In this document: piece after piece, positions 1 to 64,000 of the stretch
Layout: every line of letters begins with the position of its first letter
Numbering within the stretch: position 1 is the first letter of the stretch
Assembly (NCBI RefSeq): GCF_003259895.1
Contig: NZ_QLME01000004.1
Span: 62,001-126,000, forward strand
Source of the DNA: Halanaerobium saccharolyticum
Lineage (GTDB): Bacteria > Bacillota > Halanaerobiia > Halanaerobiales > Halanaerobiaceae
Direction: 5' to 3'
Length of the DNA stretch: 64,000 bases
Program-made: the position numbers and the translations under genes
Notes under the pieces: generated by a model
The model's database searches: none
The model's input: the letters and a program-made list of their open reading frames with translations, nothing else
Told to the model about the DNA's origin: nothing

Positions 1-380
1 TCTGCCTTCTCAATTGTATCAATTGGTGTTCCTAAAAGCTCTACATTCAAATCTTTTAAAATATTTGTTTCTTCTAAGTCAATTGCCAGATTTAGAGCAA
101 TCTGGCCTCCTAAAGTAGGAATTAATCCATCCGGATTTTCCTTTTTCAAAATTTCTATAATACTTTCAACAGTTAAAGGTTCAATATAAACTCGATCAGC
201 CATATTCTCATCTGTCATAATGGTGGCTGGATTACTGTTAACAAGTACAACTTCCAGACCTTCTTCTTTAAGTGCACGACAGGCCTGACTGCCAGAATAA
301 TCAAATTCTGCTGCCTGTCCAATAATAATCGGGCCGGAACCAATAACCATAACTTTTTTAATATCTTCTCGTTTAGGCAT
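1..380 (-). CDS. carB: Carbamoyl-phosphate synthase large subunit, partial (N-terminal part)
   Basis: The gene runs off the left edge, so only about the first 126 residues are present. Reading down from the ATG at 380 gives a typical CarB start ([20 protein letters not shown]), followed by the [10 protein letters not shown] segment of the first ATP-grasp carboxyphosphate domain. The enzyme makes carbamoyl phosphate from bicarbonate, ATP and the ammonia delivered by CarA, for pyrimidine and arginine synthesis. An AGGAGG ribosome site precedes the start. The start lies inside the end of carA (8-base overlap), which implies translational coupling in a carAB operon. Confidence 0.96.
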
Positions 381-1461
381 CTTTTCCTCCTTTAAACATT
401 TCTATAAATTGATCAAATAAATAGTGTGAGTCTTCCGGACCCGGAGATGCTTCTGGATGATACTGGACAGAAAAAGCCTGATATTTTTGATGTTTAAAAC
501 CTTCTACTGTTTTATCATTTACATTAATGTGAGTTAACTCCAGTTCCAGATCAAGCAAAGATTCTTCCCTGATTGCAAAACCATGATTTTGAGAAGTAAT
601 ATAGACTCTATTTGTACTTAAGTCTTTAACCGGATGATTTGCTCCCCGATGACCGAATTTAAGTTTATATGTGTCAGCACCACAGGCTCGACCTAAAAGC
701 TGATGGCCAAGACAGATTCCAAAAATCACAACTTCACCCAAAAGATTAGCAATTGTATCTGCCACATAGTCTGCAGCTTCCGGATCTCCTGGTCCATTCG
801 AAAACATTACTCCATCAGGTTCAAAATCTAAAATTTTCCTGGCTGAAGTACTGGCCGGAACCATTATTACTTCACAATTTCGCTTTAGAAGTGAATTCTT
901 AATATTTGCTTTAGCCCCACAGTCAACTAAAACTACCTTATATTTATTTCCTGCTCCATATTTTTTTATTTTTTTCCTGCTGACGAGTGAAACTAAATCT
1001 CGACCAGACAGGCCTGGAGCTTCTTTTGCTTTCTCTATTAATTTTTCTTCACCTAAATTTTCAGTAGTTATGATTCCACGCATTGTTCCCTGTCGCCGAA
1101 GTATTTTAGTAAGAGCTCTGGTGTCTATTCCGCTGATTGCTGTAATCCCATTTTCATTTAAGTATTTCTCAAGTTTTCTTTTCAGGCGCCAATTTTCTGG
1201 TTCCTCAGCAAATTCTTTGACAATAAAACCATTAACATGTGATTTAGAAGACTCAAAATCATCAGTATTAATTCCATAATTACCTATCAAAGGATAAGTC
1301 ATGCATACTATTTCTCCTTTATAGGAAGGATCAGTTAAAATTTCCTGATATCCAGTCATGCTGGTGTTAAAAACAATTTCGCCAGCACTTTCTTTTTCAG
1401 CCCCAAAAATTTCTCCTTCGAAAATACTCCCTTCTTCTAGAACAAGTTTTGCTTTTTTCAT
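373..1461 (-). CDS. carA: Carbamoyl-phosphate synthase small (glutaminase) subunit
   Basis: 362 residues, normal length for CarA. The N-terminal CPSase small-chain domain covers about residues 1-150. The class I glutamine amidotransferase domain follows, with the nucleophile Cys250 in [11 protein letters not shown] and the His/Glu pair in [13 protein letters not shown] near residue 338. It releases ammonia from glutamine and channels it to CarB. The ATG has a GGAGG site nine bases upstream. The leader (1585-1767) carries a promoter, a PyrR-type binding hairpin and a terminator, so the operon is probably controlled by pyrimidine-dependent attenuation. The arginine branch may be served by the same enzyme. 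Confidence 0.97.
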
Positions 1462-1584
1462 TGAACTACCTCCACTTTTTTTCTTTTACTAGAATCACTC
1501 CAGTGATTTTAGAAATTCTACTTTATTACTTTACTTCTTTATTCCCTTAATCTGCTTTTAAATCAAAGCACTAAAGTTTATTGA

Positions 1585-1626
1585 TAAAAATAAAACCCTC
1601 GCACCAGAAAGAATGGTTTGAAGGTT
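1585..1626 (-). terminator. Attenuator terminator in the carAB leader
   Basis: On the minus strand the arms at 1614-1626 and 1594-1606 pair over 13 positions with two mismatches and one G-U. A T-rich tract follows. It lies between the PyrR-type hairpin and carA, as expected for the terminator of a pyr attenuator. Confidence 0.75.
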
Positions 1627-1677
1627 AAAATTGATATAGTTAGACTATAAAATGCTAAATATAGCTATACCTGTATA

Positions 1678-1710
1678 CCTTTACCAGCCTCTCTGGACTG
1701 ATTTAAAAGG
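1678..1710 (-). promoter_or_regulatory. PyrR-binding hairpin (pyrimidine attenuator)
   Basis: The minus strand contains AGTCCAGAGAGGCT inside a stem closed by CCTTT and AAAGG. This matches the conserved PyrR-binding loop of pyr operon leaders in Firmicutes. In that family, UMP-loaded PyrR stabilises the hairpin (the anti-antiterminator) and lets the downstream terminator form. The pyrR gene itself is not in the window. Confidence 0.82.
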
Positions 1711-1738
1711 AAATTATATTCTTTTATTATTGTTGTAT

Positions 1739-1767
1739 AGTTTACCATTTAAAAATTAAACTGTCAA
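1739..1767 (-). promoter_or_regulatory. Promoter of carAB
   Basis: Minus-strand TTGACA (1762-1767), a 17-base spacer and TAAACT (1739-1744). The start of transcription would fall just upstream of the PyrR-binding hairpin. Confidence 0.6.
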
Positions 1768-1844
1768 TAGAGAAGCTAAGATTAAGAAAATTAATTATTT
1801 TAGCTTAATTGGTACTTAATTTAATAGCAATTTATTAATTTTTA

Positions 1845-3557
1845 TTAAATTTTTCTGGCCTTATACTTAGTATGCAGTAACTTATGTGCAATTTCACTAC
1901 CTGGTTTTTCAAGATAGTTATCATATAATTTTTTTATATAAGGATTTTCGTGAGATTTTCTCATTTTTTTACTTTTATCAATTTTATAAATAGCCTGCTG
2001 CCTTTTTTCTAAAACATTTTTATCAGAGGAAATAGGCTGGCCACCTCCGCCCATACACCCACCCGGGCAGGCCATAAACTCTATAAAATCAAATTCTTCT
2101 CCATCTTTGATCATTTCCATTACTTTACGTGCATTACCAAGTCCATTAGCAACTGCAGCTCTTAGTTTTAAACCACCAATCTCTACTTCAGCCTTCTTTA
2201 TTCCTTCCAGCCCTCTTACAGCTTCAAATTCAATTTTCCCAAGTTCTTCTCCAGTGATTAATTCAGTGGCTGTTCTCAGAGCTGCTTCCATTACTCCACC
2301 TGTAGTTCCAAAAATATCTGCTGCCCCAGATGAAACTCCTAATAATTCGTCATATTCACTCTCTTCTAAATTAAGAAAATCAATGCCTGCTGATTTAATA
2401 ATAGAAGCAAGTTCTCTGGTGGTTAAAACATAATCTACATCCCCGGCCATTTCTTCTCTTTTAGCTTCGAATTTTTTAGCTGTACAGGGCATTATTGAGA
2501 CTACAACAATCTTATCAGAATCAATACCTGCTTCCTTAGCATAATAGCTTTTAGCAACTGCTCCAAACATCTGCTGTGGTGATTTAGCAGATGAAAGATT
2601 ATCCAGATATTCGGGATAAAAGTGCTCAATAAATTTAATCCAGCCCGGACTGCAGGAAGTAAATAGAGGCAATTTACCATCATTATTTATTCTATCAATT
2701 AGTTCTGTTCCTTCCTCCATAATTGTTAAATCAGCTGCAAAATTAGTATCAAAAACTGCATCAAAGCCCAGTCTTTTTAAGGCTGTAACCAGCTGACCCG
2801 TAGATATATCTCCAGCCTGATTTGAAAACGGCTCGGAAATTGCAACTCTAACCGCAGGTGCAGTCTGAACAACTACATGTTTAGTTTCATCATTTAAAAT
2901 ATCTAAAACTGATTCTTTTTGGTAAAGTTCGTGTAAGGCCCCTGTTGGACAGGAAAGAATACACTGGCCACAGTTAGTACATTCTACATTCCCCATGCCT
3001 CTATCTTTAAAAGTTGTAACTACAGTCTCCGGGCCTCTATTTGCTGTTGTAAAAATTCCTATTCCCTGTACTTCTTCACATTTTCTGATACAGCGATTAC
3101 AGCTGATGCATTTTTCTGGTTCCCTGATAACTGCATAACTTGAGTTATCAACACTATCACCGCGTTTTATGGGATCTAATCTCATCTTAGATAGCCCAAT
3201 ATCTTCAGCGATATCCTTTAATTCACAATTACTGGCCCGACTGCAGGTTAAACAGTTTAGCTGACAGTCAATATTATGAGTTGCAATAATTAATTCAAAT
3301 AAGTTTTTCCTCAGATCTCTTACCTTTTTAGAATGAGTTTTTATTTTCATTCCTTCTTCAATCTCAGTTGCACAGGCAGGTTTAAGCAGATCTTCTCCTT
3401 CAACCTCTACTACACATAACCTACAGCCACCGTAAATTGACAATCCATCTTCATAACAGAGAGTGGGAATATTTATATTTGCTTTTTTAGCTGCATCTAA
3501 AATACTAATTTTTTCTTCCAGTTCAATATTGAGTCCATCAATTTCTGCTCTAAGCAT
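1845..3557 (-). CDS. hydA: [FeFe] hydrogenase catalytic (alpha) subunit
   Basis: About 570 residues. It has an N-terminal plant-type [2Fe-2S] domain (CYEDGLSIYGGCRLC, then a further Cys), a His-Cys3 [4Fe-4S] site (HNIDC...CLTC...C), and two ferredoxin [4Fe-4S] sites near residues 150-205. The H-cluster domain shows all three signatures: TSCSPGW near 300, MPCTAKKFE near 357 and ACPGGCMGGGGQP near 495. A small-subunit-like tail follows. It reduces protons to H2 in the cytoplasm with electrons from HydB/C. I chose the ATG at 3557 because it has a GGAGG site seven bases upstream; an upstream TTG at 3572 has none. It overlaps hydB by 8 bases. Confidence 0.96.
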   Translation of the reverse strand: MLRAEIDGLNIELEEKISILDAAKKANINIPTLCYEDGLSIYGGCRLCVVEVEGEDLLKPACATEIEEGMKIKTHSKKVRDLRKNLFELIIATHNIDCQLNCLTCSRASNCELKDIAEDIGLSKMRLDPIKRGDSVDNSSYAVIREPEKCISCNRCIRKCEEVQGIGIFTTANRGPETVVTTFKDRGMGNVECTNCGQCILSCPTGALHELYQKESVLDILNDETKHVVVQTAPAVRVAISEPFSNQAGDISTGQLVTALKRLGFDAVFDTNFAADLTIMEEGTELIDRINNDGKLPLFTSCSPGWIKFIEHFYPEYLDNLSSAKSPQQMFGAVAKSYYAKEAGIDSDKIVVVSIMPCTAKKFEAKREEMAGDVDYVLTTRELASIIKSAGIDFLNLEESEYDELLGVSSGAADIFGTTGGVMEAALRTATELITGEELGKIEFEAVRGLEGIKKAEVEIGGLKLRAAVANGLGNARKVMEMIKDGEEFDFIEFMACPGGCMGGGGQPISSDKNVLEKRQQAIYKIDKSKKMRKSHENPYIKKLYDNYLEKPGSEIAHKLLHTKYKARKI

Positions 3558-4782
3558 AAATTTTACCTCCAAACTTTAATTCTTTGCCATAGTTTTCAAT
3601 AACCGATGTAATAAAATTAAGAGAAGACTGTCCCAGTCCACAGCGAGCTGCTAATCTGATAGTGTTGCCAATATCTGAAATTAACTCAGTCTCTATTTTC
3701 CTATCTTCTTCTTTAAATGCATTTAATATTTTGTTAATCTGCCTATTTCCTTCTCGACAGGGAAAACAGGTGCCACAGGTTTCATCCATATAAAATCTGG
3801 AAACATTTAACATCAAATCTATAAGATCATGTTTTTTACTTACTGCAATAACCGCTCCTGAGCCCAGACTACTGCCTCTCTTTTCAAATGCCTGATAACT
3901 GTAGGGGAAATCTAAATCTTCTGCTTTAATTACTGCAGTTGAAATCCCTCCAGGTATCACAAATCTTAAATCCTCATTTCCTTTAATTCCTCCACCTAAA
4001 TCATAAATTATTTCTGCAAGAGTGATTTGGGCAAACTCAACTTCATAAAGTCCTGGTTTATTTAAATCACCACTTAAGCACAGCAGTTTTGTTCCCTTAC
4101 TGCCTTTAATTCCAAGTTCTGAAAATTCTTCTGAATCCGGATTTAAAACTTCTGCGGCACAGCATAAACTCTCCACATTATTTACCACTGTCGGTTGCTT
4201 AAACAATCCTTTCTCAATCGGATAAGGAGGTTTAATCCGGGAACGTCCCCTTTTTCCTTCAATGGAATTAATTAATGATGTTTCATCACCACAAACATAA
4301 GCCCCTGCTCCTCTAATCAGTTTTAATTCTAATTTAAAATCACTGTCAAATAAATTAGCATCTAGAATTTTTTTCTCTCTCGCAGTTTCAATTATTTCAG
4401 AAAATATCTCAATTGATTTTGAATATTCCCCTCTAATATAAATATAAGCCTTATCTGCCCCAACAGCATAAGCGGCAAGCATAATACCTTCCAGAACTTT
4501 AAGCGGTCTTTCTTCCAGTAAATATCTATCTTTAAAAGTTCCGGGTTCTCCCTCATCAGCATTACAGACCACATATTTTTCTTTTCCCTCAACCTCTGCG
4601 GCCATTTCCCATTTAATTCCTGTGGGAAATCCCGCTCCTCCACGTCCTTTTAAACCTGAATCTTTTACTTTTTTAATTGTTTTTTCTCTACCAATTCGAA
4701 GTGCATTTTTTATTGATTTGAATTCATAATTGGAGATATCCAGCAGTTTATCTCCTTTAAGATATAATTTTTCTTGAGCCAT
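3550..4782 (-). CDS. hydB: NADH-dependent hydrogenase beta subunit (NuoF-like)
   Basis: 410 residues, matching only the NuoF core. The NADH/FMN glycine-rich segment GLKGRGGAGFPTGIKWE lies near residues 44-60, the FMN region GAGAYVCGDETSLINSIEG is central, and the [4Fe-4S] site CGTCFPCREGN with a later Cys is near the C-terminus. Bifurcating HydB/HndC proteins are usually 540-620 residues because they add an N-terminal [2Fe-2S] domain and a C-terminal ferredoxin domain; both are missing here. It probably oxidises NADH and passes electrons to HydA. It lies between hydC and hydA, with a good AAAGGAG site before the ATG. Confidence 0.95.
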   Translation of the reverse strand: MAQEKLYLKGDKLLDISNYEFKSIKNALRIGREKTIKKVKDSGLKGRGGAGFPTGIKWEMAAEVEGKEKYVVCNADEGEPGTFKDRYLLEERPLKVLEGIMLAAYAVGADKAYIYIRGEYSKSIEIFSEIIETAREKKILDANLFDSDFKLELKLIRGAGAYVCGDETSLINSIEGKRGRSRIKPPYPIEKGLFKQPTVVNNVESLCCAAEVLNPDSEEFSELGIKGSKGTKLLCLSGDLNKPGLYEVEFAQITLAEIIYDLGGGIKGNEDLRFVIPGGISTAVIKAEDLDFPYSYQAFEKRGSSLGSGAVIAVSKKHDLIDLMLNVSRFYMDETCGTCFPCREGNRQINKILNAFKEEDRKIETELISDIGNTIRLAARCGLGQSSLNFITSVIENYGKELKFGGKIYA

Positions 4783-4826
4783 AAGCTCACTCCTTTCAAA
4801 ACGCTCCTATAAAATTGAAGTTAAAG

Positions 4827-5258
4827 CTACATACAGTCATTTAAAATTTCCAGTGCCTTATTTTTATTTATTTTTGTGAATATCTTATTATTAACCATCA
4901 TTACTGGTCCCTCTCCACAGTGGCCCAGACATTCTACCACCTCTAATGTAAATTTTTTATCCTCTGTAGTCTGATGACTTTTTAAACCCAAATATGACTT
5001 TACAGCCCTTAAAACAGAATCGGATTCGTTGAGATGACAGGAAATACTGTCACAAATCCTTATTATATATTTCCCGGTCGGTTCAGTATAAAACATTGAA
5101 TAAAATGAAATTACTCCATAAACATTTGCCCGTGCTAGTTGATATTTCTCAGACAAATTTTCAATTTCAGCTTCCGGAATATAACCATAAGTGATCTGAA
5201 TTTGATGCAGTTTTTCTAAAAGACTGTCCTGATAAAATAAAGATTTAAGCTTATCCAT
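4827..5258 (-). CDS. hydC: NADH-dependent hydrogenase gamma subunit (NuoE-like)
   Basis: 143 residues, a thioredoxin-like [2Fe-2S] protein of the NuoE/24 kDa family. The four cluster ligands are visible as CDSISC near residues 83-88 and CLGHC near residue 125. The N-terminal helical part (YGYIPEAEIENLSEKYQLARANVYGVISFYSMF region) is typical of the family. It is the first gene of hydCBA and shuttles electrons between HydB and HydA. The gap to hydB is 44 bases. Confidence 0.94.
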   Translation of the reverse strand: MDKLKSLFYQDSLLEKLHQIQITYGYIPEAEIENLSEKYQLARANVYGVISFYSMFYTEPTGKYIIRICDSISCHLNESDSVLRAVKSYLGLKSHQTTEDKKFTLEVVECLGHCGEGPVMMVNNKIFTKINKNKALEILNDCM

Positions 5259-5365
5259 TAATAACCAACCCCTTTGTGATATTTTTAACTAAATTTATCA
5301 AATACTTGTGAATTTTCAGTCTTTTTAACCAACAAGTAGATGCCTCTTTTTTTTTTGTTAAGTTA

Positions 5366-5395
5366 ATAATATCACATCTCAACCATTATAATCAA
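5366..5395 (-). promoter_or_regulatory. Putative promoter of hydCBA
   Basis: Minus-strand TTGATT (5390-5395), an 18-base spacer and TATTAT (5366-5371), about 110 bases upstream of hydC. The match is to consensus only. Confidence 0.4.
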
Positions 5396-5439
5396 ATGTT
5401 AATAACTTTTTTTATAAATTATAGAATTAGCTTGGGATA

Positions 5440-5490
5440 GTTCCAAAAAACCGGCCAACTCTGGCTAATCTAATAGAGTTGATCCGGTTT
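5440..5490 (-). terminator. Terminator of the HdrB/GltD-like operon
   Basis: A long hairpin whose arms begin AAACCGG and end CCGGTTT, with an inner CAACTCT/AGAGTTG stem. On the minus strand a run of six T follows. It separates this operon from hydCBA downstream. Read on the plus strand there is no T-run. Confidence 0.8.
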
Positions 5491-5547
5491 AAATTTATAA
5501 CAATATTATCTTTTTATCTCAGCCAGTTTTGCAAATCACTATCTTCT

Positions 5548-6315
5548 TTAAGATAAAACTTTTTGCATTTTTTTCTTAGTTTTATATCTATTTACCCAGC
5601 TCTCTATTGGTGTTCCGAGTCCCGGAAACTCAGACTCTGAGGTCCAGACAGGACCAAAAATCAAATCTAAAATATGAACTGCCTTTTTACCACCCTTTGT
5701 CATAGATTCTCTACAGGCAGCACAGTAAGTTACTAAATGTTCGGTTTCAAACTCACCTGTTCTTCTATCCATTACTTTTTGAGCTAAGTCCGGATTAGCA
5801 GGTACCACCATCCCACCAAAACCACAGCATCTTGTATTTTCCTTGGTGTGTGGTGGTTCTTCGGTATTATAACCAAGCTGATCTAAAATCCATCTTATTC
5901 CATTATGAATATCCTCTCTATCTCTGGTAGAACAGGAATCATGAACTCCGATAGTTAAATCACTTTTTTCAGCTTTAGCAGCGGTACCTTCAGGCATACC
6001 AATTTCAGGCATTAATTCCCAGAGAGAAGTGACCTTTTGTTCTGGACTATTAGCTGACATTGTTAAATAACATGACTGACAGGCCACAATTATCTCATCT
6101 GCCCCCAGTTTATCTATTTCTGACTGCAGACCAGCATAGCGCTCCTTAAACTTATCATACTGTCCTAAAGCCTTTGTCGGCTTACCACAGCATTTTAGAA
6201 TTGCACCAGTACCTGGTAATTTATTTTTTAAATACTTAATTACTTCTTCCACTAACTCAGGTCTATATGAAGATAAACTACAACCTGGAATAAATACTCT
6301 TTTTGTTTTTGCCAT
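5548..6315 (-). CDS. HdrB-like iron-sulfur protein (two CCG domains)
   Basis: 255 residues. Both cysteine-rich CCG motifs are complete: GCSL...LKCCGKP...CQSC in the first half and HDSC...TRCCGFGG...CAAC in the second. This is the pattern that binds non-cubane [4Fe-4S] clusters in heterodisulfide reductase subunit B and relatives. The start ATG overlaps the stop of the upstream flavoprotein by one base (TAATG), so the two are surely co-expressed and probably form one complex. The physiological acceptor is unknown: in non-methanogens such modules reduce thiol/disulfide or unknown substrates. No methanogenesis genes are present. Confidence 0.85.
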   Translation of the reverse strand: MAKTKRVFIPGCSLSSYRPELVEEVIKYLKNKLPGTGAILKCCGKPTKALGQYDKFKERYAGLQSEIDKLGADEIIVACQSCYLTMSANSPEQKVTSLWELMPEIGMPEGTAAKAEKSDLTIGVHDSCSTRDREDIHNGIRWILDQLGYNTEEPPHTKENTRCCGFGGMVVPANPDLAQKVMDRRTGEFETEHLVTYCAACRESMTKGGKKAVHILDLIFGPVWTSESEFPGLGTPIESWVNRYKTKKKMQKVLS

Positions 6316-8087
6316 TATTTAGTATCCTCCTCATCAACCGCAGCCCTGGTTGTTGTAAATAATTTTGAAAAACCTAATCTCTGATGCCATTTAATTGCAT
6401 TGTGACCTTTAATAGGTGATTCTCCATTATTTTCTTTAACAAGTATCTTTCTCAACTGCATAAATTTATCTTTTATTTCAAAATCATTGGGGCAGGCAAT
6501 TGTACATTGACTGCACATATTACAGGAAAAATAGACTAGAGGATCTACTTCATCTTTTTTAACTCTTTCAAATAATTCTTTCGGGGAATCACTATATTCA
6601 TCTAACATAATACATTCTTTAATACATTCCTTACATTCACATTCCAGACAGCGCAGTGCTTCTCCCATAGCTTCTGCAGTATTGAATCCTAATTCTACTT
6701 CTTTAAAATTATTTTTTCTTTCTTCAAGATTAAGCATCCGCATATCTATTCGTCTGCGAACCGGCTCTTCTCTAGTTAATTCTTTTTGAAGTTTACTTTC
6801 ATAAGCTCCTTCTTCTTCACGATTTTCTGTAAGTTCTTTACTATTTAAGTAGCGATCAATAGATTCTGCAGCTTTTTTACCGTGTGACATTGCTTCTACT
6901 GCAAGCAGTGGTTTTCCTATACAGTCTCCACCACCAAACACATTCTCGACTTCTGACTGCAGAGTAAGCTGATCTACTTCTTTAATATTTAGTTGTTCAT
7001 TCATAAAAGATGTGTCAGCTCTCTGACCAATTGCAAAAATAACATTATCCGCTTCTATAGTTTTAAGATTATCTTCACAATAATCAGGATTAAAATTACC
7101 AGCTTCATCAAATACCTGAGTACATTCTTTAAAAGTCATCGATTCAACTTTCTTATTTCCTCCAATTTTTTGAGGACCCCAGCCGGGATGCATTATTATT
7201 CCTTCTTCTTCGGCATCTTCAACTTCCCAGGAATGGGCTGGCATTTCATTTCTACATTCAAGGCAGGCAACATGTATCTCTTCTGCGCCAACTCTCCAGG
7301 CAGTTCTGGCAACATCCATTGCCACATTTCCACCACCAATAACTACCACTTTTTTACCAATTTTAACTTCTTGGTTCAAACCAGCTTTTCTTAGAAAATC
7401 TGCTCCTTCTAATACTCCCTCAAGATCTGAACCTTCAACTGGTATCATAACTGCATCATGGGCTCCTACTGCTACAAATACTGCATCATAATCATTTTTT
7501 AAAGCCTCAAAATCAATATCTTTGCCTACTTCTTTATTTAGATGAATATTGACTCCTAACTTTTCTAAAATACTGTATTCCCGATCGATTACAGTTTCCG
7601 GTAATCTATAAGCTGGAATACCTACTCTCAACATTCCGCCAACTACTGGTAGAGATTCAAATATTTCCACCTGATGACCCTTTTTCTGCAAATCATAGGC
7701 TGCTGTTGCTCCTGCCGGACCAGCTCCAATAATTGCAATTTTTTTACCGGTTTCTGGTGCTCTAGAAAGATCCCACTTTTCAGGATCATCTGCCATATCT
7801 GCAGCAAAACGTTTTAGATTTTTAATTGAAAGTGCTGCTTCAATTTCTCCCCGTTTGCATTCTTCTTCACAAGGATGAGCGCAGACTCTTCCTAAAATAC
7901 CAGGAAAAGGAATAGTTTTCCTGATTAACTCCAGAGCTTGCCGATATTTACCCTCTCCTATTAAGGTAACATAACCCTGGACATCTATATTCAGGGGACA
8001 TCTGGACTGACAGTAAGGTGATTCATCTGCTAAACAGTCGTTAATAATCTCATTAATTTCTCTGACCAAATTTTCACTTAGTTGCAC
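6315..8087 (-). CDS. GltD-like FAD/NAD(P) oxidoreductase with HdrC-like ferredoxin tail
   Basis: 590 residues. The N-terminus has the four-Cys [4Fe-4S] domain seen in glutamate synthase small subunits (CQSRCPLNID, then CAHPCEEECKRGE near residue 70). An FAD dinucleotide fold (IGAGPAGATAAYDL, near 120) and an NAD(P) fold (VIGGGNVAMDVA, near 250) follow. The C-terminal part has two [4Fe-4S] motifs (CLECECKECIKEC and CNMCSQCTIACP), like HdrC. It probably draws electrons from NAD(P)H and feeds the HdrB-like partner. Translation starts at a GTG (8087) with an AAGGAGG site. No GltB subunit is nearby, so glutamate synthase function is unlikely. Confidence 0.86.
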   Translation of the reverse strand: MQLSENLVREINEIINDCLADESPYCQSRCPLNIDVQGYVTLIGEGKYRQALELIRKTIPFPGILGRVCAHPCEEECKRGEIEAALSIKNLKRFAADMADDPEKWDLSRAPETGKKIAIIGAGPAGATAAYDLQKKGHQVEIFESLPVVGGMLRVGIPAYRLPETVIDREYSILEKLGVNIHLNKEVGKDIDFEALKNDYDAVFVAVGAHDAVMIPVEGSDLEGVLEGADFLRKAGLNQEVKIGKKVVVIGGGNVAMDVARTAWRVGAEEIHVACLECRNEMPAHSWEVEDAEEEGIIMHPGWGPQKIGGNKKVESMTFKECTQVFDEAGNFNPDYCEDNLKTIEADNVIFAIGQRADTSFMNEQLNIKEVDQLTLQSEVENVFGGGDCIGKPLLAVEAMSHGKKAAESIDRYLNSKELTENREEEGAYESKLQKELTREEPVRRRIDMRMLNLEERKNNFKEVELGFNTAEAMGEALRCLECECKECIKECIMLDEYSDSPKELFERVKKDEVDPLVYFSCNMCSQCTIACPNDFEIKDKFMQLRKILVKENNGESPIKGHNAIKWHQRLGFSKLFTTTRAAVDEEDTK

Positions 8088-8154
8088 TTAATATCCTCCT
8101 TATTAATGAATGCTATTTCTTTCACAATTGAATCTAAAAAAATATCTTACTCTT

Positions 8155-8183
8155 ATTATAACTTGATATGATTTTTTTGTCTT
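8155..8183 (-). promoter_or_regulatory. Putative promoter of the GltD/HdrB-like operon
   Basis: A perfect minus-strand TATAAT (8155-8160), 17 bases from AAGACA (8178-8183), about 70 bases before the GTG start. Confidence 0.5.
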
Positions 8184-8356
8184 TGTTCACCATCTATAAA
8201 TTATATCTGCTTTTTTGTTCAATATCCCAAAAATCAGAATTTTTTATAGTCCTAACAATACTATCATTTAAATCTTTGTTGTTTTAAGCCATATTTTTTC
8301 AGTAAATTCTTAGTTCATTAGAATATAATTGGTAATAATTCTATCAAATTAGAATA

Positions 8357-9553
8357 TTATCCTGAGCTGGCTGAATCATCACTTAACCAGTGCTCACCGG
8401 CCGTCTTTATAGCTATAGCTCCCAGAGGAGCTGTGACCACAATAGATAAAACTGCCAGGGCCAGAATCAGTTCTCCTGAAGCAACACCTGCAGCGAGAGG
8501 AATTGCACCAATTGCTGCCTGTACAGTAGCTTTAGGTGTATATGCCAGGACACAAAAGCATTTTTCTTTTAAATTAAGGTGAGTTCCAGCCAGAGAAATT
8601 ATAACTCCTATTGATCTGGCAGACAAACCAATTGCAATAATTATTAATCCAATTAAACCTGATTCAAAAGCAAGCTGAATATTCACTTCAGCTCCGATTA
8701 ATACAAATAACATTAATTCTGCAAAAACCCAAATTTTATTAAATTTAGAAGATAATCGTTTACCTAAAGCTGAATAACGATCCTGAATTACAAAACCAAT
8801 CACCATTATTCCCAATAGAGTAGCAACAGGAACAATTCCTTCTAAAAAATGCTCTAAAGAATTCATTATAATTCCAAAACTTAACAGCAGCAGTGCTTTT
8901 TTGGTATCGCGAATATGATATTTTTTGAAAATATAGATTGAAAATAAAGCAACCCCTGTTCCAAAAATAATACCCAGTAAAATAGCAATTGGTACATTTA
9001 AAATTTGTCTCAAAACATTAATCTGCTGACCTCCATAAATGCTTAAAAAAGCAGAAAAAATTGTAATCGCCACCACATCATCAACTGAGGCACCAGTTAA
9101 AATTAGAGTTGGAACTCCTTTTTTGGCTCCTTTCTGCTGGTCAATTAACGCCAGCATTTGTGGTACTACTACCGCCGGAGAAACCGCAGCAATAATAAAG
9201 GCTAAAATCCCAGCCTCTACAAATCCAAAATTAAGTAAGTAAATAGCAGCCAAAATCACAGCCGAGCCTTCCATTAAACCGGGAATAAAACTTAATTTAA
9301 CTGCCGGAATTCCCACTTTTTTTAAAGTCTCTTTTTCAATCCCCAGACCGGCCCTAATTAAAATCACAATCAAAGCAATCATTCTCAAGTCTGATGAAAT
9401 ATTTAAGATATCCTGACTGATTAAATCAAAACCATATGGACCTAATAAAATTCCAATTAAAAGCATTCCCAGTAAAGCAGGCAGCTTTAATTGATCAAAA
9501 AACCTCCCAAATAATAATGCAAATAAAATAATTAAAGCTAAACTTAAAGCCAT
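8357..9553 (-). CDS. NhaP-like cation:proton antiporter under fluoride riboswitch
   Basis: 398 residues with about 12 hydrophobic segments, spanning the cytoplasmic membrane. The Na+/H+ exchanger fold is shown by the ASVDDVVAITIF segment near residue 155, which holds the twin acidic residues of the transport site, and by PAVVVPQML just before it. There is no C-terminal nucleotide-binding domain. A fluoride aptamer with a terminator (9657-9752) lies upstream in the same direction. Antiporters of this type are known members of fluoride regulons, so it probably helps cells resist fluoride, either directly or by handling protons or sodium. An AAAGGAG site precedes the ATG. Confidence 0.88.
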   Translation of the reverse strand: MALSLALIILFALLFGRFFDQLKLPALLGMLLIGILLGPYGFDLISQDILNISSDLRMIALIVILIRAGLGIEKETLKKVGIPAVKLSFIPGLMEGSAVILAAIYLLNFGFVEAGILAFIIAAVSPAVVVPQMLALIDQQKGAKKGVPTLILTGASVDDVVAITIFSAFLSIYGGQQINVLRQILNVPIAILLGIIFGTGVALFSIYIFKKYHIRDTKKALLLLSFGIIMNSLEHFLEGIVPVATLLGIMVIGFVIQDRYSALGKRLSSKFNKIWVFAELMLFVLIGAEVNIQLAFESGLIGLIIIAIGLSARSIGVIISLAGTHLNLKEKCFCVLAYTPKATVQAAIGAIPLAAGVASGELILALAVLSIVVTAPLGAIAIKTAGEHWLSDDSASSG

Positions 9554-9590
9554 ACAATCATCTCTCCTTTGATTGTGAATTTATTCTTCT

Positions 9591-9626
9591 GTACCAGGTA
9601 CAAAACGGTCGTTTTGTACCTGGTAC
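9591..9626. repeat. Perfect 17-bp inverted repeat
   Basis: The arms 9591-9607 and 9610-9626 are exact reverse complements around a two-base centre. Each arm carries the 11-mer GTACC(A/T)GGTAC, which is itself nearly palindromic. The repeat lies between the fluoride switch terminator and the antiporter start. A similar GTACC-rich palindrome occurs at 35302-35344. Confidence 0.9.
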
Positions 9627-9649
9627 CAACAATATGGTACCAACAATAT
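9622..9649. repeat. Tandem 14-bp duplication
   Basis: GGTACCAACAATAT occurs twice head to tail (9622-9635 and 9636-9649) and overlaps the right arm of the adjacent inverted repeat. It looks like a target duplication or a slippage event. Confidence 0.85.
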
Positions 9650-9656
9650 ATTGATA

Positions 9657-9706
9657 ATAAAAAAAGCTCCCATCTAGATAGGGTAATCCCTAAATAGATA
9701 GGAGCC
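9657..9706 (-). terminator. Expression-platform terminator of the fluoride riboswitch
   Basis: The minus strand forms a long hairpin (GCTCC...GGGAGC outer stem, TAGGG...CCCTA inner stem) followed by a run of T at 9659-9665. Its 5' arm uses the GGCTCCTATC end of the aptamer. The aptamer fold and the terminator therefore exclude each other, and fluoride should switch the gene on. Confidence 0.82.
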
Positions 9707-9752
9707 ATCAACTGACATTCCCGCCAGTGGTTATATGGGGAGCTCCATCCCC
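9697..9752 (-). ncRNA. Fluoride riboswitch (crcB motif)
   Basis: Read on the minus strand, the RNA begins GGGGATGGAGCTCCCC, then AACCACTGGC, a short loop, GTCAGT and TGATGGCTCCTA. These are the conserved parts of the crcB/fluoride aptamer. The GGGG/CCCC stem, the ACTG/CAGT stem and the GGAGC/GCTCC pairing can all form. The first aptamer base follows directly on the stop codon of the aminotransferase gene. The antiporter downstream is the only gene it can control. Confidence 0.88.
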
Positions 9753-10889
9753 TTAATTCATTTCATTTACAAATATCTTATGTAATTCTACATTTGGATC
9801 AAAACCAAGTTCTCTCAGGCTGTGATCAAATGCTTTTAAAGTTCGATATAACTTTTCTTCATAACAATTTTCTCCCATATGCCCAATTCTGATTAATTTA
9901 TCTTCAAACTCTCCCAGGGAAGCCGCAATCATTACATTATGGCTTTCTGTCATCAGTTGATTTAGTTCCTGATAGCTAATACCCTCCGGTATTACAATTG
10001 CAGTAACTGTATCAGAATGTCCATTTTCGGAATATAAATTAAGATTGGATTGTTTAATTGCTTCTCTGACAGCCGCAGCAATTTTGCTGTGGCGCTCAAA
10101 AACTTCCTTATCCGCCAGCCACTTATCTAAAGCTGCATCCAAAGCATAAATATCACTTACTGCCTGAGTATAGGGAAAATACTTTTCTTCATACCAGTTC
10201 TGCCAGAGCTGCAAATTGGTATAATAGCCCCTGACAGCAGTCTCTCTATTATTAACTGTCTCCCAGGCTGCATTACTAACACTCATAAAAGTTAATCCCG
10301 GAGGAACTGATAGACATTTTTGAGAACCGCCAAGAATTATGTCAATTCCCCATTTATCTACCTCTATTGGGACACCTCCAATTGCAGAAACAGAGTCTAC
10401 AACTGATAAAATATTATATTTATTTAATAAATTAGTAATCTCTTCAGCATTATTTATTACTCCAGTTGGAGTTTCACAGTGAACAAAGGTAGCAAATTTA
10501 AAATCATTTTCTGCTGCCAGCTTCGATTTTAATTTATCTATATCAATCTCTTTATCATATGGGAATTCCCATCTTACAACATCTGCTCCATAAAGATCAG
10601 CAAAATCTGCGAATCCTCTCCCGAAGATTCCATTATCTAAAACTAAAACCCTATCTCCTGGTTCGATTAATGAAGCACAGGCAGATTCCAGTCCTAAAAT
10701 ACCCTCCCCACTCATAATAATCACATCATTTTTTGTTCTCATTACCTGCTGCAATTTTGAACTAACATCCAGATAAAAATCAAAAAATTCAGGATCAAGA
10801 TCAGGGTTGGTAATTTTGCGACTCATTGCCCGTCTAACTTCTTCGCTAACCTCAGTTGGACCGGGTGTCATTATTAACAAATCACTCAC
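9753..10889 (-). CDS. Class V aminotransferase (serine/alanine-glyoxylate type)
   Basis: About 378 residues. It opens with MTPGPTEVSEEVRRAMSRK, the usual start of the serine-pyruvate/alanine-glyoxylate aminotransferase branch. The PLP lysine is seen in DIILGGSQKCLSVPPGL near residue 195, and the cofactor Asp in SVVDSVSAIGG. It probably transfers amino groups between alanine or serine and glyoxylate or pyruvate; PucG-like ureidoglycine or purine roles cannot be excluded, but no purine genes are near. I chose the GTG at 10889, which has a GGGAG site nine bases upstream; the ATG at 10904 has none. The gene stands alone. Confidence 0.86.
   Translation of the reverse strand: MSDLLIMTPGPTEVSEEVRRAMSRKITNPDLDPEFFDFYLDVSSKLQQVMRTKNDVIIMSGEGILGLESACASLIEPGDRVLVLDNGIFGRGFADFADLYGADVVRWEFPYDKEIDIDKLKSKLAAENDFKFATFVHCETPTGVINNAEEITNLLNKYNILSVVDSVSAIGGVPIEVDKWGIDIILGGSQKCLSVPPGLTFMSVSNAAWETVNNRETAVRGYYTNLQLWQNWYEEKYFPYTQAVSDIYALDAALDKWLADKEVFERHSKIAAAVREAIKQSNLNLYSENGHSDTVTAIVIPEGISYQELNQLMTESHNVMIAASLGEFEDKLIRIGHMGENCYEEKLYRTLKAFDHSLRELGFDPNVELHKIFVNEMN
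9775..9802 (-). promoter_or_regulatory. Possible promoter for the fluoride-controlled antiporter
   Basis: Minus-strand TTGATC (9797-9802), 16 bases, TAAGAT (9775-9780), inside the last codons of the aminotransferase gene. It would start a transcript about 15-20 bases before the fluoride aptamer. Weak match; read-through from the aminotransferase is the alternative. Confidence 0.35.
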
Positions 10890-10904
10890 AAAAATCACTC
10901 CCAT

Positions 10905-11190
10905 ATTTTTACGGTCTAATATAGATTTTATAACTTTTTATAGGAGATTGTCAAGCTATTTTGTCTAAGAAACTGGACTGTCATTTTTGATTTGAAGTGA
11001 TTATCGTTGAATAAACAGTACAGCCTCTTTTTTTGAACAATTATTTATTTTTTTAGGTTTTTATAAAAAAACACTCAGTTCTATTTCTAACTGGCAAAAT
11101 TTATATCCGACATTAAATTAATTATTTTTTCTATCTGCAGTTAAATAATTTATAGTCTCTTTATTATAATTTTATAACTCTGAAACAAAC
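10905..11190. other. Intergenic gap where modC might be expected
   Basis: 286 AT-rich bases between modB and the aminotransferase. I see no coding sequence and no ATPase motif in either strand. A weak hairpin (CAGTT/AACTG) followed by a T-run on the minus strand at about 11066-11096 may terminate the modAB transcript. Confidence 0.5.
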
Positions 11191-11922
11191 CTAAACTTTG
11201 ACCTTAAACTCGACCAGAAACAGAGGAAGCAAAAATGCACTAATCATAATTACAGCCAGGGCAACAGCCTGTGATAAATTTGTCTGAGTCAAACTATAAA
11301 TTGCTGTAGTTAATGTTTGAGTTTTGCCGCTCATATTGCCTGCAAAAATTATAGTAGCTCCAAATTCCCCGGCTGCTCTTAAAACTGAAATTATCAAAGC
11401 TGTAGTAAAGCCTCTTAGACTTAATGGTAGATAAACCTTAAATAAAAGATCGTTTTCAGCTGCACCTTCAACCACTGCTGCTTCTATTATATTTTCATCA
11501 ATTGAAGAAAATGAATTTTTTAAAGTTAGAGTAAATAGAGGCAGCAAAAGCGGCAGACTGATTAATATATTCAATATTTTATTAATATATTGATTTCTGC
11601 GGCTGATTAGATAACTAAAGGGAGTGCCCAGCAAAACTGTTAATGAAGCTGAGATACTTAATGATAAAAATGTGATTTTAAATGCGGATAAGATATTGAC
11701 ACTACTGAAAACATTAATGATATCTGTAACTGAACTTTCAATAAACAGTGATGATATTACAAAGCCAATAAAAATTATATTCATAGCTGCTGTCAGAATA
11801 ATTAATATTTGAGCTGAAAAAGAAAAGCTCTGAAAATTATTAAAATATGCTGGCGAAAATAAGGCTGCTTTTTGATAACTTTTGTTTTTCTTTTCTGTTT
11901 CTAAGAAAACATTTTCACTCAT
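11191..11922 (-). CDS. modB: Molybdate ABC transporter permease, internally shortened
   Basis: 243 residues, including an unusual N-terminal extension of about 45 residues before the first membrane segment. The family hallmarks are present: the EAA loop (ENIIEAAVVEGAAENDLLFK) and RAAGEFGATIIFAGNMSGKT near the C-terminus. However, LISLPLLLP runs directly into LFTLTLKNSFSSID. In normal ModB proteins about 43 residues, with two membrane segments, lie between these blocks. The deletion is in frame and seems to join two LPL-coding repeats. The start overlaps modA by 8 bases. No modC ATPase follows. The protein may be non-functional, or may use a remote ATPase. Confidence 0.8.
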   Translation of the reverse strand: MSENVFLETEKKNKSYQKAALFSPAYFNNFQSFSFSAQILIILTAAMNIIFIGFVISSLFIESSVTDIINVFSSVNILSAFKITFLSLSISASLTVLLGTPFSYLISRRNQYINKILNILISLPLLLPLFTLTLKNSFSSIDENIIEAAVVEGAAENDLLFKVYLPLSLRGFTTALIISVLRAAGEFGATIIFAGNMSGKTQTLTTAIYSLTQTNLSQAVALAVIMISAFLLPLFLVEFKVKV

Positions 11923-12715
11923 TTCTTTTCACCTGCTTGAAATTATACTCACCAAATATTTTCTGGGCTTCCGGGCTTAAAATATAATTATAAAATTTTA
12001 CTGCTTCTGATTCGGCCTCCGATTGCTGACTCAGCCCCAGATAATAACTGGCCTCTATATTATATTCTGCGGGGATTTCAACTTTATGTATATTTTTATC
12101 CTGATTGTAATCACTTAAATACACAATTCCTGCCTCAGCAGCACCTAATTCAACTTTATTTAACACACTTTTTACATCAAACTCCCGGGAAACAACTGCA
12201 GAATCAAATTGATTTTTTAATTTTTGTCTCTTTTCTTTATTTGAAACCGATTTTAAATATTGATCTAACATTTTTACAGTATAATCTCCAACTGGAACTG
12301 ATTCTGCTCCAATAAGCAAAGAATAATCGCTATTAAGTAATTGTTCCAGATTAGCAACCTTTTTATTCCTGGAATTTATGATTATAATTAATTCGTTTTT
12401 AGCAAATATTTCATCTTTAGCAACCAGATTTTCCTTTTTTAATTGATCTAAATAATAAAGATTGGCCGATAGAAACAAATCAAATTCAATCCCCAGTTTA
12501 ATCTGGCTAAAAAGTGCCTGACTGCCTGCATAATTGATTTCAAGTTTTGAGTTGATATTTTCCGCTTCAAATCTTTCTTTTATTTCATTTAAAGGTTCCT
12601 GTAAACTGGCTGCCGCCATTACCCTAACGGCAGCAGCTGCAGATGTCTGGACTGTAAAAACAATTAAGATCAAAATAATACAACTTAAAATCTGCTTTCT
12701 CTTTGCGTTTCTCAT
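11915..12715 (-). CDS. modA: Molybdate-binding periplasmic protein
   Basis: About 266 residues. A signal peptide (MRNAKRKQ, a hydrophobic run, then TSAAAA) lacks a lipobox Cys, so the protein should be free in a periplasm. The mature part starts VRVMAAASLQEPLNEI, the usual ModA opening, and has the NYAGSQALFSQIKLGIEFDLFLSA ligand segment. It binds molybdate or tungstate for the ModB permease. I chose the ATG at 12715 because the upstream alternatives put charged residues before the signal peptide and overlap the ModE-type box. An AGAGG lies 12 bases upstream. Confidence 0.88.
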   Translation of the reverse strand: MRNAKRKQILSCIILILIVFTVQTSAAAAVRVMAAASLQEPLNEIKERFEAENINSKLEINYAGSQALFSQIKLGIEFDLFLSANLYYLDQLKKENLVAKDEIFAKNELIIIINSRNKKVANLEQLLNSDYSLLIGAESVPVGDYTVKMLDQYLKSVSNKEKRQKLKNQFDSAVVSREFDVKSVLNKVELGAAEAGIVYLSDYNQDKNIHKVEIPAEYNIEASYYLGLSQQSEAESEAVKFYNYILSPEAQKIFGEYNFKQVKRNE

Positions 12716-12745
12716 CTTTTTTATCAACCTCTTTAAAATCAATTT

Positions 12746-12769
12746 CGTTATATGCAAGCTCAGATAACG
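12746..12769 (-). promoter_or_regulatory. ModE-type operator upstream of modA
   Basis: CGTTAT (12746-12751) and ATAACG (12764-12769) form an inverted repeat with a 12-base spacer. This is the half-site sequence and spacing of the ModE box known from the E. coli mod operon. It lies about 30-55 bases before the modA start, where a bound repressor would block transcription. The modE gene is not in the window. Confidence 0.65.
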
Positions 12770-12808
12770 GCCTTATAACAATTTAGCTATAGACACAATT
12801 AAATATAT

Positions 12809-13366
12809 CTAAACAACTTCTCTCCTCACTATTTTACTAAAAACCTCTACTAGCCTGGGTGAAAATTGAAGACCGCTGTAATCAGCTAATTCTATCAGAG
12901 CTGATTCAATTGATTTAATAGAAGAATAAATATTAGAAGAGGTCATTACATCAAAAGCAGAGATAATAGAAATAATCTGAGCCATCTGGGGAATCTGATC
13001 TCCTTTTAACCCCTCAGGATAACCACTCCCATCCCACCACTCATGATGATATTTTGCAATTTCAATAATTCTCTGATCATAACCAGCTTCTTCTAAAAGA
13101 TTAGCTCCAATTTCGGGATGCTCACTAACTACTTCTTTCTCAACTTTATCTAATTTTCCTGGTTTATTTAAAATATCATGAGGCAGTAAAAATTTGCCCA
13201 CATCATGTAATAAAGCTCCCTTTTTTAGAAGCTCAATTTCAGCTTCTGACATCTTTAATTCTTCGCCAATCATTTCTGCAAAAATAGCAGTTTTTTGGGC
13301 ATGTTTTTGATTATGTAGATCATGGCCCTCAAACAAAAGCAAGATTAAATTCATTTCATTATCCAT
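12809..13366 (-). CDS. HD-GYP domain protein, predicted c-di-GMP phosphodiesterase
   Basis: 185 residues, a single HD-GYP domain. The metal-binding HD pair is in HDVGKFLLPHDILNKPGKL near residue 55, the later histidines in SEHPEIG and YHHEWW, and the GYP motif is intact in DGSGYPEGLKGDQIP near residue 117. Proteins of this class hydrolyse c-di-GMP. There is no sensor domain, so activity may be set by expression level. It lies 12 bases downstream of the FapA-type gene, and so under the same c-di-GMP riboswitch, which suggests feedback on the second messenger. Confidence 0.87.
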   Translation of the reverse strand: MDNEMNLILLLFEGHDLHNQKHAQKTAIFAEMIGEELKMSEAEIELLKKGALLHDVGKFLLPHDILNKPGKLDKVEKEVVSEHPEIGANLLEEAGYDQRIIEIAKYHHEWWDGSGYPEGLKGDQIPQMAQIISIISAFDVMTSSNIYSSIKSIESALIELADYSGLQFSPRLVEVFSKIVRREVV

Positions 13367-13378
13367 AACTAATCCTCC

Positions 13379-15172
13379 TTAAGATTTTACAATTGGAATT
13401 TGTTGATAAGTAGAAATTTCTTTTAATTTTTTAAAATCAGGAGAACCCACCTTTTGTTTGAGCTGGCCCTGTTGATCTACCTCTAAATAAATATTTGATC
13501 TTGGCTTATCTATAAAAAGAAAATCTCCAGCAGAACTGATTTTGATATTTCCTGCTGTATTTTTGATATAAATCCCCTTGCCAACTTGAAATTCAGTAAC
13601 ACTTAAGGAGCTTCCCACCTCTTTTAAGTAAATATAGTCCCGGGCAAAATATTTCCCACCTTTGATAAAACCTTTACCAGAGATATTAATAATACTCTGA
13701 CCCGAATGAATCGTAGAATTATAGCAGCCCTTTTTCATTATAATTACATTTCCAGAAGCAGTAATTTCCGAATTCTGAATATATTTTGCATAAACATGTG
13801 ATTCTTTTAAATTTTCCTGTGCGTCAATAACATCCCCTAGTTCTTCTTTCAATTTTTCAAAAAGATCAGTATTCTTAAGTCTAAGTATTTTATTATAGCC
13901 TTTAAATTCTGAATGTAATTCTTTTAAAGTAGCTGCAGCTTTCCATTCAAAATTAAATTCTTCCATCTGATCAGCCAATCTTGCAACCAGAGGCGGTAAT
14001 TCTTTAAACTTATCAGTTAAAAGTAACCTCAAAATTCTTCCAAGCTGCAAATTTTTGACTAAAAAACCCATTCTCTCTTTTGCAGCACCCATAATTTGAT
14101 CAACAGCATGCAAAAGACTATTCAGCGCCTTATACAATTTTTCAATCTGCTCTATTAGCTCTGGTGGCAAAAATAGACCAGCTGTGATTTCACTGTGCAC
14201 AATATTTTCTTTAACCAGTACATCACCATCGACTGATGCCTTACAGCCAGCAATACTCTTTTTTATCTGCAGATTATTTCCAATCTTGACATCAAAATAA
14301 TCATAAATTCCACCCTGAACAATTAAATCTCCTTCATATTTGATATTCCCTGTTGTTTTATCAACATCTCCATTAATTACATATTGAGGAACAATTGAAA
14401 CAACAAATTCATCCTTTTTCTTTTCAATTTTAGGTCTGCCGGCTTTCATAGCAACTGCCTTCATATTATTTTTAATCAATTTAATTCCATAACCTGCTGT
14501 CAAACGATAATCTTTAACAGGGGGAGCTTTAACTTTTTCTTTTTGTACATTTATTCCATATTCTCCCGGAACTGCTGGAATTTTTTCGACAACCACCTCG
14601 CCTACAGAAAACGAAGTAATACAGTTAAAATCATGGGTCAAAGATCTTTCTTCTTTTTCCACTGACTTGATTCTTGCATCCTCACCTTTAATTACTTCTT
14701 TTCCTTCAGCAATTAAAAAATTCCCACTCGTATTATTTTTTGCTATTTTTTCTACAAGTTCGTCTTTAACTCCATACCTGACCCTATTCTGCAGCAGCAG
14801 AATAGATATCTCTGACTTTTCTATTACGGGATATTCTTCATTTACTTTTTCGGCTTCAACTTCTAATAAATTAGAAGCAGGGTGATCTTTAATTTTGAGC
14901 TGGTAGGAGGGCTGAAGCTCAATATTTAAATAAGCTTCCATAGCATTATTTTTTAATTCTAAACCAAGCTCTTTTTTAGCCTCTTGATTTTCTTTTTTTA
15001 TTTCAATTTTGCTATCAGCAAAAACTACGCTTTCTTTTTTTAATTTTTCACCATTTAGATAAATTTCAATTCCTTCTCCAGCTTTCAGTCTGGCATACCT
15101 ACCATTCCCTTCTGGATCAGAAACTAAAATTTTTCCCTGTTTAATTTCTACTTTACCATCACTATTAGTCAT
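13379..15172 (-). CDS. FapA-type (DUF342) protein
   Basis: 597 residues, cytoplasmic, with no membrane segment. The C-terminal two thirds match the FapA/DUF342 family: beta-rich repeats (VQGGIYDYFDVKIGNNLQIKKSIAGCKASVDGDVLV, later NSEITASGNVIIMKKGCYNS and FIKGGKYFARDYIYLKEVG blocks) and a helical hairpin in between at about residues 345-455. Such proteins are common in Firmicutes and have been linked to surface, motility or developmental roles; the molecular function is not established. The ATG has an AAGGTG site that can pair with CACCTT at the 3' edge of the upstream c-di-GMP aptamer. Confidence 0.82.
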   Translation of the reverse strand: MTNSDGKVEIKQGKILVSDPEGNGRYARLKAGEGIEIYLNGEKLKKESVVFADSKIEIKKENQEAKKELGLELKNNAMEAYLNIELQPSYQLKIKDHPASNLLEVEAEKVNEEYPVIEKSEISILLLQNRVRYGVKDELVEKIAKNNTSGNFLIAEGKEVIKGEDARIKSVEKEERSLTHDFNCITSFSVGEVVVEKIPAVPGEYGINVQKEKVKAPPVKDYRLTAGYGIKLIKNNMKAVAMKAGRPKIEKKKDEFVVSIVPQYVINGDVDKTTGNIKYEGDLIVQGGIYDYFDVKIGNNLQIKKSIAGCKASVDGDVLVKENIVHSEITAGLFLPPELIEQIEKLYKALNSLLHAVDQIMGAAKERMGFLVKNLQLGRILRLLLTDKFKELPPLVARLADQMEEFNFEWKAAATLKELHSEFKGYNKILRLKNTDLFEKLKEELGDVIDAQENLKESHVYAKYIQNSEITASGNVIIMKKGCYNSTIHSGQSIINISGKGFIKGGKYFARDYIYLKEVGSSLSVTEFQVGKGIYIKNTAGNIKISSAGDFLFIDKPRSNIYLEVDQQGQLKQKVGSPDFKKLKEISTYQQIPIVKS

Positions 15173-15221
15173 ATCTACACCTTCTTTCCCTGTTTTTACA
15201 AAGAACCATCCCTACGGTTAA

Positions 15222-15298
15222 AGGTGGCAGTCGGGCTATCATAGCTCTCAAGCCTTAGACCCCTTACTTTGCGTCACTGTTTTTCAACAATTTTGCTT
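15222..15298 (-). ncRNA. c-di-GMP-I riboswitch (GEMM-I) upstream of the FapA-type/HD-GYP operon
   Basis: The minus strand has the GEMM-I marks in order: GCAAA receptor, a hairpin ending in CAGTGACGCAAAG, GGGTCTAAGGC, then GACTGCC. No T-run terminator follows. Instead CACCTT at the aptamer's 3' edge (15221-15226) is complementary to the AAGGTG ribosome site of the FapA-type gene (15178-15183). Control of translation is therefore likely. Confidence 0.85.
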
Positions 15299-15307
15299 TT
15301 CTTTTAT

Positions 15308-15336
15308 ACTCTACTATTAATATTCTTGATTATCAA
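15308..15336 (-). promoter_or_regulatory. Putative promoter of the FapA-type/HD-GYP operon
   Basis: Minus-strand TTGATA (15331-15336), 17 bases, TAGAGT (15308-15313), just upstream of the riboswitch. Confidence 0.4.
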
Positions 15337-15456
15337 TCATTATCCTTTATTTTAAAAGAAGATCTAAGTTATTTTTATGGTAATTACTCAGTCAAAATAA
15401 ATTAGTATTCATTTAATAATTTCACAAAAAAATCATATTATTTATTAGCTAGAATC

Positions 15457-15485
15457 TTGCAATAATATAAAGACTTTACTATACT
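15457..15485 (+). promoter_or_regulatory. Promoter of the HIHH-motif membrane protein gene
   Basis: TTGCAA (15457-15462), 17-base spacer, TATACT (15480-15485), 26 bases before the proposed start. Confidence 0.55.
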
Positions 15486-15511
15486 TAAATCAAATAAAAT
15501 TGTTGGAGGTG

Positions 15512-16231
15512 ATGTTAATCACTGTTCAAAAGGACAATAAGAAAAAAAATAATGAAAAAGATGGATCTATACCTTTTATTATCAGCAGCTCTTACCTATT
15601 AACTTTTTTATTTATTAGGTTGGCTGTAATGATTGCTGGTTCCGCAGGTAGTGCAGCTTCAACTGCTGCCAAGACTGGCAATTTGCAATTTTATATCGGT
15701 TCAAATATAATTCTTTTTGGATATCATATTCATCATTTATATATTGGAATATTGCTAATTGCTCTGGCAGGTTGGTTTTCCATTACTAAAACAGAATTTG
15801 TAGACCACAGAGACAATGCTTTGATTTATGGAATCGGACTTGGATTGTTTATGGATGAGATTGGTTTATTGTTAAGCTGGGGGGATTACTGGCACAGTAC
15901 AACTTATCTCTTAAGTTTACTGCTCGGAGGAATATTTTTGAATATAATATTTTTTCCGGATTTTTGGAAAGATTTGAGATCACATCTGGGAGAATTTAAT
16001 CCCAAAAATAAAATCTTAAAACATTATAACTCAAGTGCTTTAATTTCGGGGGTGGATAAATTGGCAGAGGAAGCCGATAAAACAGGTAAAATAACTTTAG
16101 TATTTTCAGGTTTAATTTATGTAATTGTTGGAATTTTAATTATTTCTAACCCAGAATTAGTTTATTATTGGGTTGCAGGAGGATTTTTTCTGCAGGGGCT
16201 AACAAAGTTTGTAGAAGCATGGAAAGCTTAG
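15512..16231 (+). CDS. Conserved membrane protein of unknown function (HIHH motif)
   Basis: About 239 residues with six or seven membrane segments. I do not recognise a named family. Noticeable are GYHIHHLYIG near residue 80, DEIGLLLSWGDYW near 125, and a C-terminal membrane hairpin (GLIYVIVGILIISNPELVYYWVAGG). The clustered His, Asp, Glu and Trp next to membrane segments could bind a metal or a polar head group. The GGAGGTGAT ribosome site lies only two bases before the ATG at 15512, so the true start is uncertain; a TTG at 15500 lies upstream of that site. It stands alone, divergent from the FapA-type operon. Confidence 0.7.
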   Translation: MLITVQKDNKKKNNEKDGSIPFIISSSYLLTFLFIRLAVMIAGSAGSAASTAAKTGNLQFYIGSNIILFGYHIHHLYIGILLIALAGWFSITKTEFVDHRDNALIYGIGLGLFMDEIGLLLSWGDYWHSTTYLLSLLLGGIFLNIIFFPDFWKDLRSHLGEFNPKNKILKHYNSSALISGVDKLAEEADKTGKITLVFSGLIYVIVGILIISNPELVYYWVAGGFFLQGLTKFVEAWKA

Positions 16232-16248
16232 ATAATATATCAGATCAT

Positions 16249-16324
16249 TGGAGCCGGTGACAGGAGTTGAACCTGCAGCCTGTGGTTTACGATACCACTG
16301 CTCTACCAATTGAGCTACACCGGC
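16249..16324 (-). tRNA. tRNA-Thr (anticodon CGT)
   Basis: 76 bases with encoded CCA. The acceptor GCCGGTG pairs with CACCGGC, the D stem is GCTC/GAGC, the anticodon stem is GTGGT/ACCAC around loop ATCGTAA, and the T arm carries GGTTCAA. The anticodon CGT reads the threonine codon ACG. Confidence 0.95.
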
Positions 16325-16334
16325 TTTCTTAGTC

Positions 16335-17171
16335 CTAAAAAGCCAGTACTATCCCACCTTCATTGGCATAGACTGTACTAATTCCCGCAGTTTCTACAAT
16401 AATTATTTCTCTAAAATTATATTTTTCTGAAGCCTGTTTTTTAATAAATTCTGCTTTGTCTAGAGCATTACAGTGAGCAATACCAAGTACTTTCTCTTCT
16501 AGATTTTCTCCTTTTTCTCCAATTTTATCTATCAATTTTCTAACTGCTCTTTTACTTCCTCTTGCTTTATCAACAAGAGTTATAGTTCCTTCATCAGTAG
16601 CACCTAAAACGGGCTTTATATTAAAAAAAGAAGCAATTTTACCTTTTAATCTTCCCATTCTTCCTGCTTTAATTAGATTATCTAGAGAGTCGAGCACAAA
16701 TAAAGTCTGCATTTCTTCAACATATTTTTCAGTTTTTTCTATAATTTCTTCTCTCTTAAAACCAGCTTCGATTAGTTCACCCAACTTATAAGCAATCATT
16801 GTCTCACCGGCAGAGGCACTGAAAGAATTAAAAACTTTAACCAATTTGTCTTCAGCCTCTTCCATCAGCATATCCTTTGCCAGGATAGCATTCTGATAAG
16901 TTGCACTCAATTCTTTAGAAAGGGTTACCACAAAAATATCTTCAGATTTACGATATAAATCTAAAAAAGGTCCTGGACCTGGACTTGCAGTTTTTGGTGC
17001 ATCACTGCTATTACGCATTGCGTTTAACAATCCTTCCCGGTCAAGATCTTCATCATCTATAAAATGCACATCTCCAACATCTATAGACAGTGGTGCTGTG
17101 GAAATATTAAATCTTTTTCTTAATTCTTCTGTTAAATCACAGCAGCTGTCAACTATTATTTTGAAGTCCAT
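16335..17171 (-). CDS. DegV family fatty-acid-binding protein
   Basis: 278 residues, normal for DegV (EDD fold). The start FKIIVDSCCDLTEEL and the fatty-acid-binding segments KTASPGPGPFLDLYR (near 60) and VVTLSKELSATYQNA (near 82) are typical, as is FVLDSLDNLIKAGRMGR near 155. In Firmicutes such proteins (FakB) present fatty acids to the FakA kinase; the FakA gene is not here. It directly precedes tRNA-Thr in the same direction, with only 10 bases between them. Confidence 0.9.
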   Translation of the reverse strand: MDFKIIVDSCCDLTEELRKRFNISTAPLSIDVGDVHFIDDEDLDREGLLNAMRNSSDAPKTASPGPGPFLDLYRKSEDIFVVTLSKELSATYQNAILAKDMLMEEAEDKLVKVFNSFSASAGETMIAYKLGELIEAGFKREEIIEKTEKYVEEMQTLFVLDSLDNLIKAGRMGRLKGKIASFFNIKPVLGATDEGTITLVDKARGSKRAVRKLIDKIGEKGENLEEKVLGIAHCNALDKAEFIKKQASEKYNFREIIIVETAGISTVYANEGGIVLAF

Positions 17172-17297
17172 AGTATTGTAATTACCTCCGCTATATAATA
17201 TTTTAAGAATCTAAACTTTATTCTATTATATAATTTTATCTTTATTGTAAGCAAAAATCAACAGGTTAATTCAATTTTATTTTTTAATTTAAATATA

Positions 17298-17330
17298 GAA
17301 AAGCCCCGGCTAAATTAACAGCCGGGGCAA
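17298..17330 (-). terminator. Terminator of the cold-shock gene
   Basis: Minus-strand hairpin GCCCCGGCT/AGCCGGGGC with an AT-rich loop, then TTTTC. It lies just after the cold-shock stop codon. Confidence 0.85.
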
Positions 17331-17351
17331 GTTTACATAATTATGTTTTAA

Positions 17352-17555
17352 TTATATAAGGTCAACATTCTCTGCCTGAGGTCCGCGGTCGCCTTCAACA
17401 ATTTCGAATTCAACTTCCTGACCTTCTTCTAAAGTTTTGAAACCTTCTTGCTGAAGAGCAGAGAAATGTACAAATACGTCGTCGCCGTCTTCTCTTTCAA
17501 TAAAGCCATAACCTTTTTTCTCATCAAACCATTTAACTTTTCCTGTGTAAACCAT
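17352..17555 (-). CDS. Cold-shock protein (CspA family)
   Basis: 67 residues, one cold-shock domain. The RNP1 motif is [10 protein letters not shown] and RNP2 is DVFVHFSAL; the aromatic nucleic-acid-binding surface is intact. It binds single-stranded RNA and keeps mRNA unfolded. A strong AGGAGGAAG site and a near-consensus promoter suggest high expression. The leader of about 60 bases could be thermoresponsive, as in other csp genes, but I see no proof. Confidence 0.95.
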
Positions 17556-17621
17556 ATTAATATCTTCCTCCTAAAATTTAAGCTGAGTATGTGTAGCTAG
17601 TTTAGAATACTCAGTGATTTA

Positions 17622-17650
17622 AATATATCATTTGATTTCTTATTTGTCAA
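17622..17650 (-). promoter_or_regulatory. Promoter of the cold-shock gene
   Basis: Minus-strand TTGACA (17645-17650), 17-base spacer, TATATT (17622-17627). Confidence 0.7.
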
Positions 17651-17735
17651 ATTTTTCTGATATAAAAATTAGATGGGATAATTTTTCTTGTTTTTATAAA
17701 TATGATATACTTACTTTTGATAAGGAGGTAGTTAA

Positions 17736-19001
17736 ATGGAAGAATTTATTTCTACTAATTTTATTTTTACTAACATAAATATCTTATTTTTGAGCACTGG
17801 CATCTTAATAACATTTTTCACTTTGCTTTCCAGCTGGAGAAAAATTGTTGAATTTAGATTTTTCTATTTGATCAATTTAATATTTTTTATTACTAGTTTT
17901 TTTCTTGTAATCAGTACAAAAAATTGGTTTATTTTTATGATTGGCTGGGAGCTTGCAACATTAACTACCTCATTAATGCTGGCCTGGGATGACAAAAATA
18001 TTGCCTGGGAATATTTTGTGATTCAATTTATTGGGGGCAGTTTTTTGATACTAACGACTTTAACTGCCTATACAAATGGTTATCAATTTATCGGAGCAGT
18101 TGAGGAATTCTGGCTGCAGTTGATGTTTATAATAGCACTCGGAGTTAAAAGTGCAGTTATTGGTCTGCACAGCTGGGTCCCTTATATCTATAGAGAAGCG
18201 TCTCCAGGGTTTTGTGCCCTTTCTTCTGGACTGGTGGCAAAATTGGGCTATATTACTCTTTTAAGAGTTATTAGTGATGGAAATAGACTGCTGCTCTATC
18301 TTGGATTGATTATGATCTTCTATGGAGGAATCAAAGCTCTGGAAGAAAAAAATTATAAACTAATCCTGGCTTATAGTTCAATCAGTCAATTTGGTTTTAT
18401 AACTCTGGCAATTGGCAGTGGAAATATTTACGGTTATTATGGTGCAGTACTACATATTATTGCTCACGCTTTTGCAAAATCCACCTTATTTAATGGGGCA
18501 GGAAACTGGATTAAAGAATTTAACTCTACCTCTATTTTTGATTTTAAACGCTGTGAAATCCGGCAGAAAGTTAATACGATAAGTACTATTTTTTCTTTTC
18601 TCTCACTGATGGCCTTTCCTTTTTTTATAGGTTACAATAGTAAAAACTTAATTAAATATTCTCTGAGTTCAATCCCAATGTTTGAATTTTTATTGCATTT
18701 AGGAAGTATTTTAACTGTGGCTTACGCTTTAAAAATATTATGGATAATATTTTTTAAAGATCTTAAAGATTCCAATTTTAATTTTAAAGTTAAGTTAAAA
18801 AGCAATTATCAACCCACTTTTCTAGAAAATATTTCAATTTTGCTTCCAGCTCTATCTTTAATTATACTGGCAGTAACTGCAAACATCTATTTAGGACATC
18901 AATTTAATTTTAATTATTTATCAGGATTAATAACTACAGCAGTTTATTTAATAGTGGCTTATTTAATTCGTTTTCCAATTATGTCCAGAATCGAACATTA
19001 A
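17736..19001 (+). CDS. Orphan NuoN/MrpD-like proton-conducting membrane subunit
   Basis: 421 residues with about 12-13 membrane segments. The central part has the proton-transporter hallmarks of complex I and Mrp antiporter subunits: GWELATLTTSLML near 70, GVKSAVIGLHSWVPYIYREASPGFCALSSG near 135-165, with the channel lysine and histidine, and YSSISQFGFITLAIGSG near 215. It is shorter than usual (about 480) and has no neighbours from Nuo, Mrp or hydrogenase clusters. It may be a subunit of a remote complex or an independent ion conductor. A GGAGG site precedes the ATG. Confidence 0.82.
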   Translation: MEEFISTNFIFTNINILFLSTGILITFFTLLSSWRKIVEFRFFYLINLIFFITSFFLVISTKNWFIFMIGWELATLTTSLMLAWDDKNIAWEYFVIQFIGGSFLILTTLTAYTNGYQFIGAVEEFWLQLMFIIALGVKSAVIGLHSWVPYIYREASPGFCALSSGLVAKLGYITLLRVISDGNRLLLYLGLIMIFYGGIKALEEKNYKLILAYSSISQFGFITLAIGSGNIYGYYGAVLHIIAHAFAKSTLFNGAGNWIKEFNSTSIFDFKRCEIRQKVNTISTIFSFLSLMAFPFFIGYNSKNLIKYSLSSIPMFEFLLHLGSILTVAYALKILWIIFFKDLKDSNFNFKVKLKSNYQPTFLENISILLPALSLIILAVTANIYLGHQFNFNYLSGLITTAVYLIVAYLIRFPIMSRIEH

Positions 19002-19047
19002 CCAAAAGTTTTGATCAGGCTAATTGTTTGAAATTTAAATTATGTCT

Positions 19048-19077
19048 AAAAAAAGGAGCCTGCAGCAGGCTCCTTTA
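19048..19077 (-). terminator. Terminator of the chemoreceptor gene
   Basis: Perfect hairpin AGGAGCCTGC/GCAGGCTCCT. On the minus strand a run of seven T follows. It may also stop the converging membrane-subunit transcript on the plus strand, where only three T follow. Confidence 0.85.
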
Positions 19078-19123
19078 CTAACTTTAAAAAATATAAATAT
19101 TTTTTAAAGTTTTGATTAATCAT

Positions 19124-21094
19124 TTACAGTTTAAATTTAGAAATTGAAGCTGATAGTTCTTCTGCCATCTTTGCCAGCTCCTGAGAAGCAGTAATAATCT
19201 CATCTGTGGCTGCATTCTGTTCCTGACTGGAAGCTGCTACTTCTTCAGCATTGGCAGCTGCAGTTTCACTTGCAGATGCAATTTCTCTAATTGCTCTCTC
19301 TACATCCTCACTATTTGCTGCCATTTCTTCCGCTTTATTATTTATATTGGTAATTATTCGACTTAAAACTCCTGCTGTATGTTCAATTTCTTCAAATGCT
19401 GTTCCACTTTCCTCAATCGAACTAACACTGGAATCAACTACTTCTCCTGTTTCTTCCATATTTTCTACAGAAGCCTGTACATCCTGCTGAATATCTGCAA
19501 TTAATTCTGTAATTTCATCTGTCGCCTGATTTGATTCTTCTGCCAGCTGTCTTATTTCGTCTGCTACAACTGAAAAACCACGTCCGGCCTCTCCTGCTCT
19601 TGCAGCTTCAATTGCCGCATTTAAAGCAAGCAAATTTGTCTGCGAAGATATATCTTTAATAAGACTGACAATTTCTCCAATTCTCTGTGAAGAGTCAGCC
19701 AGAGAATGAACTGCTTTTTCTACCTGTTTTGAATTAGCTTTAACTTTATTGACTTCAGCTGCAGATTTATCAATCGATTGATTACCTTTTTCTATATTTT
19801 CCATCACATTAACTGACTGTCTATCCATCGCATCAGAAGATGTATTGATCATTGTAATCTGCTTGCTTAGTTCTTCCATAGTTGCAGATGTTTCTTCAAC
19901 CTGAGCCGACTGCTCTTCAGTGTTAGAAGCAACTTCCTGGATAGCTTTACTTACCTCCTCTGCACTTTCTCCAACCTGATTTCCATTTGCAGAAAGCTCC
20001 TCACTTGAAGCTGCAACTCGGTCAGAAACAGCTTTGACATCCAGAATCATTGATTTTAGATTATTAATCATCTCTGAAAACGACTTGCTTAATTTCCCGA
20101 TTTCATCTTTCCGCTTTAAATATTTATCGTCAATATTTATTGTGAAATCTCCTGCTGCCAGTTTTTGGGCAGTTGCGGTAACATAATTAAGGGGTTTTGC
20201 TATGTAGGAAGCAATAAGCACAGTAACTATTATTCCAATTATTAAAGCGACTAGAGCAATAATTAAGCTGATATTTCTTAAATTAACAAGTCCACTCATA
20301 ACTTCTGACCTATCAGCTGTCATAGCAACAGACCAGCCATTAATACCTGCAGGATGATAGGCCATTATTTTTTGTTGATTATTAAATCTATAATGAACCG
20401 CTCCGCTTTCTCCTGCAATCATTTTATCCGTAACTGAAATAAGATGCTGATTGCTCTCGGCCAGTTCACTACTGGCTATGTATTCTCTCTCCGGATAAGC
20501 AATTGTATTTTTATTTTGATTAATTATCCATCCATAGCCGGCCCCGTTGATGTTCATTTCAGTAATTAACTGCTGTAAATATTCTGTAGAAACCGTACCA
20601 ATTAAAACTCCAACCTGCTCTCCCAGATCGATAATTGGAACAGCAATCGAAATCACGTTACCCTCAGTTAATTGACTGGGACGGGCATTTGAATATGTAA
20701 CTTCATTTGTTTCCAGCGCCCGCTGAAAATAATTTCTATCGGAAACATTAATGTTTTCACCACCAACCACATTGGCTCTACCATCCGGTCTGGCAACAAT
20801 AATATTTTCCAGTTCGGGATGATGTGATTCCCGGAGATATCTTTCCTGACTGCTCCACATCATAGTCTGAACATCATTAGAATCCGCTAAATCTTTTAAA
20901 AAGATCTCTATCCCACTTAACCACTCATTAATGGTGTTAGAATTCTGTCTCGCACTCTCTTTAGCACCTGCCATTATTGTTTCTTCTAAAATATTAGTTG
21001 ATTGATTATATAAAGTAAAAGCTGTACCACCAACAATAACTAAAATTAATATTATAATTGCCAGCAGCATTTTTCCCTTGATTGAATTAAGCAT
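19124..21094 (-). CDS. Methyl-accepting chemotaxis protein with dCache sensor
   Basis: 656 residues. An N-terminal membrane segment (residues 8-28) and a second near 275-295 enclose an extracytoplasmic dCache domain; [19 protein letters not shown] and [19 protein letters not shown] are typical of it. A HAMP linker ([21 protein letters not shown]) follows. The signalling domain carries the conserved hairpin tip [20 protein letters not shown] and [16 protein letters not shown]. It senses a small extracellular ligand, not identifiable here, and controls CheA. No che genes are near. Confidence 0.94.
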
Positions 21095-21135
21095 TTCAAA
21101 TCCCTACCTTTTTTCTATATTATAGTAAAATTATA

Positions 21136-23124
21136 TCATACAGACTGAATATTGCAATCAATAGAAATAATAGATTCTAATTCATTTATTGGCATCGGGC
21201 GATAATAATAATAACCCTGCACAAAATCACAGTTTAATTTTTTTAATATTTCTAGTTCCTCTTTTTCTTCTACTCCTTCTGCAATAACCATAAAATTAAG
21301 TTCATGTGAAAGTTCAATTATCTTTTCAGTTAAGATTCTGGTTTTTTTCTGATCTAAATTACGAATAAAGGACATATCAATCTTCAGCATATCAATCGGT
21401 AGTTTAGCTAAATAGGAAAGAGAGGAATATCCTTTACCAAAATCATCAAGAGAAATATAAAAACCAGCTTTTTTTAATTTATTTAAATTTTCTAAGTCTC
21501 GCTCAGCTGCGTCCAGAAAAATTGATTCTGTAATTTCAAAATCAATTTGATCAGGGCACAATTCTCTTTTTTGAATTAAATTTTCTAAAAAAGTAATTAA
21601 AGAATCATCTTTTAAATCATAGGCAGACAAATTAATTGAAATAATTTTTTCTGATTCTCTCAATACTTCATTCTCTGAAAATTCTTTAATAACCCTTTTA
21701 ATAACCCAGCGGGTAATTTGAGTTATTAAGTTGCTTTGTTCAGCAATCGGAATAAAATATCCGGGTGAAATCGGACCGAATTCTGGGTGGTCCCAGCGAA
21801 GTAAAGCTTCCAGAGCTACTATCTCTTCATTTTGCAAATTGATTTTAGGCTGATAAACAAGATTTAGTTCTCCATTTTCTACAGCTTTTCTCAAATCATT
21901 TTTTAACTGACTATTATTTAGCTTTTCAAAATAAATTGTCTGATCATAGATCTGATAAAGTTTATTGGTATCTTCAATTGTATGCATTGCATGATGAGCC
22001 CTAGTAATTAATGTCTTAGCGTCATCACCATCTTTAGGATAAATTGTAATGCCAATTTTAAAATTCAAAAAGTAATCAATCTCATTTTCCTTCCAGAGTC
22101 TTTTTATCGAATTTAGAATCTCCACTGCCTTAGCTTTGATTTCTTCTTTTTTAGCTATATTTTTAAACAATAGCAGAAATTTATCTCCGTAATAATGACT
22201 TATTAAATCCAGTTCCGAATCATCTTTTAATACATCTGCAATTTTTTGGGCAGTCTGATTTCCGTGCAGTGAGCCAATTACATTAGATATATTGTCCATA
22301 TCTGTTACTTCAAGGTAAAAAACGGAAAATCCCTGATCTTTCATAGACTCTTGAGAAACTTCAATTTGCTGCTCCAACTTTTCAGAAAAATATTTTTCAT
22401 TTGGCAAACTGGTAAAATCATCATAATAGGCTAACTGATATAACTTATTTTCCAACTTTTTTTCTCTGGTTATTTCTGTAGTAGTTCCAATTACTTTTAC
22501 TGCTTTACCTTTATCATTTTTTAAAAACCTGCCGCTATGTTTGATATAGATATACTGATCATTATTTTTTACTCTAAAAACATTTTTATACTTTTTGTTT
22601 TCACCTGTAAGAAAAAGCTCCCATTTTTCTTGAGCCTGTTTTCTATCTTCAGGATGAATATATACTTTGATTGATTCAATTGGTCCCTGCCTGGTATATT
22701 TTTGATGAATATTTAATTTGCTCTGAGCCCAGTAGGATAAATATAATTCTTCTTGCTGTAGATCATATTCCCAGATGCCAACATCTATCATATCCTCAAT
22801 CAAATTAAACTTTTTAATTTTATCTTCTTCACTTTTAATCTTTTCGATTTTGTCAATGATACTTTTACTAATTACATAGTGACTTTTTAATCCTCTTTTT
22901 ACAAAAATATAAATTAAAACCGAAGAAAAAATCACAAATAGAAATTCATTAATAAAGTGAAAGAGAACTAAGAAATTATTCTCAGAAAAAAAATGATTAA
23001 TTATATATTCAAAGGTTGAAATCCAGATAACTCCCAACACAAAATATTTTAACATAATTTTAAAACTCATCCGTGATGGGTCAGTTTCTTCCAGTTTATT
23101 TTTCAGCTTAAATATTACATCCAT
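21136..23124 (-). CDS. PAS-GGDEF-EAL protein, predicted c-di-GMP phosphodiesterase
   Basis: 662 residues: two N-terminal membrane segments (about 25-45 and 52-72), a PAS domain (about 105-220), a GGDEF domain and an EAL domain. The GGDEF signature is degraded to YGDKF, so cyclase activity is unlikely; it may be a GTP sensor. The EAL domain is intact: EALLRW, the Asn of SINLSAYDL, the Glu of ITESIF, DDFGKGYSSL, MLKIDMSF and AEGVEEKEE. It should hydrolyse c-di-GMP. The gene is preceded by a c-di-GMP-I riboswitch with its own terminator, so substrate level probably sets enzyme level. Confidence 0.92.
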   Translation of the reverse strand: MDVIFKLKNKLEETDPSRMSFKIMLKYFVLGVIWISTFEYIINHFFSENNFLVLFHFINEFLFVIFSSVLIYIFVKRGLKSHYVISKSIIDKIEKIKSEEDKIKKFNLIEDMIDVGIWEYDLQQEELYLSYWAQSKLNIHQKYTRQGPIESIKVYIHPEDRKQAQEKWELFLTGENKKYKNVFRVKNNDQYIYIKHSGRFLKNDKGKAVKVIGTTTEITREKKLENKLYQLAYYDDFTSLPNEKYFSEKLEQQIEVSQESMKDQGFSVFYLEVTDMDNISNVIGSLHGNQTAQKIADVLKDDSELDLISHYYGDKFLLLFKNIAKKEEIKAKAVEILNSIKRLWKENEIDYFLNFKIGITIYPKDGDDAKTLITRAHHAMHTIEDTNKLYQIYDQTIYFEKLNNSQLKNDLRKAVENGELNLVYQPKINLQNEEIVALEALLRWDHPEFGPISPGYFIPIAEQSNLITQITRWVIKRVIKEFSENEVLRESEKIISINLSAYDLKDDSLITFLENLIQKRELCPDQIDFEITESIFLDAAERDLENLNKLKKAGFYISLDDFGKGYSSLSYLAKLPIDMLKIDMSFIRNLDQKKTRILTEKIIELSHELNFMVIAEGVEEKEELEILKKLNCDFVQGYYYYRPMPINELESIISIDCNIQSV

Positions 23125-23181
23125 TTGTGACCCTCCAAAATAAATATTTATCTATCTGACTAAATTAATGTATATCTAAAT

Positions 23182-23208
23182 AAAAAAAACCGACCATAAG
23201 CGGTCGGG
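23182..23208 (-). terminator. Riboswitch terminator upstream of the EAL gene
   Basis: Minus-strand hairpin CCGACC/GGTCGG followed by eight T. The GCCCG at its 5' foot (23205-23209) is complementary to CGGGC at the start of the aptamer (23278-23282), which gives a possible antiterminator. Confidence 0.85.
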
Positions 23209-23214
23209 CGTTAA

Positions 23215-23284
23215 TTTCTGCAGCCTGGCAGTCTCAGTAAGACCCATAGCTTTGCGTCACTGCTTTACAGCAGTTTTGCCCGTA
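23215..23284 (-). ncRNA. c-di-GMP-I riboswitch (GEMM-I) upstream of the EAL gene
   Basis: Minus-strand order: GGGCAAAAC, hairpin CTGCTGTAAAGCAG, TGACGCAAAGCTATGGGTCT, then GACTGCCAGGCTGC. These are the conserved GEMM-I elements, including the GCAAA tetraloop receptor and the ACGCAAAG ligand-pocket strand. A terminator follows six bases later, so control is by transcription termination. Confidence 0.9.
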
Positions 23285-23313
23285 GTTGAAATATATTTTC
23301 TTTTAGTAATTAT

Positions 23314-23342
23314 ATTGTACTAAAGCTCAGACTATAATTCAA
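23314..23342 (-). promoter_or_regulatory. Promoter of the EAL gene
   Basis: Minus-strand TTGAAT (23337-23342), 17-base spacer, TACAAT (23314-23319), about 25 bases upstream of the aptamer. Confidence 0.55.
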
Positions 23343-23439
23343 GCTTTTTGATTAACAAAATTTGTTTTTATTTCTTGTTATTTCAAAGCAGCGGCTCTTG
23401 CTTTTGATAATTTTATATGTTAAAATAAATGATGTTGAT

Positions 23440-23526
23440 GCCGAAGTGGTGGAATTGGCAGACGCGATGGATTCAAAATCCATTATCCTCACGGATGTGT
23501 GGGTTCGAATCCCACCTTCGGCACCA
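23440..23526 (+). tRNA. tRNA-Leu (anticodon CAA)
   Basis: 87 bases with encoded CCA. Acceptor GCCGAAG/CTTCGGC, anticodon loop TTCAAAA in stem ATGGA/TCCAT, a long class II variable arm (TATCCTCACGGATGT) and the T arm GGTTCGAATCC. The anticodon CAA reads UUG. Confidence 0.95.
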
Positions 23527-23560
23527 TTTTTTACATATCAACATTCATAGTTATTTTAAG

Positions 23561-23584
23561 ATCTCCTTACCGGGAGATTTTTTT
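23561..23584 (+). terminator. Terminator of tRNA-Leu
   Basis: Hairpin ATCTCC/GGGAGAT followed by seven T on the plus strand. Confidence 0.8.
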
Positions 23585-23628
23585 AATTTATTAAAGAAAA
23601 CTAATTAATATAAATGGAGGAACTGATA

Positions 23629-24855
23629 ATGAATGCCGATTTGATCATTGCAGGTGCCGGACCAGCAGGACTTTTTGCTGCAATCCAGGCTGCAGCAAAT
23701 AATGAAAATAAAAAAATTATAATTATGGAAAAAAACGCAAGCGCCGGCAAAAAACTTTTAATCAGCGGCTCAGGTCAGTGTAATCTAACCCATGCTGGTA
23801 ATATCGCTGATTTTTTTGACCATTATGGAGAAAATTATAATTTTCTAATGGGGCCTCTTTATACTTTTGATAATCATCAGTTACTGCAATTTTTTAAAGA
23901 TAGAGGAATTAAATTTAGAAAAGCTAGAGGTGGAAAGATTTTTCCTGAGTCCAATAAAGCCTCAGATATTTTAAATGTATTATTAAAAGAAACAAAAGCT
24001 AGAGAAATTAAAATTATATATAATACTCCGATAGAAAATGTTAATTACAAGAACAAATCATTTGAGATTAAAAGCAGCAATAAAATTTATACAAGCAAAT
24101 ATTTTCTGCTTGCAGCCGGTGGAAAATCTTTTCCTAAAACAGGTTCAACAGGTGATGGCTTTCAAATTGCCAGTAGTTTGGGTCATAATATTATTGAACC
24201 ACAACCAGCTTTAGCTCCGGTAATTATTAAAGATTATCAATTTAAAATGCTGAGCGGAATATCTCTGAGAAATAAAAACATTTCACTCTGGAGAAATGGA
24301 AATTTAGTAAAAAGCTGGAATGATGATCTGTTGTTAACCCATCAAGGCTTATCGGGACCGGGAATCATCAATTATTCCCGCTACATGGAAGAAGGAGATA
24401 TTATAAAAATAAAGCTATTAAAATATTCCAGGGAAGAATTAGAAAATAATCTGCTGAAAAAAATTGAAAGAGAGGGGAAATTGAATTTACTCAATCTTTT
24501 AATTAAATATCCGCTGGCCCAGAGACTAATTGAAAAGATACTTGAAATTGCGGATATTGACGGCAGCCAGAATGCGGCTCATCTGACTAAACAAGAAAGA
24601 AAAGAAATTATTGAAATTTTTTTAAGCTTGGAGTTTGAAATTAAAAAGCTGGCAGATTTTAATCAGTCAATGGTAACAAAAGGAGGGATTGACCTCAGCG
24701 AGATCAATCCCCAGACTATGGAATCAAGAATTATTAGTAACTTTTTTGCGGCCGGCGAAGTTCTAGATATTGATGGTGATACCGGCGGCTATAATCTGCA
24801 GGCTGCTTTTTCTACAGCCTTTTTGGCCGGTGCTGAACTCGCCCAGAGATTATAA
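23629..24855 (+). CDS. HI0933/YhiN-like (BaiN family) flavoprotein
   Basis: About 408 residues. The N-terminal FAD fold is DLIIAGAGPAGLFAAIQAA, followed by MEKNASAGKKLLISGSGQCNLTHA, a family hallmark. The middle has LLAAGGKSFPKTGSTGDG and the C-terminus FFAAGEVLDIDGDTGGYNLQAAFSTA. Members are NAD(P)/FAD oxidoreductases of mostly unknown substrate; one relative (BaiN) reduces bile-acid intermediates, but no such role is implied here. I chose the ATG at 23629, eight bases after GGAGG; the ATG at 23614 would contain that site. The gene converges on the baeRF gene with a one-base gap. Confidence 0.88.
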   Translation: MNADLIIAGAGPAGLFAAIQAAANNENKKIIIMEKNASAGKKLLISGSGQCNLTHAGNIADFFDHYGENYNFLMGPLYTFDNHQLLQFFKDRGIKFRKARGGKIFPESNKASDILNVLLKETKAREIKIIYNTPIENVNYKNKSFEIKSSNKIYTSKYFLLAAGGKSFPKTGSTGDGFQIASSLGHNIIEPQPALAPVIIKDYQFKMLSGISLRNKNISLWRNGNLVKSWNDDLLLTHQGLSGPGIINYSRYMEEGDIIKIKLLKYSREELENNLLKKIEREGKLNLLNLLIKYPLAQRLIEKILEIADIDGSQNAAHLTKQERKEIIEIFLSLEFEIKKLADFNQSMVTKGGIDLSEINPQTMESRIISNFFAAGEVLDIDGDTGGYNLQAAFSTAFLAGAELAQRL

Positions 24856-24856
24856 A

Positions 24857-25996
24857 TTAATATCTATAAATCGCTACTATATCTTCTCCATCTGGCATTT
24901 CTTCTTTATCCAGAACATAAACTTTTCCACCATTTTCAACTGTCTGCACGGCAGCAAAATTATAAAGATCATAATCCTCGTTATTACCTATTACTCTAAT
25001 TTCATTTTCAGCCTCTACAAAAACTCCGCCCTTCTCGGCTTTTTTATTAAGCAGAAGGGTATCAACTTTACTATAATGGGCAGCTTCAACAATACCTTCT
25101 AAATCGGCTGAAGTTTTATCACCTGACTTCAGCTCTAAATATTTATCTTTAACATCTTTTAAATAGTCATGAAGGTGTGGTTCTACAATTTTCCATCCTT
25201 TTTCCCTTAATTCCTTTTTATTCATCTGTTTTGCATTACCACTTAGATTTTCTTCTACTAATTTATCATAATTATTAATGTTTTTATATAGAGGAAAGAC
25301 ACTATCATCAGCAGCAATAACAAGATAGCTGTCTTCATCTTTGAGTTCTAAATTAATAACCCTGTCAATTTCTTTTAAATAGTGCATTAAATCTTCATTA
25401 TCATCATCTGAAGCTCCACCCTGGCCGTGAAATACTGCTGATCCTCCAGCCGTATTAACAGATTGATGTTTCTCAGCTGCTTCATCATCCAGATTTAAAA
25501 ACTCTTTAATATTAAGAGGTAAGTTTTCTACTTCAACCTCTTCAATATCATTTCTGGTAGCCTGATACAGTTGATTATGCTTGGGACTCATAGCCAAAAG
25601 GTAATATTTTTGATTATCATGTGACTCTGCAATTAACTGTTTTAGATTAAAATTAGGGCTTACATATGACTTATCATAGGTATCAACTGCAAATTTAAAA
25701 TATTCGAATCTATCAGGTGCAATAAAGACTGCCAGCCCTTCTTTTTGCTGCTGCCAGAAACTGCTGTCAGCTGCTAGAGAAGCTGCTGCTTCTAAAAATT
25801 CATCAACCTCTCGCTGCTTGTAATCCCACTGCTCTTTTAGTTTCTCTTCAACTTCCTGCAGCCGATTTTTAAACTCAATTTCTAACTTTTTAAATTCTCC
25901 ATTATGCACAGCCTTAGTTGATAAATAAATTGAAACACAGGGACTTTGCTGATATTGAATAAGGTCTTTTAAAGTATCCAGTTTAATTTCAGTCAT
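24857..25996 (-). CDS. baeRF family protein (bacterial release-factor-like domain)
   Basis: 379 residues, soluble. The order of elements matches the baeRF group, which are bacterial relatives of archaeal/eukaryotic release factor eRF1: N-terminal SPCVSIYLSTKAVHNGE, central YYLLAMSPKHNQLYQATRNDIEEVEV, the Gly-rich VFHGQGG near residue 190, and a C-terminal RNA-binding-like domain with GIVEAAHYSKVDTLLLNKKAEKGG. They are thought to act on stalled or damaged ribosomes, but this is not proven. It lies directly downstream of the IS110 element, which may have separated it from its original promoter. GGGAGG precedes the ATG. Confidence 0.78.
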   Translation of the reverse strand: MTEIKLDTLKDLIQYQQSPCVSIYLSTKAVHNGEFKKLEIEFKNRLQEVEEKLKEQWDYKQREVDEFLEAAASLAADSSFWQQQKEGLAVFIAPDRFEYFKFAVDTYDKSYVSPNFNLKQLIAESHDNQKYYLLAMSPKHNQLYQATRNDIEEVEVENLPLNIKEFLNLDDEAAEKHQSVNTAGGSAVFHGQGGASDDDNEDLMHYLKEIDRVINLELKDEDSYLVIAADDSVFPLYKNINNYDKLVEENLSGNAKQMNKKELREKGWKIVEPHLHDYLKDVKDKYLELKSGDKTSADLEGIVEAAHYSKVDTLLLNKKAEKGGVFVEAENEIRVIGNNEDYDLYNFAAVQTVENGGKVYVLDKEEMPDGEDIVAIYRY

Positions 25997-26149
25997 ATCT
26001 ATAACCTCCCTCTATAAATTAAGTTTATCTCTTTAATACTCGCTTATTCGCAGTTTCTCATTTTTCTTTGAATTAGAAAAGCAGAAACTTAAGGCATAAA
26101 TATTAATTTCTGGAAATATAGAGACGACCTTATTAAAAAATCTATCTTT

Positions 26150-26434
26150 TTTCTAAAAAATTACTCTATGGTCGCTTTGGATCTCCACATAACCATGGCG
26201 GTCTTACCTCCCATATCTCCCAGGATCTATGTCCCAACATTCCTTCGTTCTACCTTCCCATGGGTGGAGGCCGGCTCTGCTCCTATACCGGGTCTTAAAT
26301 TCTGTTAAGCCCTTTTGGTTTAAATAATTTCCGGCTAATCCAGTCTTCCTCTTTCAAAGTTCTATTACTCAACTTTAAACAAACTTTCTTAAGTCAACAA
26401 ACTTAGTAAACATTAACAACAATACACTTAATAC
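26150..26434 (-). ncRNA. Candidate bridge-RNA region of the IS110 element
   Basis: The stretch after the transposase stop has no open frame. It is clearly more GC-rich than nearby gaps and full of short self-complementary blocks: CCGGAAATT...AATTT...CCGG, CCCATGGG, CCTCC/GGGAGG and GGATC/GATCC. IS110-type recombinases use a non-coding RNA with two internal loops to pair donor and target DNA; in the IS1111 branch it lies in the 3' end. I infer the RNA from position and composition only; its ends and guide loops are not determined. Confidence 0.5.
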
Positions 26435-27724
26435 TTAAGCTACTTCCTGTAAATCTAAATTTCTATTAATATCGTTCATCAACTTTTGACCATCATACAT
26501 AACATGTTTTTGACCAAGTGCAAAAAATATTCTAATCAATTTGCAGGCCAGGGCTATCATTGACTGCTTTGGTTTTAAAGGATTATCCCTCCGAGTAGTA
26601 TAGTATTCATGCAGCTGTTTAAACTCCTGATTTTTAGCCAGTATCGGTAACATTACTCTGTACAGCAATGCTCTTAATTTAGGTCTTCCTCTTTTAGTTA
26701 TTCTGGTTTGACCTAGATGCTTACCTGAGCTGTGTTCTTTTAAGTTTAAACCTGCAAGTTTCTGTATCTGTTTGGGATGATCATAATTATTTATATCCCC
26801 AACTTCTGCAATAAAACCAGCCACTGTAATTATCCCTACACCCTTTACTGACTCCATATATTTAGCTTCTTCCATACTGTTAAATAACTTTTCTACTTTT
26901 TCTTCAAGCAGTTCCTTCTGGTTGTTTAAAAGTTCATACTGCTCAAGTAAATTCCTTAATTCATACCGGGTGAATTCTCCACCTTCTTTAATACCAATTG
27001 AGTTTAAAGCTGCTTTTTTGAGCTTTCTGGCTCTTTTAATACCTACACCTCTATTAGCACCCTTTTTGAAAATCTCAACTATTTCTTCATCAGTTTTTTC
27101 AAGTATCAAATCAGGTAAAAAGAGTTCTTTTAAAACTGCAATAGAAGCTTTTCCACTCCATTTTTTAAAAACAGTTTGATATTCAGGAAAATATTTGTCT
27201 ATCAGCTGCTGAATTTTATTTGAAAGGTTTATAATATCTTTAACCAGTCTTTCTCTGTGAGTCATTGCTATTCTTAGGTCTGCATATTCTTTTTCCGGCA
27301 TATGTGGTATTGAATATCTGCCATCTATTACCAGTTTAGCTATGACTTTAGCATCTTTTCTGTCTGTTTTAGTTGGTGAGTTATCATCAAGAGACTTACT
27401 CTTTTTAACATGAGCTGGATTTACCACTACCCTCAAAAAATCTGTTTTTCTTCTTAGATATTCTTCTAAAGGTAACCAATAATGTCCTGTAGGCTCCATA
27501 CCAACTATTACATTAGTTTTATTTTCCTTCTCACTTACTTTTGAAATCCAGTTGAGAAGTTTTTTAAAACCTGCTTCATTATTTTCAAAAAAGATTGCCT
27601 TATCATATTCTATACCTCTAAAATCAAAGAATCGAGCAGCATGTTTGTTCTTTGCGATATCCACCCCAACTACCAGTGTTGAAACTTTTACTTGCATAAT
27701 CTTTTCGTTTTGAGTATAATTCAT
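26435..27724 (-). CDS. IS110-family transposase (DEDD recombinase)
   Basis: 429 residues. The N-terminal RuvC-like DEDD domain shows VVGVDIAKNKH (first Asp), GMEPTGHYW (Glu) and SPTKTDRKDAKVIAKL (the Asp pair). The C-terminal Transposase_20 domain carries VKGVGIITVAGFIAEVGD and KLAGLNLKEHSSGK near residue 330, with the expected catalytic Ser region. The protein is full length, without frameshift, so the element may be active. The ATG follows an AAGGAGG site lying inside an inverted repeat that spans the promoter. Confidence 0.95.
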   Translation of the reverse strand: MNYTQNEKIMQVKVSTLVVGVDIAKNKHAARFFDFRGIEYDKAIFFENNEAGFKKLLNWISKVSEKENKTNVIVGMEPTGHYWLPLEEYLRRKTDFLRVVVNPAHVKKSKSLDDNSPTKTDRKDAKVIAKLVIDGRYSIPHMPEKEYADLRIAMTHRERLVKDIINLSNKIQQLIDKYFPEYQTVFKKWSGKASIAVLKELFLPDLILEKTDEEIVEIFKKGANRGVGIKRARKLKKAALNSIGIKEGGEFTRYELRNLLEQYELLNNQKELLEEKVEKLFNSMEEAKYMESVKGVGIITVAGFIAEVGDINNYDHPKQIQKLAGLNLKEHSSGKHLGQTRITKRGRPKLRALLYRVMLPILAKNQEFKQLHEYYTTRRDNPLKPKQSMIALACKLIRIFFALGQKHVMYDGQKLMNDINRNLDLQEVA

Positions 27725-27726
27725 AT

Positions 27727-27795
27727 TAGATACCTCCTTGGTTTTTTAGAGATCAGAATGACCTCTGATACTCCGTATTATACCAAGGGGGTATC
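27727..27795 (-). promoter_or_regulatory. Transposase promoter nested in an RBS-sequestering inverted repeat
   Basis: GATACCCCCTTGG (27783-27795) and CCAAGGAGGTATC (27727-27739) pair over 13 bases with one G-U; the second arm contains the ribosome site. TATAAT (27777-27782) lies directly after the first arm and TCGACA is 17 bases upstream of it. Transcripts from this promoter lack the first arm and can be translated. Read-through transcripts from outside would hide the ribosome site. Confidence 0.65.
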
Positions 27796-27961
27796 TTTTT
27801 GTCGATATTGATTTTTATTCATTACAGGAATGCTCCTATTGGATTTAAATATACTACTCTCTACTTCTGACTTCTTAGTCAAGAAAATAAATGTTCGAAA
27901 ATATTAATTAATTTTCTATAATTATATTTTATCAAAAATTAAAAAAATATAAAGTAATTTT

Positions 27962-29416
27962 TTAACTGACAAACTGCCAGTAAATTTTTGCCAGAGCCAT
28001 AACTCCCTGTTTTATAGAAAACTGACTTAAAGCTGCTGCTGAAATTATAAGTTCATTACTCAATTCAACACTCAAAAAATTCTTATAATCAGGAAGCAGA
28101 ATAGAGTTTTTTTCGGCAAAAATCTTAAAATCATGCTGACTAATTTCTTGATTTAATTTTAGTTTCAGATAAAAGAGAGAATCAGTTTCTACAGACTCAA
28201 CGCCTCTAAAATGATCTTTAATCGCCTCTTTTAAAAGTAATTTCCTGTTTTTTAGACGCTGCTTTAAAAATTTAATTCTTTTTTCTAAATAACCATGATC
28301 AAGATAATAACTCAATAAATTATTAACTAAATTATCTCCAGCGGAAAATATTTTTTCTTTAATTACCTGTTGGAGAAGATATTTTTTTAAATTTGAATTT
28401 AACTCTCTCTTCCTATTTTTAGTCTCGACTTCCAGATAGACAAGCCCTGTTTCTAAACCAGGAAAAACTCTGGAAAAAAGATCCTGAATTAAAATAATCT
28501 CATTTTTATATTTTGACTCTAATAATTCCTGAATCTTGTTATTTTTCTGATAGAGTCCAAAATACTCATAAATTATAACTTTAAATTTAAGCATCTGTGC
28601 CAGCTCAAGCAGTGATTTAAGTTTTGAAAGACTCCAATCTAACAGACTCTCTCCTACAGATTCATCACTAATAATTAAATAATCAATAGTGTTATTTTCT
28701 AAAAATTCCATTAAACTATCATAATCAGCAGAACTCAAATTAATATTATTTTTTCCAACTGAATCCGAATTTTCTTCCTGTTCCCTGCTTGTTTCAAATT
28801 TTTCTGCATAAAATGATCTAAAAAAGGAACTATCACTAGTTTTGGTAAATAATAATTCTTTGTTTTGACCAACAACTGTCCTAAAAATATCCTGCAGCTG
28901 TTCTGCGGAACTATAATATAATTTAGTTTTCTCTATTTTCTGATACTGCTCCTGCAGAAGCTTAAAATAACTGCTTTCCTGATTCACTATTTTACCAAAA
29001 CTCTTTCCCTTAAATTCTGAATAAAAACGATCAAAAATTAAATCCCAGGCGTATTCCTCTAAAAATTCTCCTCCATTTTCAGGCCCACTAAAATCAATAG
29101 TTTTTTGTGGTGCTGAAAAAGTTTTGGAAGTTAGAATTCTTAACCGCTGATCATCCCCATTACTCTTTAAAGCTGCAGCAGGAGCAATGTAACTCCCACT
29201 GCCTTCTTTTTTATAAATTAGATTCTCTGCAGCCAGTAAATCATAAGCTTTAACTACAGTTTCAGCATTAACATTCAGGCGGGAAGCAAGATTTCTAATA
29301 GAGGGCATCTTTGTATCAGGAGTATATTTATCTGCCAGTATTTCCGCTCTAATTGCTTCATAAATCTGAGTATATAAATTTTCTTCTCCATCTCGTTTTA
29401 AATCAATTTCGAACAT
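27962..29416 (-). CDS. MocR-like GntR-family regulator with degenerate aminotransferase domain
   Basis: About 484 residues. The N-terminal winged helix is typical GntR (ENLYTQIYEAIRAEILADKY, then MPSIRNLASRLNVNAETVVKAYDLLAAENLIYKKEGSGSYIAP). The rest has the length and order of a class I aminotransferase domain, as in MocR regulators. But the usual SGTFSK-type lysine site reads LFSRVFPGLETGLVYL, so the PLP lysine is replaced by Arg, and most substrate motifs are lost. It cannot form the normal aldimine. The target is unknown. I chose the ATG at 29416, after GGAGG. Confidence 0.78.
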   Translation of the reverse strand: MFEIDLKRDGEENLYTQIYEAIRAEILADKYTPDTKMPSIRNLASRLNVNAETVVKAYDLLAAENLIYKKEGSGSYIAPAAALKSNGDDQRLRILTSKTFSAPQKTIDFSGPENGGEFLEEYAWDLIFDRFYSEFKGKSFGKIVNQESSYFKLLQEQYQKIEKTKLYYSSAEQLQDIFRTVVGQNKELLFTKTSDSSFFRSFYAEKFETSREQEENSDSVGKNNINLSSADYDSLMEFLENNTIDYLIISDESVGESLLDWSLSKLKSLLELAQMLKFKVIIYEYFGLYQKNNKIQELLESKYKNEIILIQDLFSRVFPGLETGLVYLEVETKNRKRELNSNLKKYLLQQVIKEKIFSAGDNLVNNLLSYYLDHGYLEKRIKFLKQRLKNRKLLLKEAIKDHFRGVESVETDSLFYLKLKLNQEISQHDFKIFAEKNSILLPDYKNFLSVELSNELIISAAALSQFSIKQGVMALAKIYWQFVS

Positions 29417-29482
29417 TTTGCTTCCCTCCAATGTTTTATCATTTAGGATTAATTAAAATTCTTATTTTGCAAATGATTAAGT

Positions 29483-32227
29483 TTAAACCGTTTCATTTTT
29501 TCTTTTAAAAAACTTAATACCTTCATGACCCAATAGAAAAATACCACCAGCCAAAATAATTCTACCCCAGTCAGCTAAAGTTACTCCTGCAAAACCAAGA
29601 AAAGAATTAATCGGTGAATAAATAACTAAGAGGACCATTACAATTGAAATCAGGATAGAGTAAAGCATTTTTGTGTTACTGAAAAAATTCTTATTAAAAA
29701 TACTTTTGTATTCATAACGGCGGGACATAATATTAACCCACTGTGAAAAAGCGATTGTTAAAAATGAAATTGTAGTACCACGTGCATAAAGCTGGGTACC
29801 TTCTCTAACTGCTTCTGCCTGACCATTAATAAATAAATAAAAGTTTGTAAAGGCCAGTCCACCCATCAGCAGTGCTAAAAATAATATCTCACTAAAGCTG
29901 TGCTTATTAACTATATGATCTTCCTGTTTTCGCGGTGGTGACTTCATTAAATGCTCGGATGCCGGATCAAAAGTCAGAGCTGTAAGTGGCAAAATCTCAG
30001 CTATCAGGTCAATCGATAGAATCTGAATAGCCAGAATTGGAATTGGTGTTCCCAACACAGCGGCAGCTAAAAGACCCAAAAGCACAATTGTTAATTCAGC
30101 TCCGTTTGTTGTTAAAGAAGCAATAACAGTTTTCTTTAAGTTATTGTAAATATTTCTTCCTTCTTTAATCGCATAAACCAGGGTCGGAAAACTATCATCA
30201 AGTAATATCAATTCTGATGCTTCCTTAGATACATCTGTACCCATCTGCCCCATTGCCACTCCAATATGAGCACTCTTAAGAGCAGGAGCATCATTAACTC
30301 CATCTCCAGTCACAGCCACAATTTTCTGCTGTTCTTTTAAATTCTTAACAATTCTTAACTTGTTCTCTGGTGAAACCCGGGAGAAAATAAGTGATTCATT
30401 TTCTTCCATAATCTCTCTTAATTCTTTTTCACTCATACTGTTTAAATCTTCACTGGTAAAGACGGGTACATCCTCGTCATCAATGGAAAGTTTTATTTCT
30501 TTACCAACAGCCTGAGCGGTGATCGCATGATCACCAGTCATCATATAGGTATCAATATGGGCCGCATGTGATTCCTGAATAGCATCTCTTACTCCTTCTT
30601 TAGGAGGGTCAATCATTGCTACCAGACCCAGAAAAATAACATCTTTTTCAATTTCTTCTAAAACATAGTCCGTCTCCTCATCTTCTAACTTCCGGTAGGC
30701 AATGGCTAAAACACGCATTGCATCTTTAGAATATTTCTCATTTAACTTATTTAATCTTTCCTTATCTGCTTCAGTTATTTCTACTACTTCTCCATCTTTA
30801 AGAATATGTTTAGAAACAGAAAGTACACTTCCCAATGCACCCTTCATCTTAAGATAATTTCCATCTTCAAATTCTCTAATTGAACTCATTCTTTTGCGGT
30901 CAGAATCAAAACTGAATTCATGTAATTCAGGATTATCCTCATCTTCTGTTGGAGAACGAGTACCGAGTTTTGTGGAAAGTGTAATTAAAGCTGCTTCTGT
31001 CGGATCACCGATTGCATACCAGCCCGGATGTTCATCATCAGGTTCATGAATTTCTGCATTAGAAGCCATAGTAGCAGCATCAAAAATAATTTCCATTTCT
31101 GCAATCTCTTCCTCAGTCAGCGGTTCCCCATCTTCTCCTAATAATTCTCCTTCAGGTTGATAACCAAGTCCAGTTACCTCATATTCTTTTCCGTCAAAAT
31201 ATACCTTTTTAACTGTCATTTCATTTTTAGTCAAAGTTCCAGTTTTATCAGTACAGACAACATTGGTTGAACCTAAAGTTTCTGCAGAAGATAACTTTTT
31301 AACAACTGCATTCTTTCCTGCCAGTCGGTCAACCCCCTGAGAAAGAGCAACTGTAACCTGCATTGGTAAAGCTTGAGGCACCACAGCAACTGCAATACCA
31401 AGAGCATAAATTAAGGCAAAATCAAGGCCATAGCCCTGATAGATGCTGATTCCAAATAAAGCCAGCGCAATAACTACTGCAAAAACAGCAATTTTATTGG
31501 CCACTGACTGCAGCTCAGACTGCAGAGGAGATTTTGATTTATCTTCTTCCTGAGTCATAGAAGCAATCTTACCCATTTCAGTATCCATACCGGTTCTGAC
31601 TACTACTCCTTTAGCCGAACCAGAGGCAACTGTTGTTCCCAGATAGGCCATATTATCTCGGTCAGCAAGAGTTCTTTCAGCCTCAATATGATTAGACTGT
31701 TTCTCCTGAGGCATTGATTCCCCGGTCAAAGAAACATCATTCGTTCTTAAATTAAATGACTCGATAATTCTTAGATCAGCTGGAATTTTATCTCCCTCTT
31801 CCAGGCTGATAATATCTCCTACCACTAGTTCCTCCTGAGAAATTTCTCCAATTTGATCATCTCTAATCACTTTCGAAGGAGATTTAACCAATTTATTTAA
31901 AGAATCCATAATTTTTTCTGCTTTATATTCCTGTCTAAAACCAATTACTGAGTTAATTACCGCAATAATAACCATAATTGTTCCATCACGATAACTGCCA
32001 ATTGCAAAAGACATCACTGCTGCTACTAAAAGCAAAATCACCAGTACATCTTTAAACTGCAGCAGGAAAATTTTTGTTAACGATTTTTTAGCCGTGGCCT
32101 GCAGAACATTTTTTCCATCCCGCTCCAGCCGCTTCTGGGCCTCAGACTGACTTAATCCTTTTCTGGAAGTCCCAAGCTCATCCAGGACCTCTTTAGCTTT
32201 TTTTCTATAAAACTCTTTTTCTGGCAT
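29483..32227 (-). CDS. P-type cation ATPase, P2 (Ca2+-ATPase-like)
   Basis: 914 residues with ten membrane segments. The actuator TGES motif (VSLTGESMPQEKQ), the phosphorylation site CTDKTGTLTKNEMT (near 330) and the hinge TGDGVNDAPALKSA are all present. The closest class is Ca2+-ATPase. The M4 ion motif, PEGLP in SERCA-type pumps, reads VPQALPMQVT, and M6 reads LSIDLIAEILPLTALTFDP, where Ca2+ pumps have N..TD. The M5 Glu (TTNGAELTIV) remains. Ion choice may therefore differ. An AGAGG precedes the ATG. Confidence 0.9.
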   Translation of the reverse strand: MPEKEFYRKKAKEVLDELGTSRKGLSQSEAQKRLERDGKNVLQATAKKSLTKIFLLQFKDVLVILLLVAAVMSFAIGSYRDGTIMVIIAVINSVIGFRQEYKAEKIMDSLNKLVKSPSKVIRDDQIGEISQEELVVGDIISLEEGDKIPADLRIIESFNLRTNDVSLTGESMPQEKQSNHIEAERTLADRDNMAYLGTTVASGSAKGVVVRTGMDTEMGKIASMTQEEDKSKSPLQSELQSVANKIAVFAVVIALALFGISIYQGYGLDFALIYALGIAVAVVPQALPMQVTVALSQGVDRLAGKNAVVKKLSSAETLGSTNVVCTDKTGTLTKNEMTVKKVYFDGKEYEVTGLGYQPEGELLGEDGEPLTEEEIAEMEIIFDAATMASNAEIHEPDDEHPGWYAIGDPTEAALITLSTKLGTRSPTEDEDNPELHEFSFDSDRKRMSSIREFEDGNYLKMKGALGSVLSVSKHILKDGEVVEITEADKERLNKLNEKYSKDAMRVLAIAYRKLEDEETDYVLEEIEKDVIFLGLVAMIDPPKEGVRDAIQESHAAHIDTYMMTGDHAITAQAVGKEIKLSIDDEDVPVFTSEDLNSMSEKELREIMEENESLIFSRVSPENKLRIVKNLKEQQKIVAVTGDGVNDAPALKSAHIGVAMGQMGTDVSKEASELILLDDSFPTLVYAIKEGRNIYNNLKKTVIASLTTNGAELTIVLLGLLAAAVLGTPIPILAIQILSIDLIAEILPLTALTFDPASEHLMKSPPRKQEDHIVNKHSFSEILFLALLMGGLAFTNFYLFINGQAEAVREGTQLYARGTTISFLTIAFSQWVNIMSRRYEYKSIFNKNFFSNTKMLYSILISIVMVLLVIYSPINSFLGFAGVTLADWGRIILAGGIFLLGHEGIKFFKRKNETV

Positions 32228-32300
32228 TTGATCACCTCTTATATATTTTGAAGTAATTTTTTAACAATACAAATTTACATTTAAATTAATTCTAACTCAA

Positions 32301-32822
32301 CTATTCAGCCAGTGCTGAAACCAGTTCCCGACAGTAATCTGGAATATCCTTAACAACTCTGCCCCAGACAATATTACCATCTCTAAAGGCAGGCTGATCA
32401 ACCCAACTACCTCCGGCATTAATAATATCATCCTTAATTCCTTCAGAACCGGTAGCTTTTCCACTAACTATTCCGGCAGATATTCCAACCAGACCTGCAT
32501 GACAGATTAAACCAATAATTTTGCCTGCCTCATAGTTTTTCCGAACTAATTCTACAATATTATCATCTCTTCTTATCTTGTCAGGAGTCCAGCCCCCTGG
32601 GACCAATACTCCATCATAATCTTCATCTAAAACTTCTGCAGCTGTAAAATCAGCTTTTTTAGTCAGACAGCCGTGTTTACTGCTGTATTCCTTATTTTTT
32701 TCCATTCCGATCACATCAACACTGGCACCTTCCTCTTTCATTCTCATATATACAACCCAGAACTCCAAATCCTCATAGCCTGGACCAATTAACATTGCAA
32801 TATTCTTACCTTTTAATTTCAC
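32301..32822 (-). CDS. DJ-1/PfpI family protein
   Basis: 173 residues, one class I glutaminase-like domain. The nucleophile Cys is in IGLICHAGLVG near residue 107, with the supporting Glu in IGPGYEDLEFW. Family members are intracellular proteases, chaperones or glyoxalase/deglycase-type enzymes; which one cannot be told from sequence. GTG start with AGAGG upstream. It lies upstream of the ATPase gene in the same direction (73-base gap), perhaps as a stress pair. Confidence 0.88.
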   Translation of the reverse strand: MKLKGKNIAMLIGPGYEDLEFWVVYMRMKEEGASVDVIGMEKNKEYSSKHGCLTKKADFTAAEVLDEDYDGVLVPGGWTPDKIRRDDNIVELVRKNYEAGKIIGLICHAGLVGISAGIVSGKATGSEGIKDDIINAGGSWVDQPAFRDGNIVWGRVVKDIPDYCRELVSALAE

Positions 32823-32905
32823 TTTAACTCACCTCTTAGTTGTATTATTTTAGTACTTAAATATAATAATAACATTCTTGAATAAAATTTAAAGTTCGCC
32901 ATTTA

Positions 32906-34297
32906 CTAATTAATTTTAAAATTCTCAACCTGAAAATATTTTTCGCGCTCTTCTTTATGCCCAGTCTCTTTTGCCAGACGATAAATCTTATGGTTTAAAA
33001 ACTTTTTATCCTCCTGTTCCAGTACATTTTTATCAAAGCCTCCCAGCACATAATGACTGAATTTCCAGACCTGATCTTTAATATCCTGCGGGCTACCCTC
33101 TGCAATAATTATCAGAGCGTCGATTATCGAGCCTGCAACTGAAACATCCTGTTTTCCATAATGAGTAAGCTGGTAAAAGGTTTTATAAAGTAAATCCCAG
33201 AAAGAAATATCCTCCAAAATAAAACAGAGTTCATCTTTTTCATTATAATAATAAGTATTTTCTAAGTTAGCAACTGCAATCCTGGATAAAACCCAGCCCA
33301 GCTGGTTAATACAAAAAATGGCGGTATTGGGATCATTAATCCCCGGAGAAATCGCCCTCAAAGCAACTTCAGTTAACTTTAGCAGGCCAAACTCTATATC
33401 ATTTTTCTTACTTCTTTCATTACTAATTACCAGATTACCACGAATTTCATCTTTTATTTCCTTCAGCTTTTCTTCTGAAAATTTTTCAGCTTCTTCATTT
33501 AGCTGCCAGAATTTAAATACAATAGTATTTTCAGTTATATAATCTCCTATCATTTTTTCGGCCCTAATTATAATATCATATTCATCTGCCAGTTTGGTCA
33601 GTTCAAGATCATAAATCACCTGAATATAACCACTCTGCTCAGGGTGAAGTTCACAAAATTCCCGATCGAGCATCTCTTTTAAATCATCCGGAGGATCATT
33701 CCGAATCTGATCATTGCTATTATTTCTTGCTTCGGTTTTATCTACAATCTCAATAACCTCTTCTTTAAGACTCTCAATCAATAAATTAACCTGAACTGAA
33801 TTAGCTGCATGGTGAATAAAATAAACAAAATAACCCAGACAGACAATAGCAACAATAACTCCAATCATTGCTGAAAAAATAATCGATTCTCCACTTCCCT
33901 GCAGGCTGTCATTAAGGAACAATAAAGTTAACATTGAATAGATAAAACCAGCCAGAAAAACCCCTAATACTTTTAAGGTTACCTTGTTTTTTAGAAAATC
34001 CTGCATTGTTCGGGGTGAAAACTGAGAAGAATACATTGTCAGCACAACCATAATCATTGAAAAAGATACCGTAATCATTGCAAATAAAGAACCTGCTATG
34101 GTAGATAAAATTGTTTTAGAAAGGTCATAAGAAGTAAAGAAAAATGAAGGCAGCACATTAACCAGACTGCTGCTGTATTGATGTTCTATAAATATAACAA
34201 AAATGGAAACTAAAGCAGCAGAAATTGCATAAATTGAGGGTATGAAATATATTTTATTTTCTATATTATGCATAAATTTGAACTTCAATACTGACAC
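32906..34297 (-). CDS. DUF2254 membrane protein
   Basis: 463 residues. Four N-terminal membrane segments (about 14-34, 58-85, 108-128, 137-160) are followed by a large soluble part with VALRAISPGINDPNTAIFCINQLG near residue 313, the hallmark of DUF2254. The function of the family is unknown. The start is uncertain: GTG (34297) lies close to the AGGGA site, while a TTG ten codons before HNIENK or the ATG at residue 9 are alternatives. It diverges from the aldo/keto reductase gene. Confidence 0.82.
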   Translation of the reverse strand: MSVLKFKFMHNIENKIYFIPSIYAISAALVSIFVIFIEHQYSSSLVNVLPSFFFTSYDLSKTILSTIAGSLFAMITVSFSMIMVVLTMYSSQFSPRTMQDFLKNKVTLKVLGVFLAGFIYSMLTLLFLNDSLQGSGESIIFSAMIGVIVAIVCLGYFVYFIHHAANSVQVNLLIESLKEEVIEIVDKTEARNNSNDQIRNDPPDDLKEMLDREFCELHPEQSGYIQVIYDLELTKLADEYDIIIRAEKMIGDYITENTIVFKFWQLNEEAEKFSEEKLKEIKDEIRGNLVISNERSKKNDIEFGLLKLTEVALRAISPGINDPNTAIFCINQLGWVLSRIAVANLENTYYYNEKDELCFILEDISFWDLLYKTFYQLTHYGKQDVSVAGSIIDALIIIAEGSPQDIKDQVWKFSHYVLGGFDKNVLEQEDKKFLNHKIYRLAKETGHKEEREKYFQVENFKIN

Positions 34298-34398
34298 ATC
34301 CCTACTATTATTATCATTTTAATAAGCTAAAAATTATAATTTATCTTCTACCATTTAAATTCAACAAAATTACTAAATATCCTTTTTCTTATTAAAAG

Positions 34399-34427
34399 TT
34401 GATAATAATTATTAAATTAACTATAAT
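34399..34427 (+). promoter_or_regulatory. Promoter of the aldo/keto reductase gene
   Basis: TTGATA (34399-34404), 17-base spacer, TATAAT (34422-34427), a near-consensus promoter. Confidence 0.7.
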
Positions 34428-34470
34428 TAATTCAAAGCGTAAAAAAAGTTAGAACTAGGAGGATGATAAA

Positions 34471-35289
34471 ATGAAATATGTTCAATTAAATTCAAGTGAC
34501 CAGATGCCGCTCTTAGGATTAGGAACCTGGCAGCTTAGAGGTCAAGAATGTGTTGACTCAGTTAAAATGGCAGTTGAGATAGGCTATAATCACATTGATA
34601 CTGCAGATGGTTATAATAATCATCAGGCTGTAGGCAGAGGAATTAAAGAAAGTGGAATTGATCGAAATGAATTATTTATAACATCCAAAATAAAACCAGA
34701 AAACTTACATTATGAAGATATTAAAACAGATACTCAAAGATTTTTAGAGGAGCTGAACATTGGATATCTTGATCTGATTCTAATCCACTGGCCCAATAAA
34801 GATATTCCTTTAGAAGAAAGTTTAAAGGCTTTAAAAGAAGTTAAAGAGGAAGGACTTGCCAAAAATATAGGGGTCAGCAACTTTACCATAAATCACCTTA
34901 AAGATGCAATGGAAATTTATCCTGACTTAGTTGCAGTTAATCAGGTAGAATTTCATCCTACACTATATCAGAAGCAGCTACTTGATTTCTGTCAGGAAAA
35001 TGGGATTGTACTTACTGCTTACAGTCCGCTGGCCAGAGGAGAAGTCTTTGAAAATAAAGTGATCAAAGAGCTGGCTGCTAAATATGGTAAATCAGCATCT
35101 AAATTTACTCTCAAGTGGTTGATTGATAAGGATATTGTAGCTATTCCTAAAGCAAGTTCCAGAGAACATTTAGAAAGCAATTTCGATCTTTTTGACTGGA
35201 ATTTACCAGCTGAAGTGAGAGAAAAAATGGATCAGTTAAATAAAAATAATCGGATTATTAATCCTGAATGGGGAGAATTTGATTATTAA
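34471..35289 (+). CDS. Aldo/keto reductase
   Basis: 272 residues, a TIM barrel of the AKR family. The catalytic tetrad is visible: Asp and Tyr in HIDTADGYNNHQAVG, Lys in FITSKIKPE and His in LDLILIHWP. The NADPH site (IPKASSREHLESN) is near residue 225. It reduces aldehydes or 2-ketoacid-type carbonyls; the substrate is unknown. Single gene with a strong promoter and GGAGG site, ending at a palindromic terminator shared with the converging chelatase gene. Confidence 0.93.
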   Translation: MKYVQLNSSDQMPLLGLGTWQLRGQECVDSVKMAVEIGYNHIDTADGYNNHQAVGRGIKESGIDRNELFITSKIKPENLHYEDIKTDTQRFLEELNIGYLDLILIHWPNKDIPLEESLKALKEVKEEGLAKNIGVSNFTINHLKDAMEIYPDLVAVNQVEFHPTLYQKQLLDFCQENGIVLTAYSPLARGEVFENKVIKELAAKYGKSASKFTLKWLIDKDIVAIPKASSREHLESNFDLFDWNLPAEVREKMDQLNKNNRIINPEWGEFDY

Positions 35290-35301
35290 AGTTCTGTATT
35301 T

Positions 35302-35344
35302 AAGTACCGGGTACCTGGATATAATATCCAGGTACCCGGTACTT
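35302..35344. terminator. Perfect 21-bp palindrome, bidirectional terminator or repeat
   Basis: The arms 35302-35322 and 35324-35344 are exact reverse complements with a one-base centre. The palindrome separates converging genes, and its GTACC(C/T)GG motif resembles the inverted repeat at 9591-9626. No long T-run follows on either strand, so termination is inferred. Confidence 0.7.
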
Positions 35345-35354
35345 ACTACTCTTA

Positions 35355-35807
35355 CTATTTTTGACCTAAAGCATGGGCAAAAATATAAGGTGCAAAATCA
35401 TCAGCAGCAGCTGGATGATCTAAAATCTTATAATCAAGCTCTTCAAAGTTATTTTTAAGCTTCTGCATCCGCTCTGGGATATCCTCTTTTACATGGTAGC
35501 CAGCAAAGATAAAAAGAGGTAAAATATCAAAGTACTCATATCCTTCCTTCATTAAATCTTCAATCACTGTTTCCAGCTGGGGAGAAGCAAATTCCAGACA
35601 GGCACCTTTAATTTCAGCGTATTGGCTGCTTAAAGCCGACGATCTTCCTATCTCATCACTAACTACTGCTAAAGAGCCAAATTCGTCTCCATTTTTGCTT
35701 TCAGAATTGATTTCATTTAACTCCTGAATAAAATCTTTAAATTCCTGGTTGCTCTCCTGACGTTTACTCCCATGGCTGACAACAACTAATACTTTTTTTA
35801 TGCCCAT
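35355..35807 (-). CDS. cbiX: Small CbiX/SirB-type chelatase
   Basis: 150 residues, a single chelatase domain. The two metal/proton-handling histidines are in VVSHGSKRQESNQ near residue 12 and LPLFIFAGYHVKEDIP near residue 108. Small CbiX enzymes insert cobalt into sirohydrochlorin; SirB relatives insert iron for sirohaem. Since a cbiK domain is encoded further up in the same cluster, this copy may serve sirohaem or act as a spare. An extra segment of about 25 residues lies after residue 30. Its start overlaps the hemL stop by one base (TAATG). Confidence 0.8.
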   Translation of the reverse strand: MGIKKVLVVVSHGSKRQESNQEFKDFIQELNEINSESKNGDEFGSLAVVSDEIGRSSALSSQYAEIKGACLEFASPQLETVIEDLMKEGYEYFDILPLFIFAGYHVKEDIPERMQKLKNNFEELDYKILDHPAAADDFAPYIFAHALGQK

Positions 35808-37108
35808 TATAATTCCGCCTTCAATTTTTTTAAAACCTGATAATTAGCCTCAATTGTTTTGTCTAGATCTGCCTCACTTAAAGCTGTAGAAATAAAATTT
35901 GATTCAAATTGAGATGGGGGGAGATAGATCCCCTGTTTAATCATTTCCTTAAAGTAAGCTGCAAAAAGATCTAAATCACAATTTTTGACATCCTGATAGT
36001 TTTCAACTTTTTTCTCAGTAAAAAATAAAGTAAACATTGAGCCAACTCGATTAAAATAGGCTGGAAATTCAAGCTCTTCAATATTCTTTTTAAATCCTTT
36101 TTCCAGTTTTTCTGCCTTTGCTTCCAGCTGAGCATAAATCTTTTTATTCTTTAACTCCTTTAAAGTAGCCAGCCCTGCCTGCATGGCCATTGGATTACCT
36201 GATAAAGTTCCTGCCTGATAAACCGGACCAGCAGGAGCAACATAATCCATAATTTCTTCTCTGCCAGCATAGGCACCAACAGGCATTCCGCCACCGATAA
36301 TTTTACCAAAGGTGCTTATATCAGGCTCAATCTCGTAGAGTTCCTGAGCCCCACCCCGGGCCAGACGAAAACCAGTCATCACTTCATCAAAAATCAAGAG
36401 GGCCCCATTTTTGCGGGTGATTTCTCTTAAAAAATCTAAATAACCTGGCTCAGGGGCAATAACTCCCATATTCCCGGTTACCGGTTCTAAAATAATACCT
36501 GCAATCTCAGAAGCATATTCCGTAAAAACTTTTTCTACAGCCTGCTGATCGTTATAAGGTACTACTATAGTTTCTTTAGCAGTATTTTCAGTCACACCCG
36601 GGCTGCCTTTGATACCTAGAGTAGCAACTCCAGATCCTGCCTCAACTAATAAACTATCACCGTGTCCGTGATAACAGCCTTCAAGTTTGATAATCTTATC
36701 TCGACCTGTATATCCCCGGGCCAGCCTGATAGCACTCATGGTAGCTTCAGTTCCCGAATTAACCATTCGCACTTTATCTACTGCCGGATAAAAATATACT
36801 ATTAATTCTGCAATTTCTGTTTCAATTTCAGTTGGTGCCCCAAAACTGGTTCCCTTCTTTAACTGTTTTGTTAATTTTTTAACTACCTGAGGCGGATTAT
36901 AGCCCAAAATCATTGGCCCCCAGGAATTAACATAATCCAGGTACTGATTACCGTCAATATCATAAAGATAGGCTCCTTCTCCTTTTTCAATAAAAATTGG
37001 ATCCATTTCTACAGCCGAAAATGCCCGGGCAGGACTGTTAACACCACCGGGAATTACTTTTTTGGCCTTTTTAAAAGCTTTAGCTGATTTTTTTCTATGA
37101 TCTCCCAT
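35807..37108 (-). CDS. hemL: Glutamate-1-semialdehyde 2,1-aminomutase
   Basis: 433 residues. The PLP lysine is in [20 protein letters not shown] near residue 265; [10 protein letters not shown] near the start and [14 protein letters not shown] near 118 are typical of HemL. It makes 5-aminolevulinate from glutamate-1-semialdehyde (C5 route), the entry to tetrapyrroles. The partner HemA (glutamyl-tRNA reductase) is not in the window and must be elsewhere. Confidence 0.96.
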
Positions 37109-37203
37109 AAAACCACTCCTTAGCTGATAACATGCGTGAGAATCTAAAAATTTAGCTCACTAATTTTCAACTCAAATTTTGATTAACTTTACGCTAATTT
37201 TAA

Positions 37204-37833
37204 TTAATTCTGCATAACTTTTTTTATTTCTGCTTTTAAAGATTTAAAATCTTCTTTCCTGTCCTCTTTTTTCACTTCAAAAAAGTCATTTACTCTAATA
37301 TTTATTTGATTAAAGGGCAGCGGAATTTTAAAATTATCCCATCTGTTTTTCAAAGTCAAACTGTGTTTTACTTCAACAGTTAAAGGTATAATTTTTCTTT
37401 TTGAAAACAGGGCCATAATCAGCGCAAAATCTTTGATTTCATGTTCAGGACCGGTAGGCCCATCAACTGAAAGCAGCAGATTGGCATTATTTTTTTTATT
37501 AATCTGATTTTTAAGCTGAAAAATATAATTGCCATCACCCGCCAGATCAGGTAGTCTGATCACATCATAGCCAAAATACCTGCTGATTCTGCTGATTACT
37601 CCTCCCCGCTTATTTTTGGTTGTAACAATATTTAGCTGCTTTCCTTTTAAAAATGGATAATAACAGTAGCTGTCACCATGCCAGATAAAGACAACAAATT
37701 TTTCCGGATATTCAGTTTCCAGATATTCTAGATTTCCCTTTTTTTCTATTTTGCTTGTTTTATAAACAAAGTCTATATAATAGTATAAACAGGCACTTAT
37801 GATTTTTTCTTTGAGCTGAGTTAATACTTCCAT
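37204..37833 (-). CDS. DUF374 lysophospholipid acyltransferase-like protein
   Basis: 209 residues, with a hydrophobic N-terminal stretch. The family marks are FVVFIWHGDSYCYYPF near residue 48 and LLSVDGPTGPEHEI near residue 120, related to the HX4D and ligand motifs of acyltransferases. DUF374 proteins are usually found with lipid A or envelope genes in diderm bacteria. Here the gene lies inside the hem cluster between hemL and hemB, which is unexplained; cotranscription is likely, since the gaps are 38 and 95 bases. Confidence 0.8.
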   Translation of the reverse strand: MEVLTQLKEKIISACLYYYIDFVYKTSKIEKKGNLEYLETEYPEKFVVFIWHGDSYCYYPFLKGKQLNIVTTKNKRGGVISRISRYFGYDVIRLPDLAGDGNYIFQLKNQINKKNNANLLLSVDGPTGPEHEIKDFALIMALFSKRKIIPLTVEVKHSLTLKNRWDNFKIPLPFNQINIRVNDFFEVKKEDRKEDFKSLKAEIKKVMQN

Positions 37834-37871
37834 AGCAACACCTCTACTAATTATTGTTTTGCAATTTAAAG

Positions 37872-38843
37872 TTAATCATTTAACCAGCGAGCAGCACTGT
37901 CAGCCCAATATGTAATGATAATATTTGCTCCTGCTCTCTTAATCGAGGTTAAAATTTCTAAAGCAACACTTTTTTCATCAATCCAACCCTTTTCAGCTGC
38001 TGCTTTAACCATTGCATATTCTCCACTTACATTATAAGCTGCAATTGGCAGCTTAAAGTTAAGGCTAGCTTTCTGAATAATATCCAGATAGGATAGTGCT
38101 GGCTTGATCATAATAATATCTGCACCCTCTTCAATATCCAGTTTCATTTCTCTTAAGGCTTCATCCGAATTAGCAGCATCCATCTGATAGCTGCTGCGGT
38201 CACCCTCACCTGGAGCTGAATGGGCTGCATCACGAAAAGGACCATAAAAGGCAGAATGATATTTGGCAGAATAAGCCATGATCCCTACTTCTGTATACCC
38301 ATTCTGGTCTAAAGCCCGCCTTATTTTCGCGACTCTACCATCCATCATATCCGAAGGGGCAATCATATCTGTTCCTGCTTCGGCATGGGAAACTGCAATT
38401 TTAGCCAGCCTGCTTAAGGTAGCATCATTTTTAATTTTTCCAGCTTCTAAAATTCCGCAGTGGCCGTGATCCGTGTACTGACATAAGCAGAGATCAGTGA
38501 TTACCAGAAGTTCTGGAAATTTATTTTTCAAACTGCGTACAGCCTCCTGGACTATTCCATCCTGCTGCCAGGCACTGGAACCTTCTTCATCTTTGTATTC
38601 AGGCAGTCCAAAAAGTATAACAGCTCTGATTCCCAGATCTATCAACCCCTCAACTTCTTTTAGCAGCTGATCTAAAGATAGGTGATAATTACCGGGCATT
38701 GAAGGAATTTCTTCTCTAACATTCTCTCCCTGAACTACAAATAGGGGCTTCACAAAATCTGCAGCAGATAAATTTGTCTCTCTAACTAAATCTCTAATAC
38801 TTTGAGAACTGCGCAGCCGTCGTGGTCTATTTATTAAATTCAT
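37872..38843 (-). CDS. hemB: Porphobilinogen synthase
   Basis: 323 residues. Both active-site lysines are visible, in [19 protein letters not shown] near residue 198 and [13 protein letters not shown] near residue 250. The [14 protein letters not shown] segment has the Cys-rich metal site. It condenses two 5-aminolevulinate molecules to porphobilinogen. AGGAGG precedes the ATG. Confidence 0.96.
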
Positions 38844-38877
38844 TTAAAAATCCTCCTCGTCTTAAATTTATCCTCTT

Positions 38878-40458
38878 TTAGAAATAATATTTTAAAATAG
38901 CAGCAAATAAACCTTCAATTGTGTATTCTGCTGCTGTTATTTTAAGGTTAAGCCCGTATTCCTCTGCTTTTTCAGCAGTTACCGGACCAATACAGGCAGT
39001 CGGAATTTCTTTTAACTGCTGCCAGATTTGCTGATTACTAATCTTTTCTGCTGCTTCAAGCTCTAAATTTTTATTCTCAATTAATTTCTCTAGCCCACTG
39101 ATAAAATTTTCAACAGTTGAAGAACTGGTAAAAGTTAATAAGTCAAGTTCCTCATTTAGAAGCAGCTCCAGAATTTCTGCCTCCAATTTCACTGACTCTG
39201 TTCTGTAAGCTTCAACATTATTGACTTCTGCCCCCAGTTTTTTGAGTTCTTCTTCCAGCAGCTGTGGTGCAATATCTGCTCGCGGCAGTAAAAATGAACT
39301 CTGGTTGAAATTAATTTTGTTCTCGCCTTCAAACTTCTTTAAATACTCTAAAATTCCTGCTGTTGAATAATCATCCGGTATAAAATCTGCTCTAATTCCA
39401 TTTTGCTTTAACTCCGCTGCCGTTTTAGAACCAATGGTCATTATTTTTATTCCGGCCAGGGCTCTTAAATCCAGCCTCTGGCTTTCCAGTGCCTGCATAA
39501 AGTATTTAACCCCATTAACCGAGGTGAAAATTAAATGAGTATATGCAGCTAAATTTTTAACTGCTTTTTGCAGAGGCTCCCTGTTTTGAGCTGACTTTAT
39601 CTTGATTGTGGGAGCTAAAACTGCATTACCAGCTTCAGCTTCTATCATCTCTACAAAAGAAGCAGCCTGTCCCCGGGGGCGGGTGACTAAAATATTTTTT
39701 CCAAGCAGTTTTTTGTTTTCAAACCAGCCTAGCTTTTCTCTTAAATTAACAACCTGACCAATTATAATCACTGCCGGCGGCTTAAAATCTGCAGCCTCAA
39801 CTTTCTCTACAATATCAGCCAGAGTTCCGGTTATAGTCTGCTGATTTGAGCGGCTGCCCCAGCGAACCAGAGCAACAGGTGTATCTGGACTTTTACCTGC
39901 CTCTAAAACTCTTGCTACAGTCTGCGGCAATTTACCTACTCCCATCAAAACTATCAGAGTATCCACAGCTGCTGCAATTTTTTCGATTTCAATTGTACTC
40001 TCGTCTTTATCAGCCGCCTCATGTCCGGTAATTACCGCAAATGAGGAAGCCAGATGTCTCTGGGTCAGTGGAATCCCTGCATAAAGTGGAACTGCCAGGG
40101 AAGAACTGATTCCAGGAATAATTTCAAAATCAATCCCGGCCTCTTTCAATTTTAAAGCTTCTTCACCTCCGCGACCGTAAATAAAAGGGTCGCCTCCTTT
40201 TAGACGGCAAACCGTTTTTCCTGCTTGAACTTTTTCAACCATCAAAGTTTCAATTTCGCTCTGAGTATAATGATGATCCTTTGCCTTTTTGCCAACATAT
40301 ATTTTTTCTGCCTCAGGACTTGCATATTCTAAAAAACGATCATTTGCCAGCCTGTCATATAAAATAACATCTGCGTTTTTGATAGCTCTTTTTGCCTTTA
40401 ATGTTAAGAGAGCCGGATCACCAGGACCGGCTCCAGTTAAGTACACTTTTGCTTTCAT
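38878..40458 (-). CDS. cobA-hemD: Uroporphyrinogen-III methyltransferase/synthase fusion
   Basis: 526 residues. Residues 1-245 are a SAM-dependent CobA/SUMT domain: VYLTGAGPGDPALLTLKAKRAI, GGDPFIYGRGGEEA and GHEAADKDES are conserved. Residues 255-526 are a HemD domain (ILVTRPRGQAASFVEMIE, TFTSSSTVENFI, CIGPVTAEKAEEYGL). The fusion closes hydroxymethylbilane to uroporphyrinogen III and methylates it to precorrin-2. This fusion is common in Clostridia-like bacteria. AAAGGAG before the ATG. Confidence 0.95.
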   Translation of the reverse strand: MKAKVYLTGAGPGDPALLTLKAKRAIKNADVILYDRLANDRFLEYASPEAEKIYVGKKAKDHHYTQSEIETLMVEKVQAGKTVCRLKGGDPFIYGRGGEEALKLKEAGIDFEIIPGISSSLAVPLYAGIPLTQRHLASSFAVITGHEAADKDESTIEIEKIAAAVDTLIVLMGVGKLPQTVARVLEAGKSPDTPVALVRWGSRSNQQTITGTLADIVEKVEAADFKPPAVIIIGQVVNLREKLGWFENKKLLGKNILVTRPRGQAASFVEMIEAEAGNAVLAPTIKIKSAQNREPLQKAVKNLAAYTHLIFTSVNGVKYFMQALESQRLDLRALAGIKIMTIGSKTAAELKQNGIRADFIPDDYSTAGILEYLKKFEGENKINFNQSSFLLPRADIAPQLLEEELKKLGAEVNNVEAYRTESVKLEAEILELLLNEELDLLTFTSSSTVENFISGLEKLIENKNLELEAAEKISNQQIWQQLKEIPTACIGPVTAEKAEEYGLNLKITAAEYTIEGLFAAILKYYF

Positions 40459-40527
40459 TTTTTTATACTCCTTTTACCCTTACTTATAATTTCCAGATGT
40501 TGAACTCTAATATTTTACTATTCCGAA

Positions 40528-41475
40528 TTAGGATTTGTTTTTTTGCAGCCTGGCTAAGATATCTGCTGCCCCGGCTGCCTTAACTTCCCGGGCCAGTTCC
40601 TGTCCCAGCCTTTGAACAGAATTTAAAGTTAAATCTTTTGTGCTGACTTTCTTTCGGATTATTCTGCTGCCGTCAAGTTCTCCTGCAGCAGCTGTTAAAG
40701 TTAATTTTTGAGCTTCAATTACTGCCTCTGCGGCCAGAGGTGCATGACAGCCAGCTTCCATTTCTTTTAAAAAAGCATGTTCTGCCCAGACTTCCAGAGC
40801 TGTATTTTTGGATTCAGCCTTTTTTAGTATCTTTTTAAGCTCAGTGTTTTCCTTTCTAATTTCTACCGCTACTGCTCCCTGTCTGGCAGCGGGAAGACAG
40901 ATTTCAGTTGATAAATATTCAGTGATCTGCTCTTTAAGGCCCAACCGTTCCAGTCCAGCTGCAGCTAAAATAACTCCATCCAGATTTTGAGTTTTAACTT
41001 TTTTTAATCGCGTTTCTATATTTCCTCTGATCGGAACAATCTCTAAATCAGAACGATAAGCCAGCAGCTGTGATTTGCGGCGCAGACTACCTGTTCCCAG
41101 CCTTGCTCCTGCTGGAAGTTCCGCCAGCCTTTTTTCTGCCCCGGCAAGCACATCAACCCGGTTAGCCCGATCAATAACAGCTGCTACCTCTAAATCTTCG
41201 GGTAGAACTGTTGGTAGATCCTTAAAACTGTGAACTGCCAGATCAATTTCTCCTGCCAGCAGAGCAATTTCTATTTCCCTCACAAAAATGCCTTCCCCAT
41301 TTATCTCAGAAAATTTTTTATCTCTTTCGCGATCACCGGTTGTAGCAATTTCTTTGATTTCAAATTCTATTTCAGGAAATTCATTCTGCAGCTTTTCCTT
41401 TACTATCTGACACTGTTTTAAGGCCAGATTGCTGTTGCGAGTTCCTATAATATAGTTTTCTTTCAATTTAATCAT
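40528..41475 (-). CDS. hemC: Hydroxymethylbilane synthase
   Basis: 315 residues. The dipyrromethane cofactor Cys is in MEAGCHAPLAAEA near residue 243; YIIGTRNSNLALKQ opens the protein and LGTGSLRRKSQLL (near 127) binds the cofactor. It polymerises four porphobilinogens. The start is ATG 41475 or a TTG four codons further in, which is better spaced from the AGGGA site. Confidence 0.95.
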   Translation of the reverse strand: MIKLKENYIIGTRNSNLALKQCQIVKEKLQNEFPEIEFEIKEIATTGDRERDKKFSEINGEGIFVREIEIALLAGEIDLAVHSFKDLPTVLPEDLEVAAVIDRANRVDVLAGAEKRLAELPAGARLGTGSLRRKSQLLAYRSDLEIVPIRGNIETRLKKVKTQNLDGVILAAAGLERLGLKEQITEYLSTEICLPAARQGAVAVEIRKENTELKKILKKAESKNTALEVWAEHAFLKEMEAGCHAPLAAEAVIEAQKLTLTAAAGELDGSRIIRKKVSTKDLTLNSVQRLGQELAREVKAAGAADILARLQKNKS

Positions 41476-41586
41476 CCCTGTTTCCTTTATTTACTTCCAT
41501 TTTCTTAATTTTATAACAGACAGGTGCTTAATTGCAAAATTAGATCTGAGAAAATTACAGCTTTCCTGAAAAAATAGCTTTTTTAA

Positions 41587-42327
41587 TTAAATCAGTCTAC
41601 CAACTTTATTTAAAGGCAGTTCAATCTCTTTTTTTAATTTAGCTAAATCTTTTTCCGGCAGACTCAACAGAACAACTGCTGCCGGTCCAGCTGACTTCTC
41701 TAAGTCAAGCTCAGTATCTATTAATTTTAAATCAAAATTATTTTCTGCCGCCAGAATTTTAGCTTCATACAAAATCCCTTTAGAACCAACAGGTAAAAAC
41801 TGATCAATATAATTTAATTTTTTTAGCTGCAGAAATTTATTAAAATTAACAGCCTGGGATTTATTTTGGAGTAAATCATCTCCAACAAGAGGTAATCCTA
41901 CTGCTGCAATTATATTATTTTTAGGTGAAGAGGTATATCTTTTCAATTTTTTTAGAGTTGTTTTCCCAATAACTGTTATACCTAAAGCTGTCTGGACAGT
42001 CTTAATATTTTCTTCTGTACTCCCATTTAAGCATCCACATTTATCAAACAGTGCCAGACTTTCTTTAATCCCTGCTATTATTTCTCTACCGGTTGGTTCA
42101 TATTCTACCGCCAGGTTATCAACCACTGTGATTATCTCAGCTCCCAGAGACATGACCTCCATTAAGGGAACCTTAACCGTATATTTGCCCAGAATTCTAT
42201 TGGAAACCTTAACCTGATCCTGAACTTTTTGACCCAGTCCACCTGCAGAATCACAGGCAATAACCAGTAATTCTTCTTGATTAATCTGCAGCAGAGAAAT
42301 ATCTCGGGGACTATTTATTCTTTTCAT
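41587..42327 (-). CDS. cblS: Alpha-ribazole kinase CblS (AIR-synthase-like)
   Basis: 246 residues with a PurM/AIR-synthase-like fold: VIACDSAGGLGQK near residue 22 resembles the N-terminal nucleotide/phosphate motif of PurM and ThiL relatives, and AAVGLPLVGDD recurs in the second half. The gene directly follows the ECF S-component gene cblT (3-base gap). That pair is known from Listeria and Geobacillus, where CblT imports alpha-ribazole and CblS phosphorylates it, bypassing CobT. I identify it by the pair, the fold and the context between hemC and cobS. Confidence 0.72.
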   Translation of the reverse strand: MKRINSPRDISLLQINQEELLVIACDSAGGLGQKVQDQVKVSNRILGKYTVKVPLMEVMSLGAEIITVVDNLAVEYEPTGREIIAGIKESLALFDKCGCLNGSTEENIKTVQTALGITVIGKTTLKKLKRYTSSPKNNIIAAVGLPLVGDDLLQNKSQAVNFNKFLQLKKLNYIDQFLPVGSKGILYEAKILAAENNFDLKLIDTELDLEKSAGPAAVVLLSLPEKDLAKLKKEIELPLNKVGRLI

Positions 42328-42330
42328 TTC

Positions 42331-42828
42331 TTAACTTCCCACCTTATCTTTTAAATATTTTGCAATAATAACTGCCAGTGAGATATTAACAAATGAGGCT
42401 GTAGTCAGAACTGGCGCTGTTCCATAAAAAAATGGGAGCCCAAAAAACGGAATTAAAACAGCTGCTGCAACTACTCCATTAACAAAGGTAGTAACTGCTA
42501 CCGCTAAATAAATATTCCTTTTAATTAAATTAGAAAATATCAGACCACAGATCCCCATTATCAGAGCAATTAAAAAATGAATTGCACCTAAAACAAAGCC
42601 CGAATTAAGAGCAGAAAGTAAATGGCCTAAAGCCAGCACCAGGGCCCCTGCCCCTCCTCCGACAACTATAACTCCTAAATAACCTGGTAGAGAATCCAAA
42701 GCAATACTCCCCACAGGTCCCGGGAATTTAATATATGATCCAACTACAGATAAAGCTGCCAGCATTGCTATTTTCACCAGTAGTGATGTGCTAAAATAAT
42801 TATTTTTTGCTGAACTTACTTTTTTCAT
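42331..42828 (-). CDS. cblT: ECF transporter S component CblT (alpha-ribazole)
   Basis: 165 residues, five or six membrane segments, no signal peptide. It has the size and layout of ECF substrate-binding S components; LVKIAMLAALSVVGSYIKFPGP at the start carries the AxxxA helix that docks on the T subunit. CblT proteins bring in alpha-ribazole for B12 salvage. It would rely on shared ECF ATPase/T units. The next gene, cblS, supports the substrate. Confidence 0.72.
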   Translation of the reverse strand: MKKVSSAKNNYFSTSLLVKIAMLAALSVVGSYIKFPGPVGSIALDSLPGYLGVIVVGGGAGALVLALGHLLSALNSGFVLGAIHFLIALIMGICGLIFSNLIKRNIYLAVAVTTFVNGVVAAAVLIPFFGLPFFYGTAPVLTTASFVNISLAVIIAKYLKDKVGS

Positions 42829-42909
42829 TTTTAATCATCCCCCATGTTATATTCCGTGATAGCAAAAATTCATTACAATTTAAATACAAATTGAAGCTTG
42901 CCAAATTAA

Positions 42910-43659
42910 TTAAAATGCAGCCAGAGTTAAAAGAAAAATCAACTCTCCTAATTCAATAATTGTGCCGTAGATATCCCCTGTTATACCCCCCAATTTTTTG
43001 CGGCTCCACTGGATAAGATAAATAATTAAAATTAAAATAAAAACTACCGCTAATAATACTGGAAAAAAATAAACAGAGTCTGTGAAATAATAATAAAGAG
43101 AAAAGATAAAAATTGTTGTTAATGTACTGTAAAACAAATCAATAGTTTCTGCATTTTCACTTAATGAATCTGCCAGAAAACTACTCTCTGCTGGTTCACT
43201 AAAGATTATTACAAACCCCAGCAGATAACGGACCAGTACAGCCATAATTATTACTGTCTGCAGGCTGTTTCTGAGCAGAAGTTCCTTAAAAAGAAGATAT
43301 TTTAAACCCAGAAGCAAAATTAAAGTTACCAGCGCAAAGATTCCCGAGTTAGAATCATGCATAATTTTTATAGTTTTAGCCTGATCTCTACCGGCAAAAA
43401 AGCCATCTGCAAAATCTCCCAACCCATCAAGATGCAGGGCTCCTGTCAAATAAATATAAATTATTAAGAGTAAAAGCGCTCTGATTTCCACAGTAAAAAT
43501 AAATGCCAAAAAATGTTCAACCAGAATAATGATCAGAGCCAGCAGCAGTCCCACAGGCGGAAAATAGTTGAGCTTTAATTCTGATGTTTTTTTTATTTTA
43601 ACAGGAATTCTGGTCATAAAGGTTAAAGCTGTTAAGAAATTATGTATAACTTTTCTCAA
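42910..43659 (-). CDS. cobS: Adenosylcobinamide-GDP ribazoletransferase
   Basis: 249 residues, an integral membrane protein with six or seven segments. The CDP-alcohol-transferase-like motif HLDGLGDFADGFFAGRD near residue 75 is the CobS hallmark. It joins adenosylcobinamide-GDP to alpha-ribazole (phosphate), the last step of the nucleotide loop. It overlaps cobU by 4 bases. Confidence 0.95.
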   Translation of the reverse strand: MRKVIHNFLTALTFMTRIPVKIKKTSELKLNYFPPVGLLLALIIILVEHFLAFIFTVEIRALLLLIIYIYLTGALHLDGLGDFADGFFAGRDQAKTIKIMHDSNSGIFALVTLILLLGLKYLLFKELLLRNSLQTVIIMAVLVRYLLGFVIIFSEPAESSFLADSLSENAETIDLFYSTLTTIFIFSLYYYFTDSVYFFPVLLAVVFILILIIYLIQWSRKKLGGITGDIYGTIIELGELIFLLTLAAF

Positions 43660-44249
43660 AGTACTCTAACCTCCTCAGATGCTGAAGTATATTCCTCAAT
43701 ATTTTTTAAGCCTCTTTCTTTAATCTCAAGCGGCAGTCCGGACTGGACTAGATAAACTTTTTCAGCATATTCTGCTGCTAGCCGGGCGGCTCTGCCCGAA
43801 ATATCTCTAAAGTCTCTACCCATTTTAGAAGCCGGCACTACTCCTTTTCCCGTTTCATTATGAACAATAATTAGATTCAGATCTTTTCTGCGTGCAATTT
43901 CTAAAATCAATTCTATTTCTTCTAAAATTTCTGCTTCCATTTTGATAAAGTCATAGTTCTGCTTTTTAAAAATTAAATTACCCAGATAGGTAGTTAAACA
44001 GTCAAATAAAATTGTACTGTTTTTATCCACCTCTTTTAAATAAGAACTGATATCGTAGGCTTCTTCTACTGTCTGCCACTGATCTGGACGCTGCTGCTGG
44101 TGTTTTTCAATTCTTAATTCCATTTCCTGGTCGGTAACAACTCCACTGGCCAGATAAATCACATCCAGCCCCCCAAGCTTTTTACCAATCAGTTCCGCAA
44201 AGCTGCTTTTACCGCTTCTGGCTCCACCCTGAATTAAAATAATTCCCAT
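43656..44249 (-). CDS. cobU: Adenosylcobinamide kinase / phosphate guanylyltransferase
   Basis: About 197 residues. The P-loop is IQGGARSGKSSFAE, the guanylyl-accepting His lies in RIEKHQQQRP, and HNETGKGVVP and FRDISGRAARLAAEYAEKVY are typical. It phosphorylates and then guanylylates adenosylcobinamide. I chose the ATG at 44249, seven bases after a GGGG-type site, over the GTG at 44258. Confidence 0.95.
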   Translation of the reverse strand: MGIILIQGGARSGKSSFAELIGKKLGGLDVIYLASGVVTDQEMELRIEKHQQQRPDQWQTVEEAYDISSYLKEVDKNSTILFDCLTTYLGNLIFKKQNYDFIKMEAEILEEIELILEIARRKDLNLIIVHNETGKGVVPASKMGRDFRDISGRAARLAAEYAEKVYLVQSGLPLEIKERGLKNIEEYTSASEEVRVL

Positions 44250-44278
44250 CTTGATCACCCCACTTTAGTCTAAACATT

Positions 44279-45373
44279 TCAGTCTAAAATATGCTTCAGC
44301 CTTTCAATTAACATCTCATTTTCTTTCCTTGCTTTAACAGCTACTCTAATATAATTATCCTGCAGCCCCTGATAACTGTCACAATTCCGAATTAAAATAG
44401 CTGAGCGGATAAGTTCCTGCTTTAACTCAGCCGAGCTGTAAGTTGTTTCTGAAATATCAATAAAAATATAGTTGGTCGTAGGTCTGTAAACTTTTAATTT
44501 TTTAAATTGTTTTAACTTTTGATATAGAAAATTTCGTTCGGCAGCAATTTTTTTGCGGCTCAAATTAACATAATCAACTATCTCCTGTTTGCTGGAAAAA
44601 ATAATTTCTCCTGCCAGCTGGGAAAAATAATTAACAGACCAGGGATCCCTTTTAGCTTCCAGCTCTAAGCTTAAAGTCTTATTTGTTAAAGCATATCCCA
44701 ATCTTAAACCAGGAATCGCAAAAAGTTTGGTCAGAGATTTCAAAATCACTAAATTATCATAGCTGTTCAGAAATTTAATCGCAGAATATTTATCTGGCTC
44801 AGTTAAAAAATCAATAAAGGCCTCATCTAATACTACAATTGCATTTTCTGCTGCTGCTTTTTGAATCACTGCTTCCAGTTTATCTGCTTTGATTAAGTGA
44901 GCAGTTGGATTGTTGGGATTACAAATAAAGAGTAAATCGATTTTACCATTGATATCTGCTTTCAGAGTTTCTAAATCAAGAACAAAATCGGCTGAGCTTC
45001 TTAATTGAAAATGTTTAATTTCTGCTCCAACTGACTCTGCAGCCAGCTCATATTCCGAAAATGTTGGATCAATTACCATAATCTGCTCCGGCTTTAGAAC
45101 TTTATTCAGCTGGTAGATCATCTCTGCTGCCCCGTTGGCAACAGCTACCTGTCCCGGCTCAAGCCCATGTTTTTCTGCTATCAACCTTTTTACAGTTTTT
45201 GAATTAATCTCGGGATAATTCTCTATTTTGCTTACATTGGCCCTGATTGCTTCTTTAATTAAAGTTGGAGGACCCAAAAAATTTATATTAGCACTAAAGT
45301 CAATAATCTGATCCTGATCTAGATTGTTTTTTTGAGCTGCTTCAATTAATTTTCCTCCATGTTGATGTTCCAA
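44279..45373 (-). CDS. cobD: L-threonine-O-3-phosphate decarboxylase
   Basis: 364 residues, a class I PLP enzyme related to histidinol-phosphate aminotransferase. The PLP Lys is in ILKSLTKLFAIPGLRLGYAL near residue 215; QHGGKLIEAA opens it, as is typical for CobD. It makes (R)-1-aminopropan-2-ol phosphate, the linker of the nucleotide loop. TTG start eight bases after AGGAG; it overlaps the threonine kinase gene by 32 bases. Confidence 0.92.
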   Translation of the reverse strand: MEHQHGGKLIEAAQKNNLDQDQIIDFSANINFLGPPTLIKEAIRANVSKIENYPEINSKTVKRLIAEKHGLEPGQVAVANGAAEMIYQLNKVLKPEQIMVIDPTFSEYELAAESVGAEIKHFQLRSSADFVLDLETLKADINGKIDLLFICNPNNPTAHLIKADKLEAVIQKAAAENAIVVLDEAFIDFLTEPDKYSAIKFLNSYDNLVILKSLTKLFAIPGLRLGYALTNKTLSLELEAKRDPWSVNYFSQLAGEIIFSSKQEIVDYVNLSRKKIAAERNFLYQKLKQFKKLKVYRPTTNYIFIDISETTYSSAELKQELIRSAILIRNCDSYQGLQDNYIRVAVKARKENEMLIERLKHILD

Positions 45374-46268
45374 ACTGATCTCTCCTCTCTATTCCACCAG
45401 AAATTATTTTAACCCTCTGTAAATATTCAAGTTCTGTTTCTGATTTAATTTTTTTTAGCAAATCTTCTGCTGCAAAATCTTGAGAAACTAAAACCCCAGT
45501 TATGGTACCACTGTGAGCGATATTAACTCCATAAATTTGACTCTGTCCCTCAACTAATTCCAACAATCTATTCAGATTTTCTTTGTAAAGAATTCTCTGA
45601 TGAGCCAGACCACTGAGGATTGTACCGCTTCCCAGCAGCTGATAATTTTTGTTTTTTAGACCCTTTTTAATTAATTGAAGAGATTTTCTTGTGTTTTTTT
45701 CTTTGCTTTTATTTAAAGCTGCCAGTTTTTCTGACTGATTAAATTTTAAAGAATCTACAGTTCCTTTTTCTTTCAGAAGCAGAATATCCAGCTCAGGCGC
45801 CTCTGCAATAAAATAATTTTGTTTACCTTGTAAATGATCAAAAAATCTTATTCCGTTCAGAAAAACACCATCAGTTGGCTCCAGCTTCAGGCAGATCTTT
45901 TTTAAGAGTTTAAAATCAACTTTGTTTTTCAAAAGCAGCATTACTGCGGCTAAAGCAGCACTTATATCTGCTGTCGAAGAAGCCATTCCAATTCCGGTTA
46001 TTAATTGAGAATTTATATTAATTTTAATGCTTTTTTGCTTAAAACTATAATGATCCAATAATTTTTTAACAGCAAATTCTGTTTTAAAAGTACTTTCGGT
46101 ACTGGAGTTGTTTTTATTGATAATCACTCTTTTTTTACCAGCTGTAAAATTAGCACTTACCTGACTATATAAATTTATCGGACAGGAAATCAAGAAATTT
46201 TGATGATCTATACTACCCTGCAGTAACTCTCCACAGCTGCCCGGAACTCTAATATTAACCTGCTGCAA
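45342..46268 (-). CDS. pduX: L-threonine kinase (PduX-like, GHMP family)
   Basis: 308 residues. RVPGSCGELLQGSIDHQNFL at the N-terminus and the GHMP ATP loop LITGIGMASSTADISAALAA near residue 90 are typical of PduX. It phosphorylates threonine for CobD, so the aminopropanol branch is complete in two adjacent, overlapping genes. The other GHMP kinases (homoserine, mevalonate) are excluded by the context and the CGELLQG motif. Confidence 0.87.
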   Translation of the reverse strand: MQQVNIRVPGSCGELLQGSIDHQNFLISCPINLYSQVSANFTAGKKRVIINKNNSSTESTFKTEFAVKKLLDHYSFKQKSIKININSQLITGIGMASSTADISAALAAVMLLLKNKVDFKLLKKICLKLEPTDGVFLNGIRFFDHLQGKQNYFIAEAPELDILLLKEKGTVDSLKFNQSEKLAALNKSKEKNTRKSLQLIKKGLKNKNYQLLGSGTILSGLAHQRILYKENLNRLLELVEGQSQIYGVNIAHSGTITGVLVSQDFAAEDLLKKIKSETELEYLQRVKIISGGIERRDQFGTSTWRKIN

Positions 46269-46366
46269 AATTATTTCTCCCTTCTTAATTCAAATTAATA
46301 ATCTAAAAAACTATAGTTAAGACCTCTGTCTGCTGGTAGTTTTGAGATTTCTAATTCGTAAAGTTT

Positions 46367-47329
46367 CTAAATTAAAACAAAGATAGCTGCAGCTGATATA
46401 AAAAATAAACCTACTGTAAAATAAATTAACATATTTAACTTTAAAATATCAGCAAGCTCAAATTTTTTGTTTTGCTGCCCAATATAGGCTCTAAAACTCT
46501 TTTGCCCGTGATAATAATTAATTCCACCAAAACGGAGAGAAAGAGCACCTGCTGCCGCTGCTTCCGGATAACCCGCATTGGGGCTGGGATGTTTTTGAGC
46601 GTCATTAAAAACTGTTTTTAACGCTCCTCTAAAATCATAGTGGAGCAAAAAAGCGGCTGCAGACATTAAAATTGCTGTCAGCCGGGCTGGAATATAATTA
46701 AAAAAATCGTCAGTTCTGGCTGCAGTAAAACCAAAATTCAAATACCTATCATTTTTATAGCCCAGCATCGAATCCATAGTGTTTACAGCTTTATAAGTTA
46801 CTGCAAGCGGCAGCCCACCTATCAAATAATAAAAAGCGGGTGCCAAAATTCCATCTGAAGTATTTTCAGCCAGAGTTTCTAAAACAGCCCGAATCACTTC
46901 CTGCTTACTGCTCTGACTGCAGTCTCTGCCAACAATTTGATTCACTTTTTCTCGAGCCAGTTTTAAATCACTAGCTTTTAAAGCAGAGTAAACTTCCTGA
47001 CCAGCATCAATCAGTCCTTTAAGGGCTAGAGTTAAACTCAGCAGAAATATTTTTAGCATTAGAGCAAAATAATTATTTAACTGTCCTGACAGAACAACTA
47101 CCAGATAGCTGAGATAATAACTTAACCCCAGGACAATAACTACTAAAATTGCACCCTTGATTTTTGCTCTCTGGGGACTATCTTCATTTTTCAATAAATA
47201 TTTTTCCAGAGTGCTGATTAGCCCTCCAATGAGGACAACTGGATGTGGAATCCAGTCCGGATCAGAAATAATTAAGTCAACAATTAAAGCAATAATTAAA
47301 ATTATTAAAACTTCCAACTTAAACACCAC
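46367..47329 (-). CDS. cbiB: Adenosylcobinamide-phosphate synthase
   Basis: 320 residues, an integral membrane protein. The cytoplasmic loop has the CbiB hallmarks LAENTSDGILAPAFYYLIGGLPLA and YKAVNTMDSMLGYKNDRY, and ends with HPSPNAGYPEAAAAGAL. It attaches aminopropanol (phosphate) to adenosylcobyric acid. The GTG start at 47329 overlaps cbiA by 11 bases; TTG at 47320 is an alternative. Confidence 0.95.
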   Translation of the reverse strand: MVFKLEVLIILIIALIVDLIISDPDWIPHPVVLIGGLISTLEKYLLKNEDSPQRAKIKGAILVVIVLGLSYYLSYLVVVLSGQLNNYFALMLKIFLLSLTLALKGLIDAGQEVYSALKASDLKLAREKVNQIVGRDCSQSSKQEVIRAVLETLAENTSDGILAPAFYYLIGGLPLAVTYKAVNTMDSMLGYKNDRYLNFGFTAARTDDFFNYIPARLTAILMSAAAFLLHYDFRGALKTVFNDAQKHPSPNAGYPEAAAAGALSLRFGGINYYHGQKSFRAYIGQQNKKFELADILKLNMLIYFTVGLFFISAAAIFVLI

Positions 47330-48701
47330 TCTTTTGATAGGCTAAAGCTTTTAGTAAAAAATTATTTACCATCTCTGGATTGGAAGCAAAATGAAGATGA
47401 ACATAAGATGCAAGAATATTCTCCAGAGTACTGTATCCTTCTCTGATTTTGCGATAACTATACTTTCTTTTTACATTCGCCTCAATTTTACTGATTTTTG
47501 AATAATGAAAAACATGACCTCTTGCTTTTTCTCCCTTATTTAATAATAAATTATCAGCTGAGGCTTCAATCTCCCGATATCCCATTTCCTGTAGTTTTGA
47601 AGTCATCTCTATCTCAGCTGGAATTAAATCCAGCATCTGATATATATTTCCCTCAAAATCTTTTACCTGACTGCTGAGATACATCAAACCTCCACATTCT
47701 GCATAAATAGGAAGTCCTTCACTTATCTTTTCTTTTAAATCATTTTTAAACTCCTTATTTAAAGCTAATTCTTCCAGAAAACTCTCGGGAAAACCACCTC
47801 CAAAATAGGCTGCATCCACCTCTGGCAGCTGACTATCATTTAGAGGACTAATTTCAATAATTTCTGCTCCTGCTGCTTTTAAAAGCTCAAGATTTGCCTG
47901 ATAATAAAAATTGAAAGCCTGGTCAAGAGCAACTGCAATCTTTATTTTCGCTTTTTTAATTTTATCTTTAAATCCAGAACTAAAATCAGCAGCTGAATCG
48001 ATCTCTATTAAATCATCTGATTCAGAAATTTCTATTATCCCCTCTAGATCAATATATTCTTCCATCAATTCGGTCAATTTTTGAATGTAAATTTCAAGTT
48101 CCCGACTCTCAGTAACTGGTACCAGACCTAAATGCCTTTCCGGCAGCTCCAGATCCTGATTTTTGGGAAGATAACCTAATATTTTTAGATCACTCATCTT
48201 AGCCTCAACTGCTTCTTTTAAGAGTTTAAAATGATGAGGACTGCTGACATTATTAATTATAACACCTTTAAGATTTAAATCAGGATCATAATTTTTGTAT
48301 CCATAAACTACTGCAGCTGCACTCTGAGCAACTTTACGGGCATCAATAACTAAAATCACAGGTGCTTTTATAGTCTTAGCTATTTCGGCTGTACTGCTGA
48401 CAGAATCTTTTCCCTTTCCATCAAAAAGTCCCATTACACCTTCTACTAAAGAAATATCAGCCTGCTGACTGTTTTGTAAAAAGGTCCTTCTGACTCCAGC
48501 AGCACCCAGAAAATAGCTGTCCAGATTATAAGAATTCCTACCACAAATTAAAGTGTGAAAACCGGGATCTATATAATCAGGTCCCACTTTAAATGGCTGA
48601 ACCTTTAGTCCCTGCTTTTTAAGTGCTGCCATCAAACCTAATGCAAGAGTAGTTTTCCCAACCCCACTGCGGCTGCCAGCAATAACTATTTTTTTATTCA
48701 T
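47319..48701 (-). CDS. cbiA: Cobyrinate a,c-diamide synthase
   Basis: About 460 residues. The N-terminal ATP-binding domain has KKIVIAGSRSGVGKTTLALG; the C-terminal glutaminase domain has its Cys in PIYAECGGLMYLSS and His in SYVHLHFASNP. It amidates the a and c side chains of (cobalt-)cobyrinic acid. I chose the ATG at 48701 with GAGGAGG upstream; the upstream TTG/GTG frame would put 14 odd residues before the P-loop. It overlaps cbiG by 8 bases. Confidence 0.95.
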   Translation of the reverse strand: MNKKIVIAGSRSGVGKTTLALGLMAALKKQGLKVQPFKVGPDYIDPGFHTLICGRNSYNLDSYFLGAAGVRRTFLQNSQQADISLVEGVMGLFDGKGKDSVSSTAEIAKTIKAPVILVIDARKVAQSAAAVVYGYKNYDPDLNLKGVIINNVSSPHHFKLLKEAVEAKMSDLKILGYLPKNQDLELPERHLGLVPVTESRELEIYIQKLTELMEEYIDLEGIIEISESDDLIEIDSAADFSSGFKDKIKKAKIKIAVALDQAFNFYYQANLELLKAAGAEIIEISPLNDSQLPEVDAAYFGGGFPESFLEELALNKEFKNDLKEKISEGLPIYAECGGLMYLSSQVKDFEGNIYQMLDLIPAEIEMTSKLQEMGYREIEASADNLLLNKGEKARGHVFHYSKISKIEANVKRKYSYRKIREGYSTLENILASYVHLHFASNPEMVNNFLLKALAYQKSGV

Positions 48702-49758
48702 CAGTAACTTCCTCCTCAAAAACTGAAAGAGTAATTCCCTCATATTTTTTCTTGTCTGCTATTAATTTCCCGACACCTGAGGCCAGAACTGCAGCTGGTG
48801 ATGCTGCAGCAGCCACTCCGGTTATTTTTTTTACAAAATCAGATTTTTTTATATCTAGCCCAGTTTCTACTTCTTTTATTTTTTCTCTCTCAATAATTTC
48901 CAGAGGCCAGTTATTTTCTGCTGCCAGTTCTAAAATTCCTGCTTCTTCTTTCTTTAAATCAATAGTTGCTATTTTTTTAATACTTGCTGGCAGTAAATTC
49001 AATTCTTCTAAAAGGCTCTTTAAGGACCTCCTGATTGCTGCAGCAGTGGTATTTTTTCTGCAGCCAATACCAAGCACAATGTTTCGGGGAATTAACTGCA
49101 ATTGATTTTCCTCTAGTTTAAACTTTTGATTAGAAATTATGATCTCAAAAGCCTCACTGCTCCTGAGTTCTTGCAGCTGTTCCAGAGAATATATTTTAAT
49201 ATTATTATCTGCTTTAATCTTAATTTTATAATCACTAAAAATATGTAGTTCGCTTCCAAATAGAAGTGCTCCATTTGCTTTTTTTAATCTATCAAAAGGT
49301 TTTATTTTACAGTCCAATCTCTGAGCTAAGAGATCCACAGCCAGCTTATTATTACAATCTGTCGCGGTGGTAATTACCGGTCTGGCCTTTAAAAAATCTG
49401 CTATCTCTACTGTCAGCTGATTAGCTCCTCCTAAATGACCGGAGAGAGTACTAATAACATTTTGCGCTGTATCATCAATTGTCAGTACAGCCGGATCAGA
49501 TTTTTTGCTTTCCAGTAAAGGAGCAATTATTCGAACAACTATTCCCAGAGCCATAATGAAGATTAAAGCATCATATTCTTTAAAAATTTTACCCACTAAA
49601 CTGCTCAAAGAGCTAAAAGCCTGGTAACTTTCATTTTCTTTATCCAGTTTAGTCGGTAGATATAAATCTAGGTGTCTGTATTCTTTTTTTAACTTTAAAG
49701 CAAGCTCTTTTGCAGCTGGAGTCAAAACTATCACGGCTGTTTTTTTTTCTTTGAACAT
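48694..49758 (-). CDS. cbiG: Cobalt-precorrin-5A hydrolase
   Basis: About 354 residues. Three CbiG parts are seen: an N-terminal domain (KTAVIVLTPAAKELALKL), the middle DALIFIMALGIVVRIIAPLL with STLSGHLGGANQLT near 110-125, and a C-terminal domain with LGIGCRKNTTAAAIRR. It opens the ring lactone and expels acetaldehyde, the contraction step of the anaerobic pathway. ATG 49758 follows AGAGG. Confidence 0.94.
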   Translation of the reverse strand: MFKEKKTAVIVLTPAAKELALKLKKEYRHLDLYLPTKLDKENESYQAFSSLSSLVGKIFKEYDALIFIMALGIVVRIIAPLLESKKSDPAVLTIDDTAQNVISTLSGHLGGANQLTVEIADFLKARPVITTATDCNNKLAVDLLAQRLDCKIKPFDRLKKANGALLFGSELHIFSDYKIKIKADNNIKIYSLEQLQELRSSEAFEIIISNQKFKLEENQLQLIPRNIVLGIGCRKNTTAAAIRRSLKSLLEELNLLPASIKKIATIDLKKEEAGILELAAENNWPLEIIEREKIKEVETGLDIKKSDFVKKITGVAAAASPAAVLASGVGKLIADKKKYEGITLSVFEEEVTDE

Positions 49759-49760
49759 AA

Positions 49761-50546
49761 TCACACCTCTGCTTTATGATTAGTTTTAATATATTCTATC
49801 AGATTAGCAGCTTCATTAAAAACCAGTGGATAGTTTATCTGCGGTCTCCGAATAACAATCACAGCTATTCGCAGCTCAACTGCAGCCTCAATTTTACTTT
49901 TTAGGCCACCACTATCTCCACTTGCCTTAGTAACTATTACATCTGCTCCATATTCTTTAAATAGAGACCGATTAAATTCTTTAGTAAAAGGCCCTTTGAC
50001 TGCAATAATATTTGCCGGTGGCAGACCAAGATCAATAATTTTTTTAATAAAAGCAGGAAAAGTCATGACCCTCATAAATAATCTGTTTTCAAAATTGGAG
50101 ATCTTATTGATAAATGTTTTTACATTTTTAGAGCCGGTTGTTAAAAAAACCCTTTCAAAATCATTTGCTTTTTCTGCAGCCTGTTTGTAATTGTCAGCAT
50201 TTATGATATTTGCAGTAGTCTCATCATACTGGCTTAAATCAATATCTTTTCTTTCATAGCGAATATATTTTATACCAGCTTCTGAGACAGCTTTAATTGC
50301 ACTTTTAGTTATTTCTTCTGCAAAAGGATGAGTTGCATCTACCACCAATAAAATTTTTTCTTTTTTAATTAAATTATAAAGATCGTCCCGGTTCATTCTT
50401 TTTTTTATAACTCTGATCTCAAATTTTTCTTTAATCAATTTTTTTCCATAATCGGTGGTAACAGAAGCAATTAAATTTTCTCCCTCATTTATTAAACCCT
50501 CAATCAACTGATAACTATCAGAAGTCCCTGCAATTACAAGAATCAT
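49761..50546 (-). CDS. cbiJ: Cobalt-precorrin-6A reductase
   Basis: 261 residues. The nucleotide-binding start ILVIAGTSDSYQLIEGL and VDATHPFAEEITKSAIKA near 70 are typical of CbiJ/CobK, as is the C-terminal VTKASGDSGGLKSKIEAA. It reduces the macrocycle with NAD(P)H. It overlaps cbiH by four bases (ATGA). Confidence 0.93.
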   Translation of the reverse strand: MILVIAGTSDSYQLIEGLINEGENLIASVTTDYGKKLIKEKFEIRVIKKRMNRDDLYNLIKKEKILLVVDATHPFAEEITKSAIKAVSEAGIKYIRYERKDIDLSQYDETTANIINADNYKQAAEKANDFERVFLTTGSKNVKTFINKISNFENRLFMRVMTFPAFIKKIIDLGLPPANIIAVKGPFTKEFNRSLFKEYGADVIVTKASGDSGGLKSKIEAAVELRIAVIVIRRPQINYPLVFNEAANLIEYIKTNHKAEV

Positions 50547-51283
50547 AAATCATAACCTCGTGGTGTTATTAATTTTCCATTAGCTGTATAAGTCTGAGAA
50601 TTACCGATGATTACTGTAGTTAACATATCAACTTTTTTTAGCGGCATTTCTTCTAAATTAGTAATAATTTTTTCTTCACCATCACGCCCAATGTTACGCA
50701 CTATTCCAACTGGAGTCTGCTTATCTTTATTAGCCAGATAAATCTCACGAGCAATTCTTAACTGTTTTTTTCTTCTGCTGCTGCGGGGATTATATAAAAC
50801 AGTAATTAAATCTGCTTCTGCTGCAGCTTTTAATCTTTTAACTATTAGATCCCAGGGTGTCAAAATATCACTGAGGCTGATTACTGCATAGTCATGCATT
50901 AATGGTGCTCCCAGCACAGCGGCGGCTGCATTGGCCGCTGTAATTCCAGGAACAACTTCTATTTTTAGATTACTATTTTGAACTTCCACCATCTCTAAAG
51001 CCAGACCCGCCATTCCATAAACCCCCGGATCTCCACTACTAATCAAAGCTACTTTTTTTCCTTTTCTAGCAAATTCTATTGCCTTTTTAACTCTTTCCTT
51101 TTCTTTTCTCATTCCACTAACATAAACCTGCTGTTTAGCAGTTATTATTTCTTCTATACATTCAATATAAGTAGTATAACCAACAATAGTATCAACTTTT
51201 TTTAAAATTTTATAGGCTTTACGGCTCATACTCTCTAAATTTCCTGGTCCAATTCCAATTACATAAAGATCTGCAGTCAACAA
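50543..51283 (-). CDS. cbiH: Cobalt-factor III / precorrin-3B C17-methyltransferase
   Basis: 246 residues, a SAM-dependent tetrapyrrole methyltransferase. VIGIGPGNLESMSRKAYK, VGYTTYIECI and LISSGDPGVYGMAGLALE mark the CbiH branch. It methylates C17 and contracts the ring. The start is TTG (51283), ten bases after AAAGGA. Confidence 0.94.
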   Translation of the reverse strand: MLTADLYVIGIGPGNLESMSRKAYKILKKVDTIVGYTTYIECIEEIITAKQQVYVSGMRKEKERVKKAIEFARKGKKVALISSGDPGVYGMAGLALEMVEVQNSNLKIEVVPGITAANAAAAVLGAPLMHDYAVISLSDILTPWDLIVKRLKAAAEADLITVLYNPRSSRRKKQLRIAREIYLANKDKQTPVGIVRNIGRDGEEKIITNLEEMPLKKVDMLTTVIIGNSQTYTANGKLITPRGYDL

Positions 51284-51365
51284 TTTAGATCAATCCTTTC
51301 TTTAAAAGTAAATTTTTTTATATTTCAGATGATAATGCCTTAAATATAATTCAATTGCTAATTCT

Positions 51366-51989
51366 CTATTCTAAAAAATAACTACTATTAGTCACCTGAT
51401 CTAAAAGCAAATTATTATGAGAAACAATAATAAAGGGCTGTGCTATTTTATTTAAGATTTTTATCATTCTTTTTATAGACTGTTTATCCAGACTTGCAAA
51501 AGGCTCATCTAATAATAAAACATCGGGGTCCATGGCTAATACAGCAGCAAAAGCTATAATTTTCTTTTGTCCCTGAGATAAATTATAAGTTACTTTCTTT
51601 TCAAAGCCCTCCATTTTAACCATGGCTAATTTTTCTGAAACTATTTTTTTAGCTTCTGCTTTAGATTTACCCAGATTTATAGGACCAAAGGCAACATCTT
51701 CCTCTACAGTTGGCAAAAAAAGTTGATTATCAGAATCCTGAAATAAATAGCCAATCCTTTCTCTTACTTCAATAAAATCTTCTTCCTTTTCTCTTTTTTG
51801 ATCAAAAATTTCTATTTGACCAGAGTCAGCTTTTAAAAGCCCCATAATTAATTTAAAAAATGTTGTTTTCCCACAACCATTATCACCAATTAAAGCAATT
51901 CTTTCTTCATTTTTTAAACTAAAATTAAAATTTTCAAATATATATTCTTCTTTATCATAGCTAAATGACAGGTTTTTTACTTTTATCAT
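51366..51989 (-). CDS. cbiO: ECF metal transporter ATPase (CbiO/NikO type)
   Basis: 207 residues, somewhat short for CbiO (about 270), mostly at the C-terminus. Walker A is GDNGCGKTT, the signature LSQGQKK and Walker B VLLLDEPF, then the H-loop in IIVSHNN. It powers the CbiM/L/Q membrane units encoded directly upstream. It ends just after the H-loop; the missing tail is usual only as a variable extension, so the protein should work. Confidence 0.9.
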   Translation of the reverse strand: MIKVKNLSFSYDKEEYIFENFNFSLKNEERIALIGDNGCGKTTFFKLIMGLLKADSGQIEIFDQKREKEEDFIEVRERIGYLFQDSDNQLFLPTVEEDVAFGPINLGKSKAEAKKIVSEKLAMVKMEGFEKKVTYNLSQGQKKIIAFAAVLAMDPDVLLLDEPFASLDKQSIKRMIKILNKIAQPFIIVSHNNLLLDQVTNSSYFLE

Positions 51990-51990
51990 T

Positions 51991-52749
51991 TTAGATCAAG
52001 CCTTTCCGGAAAATAAAGATTAGACTTAGACTAATTAAATAACCGATTATAAATAAAATGTCCAGCTTCTTAATTTTAAAATCATCAAAAAATATAAATT
52101 TACCTTTAAACCCTCTACAGATCATTGCCTCATAGACTTTTTGAGATCTTTCATAACTTTTAATTAACAGCATTGCAATTAAATATGCATAAGACTTATA
52201 AGTATGTAAATTTGTTTTTGCTTTAAAAGCACGCATTAACATTGCCTCATATAAATTATTATATTCTTTCTTTATAATATGCAAATATCTATAAACAAAG
52301 AAAAATAAATAAATTAGTTTTTCAGCTATTTTTAGTCTATAAAGGGCATGGATAATTTCAGAGACTGAATTAGTTGTTAAAAGTGAAATAATTAAAAGCA
52401 TAATCGAATTAGAACGTAAAGTAATTTTTAAAGCAAAATTTATTCCTTCAGCTGTTATACTGAACTTACCAATATTTAATAATTCTTCTCCTGGAAAAGT
52501 AAAAGGAATAAAAATCCAGATAATAATTATAAAAAAATTAATCAGTATAAGTTTTTTAAAAAGATATTTTGTTTCTATTTTACTATTAATAATTAAGATA
52601 ATTGCTAAAAATAGAAAATAAGATAAGGTAATTAAATCATTGGTTAAGGCAATTAAAAAAGCTGTTATAAATGCAATTACTATTTTCAAACGGGGATCTA
52701 GCTGATGAATCCAGCTGACCCCATAAGTGTTTTCTTTCTTAAAAATCAT
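51991..52749 (-). CDS. cbiQ: ECF metal transporter T component (CbiQ/NikQ type)
   Basis: 252 residues, five or six membrane segments. The cytoplasmic coupling helices have the two ARG-type motifs, EAMLMRAFKAK and EAMICRGFKGK near residues 165-215, which contact the ATPase. It couples the CbiO ATPase to the metal-binding unit. It abuts cbiO by one base and overlaps the cbiL/nikL-like gene by one. Confidence 0.93.
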   Translation of the reverse strand: MIFKKENTYGVSWIHQLDPRLKIVIAFITAFLIALTNDLITLSYFLFLAIILIINSKIETKYLFKKLILINFFIIIIWIFIPFTFPGEELLNIGKFSITAEGINFALKITLRSNSIMLLIISLLTTNSVSEIIHALYRLKIAEKLIYLFFFVYRYLHIIKKEYNNLYEAMLMRAFKAKTNLHTYKSYAYLIAMLLIKSYERSQKVYEAMICRGFKGKFIFFDDFKIKKLDILFIIGYLISLSLIFIFRKGLI

Positions 52750-53333
52750 TATTTTTTTCCTTTTTTGAAATATGAAGCTACTCCCATAAGTCCAAAAATA
52801 TAACCTATTCCGCCTATGATTTCTGTCAGACCAGGACCAGAATCTTGGTTTGATTCAATAATACTTTTTTTAATTGGAGTCAATTTTTTATCTAATTCCT
52901 CAGCAACAACTTCTCGAAGTTTTTCTTCACTTAAATTGTTATAGCTTACTTCTGCTTTTGAAGTTGAAGCTGCTGCATCTTTATTATTAATTTCTGGCAA
53001 TTTTGACTCAGATAATGCATATTCAGCTTGATGACCCATCCCGGCATTCATTTTAATCTCTAAATCTGTTTTTTTGGGAATTTCAATTTCACAAATCCCA
53101 TTTTCATTTGTTTTAGCTTCTGCTAATAACTCTCCCTGTTTATTGTAGACCATTATTTCTGCATCTTTAGCAGGAGAACCATCACCAAAAGCTCCTTCTG
53201 CTATAATTTTATTCCCTTCAACATAGGCATATAAAATCACCCTATGCGCAAAAACAGGTAAAGAAAAGGATAGAAAAATCGCTACTAAAGATATAAATAT
53301 AACTAATTTTTTTATTTTTGTTTCTAAAATCAC
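52749..53333 (-). CDS. nikL: NikL/CbiL-type accessory component of ECF metal transporter
   Basis: 194 residues. A signal peptide or first membrane segment (IFISLVAIFLSFSLPVFAH) is followed by an extracytoplasmic beta domain beginning HRVILYAYVEGNKIIAEGAF and a C-terminal membrane helix (IIGGIGYIFGLMGVASYF) with a basic tail. This is the NikL type, replacing the short CbiN. The His exposed just after the signal may contact metal. It overlaps cbiM by 4 bases. It should not be confused with the CbiL methyltransferase at 59402. Confidence 0.83.
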   Translation of the reverse strand: MILETKIKKLVIFISLVAIFLSFSLPVFAHRVILYAYVEGNKIIAEGAFGDGSPAKDAEIMVYNKQGELLAEAKTNENGICEIEIPKKTDLEIKMNAGMGHQAEYALSESKLPEINNKDAAASTSKAEVSYNNLSEEKLREVVAEELDKKLTPIKKSIIESNQDSGPGLTEIIGGIGYIFGLMGVASYFKKGKK

Positions 53334-53941
53334 TTTTTATCCAGCTCCTCTAAAATAATAGGCTTAATCTTTTCAATTGCAAATACAACAAAAACACTTA
53401 TAATACCTTCAATAATAATTACCGGAACATGACTGATTATAGTTAATTTTGCGATTTCCAAGAATGATTGGTTTGTAAAAAATAAAGAAACAGCTACCAT
53501 TACTGCTGTTAAAAAAACCGCTAGAGCTCCACTAAAAAAAGCAACAGTCCCTAAGAAAACACGACTATTATTTAAATCATATATTTTAAAAAATTGATGA
53601 GCAATAATAGCTGGTAAAGCAACATTTAAAGTATTTACGCCAAGAGCAGTTATCCCACCAAATTGAAATAAAATACTCTGCAAAAATAAGGCTATTAAAA
53701 CAGCTGGAAAAACCTGCCATCCAAGCATAATCCCAGCAATTCCATTTAAAAGAAGATGAATACTGGTTGGACCAATAGGTACATGGATTAATGAGGCCAC
53801 AAATAAAGCAGCTGAGACAATTGCAGTTTTAGGTATATCTTGATCTTTCATTTTTTTTAAACCAACAGCAACTCCTACAGCAGAAAATAAGCCTCCCCCA
53901 AATAAAACCGGTGCTGATAAGACTCCCTCTGAAATATGCAA
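53330..53941 (-). CDS. cbiM: ECF metal transporter S component CbiM/NikM
   Basis: 203 residues with six or seven membrane segments. The exposed N-terminus MHISEGVLSAPVLFGGG holds the metal-binding His2 typical of CbiM/NikM, and HVPIGPTSIHLLLNG near 68 gives further histidines. It binds Co2+ or Ni2+. Sequence alone does not settle which; the cobalamin context points to cobalt, the M-L-Q-O layout with a K protein points to nickel. Confidence 0.92.
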   Translation of the reverse strand: MHISEGVLSAPVLFGGGLFSAVGVAVGLKKMKDQDIPKTAIVSAALFVASLIHVPIGPTSIHLLLNGIAGIMLGWQVFPAVLIALFLQSILFQFGGITALGVNTLNVALPAIIAHQFFKIYDLNNSRVFLGTVAFFSGALAVFLTAVMVAVSLFFTNQSFLEIAKLTIISHVPVIIIEGIISVFVVFAIEKIKPIILEELDKK

Positions 53942-54040
53942 TTAAATTCACTCCCCTGTAATGAAATCAAAAATCAGTCTTTATTAAAGCTATAAATTAG
54001 AAGAAGATAACTAAAACTCCACTAATTTATTGATAAATAA

Positions 54041-54817
54041 TTAATTCATATCATATGCTTTAACCCACATTACTGCACCAATTTCATGATCTTTACCTTC
54101 AATCTTTTCACCTTCCAGCAAAGCTGCAAAACCCCACCAACCAGATTTAGGTATGGAATAAGAAAAAACTCCATTTTTGTCTGTTTTTACAACCTGAGTG
54201 TAGAATGAATCAGCAGGAACTTTAATTCCAGCACCATTTAAACCGCTAAAAGATCCAGCATTAAGGTATTCAACCTCCACTTCTGCATAAGGAACAGCTT
54301 CTCCATCTTTTTTAACAATAGCTCTAAAGTTATTACCTGTCCACAAACCATAGGGCCTAGCTAAGGGTACAATCTCTGCTTTTTGACCAATTTCTCGATC
54401 CCAGTCACTGGGCATTCCCATTTTATTAACTACGACTTTTGTATATTGAGTTATGTATGCATCTTCTCCAGACTCATAATAGGGAGCCGGTTCTAAATAA
54501 AATAGATAATCACCTGGAGCTTTAGTTTGATAAGTAGTTTTCCAGGATTGAGAACCAAAGTATTCAAATGAGACTAATTCAGAAGTTAAATCTGTTTCTC
54601 TTCCTTTATTGATCACAGCAAATTTTTGAGGCTTATCCATTTTCATAGTGTGAGAAGCCTCCATAGGGTGAGTAAAAATCAACTGCAGTCCAATTTCTTC
54701 TTCCTCCCCCTTACTAATTGTCTCATCAGTAGGTAGAACAAGCTGAAAATGAGCTGAAACACTCAGGGTTATAGCTAAAACAAAAATTATTAAAAATAAA
54801 ACTGATTTTTTAAACAT
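54041..54817 (-). CDS. nikK: DUF4198 (NikK-type) extracytoplasmic metal-uptake protein
   Basis: About 258 residues. A signal peptide ([20 protein letters not shown]) without lipobox Cys, then [20 protein letters not shown] and a carboxypeptidase-regulatory-like beta domain near the C-terminus with VEYLNAG and [22 protein letters not shown]4198 proteins accompany NikMLQO-type nickel transporters (NikK). It is 99 bases upstream of cbiM in the same direction. The first mature residue, His, and other His residues may hand over metal. Confidence 0.82.
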
Positions 54818-54869
54818 TAAAATCATCCTTTTCTATTAGTGTTTTTTAAAAATTCTTTAAGCTTTTATT

Positions 54870-55658
54870 TTAAGCTGTGTTAGATTTCAAATGATGGTCA
54901 GGTAAATAAATAATACTTAACTGGCCTGTTTCCGTGTCTTTTCGAACCCTGGCCTCTATTTGATATACTTCTTTCAATAATTCTTCACTTATAACCTGAC
55001 CAGGATTTCCTTCAGCAACTATTTTCCCTTCTTTCATCACATAAATTCTATCACAATAACTAACTGCCAGATTTAAATCATGAATAGCAGCTAAAACCTC
55101 CATATCTAAGGACTTAATCAAATCCAAAATTTCTAACTTATATCTAATATCAAGATGATTTGTAGGTTCGTCAAGAACTAAGAAATCAGTTCTTTGAGCA
55201 AGTGCTCTGGCCAACAACACACGTTGTTTTTCACCACCAGAAAGGGTAGAAAAACTTCGTTTAGCATATTCTAGCATATTCACCTTTTCCAGAGAATCAT
55301 AAATCACTTGATAATCATTAATATTTTCAAATTCAAACATAGATTTATGAGGTGCACGTCCCATCATCACTATTTCTTCAACTCTAAAATCAAAGCTGAA
55401 ATTATTAAACTGTTTTACAACTGCCATTTTTTTGGCTGTTACTTTTAAGGGTTGTCGGGCTAAGTTGTCTTCGTCAAGATAAATTAAACCAGTATCTGCT
55501 TTTAAAACTCTATAGATATTCTTGAGCAAAGTGCTTTTTCCACTTCCATTAGGACCAATCAAGCCAACAAATTCACCTTGAGCAACATTAATATTTATAT
55601 CTTCTAAAATATTTCTGCCGCCTAATTCAATTGAAACATTATTTGTTTTTAATCTCAA
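54870..55658 (-). CDS. btuD: ABC transporter ATPase (BtuD/FecE type)
   Basis: About 262 residues. Walker A is GPNGSGKST, the Q-loop VKQFNNF, the signature LSGGEKQRVLLARAL, Walker B FLVLDEPTNHLD and the H-loop AAIHDLN. It energises the FecCD-type permease. The context suggests corrinoid import, although haem and siderophore systems look the same. I chose the TTG at 55658 after GGGGGGA, next to the permease stop; an ATG at 55679 is the alternative. Confidence 0.88.
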   Translation of the reverse strand: MRLKTNNVSIELGGRNILEDININVAQGEFVGLIGPNGSGKSTLLKNIYRVLKADTGLIYLDEDNLARQPLKVTAKKMAVVKQFNNFSFDFRVEEIVMMGRAPHKSMFEFENINDYQVIYDSLEKVNMLEYAKRSFSTLSGGEKQRVLLARALAQRTDFLVLDEPTNHLDIRYKLEILDLIKSLDMEVLAAIHDLNLAVSYCDRIYVMKEGKIVAEGNPGQVISEELLKEVYQIEARVRKDTETGQLSIIYLPDHHLKSNTA

Positions 55659-55659
55659 A

Positions 55660-56775
55660 TCAATTCCCCCCAAACCCATATGTTTTTCGAATCAGGATCC
55701 AGATAAAAAATGGCGCTCCCAGGAGAGATGTTATAATTCCAATTGGCATTTCTGTCCCCTGCAGTAAGGAACGGGCCAGAACATCAGTCCAGATTAAAAA
55801 TATAGCACCTGTTAACCCACTAAAAACAATTAATTTTTTGTGATCAGTTCCTACTACTGCTCTTACAATATGAGGAATTATTAAGCCAACAAAACCAATT
55901 GTTCCAGCCACATAAACTACCATCCCCGTCATCAGAGCAGTAATAACAATGTAAATTTTTCTATAAAAGTTCAAATCGCTTCCAAGAGTTATTGCACTCT
56001 CATCTCCAAGCAGCATCATATTTAAATTACGGAACTGAGATAAAAAATATAATCCTCCGGCTATTAAGATAACAGCAGGCAATAATATATTATCCCAGGT
56101 AGCAGAAACAAGACTACCCATTAACCAGAAAGTTAACGTTCTCATTCCCTGAGCATCGTTGGCAATAAATATTATAAAGCTGCTAAAAGCAGAGCAGAGA
56201 GCACTAACTGCCATTCCAGATAAAAGCAATTTTATCGAAGAGGACTTAGCTCCGATATTTGCAATACTATAAACTACAAGTGAAGATATTAAAGCTCCTA
56301 AAAAAGCAGATAGCCCAATAAAATGAGGGCCAAAAACACTTCCGACTCCAATCATTATAGCAAATGTCGCTCCCAGTGATGCTCCAGAAGAAACCCCAAG
56401 CGTATAAGGGTTAGCAAGAGGGTTTTTTACCATAGCTTGCATTACAACTCCAATAACCGAAAGTCCCATTCCAATAACAGCTGCCATTATTACCCTGGGA
56501 AATCTGATTCCCCAGATAATATCATTACTAATACCAGAGCTCAGCGAAATATTACTTTTTATAAATAATTTAAAGATATTGTGATAGATTACTCTAAAAG
56601 TTTCAAAAACAGTAATATCTACCGGTCCGAATAATAAAGATAATATCATTGAAATTAATAAAAGAACTGTCAAAATAAATATACCAGCAAACAAAACTTT
56701 TTTTTCTTTAATAAGCTTCTTTTTAAATTTTATTTGATCATTTCTTTTTTTAGTTATCAATTCTCCGGCTTCCAA
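55660..56775 (-). CDS. btuC: ABC transporter permease (BtuC/FecCD type)
   Basis: About 371 residues, ten membrane segments. FecCD marks: FPRVIMAAVIGMGLSVIGVVMQA near 95, NPLANPYTLGVSSGASLGA near 118 and VAGTIGFVGLIIPHIVRAVVG near 305. It moves corrinoid (or a similar chelate) across the inner membrane. The basic N-terminal tail is longer than usual. TTG start at 56775, eight bases after AAGG. Confidence 0.9.
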   Translation of the reverse strand: MEAGELITKKRNDQIKFKKKLIKEKKVLFAGIFILTVLLLISMILSLLFGPVDITVFETFRVIYHNIFKLFIKSNISLSSGISNDIIWGIRFPRVIMAAVIGMGLSVIGVVMQAMVKNPLANPYTLGVSSGASLGATFAIMIGVGSVFGPHFIGLSAFLGALISSLVVYSIANIGAKSSSIKLLLSGMAVSALCSAFSSFIIFIANDAQGMRTLTFWLMGSLVSATWDNILLPAVILIAGGLYFLSQFRNLNMMLLGDESAITLGSDLNFYRKIYIVITALMTGMVVYVAGTIGFVGLIIPHIVRAVVGTDHKKLIVFSGLTGAIFLIWTDVLARSLLQGTEMPIGIITSLLGAPFFIWILIRKTYGFGGN

Positions 56776-56852
56776 AAATATCACCTTTTTCTATCATTAA
56801 TTAAGAAATTATTTTCTGTGAACTACAATAGTAGAAATGTCTACCAAAAATT

Positions 56853-57815
56853 TTATCTAAATAATTCAGGATAAAAAGCTTCGGCAAATCTTTCGATCCC
56901 ATTGATTGTTCTAACTCCTCCAGCATAAGTTTCTGCAAGTGGTGTATAAACAATTCTGTTATTCTTAATTGCTTTTACATTTTGTAAAGCACTATTATTC
57001 TTTAACGATTCAGCTGTTTTGTTTGCATTATCCTGCTCAAGATAGTAAATCAGAATAATAATGTCAGGGTTTTTTGCAATTATATTTTCTGGACTGAAAG
57101 TTCCACTTTTTTTCGCCAGATTAATACCACCGGCTTTTTCAACCATCTCGTTAACAAGTGAATCTCTACCATAACTGCGATATTTATTATTGCCAGCACC
57201 TTCTAGAATAAGAACTTTTACTGTTTTTTTTGCTTCAGTCTTTTTTTGAATAATCTCTATTCTATCTTTCATAGAATTAATAAGTTCAGCTGCTCTTGCT
57301 TCAATGTTAAATATTTTTCCGATATCTGAAATATCCTTATAGATATTATCTATTCCCCGATTTTTTATTACTCCTGAATTTCTCTGAATAAAGGTTTTTA
57401 CCCCTCTGCTGTTCCAGCTTTCTACAGTACCTAGATTTTTGGGTGAAAAGACACTATTCCAGCCCATAATTAAATCTGCCTCTTTTGCTATTACAACTTC
57501 TTTAGCCGGATATCTATCTGAAAGCACTGGAATCTTTTCGTACTTCTCTTTCAGTTCTGCTGAAATCGGATTATCAAGCCAGGCAGTTCCAACCATAAAA
57601 TCTTCTAAGCCCAGTCTTAATAGAAGTTCAGTTGGAGGCTGATTTGTAGTTATGACCCGTTCCGGTTTTTTTTCAAAAGTGATTTTATATTCATCTCCAG
57701 CCGTATTATAATTTTTAACTGTAACTGGATAATGATCTTTGGCAAGGGCATAAGCTCCCAGAAGACTAACTAAGATTATAAAACAAAATAAGATTGTAAT
57801 AATTTTCTTCTTCAT
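56853..57815 (-). CDS. btuF: ABC substrate-binding protein (BtuF type)
   Basis: 320 residues. A signal peptide (KKKIITILFCFIILVSLLGAYALA) lacks a lipobox Cys, so the protein should be free in a periplasm. Cluster B binding-protein marks are PERVITTNQPPTELLLRLG near 55, EADLIMGWNS and FSPENIIAKNPDIIILIYY near 245. It delivers corrinoid or another chelate to BtuCD. GGGAGG precedes the ATG; the order F-C-D is the usual one. Confidence 0.87.
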   Translation of the reverse strand: MKKKIITILFCFIILVSLLGAYALAKDHYPVTVKNYNTAGDEYKITFEKKPERVITTNQPPTELLLRLGLEDFMVGTAWLDNPISAELKEKYEKIPVLSDRYPAKEVVIAKEADLIMGWNSVFSPKNLGTVESWNSRGVKTFIQRNSGVIKNRGIDNIYKDISDIGKIFNIEARAAELINSMKDRIEIIQKKTEAKKTVKVLILEGAGNNKYRSYGRDSLVNEMVEKAGGINLAKKSGTFSPENIIAKNPDIIILIYYLEQDNANKTAESLKNNSALQNVKAIKNNRIVYTPLAETYAGGVRTINGIERFAEAFYPELFR

Positions 57816-57874
57816 CTCTATTCCTCCCTGTCTGACTACCGTTGCATCAAATTTAATTTTTTTAAAATAATAAT

Positions 57875-59401
57875 TTATTCAACTAGAGCAGTAACTTTAT
57901 CTATGTAAAATTTTTGAACTCGGGCATACTCTCCGAGCCCCTGAAGCTGGATTTCAACTTCAAAACCTTCTGCTTCCAACCTTTTTTTCCAGCTATCTTC
58001 TTCCTCTCCTGCCATATCATTTTGCGCATGATCACCAGCTACCAGCATCAGAGGTGCCAGTTTTATTTTCTTATAATCTTTTTCTTTTAACTTTTTAATA
58101 ACCTGTTCCAGCTCCGGATAACCTTCTACAGTCCCCACATAATAATTATCCAATCCTTTATCTTTGAGAACATAATCAAAAGCAGAATACACAGAATTAG
58201 CTGCATGCTGACTTCCATGACCCATTAAAACAATAGCTTGTTTTTCTGATTCAGCTTTAATTTCCTGTGAAATAATGTCTGCAAGCTCAAAATAATCTTC
58301 AGTTTTAGTTAAAAGGGCCTGACCTACTTTTAAAACTCTAAATTTATTTTTAAACTTTTTAACAGCTTTAATCAAATCATGATATTCACTACCATTAATA
58401 ATATGTAAAGGCTGAACAATGACCTGCTGATAACCTTCCTCATATAATCTTTTTAAAGCTTCTTCCGGATTATCAATAAAAATTTTATCCCTTTGTTTTA
58501 ATTTTTCAATAATCATTCCGGAAGTAAAAGCTCTTTTTAAGTCATAATCCGGATTGTTTTTTGCAATTTCTGCTTCACAGGCTGCAATTGTTTTCTTTCT
58601 GGTCTCAGGATAACTGGTTCCAAAACTAACCACTAAAATTGCTTTTTTCTCTTCCTGAGATTTTCTAAACTGATGTGAAAATTTTTGGTCATATAATTTT
58701 GATTTTTGATAATCACTATCCAGAAAATCTCCGACTAATATTAGAGCTGTTTTTTTAATTCCTGCTTTTTTGACTTCGGCTGCTATTTCTCCCAGAGTAG
58801 ATCTAATTACTTTTTCTTCCGGCCAGGAGGCTTTAGATACTACTGCAGCCGGTGTGGCAAGTGGGTACTCTTCTGTCAGATTATTAACAACCTCATCGAT
58901 CATCTGCACACTCAAAAAGATAGCCATTGAAGCCTGATGCTGAGCTAAACTCTGTAGTTTTTCTTTTTCAGGTACTGCAGTTCTTCCGGCCTGCCTGCTT
59001 AAAATTACAGTCTGAGAAACATCCGGCAGAGTATATTCTGCAGCTAAAGCTGCTGCCGCTGCCAGAAATGAACTAACTCCTGGAATTATCTCATATGCTA
59101 TCTCATTTTCCTCCAGTAAATCAATCTGTTCCTTTATTGCGCCATAAATTGATGGATCTCCGGTATGAATTCTGGCTACATTTTTATCTTCTGCTGCAGC
59201 CTGCTTAATTATTTTTATTACCTGATCCAGATTTAAATTAGCACTATTGTAAACTTTAGCAGATTTATTATATTTTAAGACTTCTTTATTGACCAGGGAT
59301 CCCGCAAAAATTATAATCTCCGAGGCTTCAATTGCTTTTTTACCTTTAATAGTTAATAGTTCCGGATCACCCGCACCGGCCCCAATTATATATACTTTCA
59401 T
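57875..59401 (-). CDS. cbiF-cbiK: CbiF-CbiK fusion: cobalt-precorrin-4 methyltransferase and anaerobic cobaltochelatase
   Basis: 508 residues in one frame. Residues 1-245 are a CbiF/CobM methyltransferase: VYIIGAGAGDPELLTIKGKKAI, FAGSLVNKEVL, RIHTGDPSIYGAIKEQ and YEIIPGVSSFLAAAAAL. After a short linker (FRKSQEEKK) residues 255-508 are a CbiK chelatase: ILVVSFGTSYPETRKKTI, QPLHIINGSEYH, and the catalytic histidines in VLMGHGSQHAANSVY and LMLVAGDHAQNDM. It would insert Co2+ into sirohydrochlorin and methylate C11 at a later step. The fusion of these two non-consecutive steps is unusual. Confidence 0.92.
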   Translation of the reverse strand: MKVYIIGAGAGDPELLTIKGKKAIEASEIIIFAGSLVNKEVLKYNKSAKVYNSANLNLDQVIKIIKQAAAEDKNVARIHTGDPSIYGAIKEQIDLLEENEIAYEIIPGVSSFLAAAAALAAEYTLPDVSQTVILSRQAGRTAVPEKEKLQSLAQHQASMAIFLSVQMIDEVVNNLTEEYPLATPAAVVSKASWPEEKVIRSTLGEIAAEVKKAGIKKTALILVGDFLDSDYQKSKLYDQKFSHQFRKSQEEKKAILVVSFGTSYPETRKKTIAACEAEIAKNNPDYDLKRAFTSGMIIEKLKQRDKIFIDNPEEALKRLYEEGYQQVIVQPLHIINGSEYHDLIKAVKKFKNKFRVLKVGQALLTKTEDYFELADIISQEIKAESEKQAIVLMGHGSQHAANSVYSAFDYVLKDKGLDNYYVGTVEGYPELEQVIKKLKEKDYKKIKLAPLMLVAGDHAQNDMAGEEEDSWKKRLEAEGFEVEIQLQGLGEYARVQKFYIDKVTALVE

Positions 59402-60112
59402 TTAAATCCCCTTTCTTTTTACAATCATTAGTGTCAGGTATTCAATTTTCTTATTTTTAAAAACTTCTATGTTTTCGGTATAAAATTCATCTTCAAAACC
59501 ACATTTGCTTGCAATAAGTACATTTTCCTTTAATCCCAATTTTTCCAGAACAGAGTAGGCTATCTCAAAATTACGGCTCAACTTTAAAATAACCACTGTT
59601 TCAAATAAATTAAAGACCTTTTCTATATGTTCTTCATTTTTTAACTCCGATAAGATAGCTGTATTTTCTTTCCCCTCTGCTAAAGGTAAATTATAGCTGG
59701 AAGTAGCAGCGGCAATAGAATTAATTCCCGGCACTGTTTCTATGTTAATTGAATTATCCCATTCTTTTATTTTTTTCAGCATGTAAGCATAAGTACTGTA
59801 CAAAAAGGGATCGCCAATGGTTACAAAAGCTACCGTTTTACCTGCTTCTAATAATTGATATATTTTTTGAGCAGCAGCAGAGCGTGATTGTTCTAACTCC
59901 TGCTTGTTTTTAGACATCTTAAATCTTAGTTTAATAACTCTATCTTTTAGATCGATCAGATTTGAAATAATCTCCAATGCTTTGCTGGAGTCACTTTTAG
60001 TTGACAGTGGGGTACAGACATAATCAACCTCTTTTAAAATTTCTACTGCTTTTAAAGTAACTAAACCCGGTTCACCAACTCCAACTCCAATTCCATATAA
60101 TTTTTTGGCCAA
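59402..60112 (-). CDS. cbiL: Cobalt-factor II / precorrin-2 C20-methyltransferase
   Basis: 236 residues. LYGIGVGVGEPGLVTLKAVEIL, the long FVTIGDPFLYSTYAYML and VPGINSIAAATSSYNLPLAEG are CbiL/CobI marks. It methylates C20 of cobalt-factor II, the first step after cobalt insertion. TTG start seven bases after GGAGG. Its stop codon touches the start of the cbiF-cbiK fusion (TAAATG). Confidence 0.94.
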   Translation of the reverse strand: MAKKLYGIGVGVGEPGLVTLKAVEILKEVDYVCTPLSTKSDSSKALEIISNLIDLKDRVIKLRFKMSKNKQELEQSRSAAAQKIYQLLEAGKTVAFVTIGDPFLYSTYAYMLKKIKEWDNSINIETVPGINSIAAATSSYNLPLAEGKENTAILSELKNEEHIEKVFNLFETVVILKLSRNFEIAYSVLEKLGLKENVLIASKCGFEDEFYTENIEVFKNKKIEYLTLMIVKRKGI

Positions 60113-60149
60113 ATTGCAACCTCCATTCAGTTAGCTATTTCTATTAAGT

Positions 60150-60740
60150 TTAGCTGTTTTTTACTGCACTAATAATATAAACTGGGGTTAAAGCTCTAAA
60201 CATCTGATAGTTACTAATATTTTTAGTTCTGGTTACAGCAATATTAACAATATCCAGCTGATAGTTCAATTTTTCCAGCTCCTGCACAGCCGTTGTCAGG
60301 GTATTAATTGTAACAGCAGTTAAAACAATTCTACCAGCGCCTTTTAATTTTTGATCAACAGCCGCAAGAATTGCAGCCAGTTGACCACCACTACCGCCAA
60401 TAAAAACTCTGTCAGCTTCCGGCAAATCAGAAATTCCCACTGGAGCTTCCGTCTCTATTACTTCAATATTATTTAATTTAAACTTTTTAACATTTCTCTT
60501 GATTAAGTTAAGGGCCTTCTTTTTTCTTTCCAGTGCATAAACTGTTCCCTTCTCCAGGGCCAGGGCCATTTCAATCGAAACACTTCCGCTCCCAGCTCCA
60601 ATATCATATACAGTCTGATCTTTTTTAAGTCTTAACTTTGAAATGATCACTGCTCTTACTTCTTCTTTTGTCATCGGCACTTCATCTCTGATAAAATAAC
60701 CATCAGGAATTCCGGGCGTATTAGCTTCCCATTCTCTCAT
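60150..60740 (-). CDS. cbiT: Cobalt-precorrin-6B C15-methyltransferase (decarboxylating)
   Basis: About 196 residues, a Rossmann-fold SAM methyltransferase: VYDIGAGSGSVSIEMALAL (motif I), YALERKKKALNLIKRN (motif II) and ADRVFIGGSGGQLAAIL. IPDGYFIRDEVPMTKEEVRAV is the CbiT start. It methylates C15 and decarboxylates the C12 side chain. ATG 60740 follows GAGG by eight bases. It overlaps cbiE by 20 bases. Confidence 0.94.
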   Translation of the reverse strand: MREWEANTPGIPDGYFIRDEVPMTKEEVRAVIISKLRLKKDQTVYDIGAGSGSVSIEMALALEKGTVYALERKKKALNLIKRNVKKFKLNNIEVIETEAPVGISDLPEADRVFIGGSGGQLAAILAAVDQKLKGAGRIVLTAVTINTLTTAVQELEKLNYQLDIVNIAVTRTKNISNYQMFRALTPVYIISAVKNS

Positions 60741-61398
60741 CAAGATCACCTCTCTGCTTAAAATTAATTTTTCCTCTGTCCAGGATAATCATCACTGTCA
60801 GTTTCGAAAATGAAAGTTTTTTTATTTCTGCTGCCCTGCCAACAGTAATCTTTTCATCTGGATAAGAAAGATTTTCGAAAACACAGACTGTTTTATCTTC
60901 AACTTTATTTTTTAATAAATACTCCGCAATTTTTGCAGGAGGAAATTTATTATCAGTAAAAAATCCAACCTTAACTTCTTTTTTTAAGAGAGCAAGCAGT
61001 TCCTCTTTATTGTCTTTACCATGGAGACTGGTGATGCGCATGTCATTCCAGCTAATTTGAATTCTAGAAGCTGCCAGTTGTAAAGAACTGATCCCGGGAA
61101 TAATCTCTAAAATATCAACCTCAATTTCCCGTTTTAAATAATTAAGTAAACTATATAAACCGGGATCCCCGGAAACTAAAACAGCAATTTTCTGCTGTTG
61201 ATAATTATCCAGAATATAGTTTTTAATTTTAGACAGAGGTAAGGTTATTTTAATTTTTTTAGCCTTCTCTTCAGCAAAAGTCTCTAAAGCTCTGCTGCCC
61301 CCAATTAGTACATCCATTTTTTCGATAATTTTTTCTGTTTTATTCAACAAATAATCTCTGCTTCCCGGCCCAATTCCCAGCACATAAACTTTATTCAA
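60721..61398 (-). CDS. cbiE: Cobalt-precorrin-7 C5-methyltransferase
   Basis: About 225 residues. KVYVLGIGPGSRDYLLNKTEKII, LVSGDPGLYSLLNYL and EIIPGISSLQLAASRIQISWNDM are CbiE marks. It methylates C5 and works with CbiT, which in many species is fused to it; here they are separate overlapping genes. I chose the TTG at 61398, nine bases after GGAGG; upstream starts lie inside cbiD. Confidence 0.93.
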   Translation of the reverse strand: MNKVYVLGIGPGSRDYLLNKTEKIIEKMDVLIGGSRALETFAEEKAKKIKITLPLSKIKNYILDNYQQQKIAVLVSGDPGLYSLLNYLKREIEVDILEIIPGISSLQLAASRIQISWNDMRITSLHGKDNKEELLALLKKEVKVGFFTDNKFPPAKIAEYLLKNKVEDKTVCVFENLSYPDEKITVGRAAEIKKLSFSKLTVMIILDRGKINFKQRGDLDERMGS

Positions 61399-62521
61399 AA
61401 TCAAAATCCTCCTCTGCTTCTCTAGAGAGAGCGACAATCCCCTGATTTAAGGTGAAAATTACTGACTTACACTTAATCTTCTTTTCTAACTTCGCTTCTA
61501 CTTTGCTGACTACTGCCTCACAAATATTTTGTAGAACCTTCTCCAGCTTATGAGCAAGCAGATATTCAACCGCCTCTTCGGCAGTATTAATTGCAAAAAT
61601 AGCTTCGATCACTTTCTGCTCTGCTCCCGCTAAAGCGGCATGGGCAGCAATAATTTCTCGACGACCATCTGCTAACTTACTGTGGGTATTAAAAATACCA
61701 CCGGCAACCTTGACTATTTTACCAATATGACCGACCATTATAATCTCATCTATTTCGAGTTCATCTACTTTGGCCAGCATAAAACCGACAAAATTGCTCA
61801 TTCTGATAATCTGTTCTTCTTTAAAACCGGCTGCCAGAGCTTCTTTTTTTCCGTAATTACCGAAAACTAAAATTAGTTTTTTATATCCTAAAGCCACAGC
61901 CTGTCTCAATTCTACAGCCAGTGACTCTTTATAGGCTGATTCGGACATCGGTTCTACAATACCACTTGTTCCCAGAATTGAAATTCCACCTTTAATTCCC
62001 AGTTTGGGATTAAAAGTTTTTTTCGCAATTTCCACTCCGGCTGGAGCATAAATAAGAAGCTCCAGAACCTCATTTTCCGGGAAAATATCTCGTACTGCTT
62101 TTTTTATCATCTGACGGGGTACAGGATTAACTGCTGCCTGACCAATATCAAGCTGCAGGCCAGGTTTAGTTATCCGACCAATACCCTCCCCAGCTTTGAG
62201 AATCACTTTGCTTTCAGCCAGAGCTTCATCTATTTTTATCCTTTTTAATTCAACTGTGATTTTTATACCATCTGTCTGATCTGGATCATCACCGGCATCT
62301 TTGACCACTGCCGCCCGGGCCAGATCTTGACTGTAAAAACAATCCTTAACCTCCATTTCGACCTCTATTTCTGCCGGAGTCTCAATCAGAATTTTTTTTA
62401 CAGTTTTCTGCTCTAATAACATTTCTGCTGCTGCCTTTGCAGCCCCGGCCGCCGTAGTTCCAGTAGTATAACCCAACCTGTATTTTTTGCCGCCTTTGCT
62501 GATGTAACGTTCAAAACCCAT
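61391..62521 (-). CDS. cbiD: Cobalt-precorrin-5B C1-methyltransferase
   Basis: 376 residues. KYRLGYTTGTTAAGAAKAAA at the N-terminus, DAGDDPDQTDGIKI near 95, and ISILGTSGIVEPMSESAY near 190 are the CbiD hallmarks. It methylates C1 in the anaerobic pathway. The stop overlaps the cbiE start by 8 bases. Confidence 0.95.
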   Translation of the reverse strand: MGFERYISKGGKKYRLGYTTGTTAAGAAKAAAEMLLEQKTVKKILIETPAEIEVEMEVKDCFYSQDLARAAVVKDAGDDPDQTDGIKITVELKRIKIDEALAESKVILKAGEGIGRITKPGLQLDIGQAAVNPVPRQMIKKAVRDIFPENEVLELLIYAPAGVEIAKKTFNPKLGIKGGISILGTSGIVEPMSESAYKESLAVELRQAVALGYKKLILVFGNYGKKEALAAGFKEEQIIRMSNFVGFMLAKVDELEIDEIIMVGHIGKIVKVAGGIFNTHSKLADGRREIIAAHAALAGAEQKVIEAIFAINTAEEAVEYLLAHKLEKVLQNICEAVVSKVEAKLEKKIKCKSVIFTLNQGIVALSREAEEDFDFE

Positions 62522-62523
62522 AA

Positions 62524-63141
62524 TTAAGCCTCTAAATTATATAGAACAGAGTTAACAATAGAAGCAGCAATAGCACTACCACCTTTGCGGCCTTTTAAAG
62601 AAATATGTGGTATCTCAGTCTGCATTAATTCGGCTTTAGATTCAGCTGCTCCCACAAAACCAACCGGGGTTCCTACAATAAAATCAATTTTTTTACCCTT
62701 TTTACTTAAGTTAATCAATTCAAATAAAGCTGTAGGAGCATTACCAATGGCAAAAATTTTCTTACCTGGTAGATCAATAGCTTTCCGCATGGCCATAATT
62801 GATCTGGTTAAAGAAGTTTTTTCTGCCCTATCCCGGACATCCTGATCAGAGATAAAACATTTAACTTCTCCTCCGTATTCGGCCAATTTTCGCTCATTGA
62901 TTCCCGCTTTAAGCATTGTAACATCAGTTATAATATCTGCACCTTCCCGGATTAAATCACTCATAATTTCTATCGCATCTTGAGAAAATTTAACTTTTGC
63001 AGCCAGTTTAGGCTCAGCTGAAGCATGGATCACCCGTTTAATCGTTTTTAATTCTGAATCAGTGCAATCTAATTTTCCAATTTCCTGATCAATCAATCTC
63101 ATACTTTTTGCTTCAATTTCTCTGGGATTATTATCTTTCAT
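62524..63141 (-). CDS. cbiC: Cobalt-precorrin-8 methylmutase
   Basis: 205 residues. The catalytic His is in IKRVIHASAEPKLAAKVKF near residue 43; VTMLKAGINERKL near 78 and IVGTPVGFVGAAESK near 155 are typical. It moves the methyl group from C11 to C12 to give cobyrinic acid. GGAGG before the ATG; two bases separate it from cbiD. Confidence 0.95.
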   Translation of the reverse strand: MKDNNPREIEAKSMRLIDQEIGKLDCTDSELKTIKRVIHASAEPKLAAKVKFSQDAIEIMSDLIREGADIITDVTMLKAGINERKLAEYGGEVKCFISDQDVRDRAEKTSLTRSIMAMRKAIDLPGKKIFAIGNAPTALFELINLSKKGKKIDFIVGTPVGFVGAAESKAELMQTEIPHISLKGRKGGSAIAASIVNSVLYNLEA

Positions 63142-63239
63142 TATTTCCTCCTTCTCGGTTTATTTTAAATTCTACAAATTTATTCAAAAAATTGAACAGT
63201 ATTTATAATCTTATATATTTTTAAAATAAGCCCTAAAAT

Positions 63240-63752
63240 TTATTTTTCAATTCCTACTCTAGCTTTAACTCCCTTTTTGTAATAGTGCTTGATTTCCTTC
63301 ATTTCTGTTACCAGATCAGCGTATTCTATTATCTCATCTGCAGCATAGCGTCCAGTGATAACTACTTCTACTCCGGGAGCTCGATTTTCAACAACTTCTA
63401 TTAACTCCGCTGCCGAAAAAAGTTGATAATAAACAGCAATATTTGCTTCATCCAGAATTACCAGTTCATATTCACCCGATTTTAAAATTTCCGCTGCTGC
63501 TTTAAGCCCCTTTCTGGCAGCATTAATGTCCTCCTGCTCAGCTTTTCCATTGATAAAATAATTTAGGCCATACTGCTTAATTTTAATTTTTTCAATCTTA
63601 CTTAAGCTGTTTAATTCACTATATTTCATTCCTTTGACAAACTGAGCGATATAAACATTTTTTTCTGCTCCCACTGCCCTGACTGCCAGGCCGAAAGCGG
63701 CAGTTGTTTTCCCTTTACCATTGCCAGTATAAACATGGACCATTCCCTGCAT
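63240..63752 (-). CDS. cobO: Corrinoid adenosyltransferase (CobO/BtuR type)
   Basis: About 170 residues. VHVYTGNGKGKTTAAFGLAVRA is the CobO P-loop, AQFVKGMKYSELN and LVILDEANIAVYYQL follow, with the terminal GVEVVITGRYAADEIIEYADLVTEMKEIKHYYKKG. It transfers the adenosyl group of ATP to the cobalt of corrinoids. I chose the ATG at 63752, eight bases after AGGTGG; a GTG at 63764 and an inner ATG are alternatives. Confidence 0.93.
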   Translation of the reverse strand: MQGMVHVYTGNGKGKTTAAFGLAVRAVGAEKNVYIAQFVKGMKYSELNSLSKIEKIKIKQYGLNYFINGKAEQEDINAARKGLKAAAEILKSGEYELVILDEANIAVYYQLFSAAELIEVVENRAPGVEVVITGRYAADEIIEYADLVTEMKEIKHYYKKGVKARVGIEK

Positions 63753-63764
63753 CTGCTGCACCAC

Positions 63765-64000
63765 CTAATTATCAAAAATAATTTTATATAATTCTTCAAG
63801 ATCAATATATTTTCTAAACTCTGCTGCCAGATAGTTATAATTATCTTCTCTGATCTCAGCCGCAGTTTTTTCTGCTTCTAAATTTGGACTCAAACCTTTC
63901 TGGCTGAGTAGATAATTAATTAATGATTTTCTAAAATCGTCATTTTTGAAGATATCATGCAGATATGTACCCCAGACATTTCCAGATTCATTTACTGTAC
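63765..64000 (-). CDS. cbiP: Cobyric acid synthase, partial (C-terminal end)
   Basis: The gene enters from the right edge; only the last 78 codons are present, ending in TAG at 63765. The translation contains [20 protein letters not shown], the C-terminal glutaminase-domain segment of CbiP/CobQ with the catalytic His. It amidates four side chains of adenosyl-cobyrinate a,c-diamide. It is the upstream neighbour of cobO, with the stop codon directly before the cobO ribosome site. Confidence 0.88.

Follow-up and report, generated by a model that had tools for sequence, protein, structure and literature searches.

A fluoride riboswitch and, next downstream, an antiporter gene of the animal-NHA-like CPA2 type were identified in a 64,000-nucleotide stretch of the Halanaerobium saccharolyticum genome (hereafter the window). 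We consider it slightly better than even (probability about 0.5) that this ON-switch and its antiporter constitute the main fluoride defence of the cell, with the antiporter replacing Fluc or CLC-F and likely acting by cation/proton exchange. Antiporters have been treated as accessory pH regulators though they are the second most common fluoride-riboswitch target. A family that is almost always switched, and that never occurs with Fluc among 61 relatives, would offer a clear test of stand-alone protection and of the ion that is moved.

The aptamer occupies positions 9692 to 9761 of the minus strand, where cmscan aligned the full RF01734 model (1-64) with 49.3 bits against a gathering threshold of 34, corresponding to E-values of 1.2e-10 over the window and 3.7e-13 over a 201-base stretch. 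It is the sole fluoride riboswitch in the 3.3-Mb genome. An earlier note on this DNA had proposed a complete crcB-motif aptamer, quoting three sequence strings for it, and had named scoring of the minus strand with the Rfam crcB covariance model as the check; all three strings were found in the window and the match to that model is significant. The first helix pairs GGGG (9752-9749) with CCCC (9740-9737), the hairpin P3 spans 9728-9712, and the pseudoknot, assigned from sequence by analogy with published switches (PMC11077080), joins the loop GGAGCU (9746-9741) to GGCUCC (9706-9701) with one U.G wobble, all on the minus strand. The pseudoknot wobble pair has been found by experiment to be critical in transcriptional fluoride switches (PMC11077080).

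The aptamer passes directly into an intrinsic terminator, its expression platform (9659..9706, minus strand), formed by a hairpin at approximately 9706-9665 that reads GGCUCCUAUCUA...UAGAUGGGAGCU and is followed by U7 (9659-9665). This hairpin is present in the minimum-free-energy fold (-43.3 kcal/mol, z -4.18, with none of 200 shuffles equally stable). As the earlier note had anticipated, the terminator competes for the 3' strand of the aptamer: GGCUCC at 9706-9701 is both the 3' pseudoknot strand and the base of the terminator's 5' arm, and the terminator is built on the same pseudoknot strand in every relative folded. Such a shared strand has been demonstrated experimentally for the Bacillus cereus and Thermotoga petrophila fluoride switches (PMC11077080). 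Read from its sequence, the combination of aptamer and terminator is the standard fluoride ON-switch design, and this part of the mechanism is close to certain as judged from the anatomy and the known biochemistry. We infer that this aptamer binds fluoride and that the gene is induced; with fluoride present, the Mg-F-bound aptamer would keep the pseudoknot strand and allow read-through into the antiporter gene.

Upstream lies a class-V aminotransferase gene (9753..10904, minus strand; PF00266), with synteny in eight genus members. Its TAA stop codon occupies 9755-9753 and the GGGG of the first aptamer helix starts at the next base, 9752, so that the aptamer does begin at the stop codon of an unrelated gene, as had been noted earlier. 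Of eight genus members aligned, seven show the same contact and one (G007) has a single base more. The junction leaves no space for a further terminator or promoter, and no separate terminator lies between gene and aptamer. A promoter embedded in the 3' end of the aminotransferase gene was considered and is not claimed: synonymous conservation across its final 15 codons is unremarkable (0.73, with a mean of 0.68; rank 111 of 369), and the best site matches only approximately 8-9 of 12 positions by eye. Most simply read, the switch would also end the aminotransferase transcript, and fluoride would make the antiporter a read-through product.

A Shine-Dalgarno-like site, AAAGGAGAG (9561..9569, minus strand), precedes the antiporter ATG at 9553, and its GGAGA is conserved among genus members retaining the antiporter gene. 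Between the terminator and the ribosome site lies an interspersed palindrome, GTACCAGGTACAAAACGGTCGTTTTGTACCTGGTAC (9591..9626), whose half-site has 56 matches genome-wide and none in a reversed control. Being a genome-wide repeat that is absent or different in several relatives, it was rejected as a component of the switch; sister species carry other palindromes or none at the same spot, and the element looks like a recent REP-like insertion. Elsewhere in the window are two c-di-GMP-I riboswitches (15223-15307 and 23216-23290, minus strand) and a PyrR binding site (1586-1714, minus strand).

The gene next downstream of the switch (8357..9553, minus strand) encodes a 398-residue protein matching PF00999 (Na_H_Exchanger, E 5e-40), in agreement with the earlier note that the controlled gene is an antiporter, neither crcB nor CLC-F. 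That note had called it NhaP-like (CPA1), which did not hold: NHA2 is nearest by both sequence and fold, and the protein carries DD rather than ND. A PDB sequence search returned NHA2/SLC9B2 only (E 2e-43), and human and bison NHA2 were the top fold matches of the predicted model (mean pLDDT 76; Foldseek 3.6e-17 with TM 0.83, range 0.81-0.85). The key residues are E95, SPAV at 125-128, D158-D159, R313 and K341, of which D158-D159, R313 and E95 align with the NHA2 DD pair, R432 and E215. The protein thus has DD in TM5, arginine at CPA motif position 8 and glutamate on TM3, the last being a marker of the animal-NHA-like CPA2 clade (E215 in NHA2; PMC6181914). An NhaP assignment was assessed by arginine at motif position 8 together with glutamate at position 5, which lies four residues ahead of position 6; the glutamate is absent, T154 standing four residues before D158 and being T or A among relatives. 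The NCBIfam K+/H+ antiporter (NhaP2-type) model matched weakly, with 67.9 against a cut-off of 355. On sequence, residue signature and predicted fold, the antiporter is assigned to the animal-NHA-like (SLC9B2/NHA2) CPA2 group.

A 2024 review ranks Na+/H+ antiporters second in frequency among riboswitch-associated classes and attributes their linkage to fluoride riboswitches to Baker et al. 2012 (PMC11139923); their occurrence in fluoride regulons, stated in the earlier note, is already known. Aptamer presence was scored here from Rfam results, a pattern of our own having been discarded as too strict. Among 61 relatives, RF01734 gave 44 fluoride-riboswitch matches, and reading of the downstream genes placed 31 of them upstream of this NHA-like antiporter family and four upstream of crcB; the 31 include G006, in which the switch lies approximately 1.8 kb upstream of the antiporter with another reading frame between. 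Of the remaining matches, some precede Na+/H+ exchangers outside this family, dynamin-like GTPases or unidentified genes, and others meet a contig end or have nothing after them. When 84,980 species genomes were scanned, 40 relatives of the antiporter were recovered, and beyond the Halanaerobium group an aptamer was found upstream in 27 of 30 evaluable genomes (Clostridia, Mollicutes and Petrotoga). For non-redundant DD-type antiporter genes the proportion was 50/56 evaluable, the linked genes ranging over Halanaerobiia, Clostridia, Mollicutes and Thermotogota. The family groups on the tree and is separated from paralogues by score (at least 336 bits for full-length members versus at most 80), and nearly all members keep the NHA2 cation-site residues (SPAV, DD, R, K and E). 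These sequence comparisons indicate a family almost dedicated to fluoride control.

Several variants of the arrangement were encountered. A second fluoride-switched subfamily (L175, 1501-3126) carries a universal stress protein (Usp) domain at its C-terminus and has SD at the place of the DD pair, so that members of the family may differ in ion coupling. Tandem antiporter copies with a riboswitch between them occur at L123 (1574-4206) and L116 (2159-4833), and the switched copy of Natronincola has EA for DD. A decayed switch was seen in G012 (L164, upstream of 1483), where only the 5' half of the aptamer precedes an intact antiporter gene, and an orphan switch in G005 (L048), which retains the aptamer, terminator and palindrome and has lost the antiporter, with no other copy in the genome. 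Dynamin-like GTPase genes are unusual switch targets in G002 (L049, 2296-4125) and G043 (L054, a 596-aa open reading frame), the riboswitch of L054 scoring below gathering. Fluoride riboswitches also precede distant Na+/H+ exchanger paralogues in G045 (L052, below the gathering score) and G043 (L013), which suggests repeated recruitment of CPA proteins.

Fluc/crcB (PF02537) was not found in the 3.3-Mb genome by a search that was positive in 10 of 14 control genomes, and the one ClC of this genome reads GRIGP and GGIFSP, with none of the CLC-F signatures GNNLI/GMGLI, GREGT/V and GEVTP (PMC11139923). Among the 61 relatives, a set of related and therefore not independent genomes, some incomplete and with exporter E-values that depend on Pfam models, the antiporter was found in 33, crcB in nine and both in none (P 4e-4 unstratified, 8e-4 stratified by family). 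The two genes alternate inside two genera (g1 and g21) and five families (f6, f7, f8, f9 and f11), and G011, a genome of the same genus as the window, carries crcB and lacks the antiporter. No CLC-F signature was detected among the divergent ClC genes of the relatives. Riboswitch, family antiporter and crcB were all lacking in 16 of the 61, and a missing exporter is therefore tolerated in this class. A further 31 external antiporter genomes included two with Fluc and four, all Clostridia, with a CLC-F-like gene reading GNDLI, GREGA and GEVIP (an exporter in 6/31 altogether). An exporter has been found in >85% of reference strains, with Fluc and CLC-F usually excluding each other (PMC11139923). 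That baseline overstates the depletion of Fluc in Clostridia, because Fluc was found in only 25 of 98 relatives of Alkaliphilus, and 2/31 versus 25/98 is a weaker contrast. The external genomes are accordingly supporting and not decisive, the within-family exclusion being the stronger evidence. Our search of the open literature, which did not include the 2012 primary riboswitch paper, returned no report of antiporter/Fluc exclusion or of a third class.

Fluoride that enters as HF builds up inside the cell as F- in proportion to delta-pH. We infer both protection by the antiporter and the identity of the ion moved: most likely it would be a cation/proton exchanger, carrying Na+ out and H+ in. 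Since F- accumulation tracks delta-pH, an antiporter bringing H+ in would discharge the HF trap, lowering the delta-pH that holds HF as F- so that fluoride would leave as HF; alternatively, the antiporter may act once HF has entered, by resetting pH and Na+. A lower internal pH is tolerated by fluoride-acclimated yeast, and the same review proposes the opposite sense for antiporter action, that of countering acidification (PMC11139923). Cation/proton exchange appears likelier than direct export of fluoride because the cation-site residues are kept, in nearly all members of the family, and anion sites are not known to have been reported for the CPA superfamily. Direct export, by F-/H+ antiport or coupled to cations, would make the clade a third exporter family beside Fluc and CLC-F; near-dedicated fluoride control over several phyla, an exclusion with Fluc resembling that between Fluc and CLC-F (PMC11139923), the SD of one switched subfamily and the EA of the Natronincola copy are in its favour, and we nevertheless judge it improbable. 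The broader proposal, in which NHA-like CPA2 antiporters under fluoride-switch control make up a third stand-alone resistance class that replaces Fluc/CLC-F and may itself export fluoride, is tentative and, as it stands, unlikely. Were fluoride the ion moved, a third exporter class would be added; were it cations, a shifted proton balance would suffice to empty the HF trap.

The current textbook view is that such an antiporter is an accessory, aiding pH and Na+ homeostasis only, and pH homeostasis is the role that the review gives to Na+/H+ antiporters linked to riboswitches (PMC11139923). The absence of an exporter would then be coincidental, or an unrecognised exporter would substitute, and both the 16 relatives without any of these genes and the patchy presence of Fluc in Clostridia are consistent with this. 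An accessory gene would be expected alongside exporters, however, whereas the antiporter was never found beside Fluc in the 61 relatives and alternates with it within genera and families, and we regard a purely accessory role as unlikely here. The near-dedicated family, the lack of overlap with Fluc and a genome without Fluc and CLC-F argue that the antiporter is probably a stand-alone fluoride-defence transporter in this organism and not the accessory of an exporter. It is very improbable that the aptamer has decayed or fallen silent and that its linkage to the gene is accidental: decay does happen, as in G012 and G005, but this aptamer is full-length and high-scoring with its terminator overlap and wobble pair intact, and the riboswitch-antiporter linkage is kept across several phyla.

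The riboswitch and its arrangement before an antiporter are of a kind already known. The crcB switches of B. cereus and T. petrophila (RF01734; PMC11077080) likewise have a pseudoknotted aptamer overlapping an intrinsic terminator, with six pseudoknot pairs including one U.G wobble; in contrast to these, the Halanaerobium aptamer adjoins the stop codon of the upstream gene without an independent terminator, and its target gene encodes an antiporter and not CrcB. Human and bison NHA2 (SLC9B2; PDB 7b4l and 7p1i) share the fold, DD, TM10 arginine, TM3 glutamate and SPAV with the antiporter, which differs in being bacterial, fluoride-controlled and approximately 33% identical in structural alignment. 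Fluc/CrcB and CLC-F resemble the antiporter in lying downstream of fluoride riboswitches and in their mutually exclusive distribution, but have unrelated folds and are absent from this genome. Relative to the fluoride-switched Na+/H+ antiporters already known, which have the same arrangement, the present analysis adds the assignment to the NHA clade, the near-constant switching and the exclusion with Fluc. The new point suggested by these sequence data, and a testable one, is an antiporter that would substitute for Fluc/CLC-F.
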